Below the pieces are notes generated by a model. That model did not search any database, was not told the origin of the DNA, and saw only the letters and a list, made by a program, of their open reading frames with translations. A DNA stretch of 64,000 nt from Phalacrocorax aristotelis. Its lineage: Eukaryota; Chordata; Aves; Suliformes; Phalacrocoracidae. Numbering within the stretch: position 1 is the stretch's first letter; every line of letters starts with the position of its first letter. The stretch is from assembly GCF_949628215.1 (NCBI RefSeq), contig NC_134282.1, positions 4,943,001 to 5,007,000 of the forward strand, read 5' to 3'. Of this stretch, positions 1 to 64,000 are shown in pieces. Position numbers and translations under genes: made by a program.

Positions 1-198
1 GTTTTAAATGTTGTACACTCCTTCAGCTGTGGTAGAGCAAACTTTCCGAGATCAACAGTGAGTGATTTTATGTTGCTGAGGAATTGAATCTTGCTGTGTG
101 ACTGCTGAAAGGCCTTAAATAATAGGGTATTATTTAGAAAGCTTTTAAAGCAATTGCCAGGACGTATTCGTTGTGTTTGTGTCTGTCATTTCTTGCAG

Positions 199-518
199 CA
201 TTACTGACTCAGGACGGCCATCTAGCCAGATTACAGAAGCTGGATTTGAGTTATAATAACAACATTTCTGACGAAGGGTGGGTCGTTTTCTGTCAAGGCT
301 TAGCGGGATTCAAAGAACTCTCAGAGCTGGACGTCAGTCTTCGCCCATCATCCTGCCGTGACTGTGGGATGTGGTTCAGCGAGTTGTTAGCATCACTGAC
401 AAAGCTGCCTGCCTTGGCAGAGCTGGGCATGCAAAGATGGGTCCTTTCAGAATCGCAGCGGAAACGACTGGAAAGCTTTAATCAAGACAACAAACGAGAC
501 ATTCGTTTTGACTGTTGA
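199..518 (+). CDS. LRRC31: LRRC31 terminal coding exon (partial gene)
   Basis: This is the last coding exon of a leucine-rich-repeat gene whose other exons lie left of the window. A pyrimidine-rich acceptor ending in TTGCAG (193-198) precedes an open frame that starts inside a codon (phase 1) and ends with TGA at 516-518. The roughly 106 residues begin with an LRR of the ribonuclease-inhibitor type (LQKLDLSYNNNISDEG), followed by a second repeat (ELSELDVSL) and a non-repeat tail ending RDIRFDC. In human, LRRC31 is the neighbour of LRRIQ4 in exactly this orientation; it is an epithelial protein linked to barrier function. The assignment rests on LRR content, strand and synteny rather than on a remembered alignment. 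A candidate poly(A) signal ATTAAA lies at 1010-1015. Confidence 0.75.
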
Positions 519-3500
519 TGGAGGTTGAAGGTTTCTGGAAGACCTTTCACAAGCAGCACATGAACCAAGTGTTATGTATCTCTGGCTTAGAAGGCTGCCC
601 AGTTTTTAATAATCTCATCTCATGAGAGCTCTTGAAATAGTTCCATAATTATGTAAAACTGTTATTTAACTTTCTACATGAATAGATGATACAATTTAAT
701 AACATATTCTTTCAGATTCTCTGGGCCATGCCTACACTGCTAGGCTGACACTACTATATATGCTTAATCTTCATGTTGTGAATACAGCAATGACTAGTGT
801 CCAAAGAGCAGTGATGATTTCAGATGGACACACTGCAGGTTTGCCCATGGAGGGAAGTGGCCGGGCTGTGTGCTGTGCAGGTCAGTGGGCAACGTGAATG
901 TGGCCTACGTATATATAAGGAAAGTGCCTCTGATGTGAAAATACTTGAAACCTCTATGTTTTAAATTTTAGTTTCTCCTCTCCCAAAACTTTTGCCTCTT
1001 TGTGACTGCATTAAATCTACATAATTGTGACATTTGGAAAGCATCCCAACAACTCAGGATTATGTATTAGTCCAGTAAGGAAAATACAGAAGGAGCTGTT
1101 CTGCCTCTGCTCTGGCCCTTGATGCTATCCCATAGTGTAAACAAGTCCTGTGTACAGAATCAGCATAAAAATCAAGGTAAGAAACAGTTGATTGGTGTCT
1201 TGGCAGGTCTCAGGGGCAAGGGAAATGCTGTGGTAGGTTAAACCAGAGATACGTCCTGCTATCTTAGCAAGGATTTTGGATACAGAGCAATCCGTAAGCG
1301 TTCTGGATAAGGCTATGCAAAGACTTCAGGATACTTCAGAGATGCTCCTTCTCATCCTGAGCTGTTTCAGCCTTACCCAGACTGTGCTTTCTGTATGAAC
1401 CCTTTTATGACATGCAGTACAAAACCAAACTTCCAGATCCAAGAGTCCAATCTAGAGCATATGAAAGCCAGTGGGAGTCCCTGCAGTGCCTTCATGCTTC
1501 CTGCATTCAGGATTAATCCATTAACCTTCACAATACCTTGAGACGTAGACAGTGTTCTTATCCTTACCCTAAAGATGAAGAAAATAAGCAAAATCTATTA
1601 TTCAAAGCCACAGGGCAGCTTCTAGCTAAGAGCAGAGCACCCTGCTCTGTGCCCAAGACTTGTTAGAAAAAGCACCAAACTCAGGACATGTAAGCGGCTC
1701 CTCCTTTTTTCATCTGATAATTTTGGTTTTGGCATTTTATTGTATTTGCTTACACAGAGCCGAATTCTGTCTTAGTCACTCATGTCATGGAGCATATTAA
1801 CCCACATGTGAGCTCAAAGACTGCAGGGGGATTATTCATTGGTAAGGTATTTTAGGAAGTAAAGATATTAGATCTGCCCACTGAGTGAGGAGTCTTAGAG
1901 AAATCCTGAGGCAGCTTGAGGGATAAAGTACTGCTCAATTAGCCCTGAGTATATCTACATGCTGCAGCAATCTCCTGGAGGAGAGGCACAACAGGATCAT
2001 TCAGTGGTGCTTTCCTAACTAGCTAGGACCTCTCCCATGCAGAAGCAGATCAATATTCAGCTTTCAGTCTGGATGACCCTTCCAGCTGGGGTCAGGGTTA
2101 TAACCAGCAGCTGACCGTGCTGTGCTGATAGCTCTTGATCGTTTAATCCATGAATTCCTGTGAGGGTCTCTATGGACTTCCTGCTTCCAGTTTCAGTTCC
2201 ACTTGAAAAGTGCACTTGGCTCCCCCAGCTCTGAGAAATGTGAGATGAACTGGAGTGTCTTTGTCAGAGGTAGCAGGGTATTGCTGCAGTGTGGGATCGG
2301 TTATTTTCTACAGAGATCCTCAACCTCTGAAATGAAGCAAAGAGCCCCTGTTTCATACAGGGATAACAAGAGAGTCTTTCAAGCAGTGACTCAAGCCAGG
2401 AGAGTTATTCTGATGTGGAAGTACCATCATCTCTAACAGCAGCACAACAACCTCTTCTCTTAATTACTTGCCTTCCTGTGACTTTCCTCCTCAAACCTGC
2501 CTTTGGTCCAACTGGGAAATTGGTCCTTCATCTGTTCTGGAAGACCTCCAGAATCTCTCTGAATCACTCCTTTCCCACTTGAACCTCTCTCTCTAATTCA
2601 GTAAAGCAGCTGGCCCATATTTAATGTCCGGTATCTGTTGTGATCTTACTGACTGAACTGGACTTCAGTCTTGGGGTTTCTTGCTTTGTCACAGCTGGGT
2701 TCCTCATTCTCCGCTCCAGAGCACAATACAGACTCACGGCTAGCAACCTCTCCACTTGCTGTTCGTGATCCCCTTCTCAGTCCTTTGCCCTCTCATGATT
2801 CTGTCATACCTATTGTGCCACTAAAAACCTTTTATTAAATCACTTCTATTAAATGTCCTGTCTATCTGCCAGTCTTCCAGGGAATCTCTCTCTTCCAGTG
2901 ATTGACTCCTCAGTAGTCTCTGAATCATCCTTTTCTCTGTTCCTCTTTGCCTTCACTTTGGGTGAAAAAATTTCATAAGACGTCTCCAGATAATCAAAAC
3001 AGCATCAGTTATGTAGTAAAATGGAAAACCAAAACTGAGACATCCCACTTTTCTGCACTGCCAGCTCTCTCCTGCCAACAAGCATATTAATGAGATTTCA
3101 GTATCAATTGATCCAAGAGCCAAATGGAAATAAGATCCATTCCCTAGAAGCAGACGTAGCTGCAGCATCCAGAGAGCACTACCTGGAGGTGGAGCTCTAA
3201 GAAGAGCTGAGTCTCGGTGTCCTTGCCTTTCCCACCTCCTTCCGGATGCCACCTCCTTCTCCGAGGCAGACAAGGCGAGGGAGAGCAGGGCTGCAGTTCC
3301 AACCCGCCAGTTAAACTAAGTAAAGGGTTCTGCTCCTACCCACTCGTGCATTTTGAATCTCCACAGTGGCCGGTCCCACCTTTATGTATGCCACAAGTAA
3401 AACTCTGGAGGGGTTTAAGGAGTAACTGAGCAATACAGAATAAAAACTAGACAAGTTGCCTGGGACAAACACTTATCTGTAAAGTGCTGTGGAAAGGCAT

Positions 3501-4359
3501 GGTTGTGTATAAATTTGGCATGCTAGGATTATAGTAAGAAGCGTTTGTCATGGTTCTTTTGAATAACAATGGTGTTTTGGCATGCCAGGACCCAGAATCA
3601 TTGCAGAATATTGCATTCTGCAGACTCTGCTTTCAAATAAGCCTGTTGTACACAGGCGTTTTACAAACTGTCACCAAGCTCTCTCAGAGATGAGCTAAGG
3701 ATTTGACAGCTTGCAGTCATGCCAAATACTATAACTACAGATTGTCAAAACATCAGTGAACAGTTTTGCAAAAGTGTAGAGATACTTATAAAACAGCTTT
3801 TTACACCTCTGTAAGACAGGATGGTATTGCAGGTTCTGGTAGGATTGCTTATGTTCTGACTGCCTGGAATCCTCCCTATTTCCAACCAAGGTATTGGTAA
3901 TTTCTGAATGTAAAACTCATTAAATAACTGATAGTAGGTGGGGCCACAAATGTTGTTTCACTCTAGGTACGGCTGTACCTCACTGACTGGAAAACAGATT
4001 TCTAAGAATTGCGTGTGAAAAACTTCGGGATTCAGAACAAAGAACATGACATTGTACCAGACTCCTAGAGATCAGAATAATTTCCAGTTAATCAGCTGCC
4101 TCAATGCTTTGAGATAACGTACATTCAGAATGAGACACCTCAAGAATGCTTCAGAATCTGCCTGAATCAGCTGGAGTCAATGTTGACAAAAACACAGAAA
4201 CAAAACTCAAAAAAATCACCTGTTTTCATTATAACCTTTCATATAACCATATGCCTTTCCCTGATTCAAATGCTTTAATACTGCTTGTCTCCTACTCGCT
4301 TATCTCTGCTCACATTTGCTGTTCTTGTAAGTGAAAAGAGCTCTGTGCAGTTTAGTGCC
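519..4359. other. LRRC31 3' UTR and LRRC31-LRRIQ4 tail-to-tail interval
   Basis: The first 500 bases or so are probably LRRC31 3' UTR, with a possible ATTAAA signal at 1010-1015. No further coding exon was found on either strand. The longest open frames here (about 106 residues, near 2.95-3.27 kb) lack domain features and splice context. A weak MIR-like stretch may lie near 1.56-1.67 kb. LRRC31 and LRRIQ4 converge here, so no promoter is expected. Confidence 0.5.
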
Positions 4360-7300
4360 CTAATACCAGTTTTGGTTTCTGATCCTTTTACAGGCTTCTC
4401 TTCTCCCTTTTGCTTTCTTTTCCTTCTTTCTTTTTTTTTCCATTAGATTCTTAAGTGTCAAGAAAGGTCCAATTGCCTTCTGGTTCATCAACCCATGCCA
4501 CAAACTTTGGATCTCAAAAAGAGAGAACAATCCGATTACCTGGAGGGACAGGGTAGAAGCACACAGTCATGTGGAACAGTATTGCTGGTGGGTATTCTTG
4601 ACGCAAAAAGCCAGGCACATTGTGGTCTCCAAAAAACCCCTTTTATTCAGTATTAGACTACATTGTTCGCAGCTAAGATAGACTGCTGGCCACCTGGCTT
4701 TTCCTTTACTCTGTGTGTTATGTTTTTCAAGAGGAATTTCTTAGCAGGGAGGACACTAGCACTGTAGTCCTCCAGACCCTTTGATTAGAGCAGAAAATTA
4801 TCTACAAATCTTTAAATGTCACCTTTTAGTTCAGAAGAGCTGTTTGGGAGAAACACATTCATTCATAAAGAAATTACAGACGTTACAGAAAGAAAGGAAT
4901 AATTTAGAAGAATCAAAGACTGAGGATTTGCCTTTCCTTCCTTCTTGCTCTGTAGTTTTTCTGAGCAATTCCATGGTCCATTGGTGATACAGACTGATGT
5001 TCTTTTGGGATCGACATCTTTGGGAGTGGGATCTTCTTGGGAAGAAAGAACATTTCTTTTGGGAAAAAAAACAACCAAACACAAACCCAAACAAAACCAC
5101 ACAAAAAGTGTGTTTTGTTCAGTGTGTTTTTACGATGGATCTTCAACTCTCTACAGTCAAAATACAGTCAGCAAGAGTGGAAAATGCCACCTGCAGTTAG
5201 TTTCATCTATAAGCAATGCCTTGAATTAGAGGATCTGCCTTGTTTTTAGACACACTAACCATTCCCCTTCCACTGGAAGCTGTAAGGGCTGTTCTGTGCC
5301 TGCTGTGACCTGGCGGGGCAGTGACAACCTTCTGGAAAGTTTCTGAATGATGCCCAGTGCTGTATTTCCTGATGGTTCCCTATATCCTACCTTAACTTGA
5401 TCAGTGACAGAAGTACTGCTCTGCCATAGCTGATGCAAGCAGTGCTTTAAGACATTTTTGATCTTGCTTAGAGTACCCTGTAGGTTGTTCTGCAAACTAA
5501 TCTGTCTAACTGCAAACAAATCTATGACTAAAAACACAGCTTTGTATATATATTGTGGTGGCTTTATTAACACCCCTACTTTTAAGTTCATTGCCTTTTT
5601 ACACCGTTTTTCCCATAAGTATTCCCAGCTGGCAGATGTTCCCTGACAGCACACTTCAGTCGGAGGGTCTGTCATAGGGTTCCCATCCACAAGGACCAGT
5701 TCCAGCTAGTGAAGACTGTCCAAATCCTTGGGCAGCTGGGAGAGGTGATTCTTCTGAACAAGCAGGTTTTGCAAACCCGAACACACAAAAGCAAACACAA
5801 ACAACGGGAATGAAGGGGAGCATTCCTGCGTGCTCCCAGTAAACAGCACATGGATGAGGCACAAACATTTCCATCAATGTCTGTAATGAATGTGTGTGTC
5901 GAACATCTCACCAGAGCACTTAAAATTCAAAGTATCTGCTCTCAAATGTAGAAGGATGGGACTTGGGCTTTCCTAGCAAAGCGTTTACTTCACTACGTGA
6001 AGAATATTCACCTGGCAGCCAGGTGGCCAAATCCAGCTTTCAAAAGTCCTGCTAATTGGCACTCCAACAGTGCTAGTGAACTAAGCCACACAGAAATGCA
6101 ATGAACTGGGAAAGATGGAACGACTGCACTGGGGAGCACCGCCAGAGAGCTGGTTCCGCACCACCCCCGTGGAGTCACTGGTGCTGTCCTAGCGGGGCTT
6201 CTCACATCAGGGGGTCTGCTTGGAGCTGAGCTCTGGGGAACACCCGTTTCCTTGGACTCCTGAGGTTGAGGTGGGTCATGGGGGAGGACCTCCTGTCCAT
6301 TGGCTTTTGCACAGCGCTTCCCCTACCCTCCCAGTTCCTAACTTTTATCCTATTTGGCTCCCTTACAATTACAGGATGAGCCCTGAATGATGCACTGCAT
6401 TCCTTCCTTCCTTTCTCTCCCTCCTTCTTCCAAAATACTTACTGGTACTTGTGTCCTTAAGGCCACAAATACAATGACTATTTTTCACCTTGTATTTGGC
6501 CTACAGAGTCTGAGAGCTGTTTAAGAGATTGTTGGGACAGTCAAGTATTTTCAAGTGGGTCAGTCAGCTGATGGCTGCAGGCAGGTACTTCAGACAATTA
6601 TTCTCTGTATGCAGTTCTTTCAGATTCTGGAAAATATGTGCGCATAGCTTTTAATAATTAAAGGCTTTTTCCTTAGCTTGGTATATAATCAATGTACAGA
6701 GAATATCAGTAAGTGCGGAAGTAAGGTTTATAATCTGAGCTACCATTGGGATGACTACCAAGCACATGAGTTTCAAACACTGAGTTTTGATGTTATTCCT
6801 ATTGTGACAGCCTGATGCTGCACCATGTACCTAAAGAGATTAGGAGAACCTTCAGTACTGCATGTGGGAGCAGCGGAAATCCATGGAAGCGCCACAGATG
6901 CCGCAGCAGACCAAGATCTTCCCCCTTCTATTGCTCCTACCTGCAATTTGCTGATGTCTTCTGGCAGACTTGTGAATTTAATTCCTTTATCTTGTCCCAG
7001 GTATAATCTCTCTAATAACTCCAGGAGAAAGATTTCCTTTGGAAAGATACTGAATTGGTTTTCAGACAGGCAAAGGCTTTTCAAATTTGACAGTTCTTTC
7101 ACCTCTGCAGGTATCTAGACACAGTCATTAAAAAGATACATTATGTCAATTAAACAGTAATCCTTGGGATTTGTTTTGAGGGAAAAATCTCCAAGGAAAT
7201 GCTGTGGAGCTGCATTACTCTTGATGGATGAACACAGAATATTCTGCTCATTAATATAACATTATACCTCACAGTATGGTGGAAATCTTGGCAAAAAAAC

Positions 7301-9136
7301 TCCATGTTGTTTCCTCTGCTGGAAAGATTTCTTATGGGGTTCATTTTATTTCTTAGCAGAAACATTAGTCTGCTTCTTCATTTCCTTTGTATGCACAGAG
7401 CAGGGGAGAGTAATTTAAATGAACAAAATCTGAAAGTGATTCTTTTGCATAAATTACTACTTCTGTAAACGTAACCTTCAAGAAGAAAATCGCGCAAGTG
7501 AAAATCTCCTTGGAAAAGAAGCGTTGCATTATATAAAAAGGAAGGTGTATTCTAAGCCCTAAAATGAGTGTGTCCATGAATACTGTTACACTTATAATAG
7601 CACAGCTTCAGGGTACATAATTGCTCATTATCAAATGAACAACAAATGTTAATGGTGTTAAAGACATTAACAATATCACATTCATTTTTAAATTGCCCTC
7701 TGCTCTTTTTCAGTTTGTGATATCTTGATTCTACACAAATGCAGCTCTTATTTTCCAGTGTACACAGAAAAAAAGACACAAAAAGACTGAAGTATTCCCT
7801 CCAGTCATTATTTCATCTTTACAATTCAAAACAAAGGTCAGTGTTTCCACATTCTTGCTTTTTCTCCCTGCCTGAATACTCAGATGTCAGTGATAATGAA
7901 TAACGAAGGCTCAGCTGCGTACGAGGTGGAACAGGCTTTCTCACTGTAGTAGGGAAAAGTGGCACTCAGCTGTAATGAAGAACTTAGATTTTGCAAAAGG
8001 GAGGTATCAATAAAATAAAAATGAAAACAAAGGAACAAATACCTATCGTATGTGGTTGCCATCCAGGGCCAATATTTCCAGATTTTTCATAGTGCATATT
8101 CCTTTAGGAATCTCATCAAAGCAATTTTCACTCAGATCTAGTATCCTGACACCGGTTAATCTGGTGAAGGACTCGGGTACTGCGTGCAGTCCGGTGTTCC
8201 TCAGAGAAACACAGGAAAGGGACGGCCAGCAGCAGATCTGGTGTGGGAACTTCTTCAGGCTGTTACCAGACAGTCTGAGTACTCTCATTTCAGCGAGATT
8301 CTTCAAACCTGGGGGAAGCTTGTGCAGGAGATTATGAGCCAGATCCAGCACAGCCAGCTTCTGGCAGTGTTGCAGTGTAGGAGGAATGGAGGGTAAGCTA
8401 TTAAAAGCTAAAAATAGCTTAACTAAGTTTGTCAAAAAGCCTACCTCTTCTGGGATGAGACTCATTAGATTTTGATCCAGATCTATTTCTAAATTAGCAA
8501 TATGACAAAGCTCCTTGGGAAAACTTTTATATCTATTTTTCTGGAGGTAAATTTCCTTGAGTTTTGTCAGGTTCACTATTTCTTTAGGCAGACTTCTGAG
8601 ATTAGTGTCAGAAAAGCCAAGCAGTTCAACGTGATGGAGGTATCCACCGATCCGCACTGGGATTTCGTGCAAGTTTGTTTTACAGAGCCTGAGCTGACAA
8701 AGGGACGGCAACTTGCTGATAACCGGCAGCAATCTACAAGAGAGGGGGTTGTTACTTAAATCTAAAATTAGAAGACATTTCAGCATCCCCGGTTTTTCAC
8801 ATATGTCCTGTATGTGATTCTGATCCAAGTAGAGGATCTTCATGTGCCTCAAGCGATTGATGTCTCTGGGGATGCTTACAACCAGGTTCTTTTCCATGTG
8901 CAGGTCTTCCAGATATTCTAGACTCAAGACCCCCAGCAAGAGCATTCGCAGAACAGAGGGTTCCTGTCTGTGACACATGTGGGAGAAAGAGCTTCATCCT
9001 CTGGCACTTCATTCACTGGTATTTCTTGTGCAGTCTGACCACAGTTATCCTCAAAATCAACAGAGTCAGCTTTGGGGCAATGAGTGCCCCCTGTGCTGGC
9101 CTCTTGGCTCTGCCGAGATTCAGCCGTCTCTGTTCC
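4360..9136 (-). pseudogene. LRRIQ4: LRRIQ4 unitary pseudogene, five exons, multiply disabled
   Basis: All five exons align in order with recalled vertebrate LRRIQ4 (LRR and IQ-motif protein, about 560 aa in human): exon 1 8043-9136, exon 2 6941-7114 (58 codons, as in human), exon 3 6489-6626, exon 4 5580-5776, exon 5 4360-4512. Exon 1 encodes about a dozen LRRs, for example LHHVELLGFSDTNLRSLP. Lesions seen directly: an N-terminal frame (open 8927-9136, no ATG) that is out of register with the LRR frame and meets TGA at 8924-8926; TAG at 8043-8045 replacing the last codon of exon 1; TGA at 6564-6566 in exon 3; a 1-bp loss later in exon 3; GG instead of AG at the exon 4 acceptor (5777-5778); TAG at 5706-5708 in exon 4. 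Exon 5 keeps a worn IQ motif (IQSLWHGLMNQ) and a lysine-rich tail. It is head-to-head with LRRC34. The long exon 1 frame could still make an LRR fragment. Confidence 0.87.
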
Positions 9137-10691
9137 TTATTTTTAATTTCAGAAGAGAAGAAAATTTAAAAAAATCAATAGTATCTTCCTATACTAATAA
9201 ATACTGGCAGAATTCAGCATTTAGGGACAGGTTCTAGTCTCAAGTTTTACCCCTGCAAAAAGCTGCTTGTGTTGAGATCAAATCCTGCAGTACGTACAGC
9301 CGGACCATATCTTTGAATCCTGAAGTGCCCCAACTGCCAAAATCAGAGGGTTACCTTGGGAAGTCAGAGCAGCTGGACGAAGTAACCTCCTTGAGTCCTG
9401 AAGGCCTATATTTACAAACACTGGCTGAGATCTGTCTTCAGCTACGCTGACTGCAAAACTGGAAGAGTCCTGTTGTAAAGAGGTGGCACCTTCTCCGGTG
9501 GTTTCTGAGCCAGGGAGATGCCAGTGAATCTGATATCTGATAATCCTCGAAGCTGTACTGCTGCTGATAGCGAAAGAGCCAGAGGTGGGAAGGAAGTGAG
9601 CTCTGACATCTGGATGAAAGAAACAACTGGCATTTAAGGAATGATAAGAGAGAAAGCGGAGGTTGAGAAGCAGCTGTCAGTCACCTTACACCTGATGCCC
9701 TTTTCTCTGCTGCCATAACCATGCCGGGAGGACGTCACGTTTCCAGAGATGGGTGATTTCCAGGTGCCACCAGGACACGGAGGAAGAACCGAGTGACCAC
9801 CGTGGGGAGAGCTGGGCTTCCCAGTCCAATTCAGATGTTGCACAAGGGTATTTTCCTTTTTTATTGGCTCTGAGTTCAGGACTTGTGTGTGAGTCCAACA
9901 CGCTGTGGGGCAGGAGAGCGTGTGATCCCAGCCCACGCCCTCCTGCCTAGAAGGGAAGTCGGTAGGAGGATTTATTCGGTGGAAAGGACCGGCACAGGCA
10001 CCTTTGAAGTAACTGCTAATCCGTGTAACCACGGAAATTTTTGCAAAGGCTCCTTGGAGACCACGGGCAGACCGCTAGGTAAATACTCCGGGGGGTAAGC
10101 TGCCAAAACTGCCCTCCCCTCACCACAGAGGCTGGCCACCATAGCTGCGGCTGGGCCTCCGTGTTGGGGAGGGCTCAGCACAGCGCCGGGCTGGGGCGGC
10201 AGCAGTGCCTCCTGCCAGGGCACTGGCTCCTCTCGGCGGAGGGCCAGGGATGCCCTCCTTGGAAATGGGCTCCATTTCCAACCATTATTAACCTTGGAGC
10301 AGCCTGGCTCGGCCGTGGGGCAGAGCTCGCCCGTGGGCCTCTCACCGTGGGTTGACGTGGGGAGAGGACGCGGGTGTGGCTGGCTCAGGTAGGCCTGTGG
10401 AGGTGGGGGGCCCAGCAGCTCTAGAGGGAAAAAAGACCTGCTTGTACGAATATTAATTCTCTGTTAGCTCAGTTGCAACGCGATGGTGGATCAGAAACAC
10501 ATCCACAAATCCACATATTTTCCTATCTCTCTGTTATTCTTGTGTTGCATACCGACAGTTGTAACCCTTTTCAGACCAAGCCCATTTTTATTGTTATGCA
10601 GAGCCCAGCACAACAAGATCTTGCGTCCCTGGTGGTGTTGCTAGGCTGCCCTAATGATGCGGTAACACTTTCTTTTGTTTTCCAGCAGGTC
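9137..10691. promoter_or_regulatory. LRRIQ4/LRRC34 head-to-head promoter interval
   Basis: This 1.5-kb gap separates two divergent genes and should hold both promoters. GC content rises between about 9.9 and 10.4 kb. A donor-like CTCAG|GTAGGC near 10,384-10,394 could end a non-coding first exon of LRRC34, and TTTTCCAGCAG at 10,678-10,688 is a good acceptor just before the first usable LRRC34 ATG. An X-box-like sequence (GTTGCTAGGCTGC, 10,637-10,649) has one good RFX half-site. No coding exon was recognised. The exact start sites cannot be fixed from sequence alone. Confidence 0.45.
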
Positions 10692-13600
10692 ATGTCAGTT
10701 CATCCAGATCTCCACCAGCACTATGTGCGGGCCTGCCAAAACCTGGGTCAACCTGAAAACCCTTTCATTGCTGATGTGCTTCGAGAAGCCAATAAAAATG
10801 ATAAAATGTAAGGAAATAACAATGAGCATACTTCAGATGCTTCTGAAAGTGCTAAACAAGATAGCAGGACAACGAATTGAACAATGAGAAAGTTCATGCA
10901 GTTTCAGGCTTAAACGCAAATCATATTTAGCATTTACTGCTGCAGTTCTGGTTTGACTCATCTTGACATTATCTTGGCAGAAGTTTGTAGCTATATATCC
11001 GTTCTGGGCAGCTTTACAAGCAGTGAAATCAAAAAAAGTGAAAAATGTAGAGGATGGTGCCTTTGTGTCCCTTAAAGAAGCCAAACCCAGTGTCTAGTTC
11101 TCCTGACTCCCTTCCTTTTGTCTCTCTCCCGTTTAAAAAGCCTCAGCTGCATTCAGTTAGCCTCCAGCTGGTAATGCTTCCCTGAACTGTCTCTGAATCC
11201 TGCCAAGGTATTAACTACCCAAATTCTCTCTCATTATGTGGTTAGGTGGGGCTTCCTCTCATGGATGCTCCTGAGGTCAAAGTTAATTGTCCTTTGGGGA
11301 GAAAAACTGAGAAAATACAGTGTAGTGAAATGGCTTGTGTTAGGTTTTGATCCTGAGGGCAGGATAGAGTAAATAAAGGAAAGGGAGCAAGTGAAAAAGG
11401 AGACCATGAGGTAACCTCCAGAATAGCCTGTATTTCCATCTGCCTTCGCCTCATCTTGCTTCCCCCTGCTTTCTGTCCATGTGTGCTAAGCGTGGTCTTG
11501 CAGCTGTGCATTGTCTTCAGAATATCAAAAAAGGACAGTGCTGAGGTACAGCTTGAATCATGTCATCTGTCATGGTGTTACCAAAGGTAGTGGCAGCAGC
11601 TGACTGCGTGCAAACACGTCAGTGAGGGCAGGCATGGATACGATTCTTATCTGGAGAGAGAATTCATTTTTCTGTATCATTTTTTTTCTCCCCATGTGCT
11701 TATATTTTTATGTTACAGCAGAGGGACAAAAGGGATCATGTTAAAAATAGCTGGAAATAATCATCTGGTGCCTGTGCAGAGAGTTACAGATGATGATCTT
11801 CGAGTTCTTGCTTCTGTCTTACGCGATACAGTATTTGTCACAGGTAAGCTTTTTTCATATACATTTGACATTGCTGTGCTAATATAAGAAAACATGAGCA
11901 GCCTTGATTTCAGCCTTAGTTCATTTCTTTTTGTTTAGAGAACAGTTCATTGTAGATACACATCTGTCACATTCTTCATCTTTTTCAGGTTTGGATCTTA
12001 GGTGTAATGTATTGACTGATGCTGGAGCAAAGCACATGGGAACATTCCTCCAGGTGCCAAAATTATGTTTATCATTCAGCAGTTTGTGATTTATTTGGCT
12101 ATGATAATATTTATTTGTGGTAAATTGGAGACAAGAATGCGTTGGTTTGGCAAAATGCCATTCATTTTGACTTTCACACCCAAATCCATCCCACTGGAAT
12201 CTCATAATTTATCCTCTGGGGAGATTTTTAATGTCTGGTAGAAAACCATTGGACATTTGGCTAGGGTGTCACTAAAAAAGAAAGGTAGAATAAACTGTGG
12301 GGCTTTTAGGCTTACAGTTCAATTCAGCAAAGGAGGTAATGGTAGTGTCAAGTGTGCCAGGGCCTTTGATTTAGATACTTTATCACCTCTGTTAGTCTTT
12401 TTGTAGGTCTAAGCATAGGAAACTTTGATGCTGCCTTTCTGTCATTGTAAGCACCGGAACACAGATGGAAAATGGTGAGTTGCCACTCAGTGCCTGGGTT
12501 CCTGGAGCTCAGGGAGGGCCATTAAGTTCACAAAATGCCTCTAGGTCTGCATCTGAGCTTGACCACCAGCTTCATTTGGTCATGCTGAGCATGTGGTTTC
12601 TGTAGGCCCCGTGAGGACCTACACACTACACGTTTTTCTGCCTTTCTATCATTATCTGACGTACTTTGGCATTCTTTCTTTAACTACTTCGCCAAATCAG
12701 GGGCTACCTGAAATGTAGTGAAGGACAGAGGTTTTAAGCACATGTATGATGCATCTTCTTTTTGAAAAATGCAGGTGTGCTCTGCAAAAAAAATCTAATT
12801 GCTTTCTGCTTTGTTTGTTCCTAAGGAAAACTCCACTCTGCAGTACCTTAACCTGATGTTTAATGACATTGGCACAAGTGGAGCAGAGCTGATAGCGAGA
12901 GCACTCCACGTGAGTATTTGTCTGGGAGATTTGGACAATGGCATCTAGTTTGATATTTTTTCTTTTGATGAGCAGTACTAGCTGTCCTGCCAGCACCCGA
13001 GCTGGCTGAAAGGGCCCTCTGTCTTCAGCCCATTCAGCATTTTGCTGTATCACAGGGATTGCTTGTTTTCCTAAGGCGGCCTTCAGAAATCAGATTTCAC
13101 ACACGAGGAAGTTGCACTGTGCTGCCATTAACACTTAATTATCACAACTACCATAGCTGGATCTTTCTGTGTGAAAAGTGCTATGCTATAGGATATACAA
13201 TGTCATCGTGTTTTTTCCTTTTTTTTTTTTTTTTTTTTTAAAAAAAGTGTTAAATTTGCCTGTACCTTAATGACAATATTTGTCTGGATTCAAGATGTCT
13301 AAGACATGTTTTCAAAACTTTGCCTTACAGCAGCAGCACAAAAACATGTTTGTTACTTTTAGTGTGGTTTCCCAAGGAAATGAGGCTTGTGTGTAAGATT
13401 TGTTGTGTTTGTGAAACAAGACTCATGTGAGCGCTTTGTTCCTCCTTCACGGTCTTTGAACTCTGAACTGATTTCAGCTCAATTTCACAGGCCTTCAAAA
13501 CACAAAGGTTGTACAGTAGATGGGCTCACAAACAGCCCCCAAAGCTACTTGTGGAGGCCGGTGGCAGCATTTGCTGGGTTTGCTGAGCAGGCGGCTGGCG

Positions 13601-16600
13601 CGACCCGACCAGCCAGGCAGCCCCTCAGCAGCGTGGGCTCCCCCTGTCCGGCCAAGTGGGGTCTGGGGGTGAAGGGGTGTGTGATTGAGGGAGGGAGAGG
13701 GAAGGAGATGCTGTAGCCAGATACCACAGCCGGGGAGGCGGTACTGGGGACATGTGGAAGACATAAAAGTCGTGTGGAACCAGGCTTCATTAGTTCTGCT
13801 GCTCACGGAACTACTTGTTTTGGAGTCACTTAATCAATCATAGTCTTCGGTAATGAGTCATTACTGAGTGGTACTGAGGAATTAAAAATACAAAACTACT
13901 CTGCATTGCATTTAGGGCTTTAACAGTGAATAGATATTTCATATCCATTGACATTCTGTGGAGGGTGAGGGGAAAGATTCTGGCTTTTCTAGACCTCTGA
14001 TCAGAACTTTATATTGCCAGTGAAGTCTCCAGCCCAGCAAAGACTTACCGGTTTGGCTCAGCACCAAGTGGTCCTACTGAAGGCAACCGGCTTCGCTGAG
14101 CTTTGACTGGTCATGTTATTTAAAAGACTATGAAAAATAATGCAAATTATATTCTTGTTTAAAATACACTTACTACATTTACATCAGTTTTGATCTAATT
14201 TGCATTTCAGCTGCCAGTTTAGGCAGAAATACCTACCTGGGTATTTTCATGAGTGTGAGATCTGTGAACCTGGGAGAAACAAAGTTTACAAATACTTACC
14301 TTTTTCTTTGAGTCTCACACGTTCAACTCTGCTGTGGGGAGCCTGAGCCAACTGCTCAGTCAGTGTTATCACTTAGACATGATTCTCCTGGAGGGATGTT
14401 TTGTCTTTGTGTGACAACCAGCAGGATCCGCAGGAAAAGGACAGTGTTGTTTTTCAAGCCACTTAAAAGGAATTGATTTTTTTTTTTTTTTATTTTGTCT
14501 AGAGGAATGAAACTCTCTTGTATTTGAGAATGACTGGAAACAAAATAGGAGACAAAGGTGGGATGTTCTTTGCTTCCATGCTACAAATTAATTCAACCTT
14601 AGAGAAGCTGGATCTTGGAGACTGCGATATGGTGAGTAACCCAGTAACATTATCAGCAATGACATAAGCCTTCAGGGGTATTACAAAGGTCCTGCAGTGG
14701 TCAGTTAGGGGAAAATGCCATCTCTTGTCATTGATTTTATGTTTTGTGATAGCTGGAGGTAACACAAAATATAATATTGCACTGCGTACTTGGAAAGGCA
14801 TGTTGCATAGAGCACCCACAAAGTCATAATTGATGATATATTAGAGCCATGATGTCCCTAGGAATCCAGGTGCTTGGATTTCACATTTTCCAAGGTTTGT
14901 TTCTGCTGTTCAGTTTTGTTATGCTGTGTAAGTCCTGGGTAGTAAGTCACATGGAAGAAATTACTTCTTGTTCCCTGGAGGTTCTTTTCCTTCTGAAGTG
15001 TGCAATGCTTTAACGCCTGAAAGTCACCCAGGCCCATAATTCTGTTGCTGCTGTCAGAGCTCGATCCATAAAGGACACAGGCACAAGAGTCCTGAATTGA
15101 ATAGAAAGGCACCCAATTTGATCTTGGATAACTTGCTGCCTCCTAGAGCTGGGTGCTGAGACTTCTTACACAGTGCACAGGGAAAGTCAGGGGGGTAGAA
15201 CTGGGTCAATGCGCTAAGCAGGGTGTTTCCCACTCCAGTCAGGAAATGACTTTTAAAACCCTCCGGGTACGGCAGGAGGTAGTGACTAGAGCTGTCAGCC
15301 TCCTCCCGGTGCAAGGCCCCAGCACCTGACTGATGGTGTGTCCATATGTGATCACATCAGAGGGGCTGGAAGGTGGTAGTGGTTCTTCTCCCTGCCTGGG
15401 AGAACTCAGTCCTGCATCCTGCCCTCCAGGTGAATGCTCTAACCAAGCTAGACATTAAGATGGGCTGCTCTCAACCTTCCTGGTAAGGGTGCTGATCCTG
15501 TCATGAGATTAAATAAAGTATATGTTGGGCAGAAGGAGTAAGTTTGACTGTAACCTAACTGTTACTACTGTCACCTGGAGGCAGGGAGAGAGAGCAAGCT
15601 GGGGTCTGGTGAAAATTTTATTATATTTATTTCCTGGAGTTACAGAATTTGGTCCTAAACTAGAAGGGGGAGTACTTCTCAGAAACTGTGAAGGGCGTTA
15701 TGAAAACATAAACAAGGAAAATGTAGCCAGTGTAGGATTTATTTAAAACCTTAATATGTTTATGTTCACTAGGGAGTTGATAGAAAACTGATTTAAAATG
15801 AAATAGCTTTGGGAGTAGACCAGCCTAACTGGAAAATAATGTAAACATAAATTAGTGAGCAAACGAGAAGGAAATAGAAAAATCTGAACTGGCCTGTACC
15901 TGTACCTGATACTGTACCTGATCGGACCGTCACTGCTCTGTACCACGTTAATTCACATTTGGAATCAATTTACCTAGTGGGTAAATGTTACCTAAGACCT
16001 TTACCAAAGACCTCAGGGAACACACACAAGCTGATTTTAATCCATAAATTAGAAAAACCAAAAAATGGGATCAATTAAATGGACAAGTATCTTTGAGATG
16101 CATTGTTCTTGCTTTCTTTTTTCTGAGTTACCAAATTTCATGGTCATTTGTACTTTTAGTTAATTCCACTCTATTATCCCATAGGAAGTTGGCATTGGTA
16201 TTATCTGAAAATGTACATTGTGTCTGTAAGCTCTTGCCTGCTGCACTTGCATCTCTCCAGAGTACCTGGAGGCAGAAATAATAGTATTTCCAATCTGAGC
16301 TCATTTGGTGTTTTTGATCTTCTGACAATTGATTCTAAGAAGTCGGAGGAACTTGGTAGCTTGAGCTACACGTTGGACAGGTTTCTCTAAAGAGTTTATT
16401 TGTTTTCATTTCCAGGGTACGCAGTGTCTAACAGCCATAGCAACAGCCCTGACTCAGAACAAATCAGTCAAAGCAATAAACCTAAATCGTCCTTTACTGT
16501 ACAGCCAAGAGGTATGTAAGTAGACTGTAGTGTCAGCTTAGTCAGAGAGAGAAGCACAAATAAAGTCAGTACTGATGTATTTACGGACAGCTGAACTACA

Positions 16601-19600
16601 TGGCTCTCTGGGTTTCCTTATGAAGTGAAGTAAATGGTTGCAGAAATATTCTTTTTCTGTGCCAAGTTTTGTGCAGTCACGGGCCGCCCCTGTTTAACTA
16701 GGTTAATTTTTTAAAAATTCCTTCCTTGGTACATATGATTTTGTTAAATAATGGGCTAATGGAGAGGGCTCGGTAGTGGAGAGCTGAGTATTCCTTCTGC
16801 TGTTACAGCATGGAGAGCAAGCTGAGGGAGAAACGCTGTTTAGCAGGAAATGAGGAGAAGAACTAAAGACTGCTGTTTATGTGAGCAGTGCGATACATGG
16901 GCAACTGCCAGAGCCCGCAGCCTCGAGAAGAAAGGCACGCTTCACTGTTGTTTCATTGTGAGCTTGAAGCATGAATTTAACAAGAATGAACCTGGCCAAT
17001 GTAAAACCTAGGATGCGTTTGCTAGCCAAAACAAAGACAAAAACCCACCAAAACAATCCAGTGCTGAAAGAGAACCTGCAAGGCAGCGTTTGCTGGGGGC
17101 AGCGCCACAGGCCCCTGGATGTGACCAGGCGCTCAGAGCTGTGGGGCTTTTGCTTGCGGGCGTGCAGCTCCTGCACATCACTGGTCCTGCTGGCGTCTTG
17201 GCCACAGAGCTGGGGGCGGTGGTGGCTTCACCAGGCCAGCAGCAGTTGTCGGACGTCTGTGATAGGCACAGTATTTTCCCGGTGACAGGATAACGAAATT
17301 AAACTGCCAGGAAGGCTGGATCTTCCTAAATTCCCAAAGGTGAATTTAACAGTTTAAACAGATTTTAGTTGTTTCTTTTCTTCTAAGACAGGGCTCGATC
17401 TGCCTAAACCCAGTTTTAGAAATAAATGTAAACTACTGCTATTGAAAATATGGGCCATTAACACCCTAGTCCGTATCTGTGGGAGAATCTATTTTCCATC
17501 GTTCCCACCTTCAACTCTATCATTTTTTGAGGCCTCTAGGTTGTTGCTTTATTTTTGCCTCACAGTATTCACTCAGTTATTTTCTTAACTAAATGTGACA
17601 ACTCCAGAACGACCTTACTTTGTGTTATTGGTGACAGGACATATTTTTTCCCATAGCAATCCTGTTTCTTTTTATGAAATAATAGATTAGCACCGTGACA
17701 AAATACTTTAAATGTTAGTGAAGACTGAATCAAACGTTCAGTTTTTTAAGAGCAATGACTGGGAGGACTGATTAGACATAATGATTTAAACATTGACACT
17801 CCTGATATTTGCAGGGACATATATAGTGCTGGAAATCTGCAAAGATCTTTCTGGTATTTTTCAAGTTTTTTTATTTTCAGCATGATCATAACGTGTTGAT
17901 TCCTGTTGCTATTTTTTAATTTTTATAATTTTTTATTATTTTTAATTTTTAATACAAAAAGCTGCCATTTATTCTAATTCTTATTACTATTATTTATTTT
18001 AATATGTCTTTTATAATACATTATAATAACAACAGATATTTTTAATACAAAGCTGCAATATACAAAATAGGACACTACAGATGACCAAATCTTGCTGTTA
18101 GTTGTACATCTCCCTTTTACTGAAGCAAGACCGTATCTTACCCTAAAGCACAGCTTAATAAAACTGAGTGTATGTTTTTAGGAAGAGACCACAGTTTATG
18201 TAGCTCTGATGTTGAGAAATAACTCCTCTCTTGTGGAACTACATTTGTGCAAGCACGAAATGAAAAACTTCGGTGTAGAGCGACTGTGTGAAGCATTGAA
18301 CGGAAACTCCAGCCTGAGATACCTTGACCTTAGCTGGTAAGAGTTACGTGACAGAGCCCTGTCTAACATTAGGCACTCATTTTCCTTAGCATCCTTTGAA
18401 AAAAATGTCTGCATCTCTCTTTCAGTAATAAAATAACCCGTGATGGTGTAAAGTTTTTGGGAGAGCTACTGAAACGGAACCAAACCCTGGAAATCTTAGA
18501 TCTTAGTGCAAACCGAATAGAAGATGATGGAGCCATCTACCTGAGCGAAGCCTTGGCTTTGTGCAACAGGACTCTTCAGGCGTTAGTATTTACATAACTC
18601 CTCCAGAGACTGCAGGTCTAACGACTCAAAGTATAAGAAGCTCGGACTTCGCGGTGGCTGAAGGGACATCAAAACTGTGTGCTTTGACATTACCGTCAAA
18701 ATGGAAAAGTCTGGAAGTTCTAAACTTTTTAGTCCATTTTTCTTTCTCAGGACAAAAAACCATGAAAGACGGAATGGGTGGGATTCCTTTGCCTAAACAG
18801 AGGTATCTCCTGCCACTGGAGATGCCCCAAGACCTGTGAGGCAGCCTGGGGCGCTGGCCAGTGGCCCATGGGTCCTTTCAGAGCCCTGCAGCTTGGAGAC
18901 CAGGCAGGTCAGGTGGCACAGGAGGCCTGTGCTTGGGTAACTGAATTAAGTCCCCTGTAGCTTCACGTGAGCTAAAGGAGTAAAACACTAGGCCAAGAAA
19001 AGCCACTCAGTCTCATGTGCTAATGCCTCACGTCCACTTTCCCACGCTGCCAGGCCTGCTCATATTTCATTTTATCTCCTTTTCCTTGCACTTTTTTTTT
19101 TTTTCACCTTGTATCCATTGCTGTGTGAGCTGACATACACTTGTTCTTCTTTTTCAGGGGTTTTTGGGGTTGACGCTTAGATCAGTTTTGTAGCGGTTCA
19201 TCTTACCTGTGACTCACAGCTTTTACAGTCATTCTAAGGAGAGGGGAAGGCAATTAGATCTCACTAGTTCTTTTTGCACCTTTAAAGTCTCTGTGGTGCA
19301 CAAATGAAAACAAACCAAGAGCTGTACATCTTCAGAATTGTAAGATGATCGGATTCCATGCAGAGATAAGGCACTCTATTTGTCGATTCTGATCTTCAGC
19401 ACGTACGAAAATCCTCTGTTTAAGTTGGCTTCCGGGTGAACCCAAAAGAGCTGTAATCTCTCCATCAGGGTATATTTTGTAGCCCGCATTAAACCCTGCG
19501 CCGGCAGGATGTAAAAGCTGATCAAAGGTGTTACCTGAAACCATTAGTTTAAAGTAGCAGACTGAGGAGGTGGCAGCTGCTAGGTGCCTCTGAAAGCCTT

Positions 19601-20621
19601 CCAGGTTCACTACTATAAAAATAACTGCCACTCCACAAAGATCAAAGCTTAGCCTGGCTAAGTGCCAAGGCTCGGCCTTCAAAGCAGGTTGGAGACGAGG
19701 CTGGCCACCACGCAGTTAAGTCACCGACACTGAAGAGCTAAATAGTGAACAAGCTGGCTGCATGAGTCCGGGAAGTGCCTGAGAAATAGTACAAGCCCAT
19801 AGTCCAAACTGCTTTAGCAACCTGGAAAAGATTTCGTAGTAGGACTGGACTTGATACAAATAAATAATTACATTATTAAGAATAAATATAATTTTTATGT
19901 AGATATATGATATATAATAATATAAAGAATAAATCATAGTTAAACTCTCAACTAAGAGATGTGAATCAGTGGTTGGCACACATTTGCATAACTATTGTCT
20001 CTGTTCATTAGGTTGTCAGTAGTAAGCAACAACGTAAGTGGCAAAGGACTTGTAGCTCTTTCAGATGCAATGAAAACAAACGTGGAACTTTCCTATATTT
20101 ACATTTGGGGGAACAAATTTGATGAAGCCACCTGTATGGTAAGTGGGTGAACTCTTCTAATAGAGTTGGGTTTTGTTTGTTCTAATTTGTTCTTACGATC
20201 ATGGGGAAGACTACAGCAATTTGTGAACAAGATCCTGATTTACTCTGGCGTTTTGTTTTTTAAAAACATTATAATACGGTGGTGCTGTAATGGGACTCAC
20301 TGGACATTAGCATACTGAAATGATCGAGTACTTGCCTATTGTCTGTTGTCTTCTAGAGCCTTCACTGCAGTAAACGTGTAATATTATATGTTGGATTATT
20401 GTTCTTATTCATTTCAGGCATTTTCAGAATTAATTCAGACGGGTCGCTTGAAACCTAATTGTACAGACGTGGAACCGTATGAAGTGGATGGGCACGTTCG
20501 CCTTGCTGAGCTCTCCCACGGCCTGAAGAAGCATTACTACTGGACCCCGAGTTGTGGGCAGGTGACCAACCATGACGCTAATGCCAGTCTGGCAATCGCA
20601 GCCGTTTCAGAATACTTGTGA
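10692..20621 (+). CDS. LRRC34: LRRC34, leucine-rich-repeat protein (10 coding exons, intact)
   Basis: Ribonuclease-inhibitor-type LRR protein; in mammals LRRC34 is nucleolar, enriched in stem and germ cells, and linked to ribosome biogenesis. Coding exons: 10692-10807, 11719-11843, 11989-12053, 12826-12909, 14503-14631, 16416-16511, 18182-18336, 18426-18581, 20012-20138, 20418-20621. All have GT-AG borders, and the joined length is 1,257 nt (419 codons with stop), an exact multiple of three, giving 418 aa. Diagnostic segments agree with recalled human LRRC34: IAGNNHLVPVQRVT, YLNLMFNDIG, LRMTGNKIGDKGGMFFA, INLNRPLLYSQE, YIYIWGNKFDEATC and LKKHYYWTP. The start is the first ATG in the frame of exon 1 (G at -3); human has a longer N terminus, so an upstream coding exon is possible. 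Introns of 1.4-1.8 kb hold no other gene. Exon 2 has a tandem CAGCAG acceptor. Confidence 0.95.
13211..13246. repeat. poly-T/A tract in LRRC34 intron 4
   Basis: A T run broken only by CC, followed by an A run, sits inside the LRRC34 intron between 12,910 and 14,502. It is a simple sequence with no target-site duplication or retroposon body recognised beside it. Confidence 0.8.
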
Positions 20622-23600
20622 GTGAGGTCGCAGCTGGATGCCTCCATGGCCTTGCAGTTTTCCTATCCTATTTCTACTGAATTAGATTATATCAGTATCA
20701 GACTTGCTGCAGGTTGTTTCTTCAGAATCTTTAGTCTAGAAGGAATCTAAAAACACTTGAAGTGTCATTAGAGGTAAAATATCGAACCAGTGACCTTAAA
20801 ATGTGTAGCTAAAAATACCCAAGCTATTAAAAGCCCATTAATAGGAAAATACATTCATTTTGCTGCAGTCATTTGTATTGCACACTACCTCCTTCACCTT
20901 ACCATGATTAGCTGTGGTTCCAGGCTCCCAGATGACAGATGAATTTAGCGAAATACCCAGAGGAAAGCATTTTGAGCATGGCACAGCGCACCAAGAGTGA
21001 TGCTAGGTATGCTCAGCAGTAACAGGGAGTAGAACAGCTGCTGACCAGAGTCATGTGAAGAGTTTAGGCTGCAGCAGTGCAGATGCATGAATTGAACTCC
21101 TGGTAGCTGAACTGCTCTGCTCTATTTAGGAGACCATCTCAGATCAGGATTTTTATCAAGTGCTTCTTATTTAAAAAAGATGCAGGGGCTGGTTCAGAGG
21201 AGCAGCGGAGCCTACAGATAGAGTATCACGACCGCAGGGTCCTCTTCCACATGGGAGCCACAGAGGAAGAGCTGTCGTTGCCCTTCCTGGGCTGTGGTCT
21301 CTGCAGTCAGGTTTCCCACGTAGCAGGGAGAACCCACAGGTAACGTTATTGCCTCTCTGCAGGCTGGAGTACAGCCAGGCAGACAGAACGGACTTAAGCC
21401 CAGGACTGCTGCTGGGCAGCAGCTTTGCTTGACAGCGAATCAGCTATGCTGCAGAACAAGGTTCTTGTTGAAGCTGAGAGATTTAGGTAAACACAGTTGT
21501 TCCTACTGTGCTCTATGGACCCTCTCCTTTTACTTAGTAATGGCGTGCTTTTGTCTGTATCCAAGAGTCACCTTTTTTTTTTAGTTAACCAAGTTAGTTG
21601 AACTTAAGCATTAAGCCACTATAATGCTGGAACTTTAAAGCTAGTGCACCTAGTTTACTGCTATATAAATGGTATTTTGATTAACTTGTGGCATGTACTT
21701 GTTCCTTGTACTACAAATGAAAAAAACCAAACTTGGTTTCATTGTTTGTTCCTGTCTCTTAAACTGTTTAAAAAGATTTATATCATCACAGCCATGTGGC
21801 AACTCCTACACGTGAATAAGACAACGTATGCATGTAATGGTGGTTCAGCATTGTATAATGGTTTGGATGCAGGCTTCTTAGAAGTTCGGGAATCATTCAG
21901 CTTGTTTCCTTTGTACACCCGCCCTGCTCCTACCTGTAGGAGTGACTAGATCTGTGCGCCTACAGAGAAAAACTCACCAAACAGGACAGCAGAGGTTTGC
22001 TCAAAGGCTTCCGCTAATGCAATCTTGGGCATGTCTAAATGTGCCTGTTAAAAATTAGTATAGAATAAGTAACAGAATAATCCTTGAATGTATGTGCATG
22101 CAGGCAAGACCTACAAGATTGAAGTATGAGGGGAAAAAGATAAAGTAATTTCAACAGTAATAACCTAAACAGCAGGGATAGGTTCTGATTCTGTATTATC
22201 ACAGCGGTAACGTAGAAATGGGGAGATGTATGGATACCCCTTACCAAGCTGAAATCACCACACTGGTACTGTTAGCTGTTCTAAGTGTCGATTTGGTTTC
22301 TTCTCACAAATTAGTCAGGCTCTGTTGGTCCAAAAAGCGCTAAGTATCACTAAGAGGACTTAGAGGTGAGCCTGCCGAGCAGGTATGTCCGTTCTACTAA
22401 GCACAAGCTGACATGGAGGCTCCTTCTGTCCCCTCTTGCTTGCTAGGGACAGTGTTTAAGAGCTGACCAGGCTTCCTTCACCCTCCAGGCCAGCAGTTCC
22501 CCTGTGTTCTCTTCACAGAACAGCTTAACAGATGTAACACCCAAAAGGTGAGGGCAGGAGACCAGAAATTAATTAGCTTTGGGGCCCACACAGGGTCACC
22601 TTAACCTGTGGTCATCTTGCTGAGCACAGAGTCCGTAGGTCACACTGTGAAAACCCGCTTCTGGAGAGCAGCTTGTATTTTAACTATTGTTGCACAGAAG
22701 AACAGAGCCATGAAAACAAGGTGAGGAACGTGTTTGTTGAGAAGAATCTGCATGCTATGAAAATTCATAAGGTTTTAAAAAATGAGATAGGCCTGTGTTG
22801 TCAAAGTTGATGTTCTGAGTGCTGCTGCTCCGCATCATTGCAGGTCACACTCTGCTAGTCTAAAGAGAGTACTTTCAGTACTGAGACATTAGTGATAGAA
22901 TTTCATGCCAGAAAAACCACTACAAGATTCAGACCAAGGTGTATTTTTTCCATGTGTCTGTCTTTCCCTTGTCCTTTCTTTCCCTTGTCCTCTATTTGAA
23001 GTCTGGGCTAATTTCATTGCCCAAATTAAGCCTTAATTAACTTGTATGAATGACATTCATTAATCTGCCGTGGTAACAGGGAACCAAATCTACCAAGTCA
23101 GCCCCAACTCTACCAACAGCAGTGTTTTATTCTTAGTACGTGTGGTAAGATGGCAGCAATGTCATACACAAAATATAACAGTATAAGTGGCATCTACTTT
23201 AAAAATCACTGGCGTATGTTTTTGAAGTATTTTTACTCTATCTGAACCCTTGTTTAACAGCAAGATGCTTGGCCCAAAAGAGCACTCTGCGTTATCGGCA
23301 ATATCCCTAAAAATAGCTCAGGTGTTATAGCTCACTCCGATATTCCTTTGTAAGAAAGGACTGCAGAGTAATTCTTACCGAACTAGGTATAAACACTTCC
23401 GGCAAACTAAAATAATTATTTATGCAGAAACCTGTCTTGCTTAAAGAAGTCTCCACTAGAGACATTTATTGCTTTCCTCTCTCTGAAAACCAAACCTTAA
23501 AATTCTTAAAAGATGTACCTTGTGTTTCTGGAATGAGAGAATTTACATGGGCTAGAAATTTTCACCATGGTCTTCTCAGTAAGTTATTCTAGGAGCAAAA

Positions 23601-24200
23601 GCAAGCACAGTCCTGCTCTGGAAACCATTGTTTCAGCTTCCAGAACTCACCGTAACTTGCTGAAAGGCAGCATTTTTGCCCCAATCTAAAGGGGAGTAAA
23701 ATGACTGAGCCAGCAGGCCAACGGTACAACGCAGGTCCCTTACGTCCTACTGTGTGCTCTAGCCACCAAGCCACCCTCTGTAAAATTAATCTACTAAAAA
23801 TAAGTTACAGTACAAATTCCAATAAAGAAATTCCCTGAATATCTACTTTGGCATAAAAAGTACATCCTTAAAGCACCCTGTAAAAACAACCGAACAAAAC
23901 CCAACCCCCCCAAATGCCTCAAAACAAGTGGAAAAAAAAAAATAACCTAAGGGTAGTTATACTAGATTGTATTTAGAATAACATTTTTGCTTAGTTTGAA
24001 CAGACCCAAAATATCTTCTGTGAGAAAAATCAGGTGCTTTTACTGCCAAGAAGAAAACATAGTAATCCTTGCCATGTTAGTGTGCTGTGCAAAGGGCTAC
24101 CGTGCATCCTTCTGACAGGGTGCTTTGACGGTGGTTATGTTAGACTGCTTCCCTCCTCCTTTTGTTGCTACCCCTTGCAGTTATAGACAGGAGACACAAG
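20622..24200. other. LRRC34 3' UTR and LRRC34-MYNN convergent interval
   Basis: The interval follows the LRRC34 stop codon and precedes the probable MYNN 3' end on the opposite strand. A possible LRRC34 poly(A) signal ATTAAA is at 20,826-20,831, but no clear AATAAA was found close by. No coding exon was recognised. One degraded tRNA-SINE-like fragment is listed separately near 23.7 kb. Confidence 0.5.
23690..23780. repeat. ancient MIR-like SINE fragment
   Basis: The stretch reads like the end of a mammalian-wide-repeat type SINE: a degraded match to 'GAACccAGGTCcct...', then TGTGCTCTAGCCACCAAGCCAC, close to the usual 'gtgctctaaccactaggccac'. Identity is judged by eye and the borders are approximate. 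Confidence 0.4.
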
Positions 24201-27200
24201 GTGAGGGAAAATTACAAAAGTTTATTAAAGTCTAACATAAAACACTTCAGGCTAAATATGTACAACTCCCTCCCTTCCCAGGGGATTATAAAATTGAGAG
24301 TTGAGCTATATACAAATCACAGAGGAAAAATTGTATATACATGAAAGATGTTTTAAAAATAATTTAACCAAAAAGAATAATTTCTTAGTCCTTTTCTGAA
24401 CTTTATCCTGCAAGGCTTATCGCTAGCCTCTCCAAGAACACAGCCTGAAATCCTCAACATGGGATTTGTCCATACTCAAAAGCTTTTTTTGGAACACGTG
24501 ATTTCAGAGAAGTTGTCGTGCTTTGTGCCTGCATTTAGGCACACATTTGGAAGCAAGTGTCATACAAGGAGCTATTCTTGCGTAAGTATTTTTGAACGGC
24601 CTATTCAGAAATTTCTAGATACAGATAACCTATTGAGGCAAAACTTGCACTGACTTCAGTGCAAAATTGACTGAAATGGTACTGAAACAACAGTGTGATA
24701 AATCATGTTGTTTTTTTCTAAATTACTGCTAGTGGAATTCTTAAAATTCCCTCTTTCATTTTGCAGTTAGGTCTCAAGACGGAGATGTCTGCCTAAAAAG
24801 ATTCCATGCTTTCCCACATTAATCCCTCCCAGAAATTATCAATACTGTTATAAACCTTGTACCTCCAAAACGAACTCAGAATCCTTAAGCCTAGGAATTA
24901 GATGGGCAGCCAACTTCCATGCATCTACTGGCAAAAGGTACAGTACAGACCTGCTTCCTCAGGTCCTACAGCACCCAGCCTGAACACACCTACAATTTTA
25001 TTTTATATATATATATTTTAAATCTATATTCTAGTAAATGAATACAGTTCACAGAGATCATACCTCAGCAGCGAGATATCTTCATGAAAGATGAGGATAA
25101 AAATCAAGACTCTCAGATGGGGACTCAAGAGTGCAGGTCACTAAATTATTGCTCCAAGATAAAACTACGAGCCTGTGTATTTTATTAAGAAAGGTTAAAA
25201 TTGTTGTCTTGTAAAAAATAATGAGTATCATCTTGTCTATAAAGAAAACTAAATGACTAATAAAGCAAGTGTTACTGTTATAAGTATCTAAACAAATCCT
25301 GTATAAATCTAAGCACTGTATTTTTTAAAAAAGTCTGAAATCTAAGAATACATTTATAAGCTATAATTTTAGAAATATAAAAACAGTCCAAACAAACATT
25401 GTTATGGAATGCATTTTCTCTGTAGGAATGTGATTTTTAAAATTTTTTTGTTTTCCAGAGCTAGTTCTTTCTTGTGGCCATTTATCCTGGATCTGCCAAT
25501 CTTCAGATACTTTTCCTCAGATAAGAGCAGCATATCATTACTCTATCTTCCAAAGCTGTTTAAATATGAAATTTATCAATTGTACGGTATTGTTCTTGTT
25601 TCGGTATTCATGACTAAGCCTACGTCTATCCCAAGACTTCTGCTCTATTTTCAGAGAAAGTACAGAGGAATCTCAGGACAAGCTACACAGAGTTTGCTTT
25701 GTTTTACAGCGTCAAGATCCCGATCTTTGTGGTTCTTCAGTCTTAAATGGCAAGCCTAAGGAATCCTTCAGGTGCTACATCAGCAACGGAAGCTAAAAAA
25801 GAAAATGGGAGAGGAAAGGCAAAAATGCCAAACAAACGGGGGAAAAAAAAAACCCAAATGGAGAACTTCATCCATTGTCCTTTGCCAGCATTATGAAGGA
25901 CATCAGCTGTTCATAAACGCTGTAGTACAGATGAGCAAAGCACATCAAGGTCAGGCAGGTGTGGCAGTAATTAGCTTCAGCGGATGGGGTTGGAGATGCT
26001 TGTGTTAATAATGTTCCTGGTGGACATGGCTGTACTCCTTGCTGTCCGTGGGAGACTTGATCAGCAAATTGGCCGTATATTAAAACATAAAATACAATCA
26101 AGAAGCAGAGTTTTAAACACGCCACACACTAAGAGGATCAACACAAAGAAGCGAAAGGTCTCCTACTTCACAAGTACAAACATACAGGAAGAGGTGGGGA
26201 GGGAGAATCTGTAGGAGTAAAGGGACTGTTTGCAGAATATTTAAATGAAACCCTCTGAGAAATTTTTCAAAGGTCTGTTTAATTAAGGTGCAGGTTAATT
26301 ATTACTCCATGTAGAACAGAACCAGTTAAGAGGTATCTCCATGCTCTTCTATTTATCAGTGTCTGGACACAAGGCATCAGTGGAGAGAAAATGCTAGCAC
26401 CAAGTAAATGACCAACAAATAATATCTTTAAATGCATTGTTGGTACAGTAATGACTGTTTCCTTACTATTTGATGATTACTTCAATAATGCTTACATTAT
26501 GTTAATGGCACAAACTGGCAAAACGGAGTATAAAAGCACTCCTATTGTCAACTAGTCTTTAATGACCTTACCAAGACACTAAAAATGTGGCTTTTTGATA
26601 ATTTACGTCGGTAGTAATAAAACACACCTTTACACGAGTCTTGTCAGATACCAGTTGTGTGCAGTTACTGTGGACAAGTGACACAAGAGGTAAAGCAATA
26701 CATAAATCCTTCACTTAAACCAAATTGGTCATACTCTAACAAAACCTTGCCTGGAAGAGCATCGATCTGCTCTGTTGTGTTCTTCTTTAATGCCCCCTCA
26801 CGTAGCATTCGCTGATTATTTTCACAGTGAAGGGCAGGATTTATTTCCCCTTCTGCACCTACCGTCTAGGACAAGAAGCAGCACTACTGTAAAAAAGAAT
26901 TATGAAGCTATGATTCATGCCTCACAATTATGTCAAGGCATCTTTTCATCTCACCTACAACATGCGTGTTCCAGCTCTCTTTTTGAGCAAATGTTGGCGT
27001 TTGTGCCAAAACCAGGGCATTTTAGGGATGGGAAAATAAATGTGGGATAAGATGCAACAATGCTCGATTCACTTGAAAAAGGAAAGAAAAAAAGGAAAGA
27101 GTGATGCGTTGGAAAGAATACCCAGTAGCATCTATGCCATCAGAACCCTCTGACTTCCCCCACTACAGGGAAAAATTAACTCTCCTTTACTTGCTTTGCC

Positions 27201-27787
27201 AGGAAAATATACACAAAACTTGCCTTCCCTCTGGTCAGACCTCAGCTGAAGATGGCTACTTCTGGCAGCCAGCAGTAATCCTCTGCAAGCACCTCACCAG
27301 AGCACCGGCCTACCTTCCATCACGTACCGTTGTACCACCTTGGCATGCAGGAGTACAAGCTTGCCAGTACATTCAAATGATGATTTTCCCCCTTACGCCT
27401 CTGGGTTAATGTTCTTAAACTCTCAAATATGGCTTAAAACGTCTGCTCTCAAATGACTGTGTGACACATCCCATCAGCAGGAACATGGGAGGAGATCTCC
27501 AAAATACATTAACATATTTAACAGAGAATTCTTAAGGCAGGTGTTGCTGGAAAGGTTTCGTCTCCTGGAAATCAGCGTTAATTGCAAATGGAAATTTGAT
27601 TGTAGATGAGCACAATTCAACGAAAACCAAAAGACAGCACTGCGCAATGGAAATGCCTTACAAGTGTCTTTACGGGGCGGGGGGAAGAACAAGTCCGATT
27701 TAAGAAGCCTGACTGCTTGCTTATGATCATCTTACCAAACGTATGCAAGTTCACTACCAAATTACCTTGATGGCTCTGGCTGTGCTG
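24200..27787 (-). other. MYNN: probable long MYNN 3' UTR
   Basis: From the MYNN stop codon to the AATAAA at 24,221-24,226 there is no interruption by a recognisable gene. The sequence is AU-rich on the transcript strand with several T-rich and ATTTA-type stretches. The length, 3.6 kb, is an upper estimate because earlier poly(A) sites cannot be excluded. Confidence 0.4.
24221..24226 (-). terminator. candidate MYNN poly(A) signal AATAAA
   Basis: The plus strand reads TTTATT, giving AATAAA on the MYNN strand, 3.56 kb beyond the MYNN stop codon. It lies in an A/T-rich setting with a G-rich stretch just past it, as expected for a cleavage site. Nearer variant signals could also be used. Confidence 0.45.
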
Positions 27788-36690
<8,903 letters not shown>

Positions 36691-37328
36691 TTTGGTAACG
36701 AGCTGCAGCCTCTTCGTTACGATCTAGGAAAGCAAAAAAAACCTGATATACATGCAAGATTTAACTTTGTTTCCCCCCTAGCAGGGTAAGTTAACGACTA
36801 CAAAAGCCTCAGCACTCGAATCCCACAGAACGGGTTGTGTAGCGGCGCTTTTGTAGGAGGTACAGCGAGATGGGTGGATCCGTCTGAACTTGGGGAGCTG
36901 CTAATTTTAGAGGCAGAGCGAGGGGCAGAGGGCACCGACGCGCAACTCCCCACCCGGATCAGAGGATTAGCTCGCCTAAGCCTACGAGCTGTCACGTCAA
37001 AACCGGGCTCCGAGGAGCGCCTTGCAGGGACGAGCAGCCGGGCCCGGAGGGCGCTCAGGTGGCCACCCCGGGGGCACAGCTCCGCTTCGCGGGGGCCGGG
37101 CAGGGGCCGACCCGGGTGCGGGGAGTCCCCGGCGGCCACGGGCGCCCCGGGACGGGAAGGGACGGGAGGGGACGGGAGCGATCCCGCAGCGCCCGCCACC
37201 CCCGCCGCGGCCTCCCCCGGGCCCGGGCCCGCCACCCCTATGTCGCCCCGGCGCTGCCCGCCCGCCCCGCAGGCCGCCGCGGCCTCCCCTGCGCCGGCAG
37301 GAGGAGAGGAGCGGCAGCGGCCACGCAC

Positions 37329-37450
37329 CTGCGGCGGGGACGGGACGGGACCGGACGGGATGAGGAGGAAGGAAGAAGCGTCCTCGCCTCAGGCCGCCAT
37401 GTTCTGATGACGCCCTGCGCGCCGCTTCCGGGATGAGACTTCCGGTGCCC
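37329..37450 (-). promoter_or_regulatory. MYNN: MYNN first (non-coding) exon and core promoter
   Basis: A good donor CGCAG|GTGCGTGG on the minus strand puts the 3' edge of exon 1 at 37,329. Just upstream, GCCGCCATGTT (37,393-37,403) is a YY1 site in the orientation usual just downstream of a start site (AACATGGCGGC on the transcript strand). Two CTTCCGG ETS/GABP sites (37,425-37,431 and 37,439-37,445) are 14 bp apart, and a CRE-like TGACGCCC is between. This TATA-less, CpG-rich layout suggests initiation near 37.41 kb. The surrounding island runs about 36.99-37.79 kb. Confidence 0.7.
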
Positions 37451-37590
37451 CGCTCCCGGGGGGCGGCTCGGGGTTGGGGGGCAGCGGTGGCACGGGAGGC
37501 GGAGCGTGAACGGGCCGGCGATCCGCTCCGCCGCGGGGAACGGGCAGGGCCGGGCCACGAACGGCGCCCCGGGTAGCTCGTGGAGGCGCG

Positions 37591-37674
37591 GACTACATCT
37601 CCCATGACGCAGCGCGCGGCGGCAGGGCCGGCCGTTGGCGTGGCGGGGCACTGTGCATGCCGGGAGATGTAGTC
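37591..37674. promoter_or_regulatory. inverted pair of ZNF143-type (ACTACA) motifs
   Basis: GACTACATCTCCC at 37,591-37,603 and its exact reverse complement at 37,662-37,674 form a 13-bp inverted repeat separated by 58 bp. The second copy continues into GGCATGC on its own strand, matching the ZNF143/STAF consensus ACTACAnnTCCCAGnATGC; the first continues ATGACGC. They lie between the MYNN promoter and the tRNA gene, where ZNF143/THAP11 sites are common. Confidence 0.6.
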
Positions 37675-37827
37675 GCGCTCGGCGGGGAGCGGGGAGGTCG
37701 CCGCGCCGCGTTACCCCGAGTCCCGTTACACCAGCGGCGGGCGGGAGTGATGTCACGGAGCTCCCGTGGCGTGGGTCCTCGCCCCGCACCCCGGGTAGTG
37801 AATAAAAACGAGTTTGAGGGGGGAAGG

Positions 37828-37833
37828 AAAAAA
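37828..37833 (-). terminator. RNA polymerase III terminator of the tRNA
   Basis: Six A residues on the plus strand give TTTTTT on the tRNA strand, 15 bases past the mature 3' end, which is enough to stop Pol III. Confidence 0.85.
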
Positions 37834-37848
37834 GCCGCTCACGGCCGG

Positions 37849-37921
37849 TGTTTCCGCCCGGTTTCGAACCGGGGACCTTTCGCGTGTTAGGCGAACGTGA
37901 TAACCACTACACTACGGAAAC
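37849..37921 (-). tRNA. tRNA-Val(AAC)
   Basis: The 73-nt minus-strand sequence matches the vertebrate tRNA-Val(AAC) I recall base for base as far as I can judge. The acceptor stem pairs GTTTCCG with CGGAAAC, and the discriminator is A (37,849). The anticodon AAC is at 37,886-37,888, preceded by U33 and followed by A37. The A box (TAGTGTAGTGG) and B box (GGTTCGAAACC) are perfect, and no CCA is encoded, as expected in eukaryotes. A T6 terminator follows. It lies about 440 bp upstream of the MYNN start, transcribed in the same direction. Confidence 0.97.
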
Positions 37922-40900
37922 GCCGCTTAGCGGTGTTTTTTCCGGCGGCCCTGCTAATGGCGTATCGCCCCGCTCCGGCCTTCTGGCGTCAGTCCTGCGT
38001 CACGGCGGCGCCCGAAGCGCCGGGCTGACGCCAGGACCGGCCTCCCCGCAGAGCCGCGGCCTGGCCGTGCCGGCAGCCCCCCCGAATGCCCCCGGGCGGC
38101 CCCCGCGGGGTTGTCCCCCACTGCCCCCCTCCACACCCGCCGGGAAGAACAGCAGTGGTGCAGCCGAGAAACCTTAGTGTTACGATCTTCCCTTGGATGC
38201 TCTAATTGATTCTCAACACACCTGTCAATAAAAAGCCGCATCACTGGTCGATATTTCACACCAAAGTGTCACCCTGAAACACTTATCGCTTACGATGCCA
38301 AATCTACCTCCTGCTGTGGTTACAGCGGCCGGAAGGACTTTGGGACTGAAGCACAGACAGGGAGAAAGAGACCAACAAAAGGAGCTGAAAATCCCAGGGA
38401 AAGGAGAGGGGCAGAGCGCGACAAAGATCTTTCCGTGCTGGCAAACGCAGGTGGGATGAGCGGGACGCACCAGGCAGGGTTGCAGAGGAGAGATGTAAAG
38501 CACCGTGGATCCTGCGGGGACAAAGCAGGGCGGTTTATCAGAAATCGGAATGAGATAGCCCCAGCCAAAGAGGAGGAAGAGAGCGGGTTGGCACTGCCAG
38601 CCTCGCAGGGCAGCAGCACAACAAAGAGCCGGCGAGAGCGGGCGGGCAAGCCGGGAGCTGAACGCAGAGTGTGCTACACCAGGCTGCGTCTCTTCTGCAG
38701 GCCTCTCGCTCCAGCTGGAGCTTGGAGAATGAGGAAGTGACTAATCCCCCTGGATTTTCTAGTACGCCAGGCATTGAAATGCCTGATCTTGATCTGGATC
38801 TGGATCTCCTGATCTGGAGCTATAGAAGGGAACTTAGCTTTGCCATCCTTTGCAAAGGGAAACGCAAGTCAGACCCCAAACGGTGGGAGGAGGAGCAAGA
38901 AAAGCCAAGAGAAATGACTGAGGAAAGGCTCCAGAAGAAAGCAGTGGCAGGGAAGGGAAATAGGGAGCAGGAGAAAGTTGGAAGCGAGCAGCGACGATGT
39001 TCTGTTGAGTTTGGCAGCGGCAGCTGCAAGATTTCTTAACACTGCTGCTGTCGTGCAGACGTTTCTAATAGCTGCAAGGACGTGCGCATAAAGAGGTGCC
39101 ACAAAAGAGCATTCGAGAAAAAAACTGAGCATCCTTACTAGCTCTTTTCACGCTTGCAACATCTCTCAGGTCCATGTGGAAGGACACGTGTGGGAATGCG
39201 CTTGTGTTCGTAGCGGCACAGCACGATCACAAGATCCGTTGTGCGCAACTGAAGCAGCCGGTGTGAAAAGGCTGACATTGCAGCCACATCTCTGCCCGCT
39301 CGCCTGTTGTATTAATGGCACCTGTTTTGTTCCTGCCAGGTCTCCAGCGGTCCCCGAGGTTTAAATGTTAATAACTGTAAATAAACTAATAAAACCCAAA
39401 ATACAAATTAACTAATGAATATGTATTATGACTGATATAACAATATGTTCAGGCACAGCTTGACAACCACCATTAGAGAAGGAAGGTCCTATTTAGGTAA
39501 CATGCTATAACCTTCTCCGAGGAGCTGAATGGTCTCAGCTCTCGCAGCTGATGAAGTCACCTGGCCTGCGAAAAGGCTGAATCTCTTTCCAGTGTTTCTT
39601 CAAAACAACACGCATAAATTAAACATACATGAAGTACTTTTTCCTAACGTCCTTTACCTGGGAGGTCCCCAGACAGACTACCTGGACTGAGGGGAGACGC
39701 TGGTGTTGCCATGAAGACTGGGGTGGAAGAGTACTTGTCCAGTGCCGCTGTGTTTTGTTTGATTCCTGGAGGGACCCAGAAAAGTGTGGGGCTGTCACAT
39801 CCGGGGGAGGTAGGGAGGCTGTGTGGAAGCACGTCTGTGACAATGATGTGAAGATGAACAGTAGCGAGCAGACAGTGATTCTGACTGAGGCAGTGCTTCA
39901 CCCGCTGGTTAGCCGAGAAGAAATGGCAGAGCTCTTCCCCGAGCACGCTGAGGTACCGGCGATGTGTGTATCCAGGCTGTGCTCACCCTCTGCGCTTCAG
40001 GTCTCAGCGCAGGCTCTGTGATGGACTCCGGTTACAGTGGCACCCAGAGCTACTGATCTTTGAAGGCTACTGTTTGCCCCGTGGTGTTCTCCGGCTTGTC
40101 CTGGACAGCTGTGATCTCACAGAGCTTCACAAGTCACCAAGGCTGAGGGGCTGCTTGTACAAGGCATAAAAGAAACAATTATGTGGGCCTGAGCCTCGAG
40201 GAAGAGATGACTAAGAGCCCTAGTGAGGTGGAAAAAACTTACCACCTGGCCATGAAATTCTGCTTCAAGAAACAAAGGTTTTGTTGGCCTGAAACCCTCT
40301 TTTCCCCTCCTAGTGCTGGCATAGAGTCCCCAGGGATTGACACGCTCTGCTCCAGTTCTATCATGAATGAATCATCACCACAATGTTGGCATAAGGACTT
40401 ACTTCCACTCCAGTCCTTTCTGGTCATTTCAGCCTCTTCCCTGGAATTAAGCTGAACGCTTAAACAGGGAGATAGTCTGCATGGTCCCAGGTGGTGTTAA
40501 GGTAGAAGTCAGTGCTACTCCTGGTAGGAAGTTTTCAGTTTGGCCAGAAGGCTCCTTGCTTCCCTGAGTGCCCTCCAGTTGATGCAGAGTACCGTGACAG
40601 GGTACAGGGAGGCTGAGACTAACAGGGTGCACAGAAAATGTTTCTAAAGTACATGCAATTTTATAACAAATTTTACTTAATGCTTCATAGAAAAGAACCT
40701 GACATTACAGCTACCTGGAAGCTAGCTGCTAAGGGGAAGTCTGTGCCTTTGGAAAGTCCAATAAAAATCATGTCTGGCATGCTTAATTCCTTCTTAGTCC
40801 ACGGCTATGTCTTTCTGAGTAGGTGAGGAGGTTCTTTAGCAGGACAATGCTGTACGGTATGCCTACAACTAAATTTAGAAAGATGGAGAGCTCTATGCTA

Positions 40901-41219
40901 TTGCTTCATACTCCGTTGTACCTGCAAAACCATGCAGCCTTGAAAACGCCTTGCTTCTCCCTGGAAATCTCAGGGTCAAAAAGCAAACATGCCTAGGCTG
41001 TTCTGAGGAAGATGACGCAGCAGGGGCGAGGCAACCGGCGCCCGAGGCAAGCGCACCGGGGAGCAGGAACCCTGCACCGGGACAACATGCACACCTTCAC
41101 AAAGAGAGGTGGTGGAAGAGCTGAATGCGCTTTTCCAAGAGAGCATGGGGTGTTGGTGCAGCCCCGCTTTGGGGGCACTGTGTGTGTGTGGGGGGTCTGG
41201 GCCTGGTCTGACCCAGGGG
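37922..41219. other. MYNN/tRNA to TERC interval, no gene recognised
   Basis: In mammals the single-exon actin-related gene ACTRT3 sits here, but no actin-like frame is visible on either strand. The left end (to about 38.1 kb) is still CpG-rich. A short run of GATCTG-type units (about 38,786-38,815) is the only local repeat noticed. The rest is ordinary unique sequence with open frames that show no domain or splice support. Confidence 0.55.
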
Positions 41220-41259
41220 TCCTCGACTGAGGCGGGTAGGGCCTGAACGCGGTCCCGGG

Positions 41260-41343
41260 CCCTAAATCCAGCCGCCAGGCCCCGAATGCCGGCCCTAGAT
41301 CTCAAGCACCAGACCCTAAATCCCGACTCTAAACCCTAAACCC
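41260..41343 (+). repeat. degenerate CCCTAAA telomere-like repeats
   Basis: Five telomere-like heptamers in the same orientation: CCCTAAA at 41,260, CCCTAGA at 41,293, CCCTAAA at 41,314, CTCTAAA at 41,327 and CCCTAAA at 41,334, with a further CCC at 41,341. Spacing shrinks from 33 to 7 bases, as if a tandem array were decaying from the left. The unit is a seven-base CCCTAAA rather than the six-base vertebrate CCCTAA. Confidence 0.65.
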
Positions 41344-41422
41344 GGCCCAGGCGCGGCTCAGGCTCCAGGGGCGGGGCAGGGGGCGGAGAGGGGAGGGCAC
41401 GGCCAGGCGCGCGCCCGGTGAG

Positions 41423-41600
41423 CACGTGGTGCGGCCGGCGGACGAATGGCCCGAGCTTTCCAAACTCCCGCCACTCTCTCGCTACCGCCCCCTCTCCCCG
41501 CCGCGACCAATGGCGGAGGAGGAGGGTGCCCATCCGACCAATGGGGGCGCGGCGGGCGTGGCCTAGAGGCTTTAAGAAGGCGGTCGGGGGCGCCCCCAAG
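41423..41600 (+). promoter_or_regulatory. TERC: TERC promoter
   Basis: Upstream of TERC are an E-box CACGTG (41,423-41,428), two CCAAT boxes in ACCAATGG context (41,507-41,511 and 41,538-41,542), a GGGCGTGGCC GC-type box, and a TATA-like TTTAAGAA (41,571-41,578). The TATA-like element is about 28 bases before the inferred RNA start at 41,599-41,601. Vertebrate TERC is a Pol II gene with this CCAAT/TATA arrangement. The CpG island extends on both sides. Confidence 0.8.
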
Positions 41601-42087
41601 TCGCGTGGCGGGTGGGGAGGCCCTGCAATGACTAACCCTAATGGCTGCCGCTGCGCTCCCCGCGCCCGTCCGCTGTTTTACTCGCTGACTTTCAGCGGAC
41701 GAGGGGAGTAGCCCGGGGGTGGGGGTGGGGGAAAGAAGGGGGTCTGCCATTAAAAAAAAACGTCAGCGAGGGGGGCTCCTCACCCAGGCCCGCCCTGGGG
41801 TCCTCGTGTCCCGTCGTGTGTCTCCCCCGCACCCGGGGACCCGCCGCGGAGGTTCCCGCCGCCGCCGCCCGACCCCCCAGGAGGCCGCGGTCGGCCGGCT
41901 CCCCGCCACTGCCGCCGCGAAGAGCTCGTCTCTGTCAGCCTCGGCGGCGGCGACCGGGAACGGAGGGAGGCGCCCCCGCGCCCGCGGGGGACCCCAGCAG
42001 AGCAAAACGGGAGCGGCGCCGCCGGGATAAACCCGCCGCGCTTCCCTCAGCCGTGGGGCGCGCGCGGCCGGCGCCGCTCCGACACGC
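41601..42087 (+). ncRNA. TERC: telomerase RNA component (TERC/TR)
   Basis: Telomerase RNA, the RNA subunit that templates telomere synthesis with TERT. The 5' end CGCGTGGCGGGTGG resembles chicken TR. The template CTAACCCTAAT is at 41,632-41,642. The pseudoknot is clear: P2a CTCCCC/GGGGAG (41,656-41,661 with 41,703-41,708), P2b GTCCGCTG/CAGCGGAC (41,668-41,675 with 41,693-41,700), and P3 CTCGCTGAC/GTCAGCGAG (41,681-41,689 with 41,762-41,770), with T4 and A9 tracts for the triple helix. CR4/5 spans about 41,880-41,940, including GGAGGCCGCGGTCGGCC and the P6.1 hairpin GAG-CTCGT-CTC. The H box AGAGCA is at 41,999-42,004 and ACA at 42,082-42,084, three bases before the inferred 3' end. The length, about 487 nt, is close to chicken's 465. 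It is divergent from MYNN, about 4.2 kb away, as in human. Confidence 0.97.
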
Positions 42088-42860
42088 GCCGCGCGACCCC
42101 GCCGGCTCGCGCTTCCCGCCGGTGGGGGCTCGCGGCGGACCCTCCCCTCCCCCCAGTCCCCACTTTCCCTCACGCCGCCGTGAGGCGGCCCCGGCCCCGC
42201 TGAGGCGGGCGGGCGTCGGGGTCGGGGTGCGGGCGCGGGCCCGAGCGGCCCCAGCCGGGGAATGGGGACCGCGGGGGTTAAACCGACACTACCGGAGGCC
42301 TCAAAATGTCAGTCCCAGCCGAGATTTGTTTCGGGTTCCCCCCCCACACTCCATCCCTGCCAGGGTACGGGCGGTGGGAGGGCTGGGCTGCCCTGATCTT
42401 ATCTGGGAGAGAGCCCTGCGGCGATGGAAACTTCGAAACGTTGAATTTTACTCATCGGTTTTAGAAGCAGGGAGCTGAATTTGCAAAAATACCCCATGCA
42501 AGTCTCCAAGTACTGGGACCCGGCGACAAATATTTTGCTGAGGTGTGGAAGAGGAGGAGGGGGCTTTGGCCCTGCCGTGCAGCAAACCCGCCCGCCCGCC
42601 CCACGCATGCCGCAGCTCCGTCTCCTTGAAGAAACAGGGCGGAGATCCCATCCCGCGCCGCTCACCGTCGTGGAAACGGGCTGTACGGTTACCTCTGCCG
42701 CAAGTCCTGACCGTAGGCCAAACCTTTCCCGTGCTTCCGTAGCCAGTACCAGCCGCTGAGAGATAATATACCAGAAGCGCAGGCACGCGTGTGCGCGCCG
42801 TGTGCGATGGCAGCCGAGTGCCTGCCGCTGCCCCACCGCAGCTCTCGCCTCGCCGGGAGA
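42088..42860. other. CpG island downstream of TERC
   Basis: GC-rich sequence continues about 770 bases past the TERC 3' end. No second RNA or coding exon was recognised; the long open frames here are arginine/proline-rich readings of GC-rich DNA in several frames at once. Confidence 0.5.
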
Positions 42861-45800
42861 CAAACATGGCCCTAGAAACTGGGCTTGGGCATGACTCAAC
42901 GCTCACATTTTACCAACCCTTCAATGATTTCCTGAGCGTTTGACCAGTGCCATCTTGTGGCCTTCTTTTTTTTTTTTTTTTCCCCTCAATCCACAGAAGG
43001 TGAGAGTTAACTCAGGTACTTGGTTTTTAAAATTCTCTTTGAAGGAAACCTCCTGTCATTAGAATACGTGGAAATGGTGGAGCCTGACATCACGCATGTG
43101 AGGATGTGTAGGTCCTTTCCAGTAGTGGAATCTGAACGTCGCTTAAACCCAATCTAGCTAAAATTAGTGCTGGCTCTGCCACTGGCAATGATCTTCCCTG
43201 CTTCAAAGTAACTTCTGTGTTTTCATCGTTTTATCTCGTTTCTGGGCAACAGCTTTCACTTAGCATCAAATACTTCATTTCTGACTTGCAACTAAACATG
43301 CAAAGCAAGATATTTAATGTGCTTAGTAGATTATTTTTTCAACTGAAACTCTCCTTGTCTTACAAGTGTCTTGTTTCCCTGAGAAGAGTCTTGTTTCCTA
43401 AATATATCTGTTCCTGTGGCATTTACAATAGGATTTTTTTCCCCCGCTGTCACTTCTGAAAGAGGCGAAAAGCTTAAACTGCCAAGTTTCTGTACGCATG
43501 AAAAAGTGTACGCTCTGGAGATTCATGTGTCAGAGAAAAAATGTTTAGAAACTGAGAACGTGGTCTACTTTTGTTTCTATTTATTTGTGGTAGCAAGGAA
43601 AACTTTGTGCAATATGGTATTGTTGTAGAGACTACAACAAAGGTAGCTGTTGTTGCTACAGCTTGCTGCTGTTTCTCAACAGCCTGCAGCTGCCTTCCCT
43701 GCCCCAGTGGAACAGTCCGAAAAATGGGCCACTGTGGCATTTTGGGGATCAAAAGAGAAGTTCTCAGCAATTTCTTCCCAGAAGAGCTTAAAACCGTTTG
43801 CAAGTGGCAGCTGCCTCGGTGTGTCAAGGGAATCTCCTCTAAGCAGAACCCAGCTGGGGGTGAGTAGTAGTTACCTGCGAGAGTCAGTGTCCCGGGGAAG
43901 CAGGTCCACCTCGGCGCCGTGCTTGAATTACTTGGTGTTAAGCGGATTTTCTCCCCTGCAGAGCATTAAGTGCTCTTGTTAATATCTCCAGATTTGTTTG
44001 TTTTTAAAAAGCTGATTGTTGGTTTGGAGCTTGTGCACGCTGAGTTGTTTATCATCAATGCTACCACAAAGTGGTATGGAGAGAGGTGACGGTGCTTGGG
44101 AGAAGAGGAGTGCTTGTGCTCAATAAAATTATGAAAGCATATTATTGAGGTTCATACCCTGGGCTGCCATTCAGATGGTTTGGGAGTTAGGATTGTGTGT
44201 CCTGGGTGGCTTTTTATCAAGTGTCAGGTGCTCACAAATTAACACCAAGTCGTTGGGAGGCTCTCTAACAAATGTTCAGGTGATGAATTTTGAAGGATGC
44301 CTTGCTTGCATCTGCTTGAGGTGGACGTTTTCACCATTTGAGATCAGTCATACGACATTTGTTTTATCAGGTTGGGGACACGGAAAGCTCTTTGTCCAAA
44401 GCTCTTTCGATCACCCTAGCAGTACAAAATGGCTTCTGGGTACAACCGTGTGCGTGGGGTTGCCTTTCTTTTGCACAGCCATCTTTCTAGTGTGCTATTT
44501 CTAAACACCCTGGAGTTTTCTGTCCCTTTGGGATGGTAGGAAATCGCTCCTCTTCTGTGGAGAACCTAGAAAAAAAATCAGCACAATGTGGATGAAATCC
44601 CTTGGGAGATCCCGCAGGACTGATGGGACAGCAGGAGGTGTAATACTACCATGCTTGTGCAAATAGCCCTTTTCTGAGGGCGTTTCAAGAACTGATGGAT
44701 TTGGGGACCCCGGGGGGATTAGCGTACCTCCCCCATTATGACATTTTCAAGCGCACATTTCCAAGTATGAAATCTCAGCTGTGGCTTATTCTGCCTGCGG
44801 TGCTCTGTGATGTGCGGGGGTCTTGAGCTGTGTCCCACTCCTGGCTCTACCTTGGACCCTGCCTTCAGTCACCTCTCAACACCGTTACCCTTCCCCATCT
44901 CAACAAGAACACTTTTCCGCTCTCTGAAGAACTTGCCGTATATGAAAGCGGCAGTACTTTGTCTTGCGTTGGTCTCGTTAAGTTCTTTCCAGTTTATGTT
45001 TTAGCTTTCTTGCATTAATTTAAAATCAATCATGATTGTTTGGGTTGTATGTGACGTGCCAGTGCACAACAAACCACAGCAAGGAAGATTTAATTCAGAT
45101 CAAGAGGTTTATGTGCAAAGATGAACAAACTTAAGTGAATAAGCGTAGATTCACGTGTCGGTATGACTTTTTGTGTAAATTTAAAGTACACTTTGCTGTG
45201 TGCTTGAAATGACTGACAGAAAAGCTGGAGAGTTTTCACTTACTGAAAATTCTGGTAGGTATTTCCAAAAGCTGTTCGCAGAGGTGACAGTGCATGCAGG
45301 CTTTGTAAGAACAGTGCAAGTAGAGTTAACGTTGAACTACGCTACTGAGTCTGACAAAAGAGTTCAAGTTGACCTTGCTTATGAGACAACAAAAAGAGTC
45401 TTAAGGAGAAATAATAATTATCAAAGAGTAAAGAATGGTTTAATTCAAAGGCTGTTTAACCTCCGACAAGTCTGGCAAACATTAATAGAACCCTACCCTA
45501 ATTCTGTTTGTAGATTGCCTCAACAAGGGGTACTTTCAAAATGTAGTTGGATGTCATATCTAAGGATATTTATCAGCCAAGGGGAGGGAAGAAGCATACG
45601 TCTCAATCGTTTCTAAATAAGTAATTTAATGGTGAAATTGTGCAATCAAATCTCTGTAAATGCTAAAAATGTGGACTAAAAATGGTTTAAGCATATAATA
45701 ACTTTCTGTGCATTTCTTTGCCCAGTTCTCTGTGTTTGGCTTAAGACACCCAAGTGGGGAAGTTGTTTTATCCAAAAGAAGTTTGGAAAAAACCAAGCCC

Positions 45801-47510
45801 AGGCAATGCTAGACCTCTGAGACAGACAAGAGCCAGGGAGAACAGCTCTGGGTCTTGGTCCTGTGCTCAGTGACTTTGACCTGCTTGATAGGTCAGATCA
45901 GGTTTGTCTCCAAGCAAGAGCTCTGTATTGCATGGCCTTTGCACAGAGAGCTGGGGGATGGCTTTAACCATCCACATTTATAGTTTGCAGAGGCGTGATT
46001 GTAACTTGGGATGAATGGCATCTTAAATTTAAGCTTTATTAGTTAATCTTTTAATTTGTGTGTGTGTGCAACTCTAGCTGCAGTCACTGGGGGAGTCGTA
46101 CAAACCCTCAAATCTGTACAAAAAGACCCCAGCTGTCAATGTTTGAACTCATTTATAGCTCCCGGTTATAGCAGACCAAAACCTGATATTGGTTTAGGAG
46201 TAAAAAAGACTTTTTTCTCCCTCTCCATGGTCAGCTGAATTTTGTATTTCAAAGATTTCAGTAGGGTGAGCTACTCCCCTATGGTTGGAGAAGTCTTTGT
46301 TTCCTACACCTTGCCTGTGCTAGGAAGGTCTGTGGGATGTGCTCTTGCTGTTGGTTGGGTTTTTTTTTTCCCAACGGTAGATGGCAATAGCCATTCATTT
46401 GTAAAACAGAAGAGCAGCACTCGCCGTGTTACAGGATTTAACGTGCAACTAGGATCATTCCTGGGTAGGAGTTTAAGTGAAACTGTTGTAAAAACTTTTT
46501 CTTTCAAATGCAGGTGAACTGCCATGAAATAGAAAACTTTGCAATTTAAATATTTTTTTAAATAGAATCGAGTTCAAAGCAAAAATTGTGAATGATGCTA
46601 TTTAAGCTTCACAGGGAGGTGCTGTAATGAATTGTCATCCCTATGTAAAAAGGTATTTAAAAATGCATTTTTCAGCCTACATTCCAGGTGAATTCAAGTG
46701 GTTAAGAAATGTCGGTTAACACTAGTTTTTTATACCTTTTCAAGCTTGTTCAAAAGAGTAGTAATTTTCAGTTTATGGTTGGTTGAGAAACTAATTAAAA
46801 CATATCTCTACGCAAATTAAATAATTTTATTTCCTGTCTCTAAACTTTAGAATTCTCCTTCACAAATTAGTTTGACACCTTGACCCCGTTGAAAACAGTG
46901 TCAGAGATCAGCATTTGCAGATCTTCGATTTTACTTTTGCCTTTAAAAATGCACTGTACAATTACAAACTAGCTGTGCGAATGTACACGAGATGTGTCTT
47001 TCTAGTATGCAGCAATGTGTCGTAGCAGAAATTGCTTTCGAGGTTTCTCATTTATTTAAATAAATTTACTGTTTGCTTTTGTGGAATATATACTTTGTTT
47101 CCCAAAAGCAATGTGGGAGTTAATGTGAGTGAGGAAGGTAATAATCTATAACAAAGTTATAACTGAGTCACAAGACTTTTGGGAATTTTACAGCTGCAAA
47201 CTGAAGTTCTTGTGCATTATCATAGCGTTCTGTTTTGCAATGATAACGAGTTTAAAGGCTAGCATTTCTCTGTTTTTATTGAAAAGATAATCAGACTTTT
47301 GTACGTTAATGATGGAATATTGGCAGCTATGATAATTTCATGGAAAACATTTTAGTACTGCAATTAGTATTTTAATAAGGTTGTTTCTTATTACTGTACT
47401 GGTATTATCTGAATTGTACAGTTGGGCGCTTCGCTGTGCTCTGTGGGGGACAAAATAAGGCAGAAAGGGTGGAAACAGACTGAAACGAAGGTGCGAATGG
47501 AGTTTGCTTC

Positions 47511-47605
47511 CAAGCCTGCTACTGACTCCAGGTGTGCCCTTCTGAGCTTCTTAGATTCTTCACCTATAAAACGGTGATAACGACCCTGACCTCCTTCTGA
47601 GGCCA
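47511..47605 (+). repeat. MIR-like SINE fragment
   Basis: The order of short blocks follows the MIR consensus: a degraded 'tgacttcaggt...' part, then CTTCACCTATAAAACGGTGATAACG, which corresponds to 'tcatctgtaaaatggggataata', then GACCTCCTTC for 'acctacctc'. Divergence is high and the borders are approximate. Confidence 0.5.
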
Positions 47606-50600
47606 TGGATGAGCAGTGCTAAGCAGTACTGTCCTCTTCGCCTTTTGCCCGCGGCAATAGACCCACAGGGCTGTATTGTTTCCTGAGAGGCCAGGCTCTT
47701 CACGCATAAAACTGTCTTCTAGGTTGCAAACTTTCAGGATCCGGAAAATTTACCAAGCCTGCATGTTTAAACCTTTTCTCTCTGGTTCAGCCTCTGAGCC
47801 TCCTAAAGAGCAGAATTCCATCACTTCTTTCATCACTCTAATATTCCTTTAAACAACTGTATCATGGGATCTATTGTACTTAGCTGTAGTATGTCTACCG
47901 TACAGTCCATGTTTTTCATCACAGGAAGCAGCTTGAACTGCTTATAACACATGGAGTATACATTTGTCTTGTTTTAGAACAGTTTTATATCGTTCAGCTG
48001 GCTTTACAGCCTCTTCTGTGTCTAAAGGTAAGTATGTTTAAGTATAATCCTGAAGTTTTTATCTTCTGCATCGTCATCCTGCACTTTAGTTACCATTTCA
48101 TATTACGCTTTTCCAGGCAGCTTTGAACAACCTTAGTTTGACAATTAAGGGAGTGAACTGCCAAAATTGCTAATTTCTCTCCCTCTCCTTTCACTCTTAT
48201 CTCATATTCTCTAAGGTACACGTCTTTATCTACATGTTTCCAAGAAGGTGTTCAATTAATAACTCAGACAAGTCAGAGCTGATAGGATCTTTTCATGTAT
48301 TAATTTAACTCTTCCTTTCAAACAGAGTGCCAGAAAAATCACTGTTTTCATGTTTTCTCTATTTATTCTGGCTGGATTTTTTTATTGAAGTTGCATGCTG
48401 TAGCCCTTTGATTCTGCGCCCAAGAAATTATCGGGGATTACAGTAGTGGCCTTACAGGTAACAGGGGTTCTCACTGATGTGTTGAAGAGCAGTTTTCTTC
48501 TGTATTAATGTTGATTTTAGGTTGGTTTTATTTATAGCAAAAAAGTAAACCTGCAGGCTTGGCCATGTGGGATGTAGAAATATTGGGTGCTTTGTTTCTC
48601 AGGTTTTTGTGTGTGTTTGGGTTTTTTTTCTGAGGACAAGAACGATGCAACGCAGCTGATGACTACAACAAAATTAATTTTCAGTGGAGACAATCACAAG
48701 ACTTGTTCAAAGGCAGAGGTTTATGGGTCTGTACGTGCCAGCCTTTTAGCAGTTACAGACAGCAATGCTTAAAAGCTCCCTGTTCATTCATTAGATGTGA
48801 ATGACAATATGTTTAGTTTCCATCTGTGTTGGTCTTGCAACAGGTTTAAACTTGCAATAAGAGCTAAGATAAATTGATGTTATAAAAAATTCTTTTGACT
48901 CTTGTCTACGGTTTAAAGGCATCTGGTCCCGAGAGGAATCTACACCATTGTCAGTGTGAGCTGGGAGATGCAGAAAACTCGCAGTCACTCTTGGCTAGAA
49001 CTGGAGATGAGGACACCCCTCTCCACAGAACGGCAGGTCATTCAGTGAACGTGAAACAAATGAATTTCGCTGAGAAAATGGGTAACCAACAAGCTAAAAC
49101 ATGAAGCTGTACACTGGAAAAAAAAATCTTTAAAACCCTTCTTGGGGAGCCTTTATTTTGTTTGTTTTGTTGGAGGTGAAGATAATGATTCTTTATTGGT
49201 GTTTTTAGTACCAAAATATTACTGGTGAAATATCTTACAGATTTCTATTCCTATGGCTTATAAATCAGTGTTCTAATTGCTTTCAGAAGGAGCAGCAACC
49301 AAGAATTTGAAACTGTGAAAGTGGATAGCAAATACTGGTAAATGACAACTGGAGTCTTGCTCCTGATTTTCCTTGTGAAAGAACATGAACATTTCAGTGA
49401 ACAATTTGAAACAAACTTATACAAGGTAAAGGTAATGTTATCTAGTACGGAAATTGTTATGAAGTGCAGAAAAAGTTACTCGTTAATCATCTTTTCAAAA
49501 TCATCTGGTTTTCTACCAACTTGAGTTTTCATCCTCCAATCAGAGGACTTTCCATATGGAGTTTACCCTTGGGAATGCTATTTTTAATGTAGTGAACCTG
49601 TATCACCAGGTCAAAAAGTTGGTTTACATCCAGTGAGGATCATAAACAGGTGTAGACTAATAGTTAAATTGCTGATTCTGTGATTAATATTGACCATAGT
49701 TTTAGTTGTCAGACTATTTCACCGAAATCTTGTCAGTATGAAGTCCAAGTTTAATAAGCTCGGGGATACAGCGGTTCTGGAGTACTTCCAGCACTTTGCT
49801 TCTATTTTCAAGTTTACCTCGGTGGTACCACTGAAGCAAGATGACATGTGAAGCCGCAGGTGACTCGCTGGCTTGCAAGCCTGCTGTGTCACAGGGCTTG
49901 GCTACAGCACAGTAATGTTACACTTCTTTAAATACAGTTTAGTCGTGTAATATAAGCCAGTTCAAATAATTTTTTAAGTGTGTTTCTCAACTGTAAGTTC
50001 TGGCCAAGTGTTTAAGATAGTTCAGGAATACAGTTAAAAGAAAGATTATTGCAAGAAGGAACAATACTTAAAAAGGTGAAAGTCTAGCTTCTTGAAGCCA
50101 AGTCCTGCAGCACTTTTTTTTCTTTTCAGTGAGGACTTTAAGTGTTTTCCATCTTAATGCTTGTGCAAGGTAAAATGTGCCTTTTAAATGATCTCTTCTT
50201 CAACCAAGTTCATTGGTTGAGGACTTGGGCACCAAATTTGAAATCCAAAGGAGATGTTATTGACCACTCATTGGTAGAAAGACAGAACAGAAAGGCTGTC
50301 TACAGATTCCTAAGTACTGTGTACTGCTTGACAAAGATGAATACATATTGACAGTGTTCCTTAAAGGCATGCTTCAAGGGCAAAATTAAAACATTTCCAT
50401 AGGGTGTAGCCATCAATCACCAGAAGGATGTTCTTGTACACCAAGTACAACGGAGTATAGCTTTCCGGTGACCTTAACACACTAGCCAACGTAGGAGCTG
50501 CTAGAGTAATTACAGATTACATTAAGTATCAAGTAAAAGCCAACAGCCAACTACTAGGCAAACCTTTTATGCGTTATTAAAATCATATCCTTCCCAGAAG

Positions 50601-52479
50601 ATTCAAGCTAATAAAATTGAATTCGATAATGCAATCAGTAAAAAGCAGGTTTAAAAAAAAATTCTCCTTTGTTGATAATGTCTCAAGAAATCCTGTGTTT
50701 TATATAACACTTAATATACATAAGCATGGAAATAATCCCTCAGGTGTATGAACAGTTTCAGTTGCACATTCCCTGAGACTGCCTTGAATTTTTTATAATT
50801 ATATTTCATTAAGAAATAATTATTATTTGTCAAGTGTGTGTTGCACTTTAGATTAAAGATTAAGGACTGTGGTTGCCTAATATTTCAGCCAATAAAATAT
50901 AGAAAATTTTAGAAAGTAAAAAATTGGAAGGATTGTTCTTACATATCAAGAAGCTGGTTCTCCTTCCTGAGCAACTGGCTGGGATGGTTTGTTATGGACC
51001 CTGAAGAATAAAAAATTTTAGAGATTTGACATGAAAAAGGGAGGAGGGAGCACACACTGTATGTAGGGAGACCAATGTTCACTGCTAACACTTCTAGTAA
51101 ATCACTTATGACTTGATAGATCCTTTATTGGGTCACTTTGAAGGAGCCCTAGTGGGCCTGACGTTCAGACCAAACGTTTCTGAAAACTTGGCTTTTTGAG
51201 GGATTGTCAGAAGAATAATTTTTTTTCCATCTTGGCCAAGATAGTGTATGTTGCTATATAGTAGAACCAGTTACCTGTATTTGAGAACCAATACTGTACA
51301 GCAGCTGCTTTTGTGATGTTGTTGATCCGTCTTTGATTTCATACGACTCTTAAAATTTTAAAACCAGGTGTATGCTCTTCCCATATATCATATACAAATT
51401 TTAGAAAAAAGTGAATAGTGAACAATATTCTACAACTAGATTAGCATTTTGTTTCTGTGAGCGTACAGGGTCCAAGACCCAGCAGTAAAGCTGTCAGCAA
51501 ATGAGTTGAGTCTGCAGCGAACATCTAGAATGTGGCCCAAAGCAGATCGTGGTGCAGAATCTCTGAGTAGGTGGTAAAAAAAACTAAAAATAAGTAAGGC
51601 CAAGATAAATCAATTTCAGGACAATGTATTTTGCACACAGAACACCATAGTTGCCTAAATCTGGCCCTTCAGTTGTTAGCTGGAATAGTGGTACAACATC
51701 CTCGCCCCAGCCATGCCTAAATGAGGGCTGGCATGCTTACTTTTTCTTCAGTTCTCCCAAACTGATAAGAAATGTTGCAACTCCGTGCATTAGATCACAG
51801 CTATCACCTCTGGGGAGAAGTACCGTCTGGTCTGCTCCTGTTGAAGGGCGTGGAAACAGTGCTTCTAGTAGGAGTTAACCAAGAGTTTGTCATTCTGAAC
51901 TGAGGCAGTTTGTTAGCTACTCCAGAGCTGGATATAGTCTTAGCTATGGCTTTTGAATCAAAGTTGTCCTAATAAATTCTATATTTTATTTTTTGAAAGT
52001 CAGATTGCTTATTTAAAAACCAAAGTGTAGGTTCCTACTTCTTTAAAAACAAAACAAAACCTCTCCCCCCTGGCCGGAGTCTTTATTGTTTGCTGTCTCC
52101 GAAATCTTTCCCGAAGCAGAAAGCGGATCAAGTAGTAGCACAGCAGGCCAAAGTCAGCCCTTGTGCAGGTCCAGTGCAATAGTTGGGGTATGCCGACTGA
52201 AACTGGGGCTGAATTTGGTCCTCAATCTTTGCCGTTTGAGTAGAGGTTCTGTTTCAGTGCCTTAGAGGTGCCCAAGAAGACATCGTAACTGATGTTTTCA
52301 ACGCATTTTCTTTCTCTGCTGGTTCTGTATTTTGGTTGAGTTGTGTTTCCCCAGCTTTCAGATGTATGCTTGAACGCTGGAAAAGCTCACTCTCATACAT
52401 AATGAAAGAGGAAAAGTTACAGAGGAGGAATTTATTGGCTAGAGTCTCCATTCCTGCTCTATATCTTGCTCTACAAGCT

Positions 52480-52560
52480 CCCACAGCAAGTGAGTGGTAG
52501 AGCCAAGAATAGAACACCACTTCTCTGACACCCAGTCCAGTGTCTTAACCCCTGCCTCCC
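52480..52560 (-). repeat. MIR-like SINE fragment (reverse orientation)
   Basis: CCCACAGCAAGTGAGTGGTAGAGCC followed by a run matching 'gaacccaggtctctctgactcccagtccagtgctctaacc' is the reverse of the MIR core and tRNA-derived region. Similarity by eye is clearer than for the other MIR-like pieces in the window. Confidence 0.6.
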
Positions 52561-55500
52561 GTGAGAAATTTTGTTTCAGTTTTCTGCACAGTGCGAAGAT
52601 AAGATCATACTTTATTTTAACGTATAAAGTGATCTCTAGGGTGAATGAAGAAGGTTGGGACATAGCCAGAGAATAACACAATGTAAATAGTGAAACTTAA
52701 GAAGGTTATATATATAACACTACAGCTTCTCGGACTGCTGTGTGTCTAGGTAGAATTAATTAAAAATAATACGAAGTGTTTGAGTCCTTTCAAGTTTGTT
52801 TTGAGCGTACAAGGTCTTCTTCAGAGAGAAAGCAGGATTTCTTTTGCCTAGCTGGATTTTCCCTGAGAGCAGCCAATGGAGGTGTTCTTTTGCCTGTAAC
52901 GTAGGGATGCTTTTCCTCTCTGGTAGTACTTGTTTTGTCGGGGTAACAGCAGGTGTTGTGTTGGTTGGGGGTGGCAAAGGAATTTGGAAAAAGGTGGAGT
53001 TTGTGTGGGTTGACTAATGCATTCTAACTGCAAACCGCTGCTATTTTTGTGGATTGAGTATAGTAAGGAGTAGCATGCATAAACTTAGCACAGGGATGTT
53101 AATATGAAATGCTTAACTGCATCCAGCATTCACAAGTGATAAAGGCAAGAGTGGTCTCTAGAAATGCGTGCTGACTCAGCACCCCCTGACTTCTGAGACA
53201 GCCACGGCTCTAGGTTTGGTATGCCCTTTCCAAAATATCCAGCAGCGCTGGCTTGAAACAGCTCGGCTGATAGGGGAGACTCACACTGGCCTCTGCTTTG
53301 GTATCCTCCAAACCTTGCATCAGATACATGACTGCAGTTGTGCCATGTTAGCCGGCTTCTTTTTAGGATTTCTCTTCCAGAAAGACTTTGAGTTTTGACA
53401 AATCAGGGAGTTATCACCTCACACTCGATTTCAGGCAACATAAGAGCTTCTTTTTTCTTGTCTTTCCCAAGACGTGAACAAGAGGCAAGTGCTAAGTGCC
53501 ACAGGTGAAAGCTGGATCCCACCTCTCTTTTAAAAGCATATAGGTTGGAAGAGTAAATATTTGTGAAAGATTTATTTCCAATATCTCTTCACGCACTGTG
53601 AATGGGCGTGTATGTGTATATGCAGGGAATAGAGATTGCTGTAAATGGATAGAAAAGAGGTCACGGTAGCTTTCTGTCTGTGTGCTTTAGCCATGCTCGC
53701 TCCTTTTATACAAGCATTTACAATACAACCTGCCCAAATGCATTTGGAAAATGACCCTACGTTATTTTAGGTACCTAGCAGTGTGGATGCACTAACAAGT
53801 CTCTAGGGATAAGCAGAAGCATGACCTTACAGCACCACTGGGACACAGAGATCCTTCTCTGCTGACGGCAAAATGACACGTTTGCTTGTTCACTGGCTAG
53901 AAACGATTGGGAATTTTTTGGCAGTGCTTTATACTCGGGAACTCTTTATTTCTCACCAGTGAAACATTTTGTGGGAACGTGCCAGTTTCAGTGAAACTTC
54001 TGTAATAAAAAGTTTGTTTTCAGGCTAGAATCTAGAGGGAGTGTGCTCTAACCCTGACCTGCCTGTCTGAGAAGGAGGACTTAACCCCCAAAGTCTTCAC
54101 ATTCCAGGAGAGCCCTCATTCTGGGTTATGATCCTCTTAGAGTGCTCTTTTCCTGTGCTTTCGTAAAAACAAACCCAAACCCCCCAAACAACAAATAAAT
54201 CCTACTTCTAAGTTCATCTTGATGCAACTGGAAATGCTTCCGAAATTTTGAAATGATTTCTGGGATGGGAAAAATTATTTTTCTTCTCTTTCAACTTTGC
54301 ACCTCAGCACTCCATCATGAACTTTGTTTGCATCTGAGATTTTGCTCATGATGAATGAGCTCTCGGCCATAAAGACTGCTGTGAACTAGGCTTAAGGACT
54401 TTCCTGAAAAATGAAAACCAAAAGGCTAAACCGCAGTTACCTTATGAAACGTGAGGAAGGAGAAAAATGAGATCTTCACTCTCCTGTCTCTTCTGTAGGG
54501 TTTTGTCATTCATTCTTCAGCCAGGTTCTCCTACTGCAGACGCTGGCTGCTCCTGCTCAAACAGGAGACATGGATAGAGCATTGCCGTGTTATCAGGGAG
54601 GGTCTCCCGGGGTTCTGAGCTGGTGCTGGGCTGTGGCGTCTCCAGGGGCCGGCAGGCAATGCTCTGATGGCTCTGCTGTCCTCGACATGCTCACCAGCAC
54701 CACCCCGGCTGCTCTAAGAGAAGCCACAAAATGACTTGGCTCTTCACCTTCCTGAGCTTTTTTGGTTATTACAATTAGAAATGCCAGCTACGTTGTGAAA
54801 AAAACAAATGGGAATTTTATCTGTTGTTCTTTCTGGAACCTTATGTCTGTTGTTATTTACTGCTTGCTGTAGTTGTGGTTATACTTTTTTTTGTCATGAT
54901 CTATGTGACAATTGGAGGGAAAAGGCTGCATTTTGACCTCAGTGAAGCGTGAGCTGACAGCTGTTCATACTCTGCCTTCTTCCAGGCAGCAGATACCAAG
55001 AGGCTGCTCTTCTAGGCTGCAGAGCTGTCAGAGAACTCATGGTGACATCTTTATACAGGGTTGTATCAAAGTGAAAAATTTAAATCTTACAAATCACTAC
55101 ACAGTATACACATTCCCCCGGGAAGATGCTGGGGGAAAAAACCAGCTGAGCAGCTGTTTAGCGTGCTATTAGAGTGTGCTCATGTTATGGCGATGAGTGC
55201 AGAATGAAAGAAACAATATAGAAAAGCAAATGGGAATATTTTAGAAAATTTTCCAAAGACATTTTGGAAGAAGACTGCTTGGTAGTCAAAGTATCACGAC
55301 ACTGTACTTGATGACTCTCATCTAGAACAGTGGGGCTTTAATTTACGACATGTTTAAGTATGACTGAAACCTTTTGGGACTCCGTGTCTCGCAGAAAGGT
55401 CTGAGCAACAGTATCTGTACTTATGCCCTAAGCAGAAGTAGCAGCATATAACATACAAGGGAGTAATTCCTATCTGATGTGGAAGGAATCGAACGCACTT

Positions 55501-57449
55501 GGCTTCTGTCAGCTGCGCGTGGTGTCTGCGTATGCCCTGTATTGATATAACGTGTTGGTGGGTATGCGCTTTCGTAGAAGCCTCGACAAATTGAAATAGC
55601 AGTGCTCTAATGGTATCTTCCTTCTTAATGTCTCTTTGAAATATCTATCAGATCAGCTGTGAACATAGTCGTATAAAGTTTGTCAGTACATTCATGCTTT
55701 AATACTACTGGATCCCATGCAAAACGTATTTTCAAAACACCTCTCAGAGCGAACAAATGTGGTTTAACTCAGCCAGTGTGAAAGTCTTCAACAAAGCCTC
55801 TAGTGAAGGATGGCAAACGGAATGTTTGCTGGGTACCAGAGTGCAAAGGAAGCCAAAAAATCATAGTTTTTCTGAATTATTTTTCAGTACCTCAAATTTG
55901 CTTCTGACAAACTTTTATTTCACCTTTAATTTGAATAGATTGAAAGCGTTTTTCATTTCTAAGTAGTTTTTACTCCGTCTTCGAACTTTGAACCTGATCA
56001 TTTTAATTCAGCAGAGACTGGAGGATGGGGTTCTTTGTTCTGGTACAATAAATATGCAATAACTAGCCACCATTTTCTGTTCCCCGCTCTTGTAACTTTT
56101 GTTCTTCGTGTGATGCTATTTGCACGTTAGCTCCAGCAGGCATCAAATAAGTTGTTTAATTAAAAAATGTTATCGGAGGTCCAATTTAAGATCAAAGATC
56201 ATATGCTATCAGAGATCCAGTACTTTGATACCACAATAATAGGTACCTTAGAAATAGTCACATGGGATATATTAGACAGTAATTTATTTTAGCTTGTTTC
56301 TATTTTCTTCATATTCATTCCAGATACCGTAACCTAGTTGAAGTTTTAAGAAGAAACAGTGATTTTTAAAGTGAAAACTAAAAGGCTTCCAGTTTAAACA
56401 AAACTGATCAAAAAATTATGGAAGTAGGAAAATGAGACCTTTAGAATAAATATGACCAAAAGCATAATAAACATTGACTGGGAGCATAATCCTGAATGCT
56501 AACATAAATCTGTTTGTTGTAACAAACATTTAGTCTAATTTAATCTTCGAATGTATTACTGCCAGAAAGAATAGAATTTATGGGCTCTAATGCGGTGGTT
56601 ACTCTTAAAATTCTGCTTTACTATTGATGCTGATGGTGTCTCCCACTGAAAAGACCATTTTAATTATTATTGTCACCCATCTCAGTGAAGTCTATGTGTG
56701 TGTATTATTTACAGATCATTCTTTAAACTACTACATAAGTTGCATACTGAGACGGGAACAAGAGATAAAATTACACTGCATTGTCATCGCAGCACAACAG
56801 CAGCGTGTGAATTTGAGCTCTTGTGAGGGAAGAGCTTGTGATACAATGCTCAGAAGAAAGCAAAGGTGGTGCTGGTTCGTCACATGGCAGCGCTTCTGCA
56901 CAGCGAACGCTCAGGTCTCGCAGGACATTAATCACCTCTGAAAAGGTGCAAGAACCTCCCACTCTTAACGTAGCCCATGGCACTTAACAGAACTGGGCGA
57001 TGTGGTTTTTACCTGTTTACTTTTGTTTTACTTCTAAATTACTTTGATTTTAGATTAGGTAATCTAAATGTTTGTTTGGTGGAGAACAGTATTTTTTTTT
57101 GTATTCTTTCACACTTAGAAATTACTCTAACATCTCTTCCGCTAATAAATCATAACTAAGTCGGTTTCTAATGCATTTGAACTATCAGCCAGTATGTGCA
57201 GAATGTTATCGGTTCTTATGTGTTACAGATAGAGGAGGTAGAAAAGTGGTTTTAAAATGGTGTTGAGATACTGCAAAGGTTTTCCATTTGCTTCTCAGCC
57301 ATTGCCTTTGTGCAATCTCAGGGCAATTGCATTTAAGCGTAAGGGCTACAATCTGCTGTGGCGGACGCTCTGCAAAGGTTCCTTTGACACCTGTGGAACT
57401 CAAAAAGCTCTTAACTAGGCAAAGCGCTGGGATTCTTCTGGAGGGACAA

Positions 57450-57615
57450 CGGAGCAGAGCTCTGGCTCCTGCGTACCAACCCCAGCCTTCAAGGCCAGGG
57501 CGGACGGGGCTTCGAGCAACCTGGCCTAGTGGAAGGTGTCCCTGCCCGTGGCGGGGGGTGTTGGAACTAGGTGGTCTTTAAAGCGCCTTCCAACCCAAAC
57601 CATTCTACGATCTCT
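57450..57615 (+). mobile_element. CR1 LINE 3' end (5'-truncated)
   Basis: The sequence matches the well-known 3' end of avian CR1 elements: GGGCTTCGAGCAACCTGG, CTAGTGGAAGGTGTCCCTGCC, GTTGGAACTAGGTGGTCTTTA and CTTCCAACCCAAACCATTCTA, ending near ACGATCTC. Only this terminal region is present, as usual for CR1, which inserts as 5'-truncated copies. The left border is uncertain. It is the main evidence besides TERC that the genome is avian. Confidence 0.92.
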
Positions 57616-60355
57616 CGCCAAAAAGACTTTAAATGACTTTCCATTTTTTTCTTACCCAAAAGTGGCTTTGGAAACACAGCAGGAGTGCAAATAAAGGTAT
57701 AAAAGTGTTGGTCTAATCGGGCGTACAGTTCTCAGAACTTCATTACTCTTTGTTATCTGAAAAAACTGCAGATAAGGAAGCAAATGCCAGTGAGGCAGAA
57801 ATGCGTTGTCACATTGCAACTTTCTTTCATGCTAGGAGAGAGGTTTGTGAACGCTAACAGAAAGCCCAGGATCCAAAATTCAGTGCTAGGGTTCAGTCTT
57901 GTGAAGGAACAGCATTTTTAGAAATGAACTCAACTGAAAAATCCTTATCTTCCATGTAAATGGACATCTTGTTTAAATTCAGAGACCAAAAAACCTGGGG
58001 TTAAGTCTAAGACCCACAATTCAATTTGCATGTTGAGTAATTCAGACTGCAATAGAAGCTTTGTCACATTAAGGTTAGATCTTTCCTGTGGCTGTTCAAG
58101 TGGGGTCTGAAGACTTTTTAACGTGTTGCAGGATATTAAGGGGGGAAAGTTTGACCTACATCCATTTTTTTTTCAGACCCACTTCTGCAGGTTTCATCAC
58201 GCTTCCCATGTCTCGCACGTGGGACGTTGCTGAGGGCAGGATAGGTGCCCAATTGCCTACATACAATTTCATCAGGAAAGGTATATGATTTATTGCCCTG
58301 TAAAGGGTTTTGACGTGAAGCCTGTGAAAAGCACTATATAAATGCCAATACAATATAAAACGTCACACAACTACTTTACTCATTAATTCCGACCCTGTGC
58401 TTTTGTATTGGAGAGAAATGGGAGTGAAATATGAATGCGTTCCTGATGCTTTAAAGGGAAAAATGGGTTTGTGGATTTTATAAAGGCTGATATGTTAACC
58501 TGCCTTCGTGGTTCCTTTAAAGACAAGCAGAAAGAAGCCCACTCCTTGCCTGGTCATAACACTGTGAACGAAAACAGATAAAGCGCTGGCAAAGGAAAAC
58601 TCCCCGCTTGCGATGATGGTCCTTGGTCATGATCCTGCTCTCGCAACAGAAACAGATTATTTCAGGTTTTTACCTCAAAATGTCTTTTATTTCAATGATA
58701 CTGGCTGGAAGCCTTTCTGCTGTCACCTCATTATATTTTTCCCCCTTATATTTTGTCATATTATCCTCTTTAAACAGCTCAGTAACTGAAGCTTCCCCGG
58801 CCTTCGTGGCATTGGGCAGGCCCATTTTAGAGCGTGGCTTCGGCAAAGGAAAATGTGCTTCTCGGGAGTGCTTTACTCACCCGTTGGAGCTGAGCGGTGC
58901 TTGTTGCACCGGCCTTGTCGTGTTGCCCGAAGGGGACAACAGCTCCTCGAAGCCCAGATCTCACCAGTTCCCGGACCCTTCCTTCTGGGACGCCACTGGG
59001 GGAGGCCAGGGAGGAAGAGGAAGACCATGGAAGATGCCAAAAAAACCCCGTTCATCTTCCGCAGGGATTTTGCTAGCCTTGCCCAGTTCGCTTCGTGTAG
59101 CGCGAGCCAGCCTGGCCCAGTCGGTACAAATCACAAGGCTCTTGTGCCTAGCCAGCTGAGGTTTGCTCTCACCTGCTGACCCACTGCGCCATGGGGCTCT
59201 GGTTTTTTCAGACCTTCATACATCAGCTTTAACTATTGCTGAGTACCGAGTAAAATTTACTCTATTCCTTTATTTTTATCTCAGGTTGCTTTCCAAATTT
59301 TTTCCCCCTTCTGTGTTTCCCGGTGATTTTGATTATTTCTATTTTCGCTTTTAATAGGATGTTCGCTTTCTGCTGATCTCTGCTGACATTTTTCCCTTTT
59401 GATTTGTAGTACTATTAATTCCCCTCTGTTCAATGTTTTGTCTACAGTCAGAACATGTTTGTTTTTCTCTAGTGGCCTGTAATTACTTTCCCCCTCCTCC
59501 TCTTTAAGTTTTCCAATTACGTCTCCACTGATGCTCCTTTAAGAGCAAGCCGTCCTGGGGGTAACCTCTTGAGGATATGAGGATATGGCTTTTTGGGCCA
59601 GAAAGTGCTTTAAGCATTGGAAAGGAGCTTGAGTTGAGAATACTGATCGCCCCTCTTTTCGGTAAATTGGTAAATGAGGGTTTTTTTTGTTGCAGTTAGT
59701 TAATATGCGAGTCCTGAGTCCTGTTGCCTGTTTGGGGATGGTCCTGTATCGCCACCTTCTCGTGGGACTTAGGGGCAAGCCAACCCTGCTGCAGCGCCTT
59801 AAAACAGAGACCTCCAGCCCTTGGGTTTGGTGGAGCTTCTTCTCTCCGTTTCAGGCGAGGGATGGAGGGATGCTGGCTCGAAGGGGCCAGTGCAAAGTAA
59901 CCCTGGAAACCCGTGACAAAGTTGAAAATCAGATTCGGTCCTCCGGTGTCCCCATGTACCCCACTGACCCCCACCCTGGTGTTTCAATCTAGCCACTGGC
60001 CTCTTAATTTTTCTCTGTTTTTCTTTCAGTCTCAATGCTGTGAAAACCCGAGTTTTGCCGGGCAGAAACGAGATCTACTTCATAGTTGGCATGCCATACC
60101 ATTTTCGCAGGGAACTATTTCTAGAGGAGTATTTTGCACGGCTTCCTGGTATTCCGTACTTGTCTCTCCACCTCCGAATGCATTTCATTCTTCCCAACCC
60201 CAGTGTTTTCAGTGGCACTTTTACCAGGGGCAGGATAATTCCAGGCCTATCGGAAGCCCAGCCCAAGCCCTGGACTCCTGGTGAGCGTCTACACCCGAGC
60301 GCAGCAGCCCATTAAAACCGCTTTCGGCTTATTTTCTGCCTCACTCCTGACAGTT
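57616..60355. other. intergenic, no gene recognised
   Basis: No exon chain or RNA gene seen. A stretch at about 58,300-58,345 (AAAAGCACTATATAAATGCC) resembles the tail shared by several ancient LINE/SINE families. A 178-codon open frame at 58.6-59.2 kb has no domain features and mixes A/T-rich and GC-rich composition, so it is taken as chance. Confidence 0.45.
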
Positions 60356-60359
60356 GTCA

Positions 60360-60720
60360 GCGCGGGGTATTCACCCGCGCTCCCACCCGGGACCGGCCCG
60401 CAGCGCCCGTACCCTGCAGTGCCGCGCCTCGGACGCGTGGGGGCGCCGCAGACCGCGGAGCGCCGCGCAGAGGCCGCGCAGCACCGCGCAAGAGCCGCGC
60501 AAGGGCCGCGCAGCGCCGCGCAGGAACCGGGGCCAGATCCAGCCCCAACCGCGCAGCTCCGCAGGGCACCGCAGCTGTTCCTGCGCGCAACGAGCAGCGC
60601 AGCGCAGCGCAACGGGCTCCGCGGGCGCGCAGCCATTAGCCGCGGATTTGTCCCCAAAGACGGGTCGAGTAGCGTTATCGGGGGGGGTCGCAGCGGGGGC
60701 GCCGGCGTTTACTCCCTCCC
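60360..60720. promoter_or_regulatory. CpG island with GCCGCGCA minisatellite
   Basis: A short island, very rich in CpG, abruptly bordered by A/T-rich DNA. Its middle (about 60,450-60,525) is a variable tandem of GCCGCGCA-type units of about 9-14 bases, followed by CAGCG repeats near 60,595-60,612. It could be a promoter, but no coding exon was found beside it. GC-rich open frames in several phases here are shadows. Confidence 0.5.
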
Positions 60721-60811
60721 CCCCGCCTCAAAAGTCGTTTAAAAGCAACAGCGCTGGGCTCACACAGGAACGCTTTGTGCAGGCGTGTGCGTGAAGCACA
60801 GTGCAAAAGCC

Positions 60812-61317
60812 GGGGGGGGGGGGGGGAGAAGAAAAGAAAAAGGAAAAAAAAAGTGGTCGTAGTAGGTTTGTTAAGGAATCCGGTAAGTTATAGGGAGCAA
60901 AATTAAATGTCTGGTGCTTACACGACGGCATGTTTTACAAGGGAGAAGGAAACTGCGCAGAAAATGCATGGGCTTTTATTGTTGGTTTTCATTGCCTGTA
61001 TTGTGGTGGATGCTTTATGCTACGGAGAGCAAGTTTAATTGAACCAGATCGCTGATTTCATATAGTAGGGGGCATGGAGTGGTTTTTTTTTTCCTTTTTC
61101 TTTTTTTCTTTTTTTTTTTTTTCTTTTTTCTTTTTTTTTTTTTTTGTTGTTTTGTTTTCGGAGTTAACCGTTTCGGGGGCTAGAGGCAGGCAGGACCGGG
61201 CTCCGCAGCCTCCCAGTTTCGAGCCAGCAAATACAAACACATTACATAAAACCAAACACCGAGCCCGGTTATCAAAGCCTCAATCTCTCTCTATTATTTT
61301 CCCTTGGATTTAGTGGG

Positions 61318-61349
<32 letters not shown>

Positions 61350-61634
61350 TTTTTTTTTTTAATCGCATCTGTCGTTCCCAGCCTTTCCCAGGACTGCAAA
61401 GCAAAGTGGACAGCCTCCATGTGACCACCTAGTACAGGAGGCATTTTCTACTGGCAAACTTTGGAGCGGTTTTTCTCCCTTCCTTTCCTTCTGAGAGCTC
61501 AGCAAAAGCAAATGTGCAATCTATCCGGTGATTAAAGCCTCCGCATTTGTCTTCAGACTTACCGGGTTTATCCAAACTTTTTTTTTCTCTGTGAGTGTGT
61601 CTGTACCCCCGCCTCCCCCCCCCCCCCCCCCCCC
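60812..61634. repeat. cluster of homopolymer and dinucleotide tracts
   Basis: Within about 820 bases are G15 (60,812-60,826), a 73-base almost pure T tract (61,083-61,155), about eleven GT units followed by a T run (61,328-61,360), and C20 (61,615-61,634). The bases between are unique and hold no recognised gene. Confidence 0.85.
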
Positions 61635-61639
61635 TTTCT

Positions 61640-62500
61640 GTGCATTTGTAAAGTAGCCCCATCGAGCAATGATAAATATCCCTGTTGATCACTTGATTGA
61701 TTACCTCTCGGAAAGGTCACGCGGGCTCGCAGTAATTTCCTTTTGCCTAAGGCTCCCTTTTCACTTTTACTCCAGCACGACAGCTCCAAGTATACAGGAT
61801 CTTTATTTTTTGATTTTTAACCCCTAAATAGCTCCCCGAAAACAATGCGGTTGGTGAAAAAGAAGGAGGAAAAGCAGCCGGCGGGTCGGCGCTGCCCCAG
61901 CCCTCGGCGCGCTCTCCCGGGGCGGGTGTGGGGAGGGAGAGCCTCCCTCCCCTGCTCTCCTCGGCACCGAGAATTCGGATTTAAACAACCAGACAAGCTA
62001 TTAATTTACCCATGCTACCCAGGGTCCTGAACCCAATTAATTTCTAATAATTACAGCCCAAGGGGGCTGGAGAGATCCCTCTGCCTCTTTCTAGCCTTGC
62101 CACTTCGCGGCACCGAGGTCAGCGTATAATAATAAAGTGTATATTTTGAAAGTGATCAGCAGAACAGTGAGTTATTGCAATGAATGAAAATTGTTTCCAT
62201 TTTGGCTAATTGAGCCCGTGGCTGAAAGCTGGAGTTCTGAGACTAAATAAAGAGGACTGTTTCATTTCAACGTGGACTGGAAATCCCTGCGCAGCTTTTC
62301 GGTCACCCAGCAAGAAGCTTAATTTCTTAACAGCAAACCTGAAATCGAGCGTTGGGTAAACAGTATTAATAATTGCATTACAATGATTAAATTAATCTTA
62401 CTGGTAGCTAGGAGAATATAGATTGAGATTGAATAACACGATGTAAAGTTCACTGCACAAAGACAATAGCACAACAAATACCTCGATGAAGAATTCCAAC
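61640..62500. other. TAAT-rich non-coding block, possible conserved enhancer
   Basis: The block has many homeodomain-type cores (TTAATTTACC, AATTAATTTCTAATAATTAC, GCTAATTGAG) and low simple-repeat content between two GC-rich areas. No open frame of interest or splice chain was seen. It looks like the kind of conserved non-coding DNA found beside developmental regulators such as MECOM, but conservation cannot be judged from one sequence. Confidence 0.3.
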
Positions 62501-62650
62501 TTTTCTCCAAGTGGGCTGCGGGGCTCGTTCAATTATAATTTAAGGAAGAGAAAATTTCCTGTTACGGGGAACGCACTGAAACCTGCGTGCGAGGGGATGC
62601 GTTTGCTCTCCCAGCCTGTGACAGAAACAGATTTAATTCCACCCCTCCAT

Positions 62651-62714
62651 CAAAAACAAAAACAAACAAACAAACAAAAAACCAACAAGCCAAGCAAACA
62701 AACAAACAAAACCA
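62651..62714 (+). repeat. imperfect (CAAA)n tract
   Basis: A run of CAAAA/CAAA units with a few interruptions (ACCAACAAGCC), ending in ACCACCACCCCC. It has no recognised retroposon body next to it. Confidence 0.8.
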
Positions 62715-62749
62715 CCACCCCCAAACCCCACATTTAAATATTTCTTTCT

Positions 62750-63860
62750 GCCCGTGGATGTGCTGAAAACGCCCCGGCGGCTTCCCACCCGGGAGGGACC
62801 GGCGGCTGCCTGCGCGGAGAAGCCCGAACGAAACGGATTTCCCGGGGGGGCGGCCGGGATATTTCGGGGACGGGGACGAACCCGGCGGGGCTGCGGCGGG
62901 TGACCCCGGGGGGCGGCCCGGGGCGGGCGGCGCGGCACCTGCCGGGGCTCCCGGGGCCGCTGGGACGGCGGGCAGGTGGCGGTGACAGGCGGGGGCGGCC
63001 GGGGTCACGGCTGACACCCCACACCCCCCCCTCCCGCCACCCCGGGAAACGCGCATCTGCGCGCCCGACCCGGCCACTGGGCTCCCCACGCGTGTTCCCC
63101 GCCGCGCCGGGATCGGCCGCCCCGGTCCTTCGCCCGGACTGCCTTTGACAGGGTCTCCGTTTATAACCGGCGGCGGGGAGGGGGGGTGGGGGAGTTTTAC
63201 AAAGTCCCCGGGCGTTTTCCAAGCGCGGGGCGGTGCGGGGGGGGTGATTTGGGGAACCCCCCGGTGCAGCCCCGCAAGAAGAGGGACCGCCTGCGAGCGA
63301 GGTCTGGGGTCTCCGGCCCCCGTGGGCAGCCCCGGGCCCGCTCTTCCCCCGCGGGGGGATCGGCTCCCCGGCACACCCCGGCCCTGCCTCCGCCAGGACC
63401 CTCCCCGGGACACCCCGGGCTGGGCACCCCGGGGGGTGCGAGCGGCGGCGGGGGCCGGTCTGTGGCTGCGGGAGGCCGAGCCCGGTACGGGTGCGCGGTC
63501 GCGCAGCACCCTTCTTGGGGTGGGGGGCTGGGGGACATTGGGTGCACCCCTGCCCGGGGGTGAGGGGGTGGGCAGGGAGCAGCTGCGTGACCCTGATTTT
63601 AAAAAAAAATATAAAAATCTAATTTGCAAATTAAAAATAACGACGGGCTTCAAGGACGGCTCCGCGGAGCGGGTTCAAGTGTTTGCGCCTGTCTGGGGGG
63701 AGCGGCGTGGGATGCGCGGTGCCCCCGCCCCACGGCCCGGGCCCTTGTCACGGGTGGGGTGTGGTGGCGGTGGGGGAGGCTTCACGGGCGGCCCCGACCC
63801 ACTGCCCCGGCAGCCCAGGGGTGTGTGTGTGTGGGGGGTGGGTATTTGGGGAGGGGGGGG
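62750..63860. promoter_or_regulatory. large CpG island, candidate upstream MECOM promoter
   Basis: About 1.1 kb with very high G+C and frequent CpG, many GGGCGGG/GGGGCGG boxes, and long G and C runs. It is the strongest CpG island outside the MYNN and TERC promoters. In the conserved order the next gene after TERC is MECOM, transcribed rightward, so this could be its distal (MDS1) promoter. The MDS1 first coding exon (starting MRSKGRARKL) was looked for and not found, so the assignment is inference. Multi-frame long open frames here are compositional. Confidence 0.35.
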
Positions 63861-64000
63861 GGTTTGAAGGGGGAAAGGGCGATGCTGAGGATTTTATTAA
63901 AACAAAAAGTTGAGCAGCGTGTATGTACTGGCGCAGCACCCAGTCTGAAAGATTGTAATTTTCTTTTATGGTGTCTGGCAGGATTTGCAACAGATATTAA

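Follow-up and report, generated by a model that had tools for sequence, protein, structure and literature searches.

A complete telomerase RNA gene of Phalacrocorax aristotelis with a variant CAB box and a strong G-quadruplex motif

Here, we describe a telomerase RNA (TERC) gene of Phalacrocorax aristotelis at 41601..42087 on the + strand of a 64-kb window (C7:4943001-5007000), the whole stretch of DNA that was analysed, from an assembly of 1,278,995,914 bases in 352 contigs. The locus belongs to a known family and carries two small oddities: its pseudoknot loop contains a strong G-quadruplex motif, and its Cajal-body signal is altered. An earlier note had proposed a complete telomerase RNA gene at these positions and named an Infernal search with the vertebrate telomerase RNA model, RF00024, as its check. 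Rfam release 15, run over the whole window, was strongly positive: RF00024 matched 41606-42087 (+) over its full length (model 1-443 of 443) at 159.4 bits, E 4.2e-39, against a gathering score of 70, and the template and ACA box fell where they had first been placed. Only two matches in the 64 kb reached gathering level, this one and a tRNA, and a low-threshold search of 36-46 kb added one sub-threshold match, RMST_3, at 24.3 bits versus 55. Because the RF00024 match is joined by correctly ordered elements, a single match in the genome, a MYNN neighbour, and TERT, a dyskerin domain and TTAGGG arrays elsewhere in the genome, the locus is almost certainly an ordinary TERC ortholog, one that in our proposed view makes an RNA of about 487 nt. 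We infer that it is transcribed, yields an RNA with these ends, assembles with protein and supports telomerase activity.

The elements of the RNA lie in the order claimed for them, namely template, pseudoknot, P6.1, H box and ACA box, with P1 likewise in place. In the RF00024 alignment the template is CUAACCCUAAU (41632..41642, +), which spans 1.5-2 telomere repeats and matches the TTAGGG of the host; its DNA 11-mer, CTAACCCTAAT, is present in a single copy in the window, both strands counted. Fold computation pairs the 5' strand of P1 (41610..41619, +) with its 3' strand (41776..41785, +) through 10 bp, one of them G-U, at a probability of 0.989 whether the quadruplex term is on or off. The 5' strand of P2b (41667..41675, +) pairs with 41693-41701 (9 bp), and that of P3 (41683..41692, +) is complementary to 41758-41768 around a bulged C at 41761, with 7 bp between 41683-41689 and 41762-41768, then the bulged C, then three U-A pairs. 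The P2b/P3 pseudoknot is predicted from the complementarity of these strands alone, the P3 probability of 0.0 in nested folds being that of a method that cannot represent pseudoknots.

Downstream, the CR4/5 core occupies 41882..41940 (+), with P6 taken from the Rfam alignment and P6.1 at 41921-41933 around the loop CUCGU. The P6.1 hairpin, AGAG-CUCGU-CUCU, is present in the best fold of 41877-41975, in agreement with the alignment, though the minimum-energy fold of 41870-41970 lacks it. The H/ACA half shows an H box, AGAGCA (41999..42004, +), in both the sequence and the Rfam alignment, a 3' arm that folds, and an ACA box (42082..42084, +) three bases before 42087. Template, pseudoknot, CR4/5 with P6.1 and H/ACA are thereby common to this RNA and the RF00024 family, which includes chicken TR, whereas J2b/3 departs from the consensus in having an A following UUUU. 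We also looked for a reading frame like hTERP, which is described as 121 aa in the available part of PMC7355840; two ATG frames begin within the RNA and encode just 27 and 15 aa, so neither could give the 121 aa of hTERP.

Upstream of the RNA, two CCAAT boxes (CCAAT at 41507 and 41538) stand in a repeated CGACCAATGG context at 41504..41547 (+), and a TATA-like box, TTTAAGA (41571..41577, +), lies 30 bases 5' of the proposed RNA start. Both presumably act in transcription, and their presence bears out the CCAAT/TATA promoter of the earlier note. The ends proposed for the RNA appear to fit as well, 41601 with the TATA spacing and 42087 with the position three bases beyond the ACA box. A CACGTG E-box occurs further upstream at 41423 (+). 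Three of the nine + strand CCCTAAA units of the window, which are telomere-like, are clustered within 81 bases (41260, 41314 and 41334, +) and precede the RNA start by some 270-340 bases. A motif of the first exon of MECOM was unmatched.

The neighbouring gene is MYNN (myoneurin; 30598..36723, -), identified by a BTB frame at 36424-36723 and C2H2 zinc-finger frames between 30598 and 34532. The BTB frame scores 174.6 bits against the solved myoneurin BTB chain 2vpk, compared with 119.4 for the next chain. MYNN and TERC are arranged head to head on opposite strands, and MYNN lies beside TERC in mammals too, a neighbour common to both. The CpG-rich sequence that separates TERC from the BTB frame of MYNN contains a tRNA-Val(AAC) gene found by Rfam (37849..37921, -). 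Elsewhere in the window there is a leucine-rich-repeat frame (8046-8993, -) with an LRR_8 score of 95.3 bits, and frames at 138-515 (+) and 6776-7114 (-) matched LRR models below their cut-offs. A 143-aa open frame at 45185-45613 (+) is without a Pfam match at E 0.001.

These surroundings bear on whether the gene belongs to the host at all. Marek's disease virus carries a telomerase RNA, vTR, that is given as 88% identical to chicken TR in the part of PMC2929889 available to us, and because of that identity sequence alone could mislead on host versus virus. The RNA described here shares its family with vTR, yet its locus is that of a host: MYNN and the leucine-rich-repeat gene flank it, 7 of the 10 window frames sent to Pfam matched host-type families (the other three matched nothing), and RF00024 found one match in the assembly, at 159.4 bits, among the best 27 of 5772 first-look candidates scored. 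That the window holds the telomerase RNA of an integrated herpesvirus is therefore scarcely credible. Three scans of viral contigs with conserved CR4/5 or pseudoknot patterns, aimed at relatives from which to gauge divergence, returned 0 matches each.

The same single RF00024 match argues against a decayed or retrotransposed TERC copy, a reading to which the departure of the CAB/BIO loop from consensus might otherwise lend some weight. A processed pseudogene would lack its own promoter and have a parental gene at another locus, whereas promoter elements exist here, MYNN is adjacent, the template is intact and the pseudoknot strands are complementary. When the TERC gene was used as the query in a DNA search of the assembly, it returned one full-length match, itself, and a second match at C96:96099-96158, 60 bases long and 80% identical. 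The latter is GC-rich sequence surrounding a GCC run, with 40 of 48 bases identical upon realignment. We consider a pseudogene very improbable, and return to the locus as an ordinary TERC gene.

Other parts of a telomerase system can be found in the same genome. The TERT RNA-binding domain has two matches on C2, at 77.5 bits (within a 714-aa open frame) and 67.8 bits, both above the cut-off of 25; the weaker stretch contains two stops, which we take to be exon ends. The dyskerin-like domain DKCLD has two matches on C11, at 39.3 and 39.0 bits (the latter with two stops), against a cut-off of 27. The telomere repeat in the form (TTAGGG)8 gave 15,415 matches, overlaps included (5894 forward and 9521 reverse), compared with none in either direction for the reversed control.

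The first oddity of the RNA lies in J2a/3, where mostly G runs replace the letters of the RF00024 consensus. Pattern search, shuffles and folding together mark GGGGGTGGGGGTGGGGGAAAGAAGGGGG (41715..41742, +), four runs of five G, as a G-quadruplex motif. It is the sole + strand motif in the window with four runs of at least five G, and the - strand has one counterpart at 61606-61634; looser G3-type stretches number 19 on the + strand and 10 on the - strand. None of 2000 dinucleotide shuffles of the 487-base RNA contained the five-G motif, while the looser G3 motif arose in 408 of 2000, indicating that G richness alone readily yields weak motifs. By G4Hunter the motif in the telomerase RNA scores 2.76, below the window extremes of 2.92 (63848) and -3.48 (61606). 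Between 60000 and 64000 lies another block that is rich in CpG and in G runs and has numerous quadruplex motifs on each strand.

Folding of the core depends strongly on how this segment is treated. With quadruplexes disallowed, P2b has a probability of 0.036 in the core (41601-41790) and the C-rich P2 strand is occupied by other G runs; with quadruplexes allowed, P2b reaches 0.974 and the energy drops from -91.3 to -123.4 kcal/mol. The minimum-energy fold without quadruplexes misses P2b in the whole core and recovers it in the short piece 41660-41705, and replacement of 41715-41742 by A gives a P2b of 0.98 with or without quadruplexes. Part of the effect is due to composition alone, since 60 shuffles of the segment also raised mean P2b, from 0.37 without to 0.89 with quadruplexes. 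The energy gained from quadruplexes, in a program whose quadruplex energies are rough, was 32.1 for the real order, compared with a shuffle mean of 10.6 and maximum of 29.3 (n=60). As modelled, J2a/3 may form a quadruplex from its runs of five G, and this would keep those runs off the C-rich P2 strand.

G runs are also found in human TR, which forms a G-quadruplex that is unfolded by DHX36, as set out in the portion of PMC7355840 at hand. The human structure lies at the 5' end, whereas the motif here lies in a pseudoknot loop and its formation is a prediction. One could imagine that J2a/3 forms a stable quadruplex with as many as five tetrads and that this serves as a chaperone or switch for folding: once formed, it would free the P2 strand and let the pseudoknot form, and once unwound, for instance by a helicase of the DHX36 type, its G runs would invade P2 and shut off the core, the CAB box having drifted alongside to UCAG. 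We think this model unlikely to be right, given the rough energies, nested folding without the pseudoknot and a motif known from one bird. Among the matches listed in a search of the open-licence literature, no title dealt with the CAB box in the TR of birds or with a quadruplex within the pseudoknot loop of TR, and either may be in print elsewhere.

The second oddity is in the CR7/P8 apical hairpin (42044..42057, +), which was placed by the Rfam alignment and fold and carries variant CAB and BIO boxes. Its loop reads UCAGCCGU, compared with UGAGCUGU in the Rfam consensus, and the aligned CAB/BIO octamer, CCUCAGCCGUGG, differs from the consensus CCUGAGCUGUGG at two positions. The CAB box is UCAG in place of UGAG, so that the second base is changed and the A and G are retained; the earlier note had made no mention of this departure from the consensus. 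The first three bases of the octamer have unpaired probabilities of 0.36, 0.23 and 0.37 in the predicted fold, versus 0.85, 0.90 and 0.96 with the consensus octamer, although, for the arm folded in isolation, the top registers are only 0.1 kcal/mol apart. The CAB box is defined as ugAG, and TCAB1 makes base-specific contacts to the A and G, according to the part of PMC10811338 available; since both are kept, UCAG probably still works.

Could the RNA instead be functional but no longer targeted to Cajal bodies, in a species that has lost TCAB1? The CAB box is conserved across most vertebrate TRs and absent in teleosts, as far as the accessible portion of PMC8480181 describes, so teleost TRs offer a parallel, and UCAG does replace UGAG here. 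A TCAB1 ortholog was not found in the assembly either, with all 16 candidates scored: the query gave one match only, a WD40-like stretch at 32% identity and 37.2 bits, which we read as another WD40 protein. Against such a loss, besides the retained A and G, TP53 seems to be missing as well. A search of the assembly for the p53 DNA-binding family (all 10 candidates scored) gave six matches at two loci, on C7 and C19, which we take to be TP63 and TP73; there was no third p53-family locus in the assembly, and TP53 and WRAP53 both seem missing. TP53 and WRAP53 adjoin in mammals, and a shared assembly gap is therefore the likely and simplest account of their absence, which sets back the idea that TCAB1 was lost. 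In addition, of the two scaRNAs seen in the genome, with alignments read by eye, SCARNA15 carries UGAG in its 3' apical loop and SCARNA4 shows AGAG at the position of the consensus ggAG. If these are their CAB boxes, as we infer, this animal probably has a CAB pathway and probably tolerates a variant of ugAG. Loss of Cajal-body targeting is thus improbable, and a TERC gene with a variant CAB box that probably still works is the reading we retain.

Under that reading, the promoter would drive an RNA of roughly 487 nt that encodes no protein. Dyskerin and the proteins associated with it would bind the H/ACA half, serving to form the 3' end and stabilise the RNA. TERT would be bound by P6.1 and the pseudoknot, and CUAACCCUAAU would be copied into TTAGGG repeats. 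In one annotation survey, telomerase RNA was named in 6 of 48 bird genomes and missing from 42, as reported in the part of PMC4378963 seen. Given how few bird genomes have it named, work on avian telomeres gains a useful reference point from a TERC locus that is complete and comes with its promoter and neighbours, and the quadruplex motif and the CAB variant each offer a direct way to test how function is preserved in an RNA that evolves fast.
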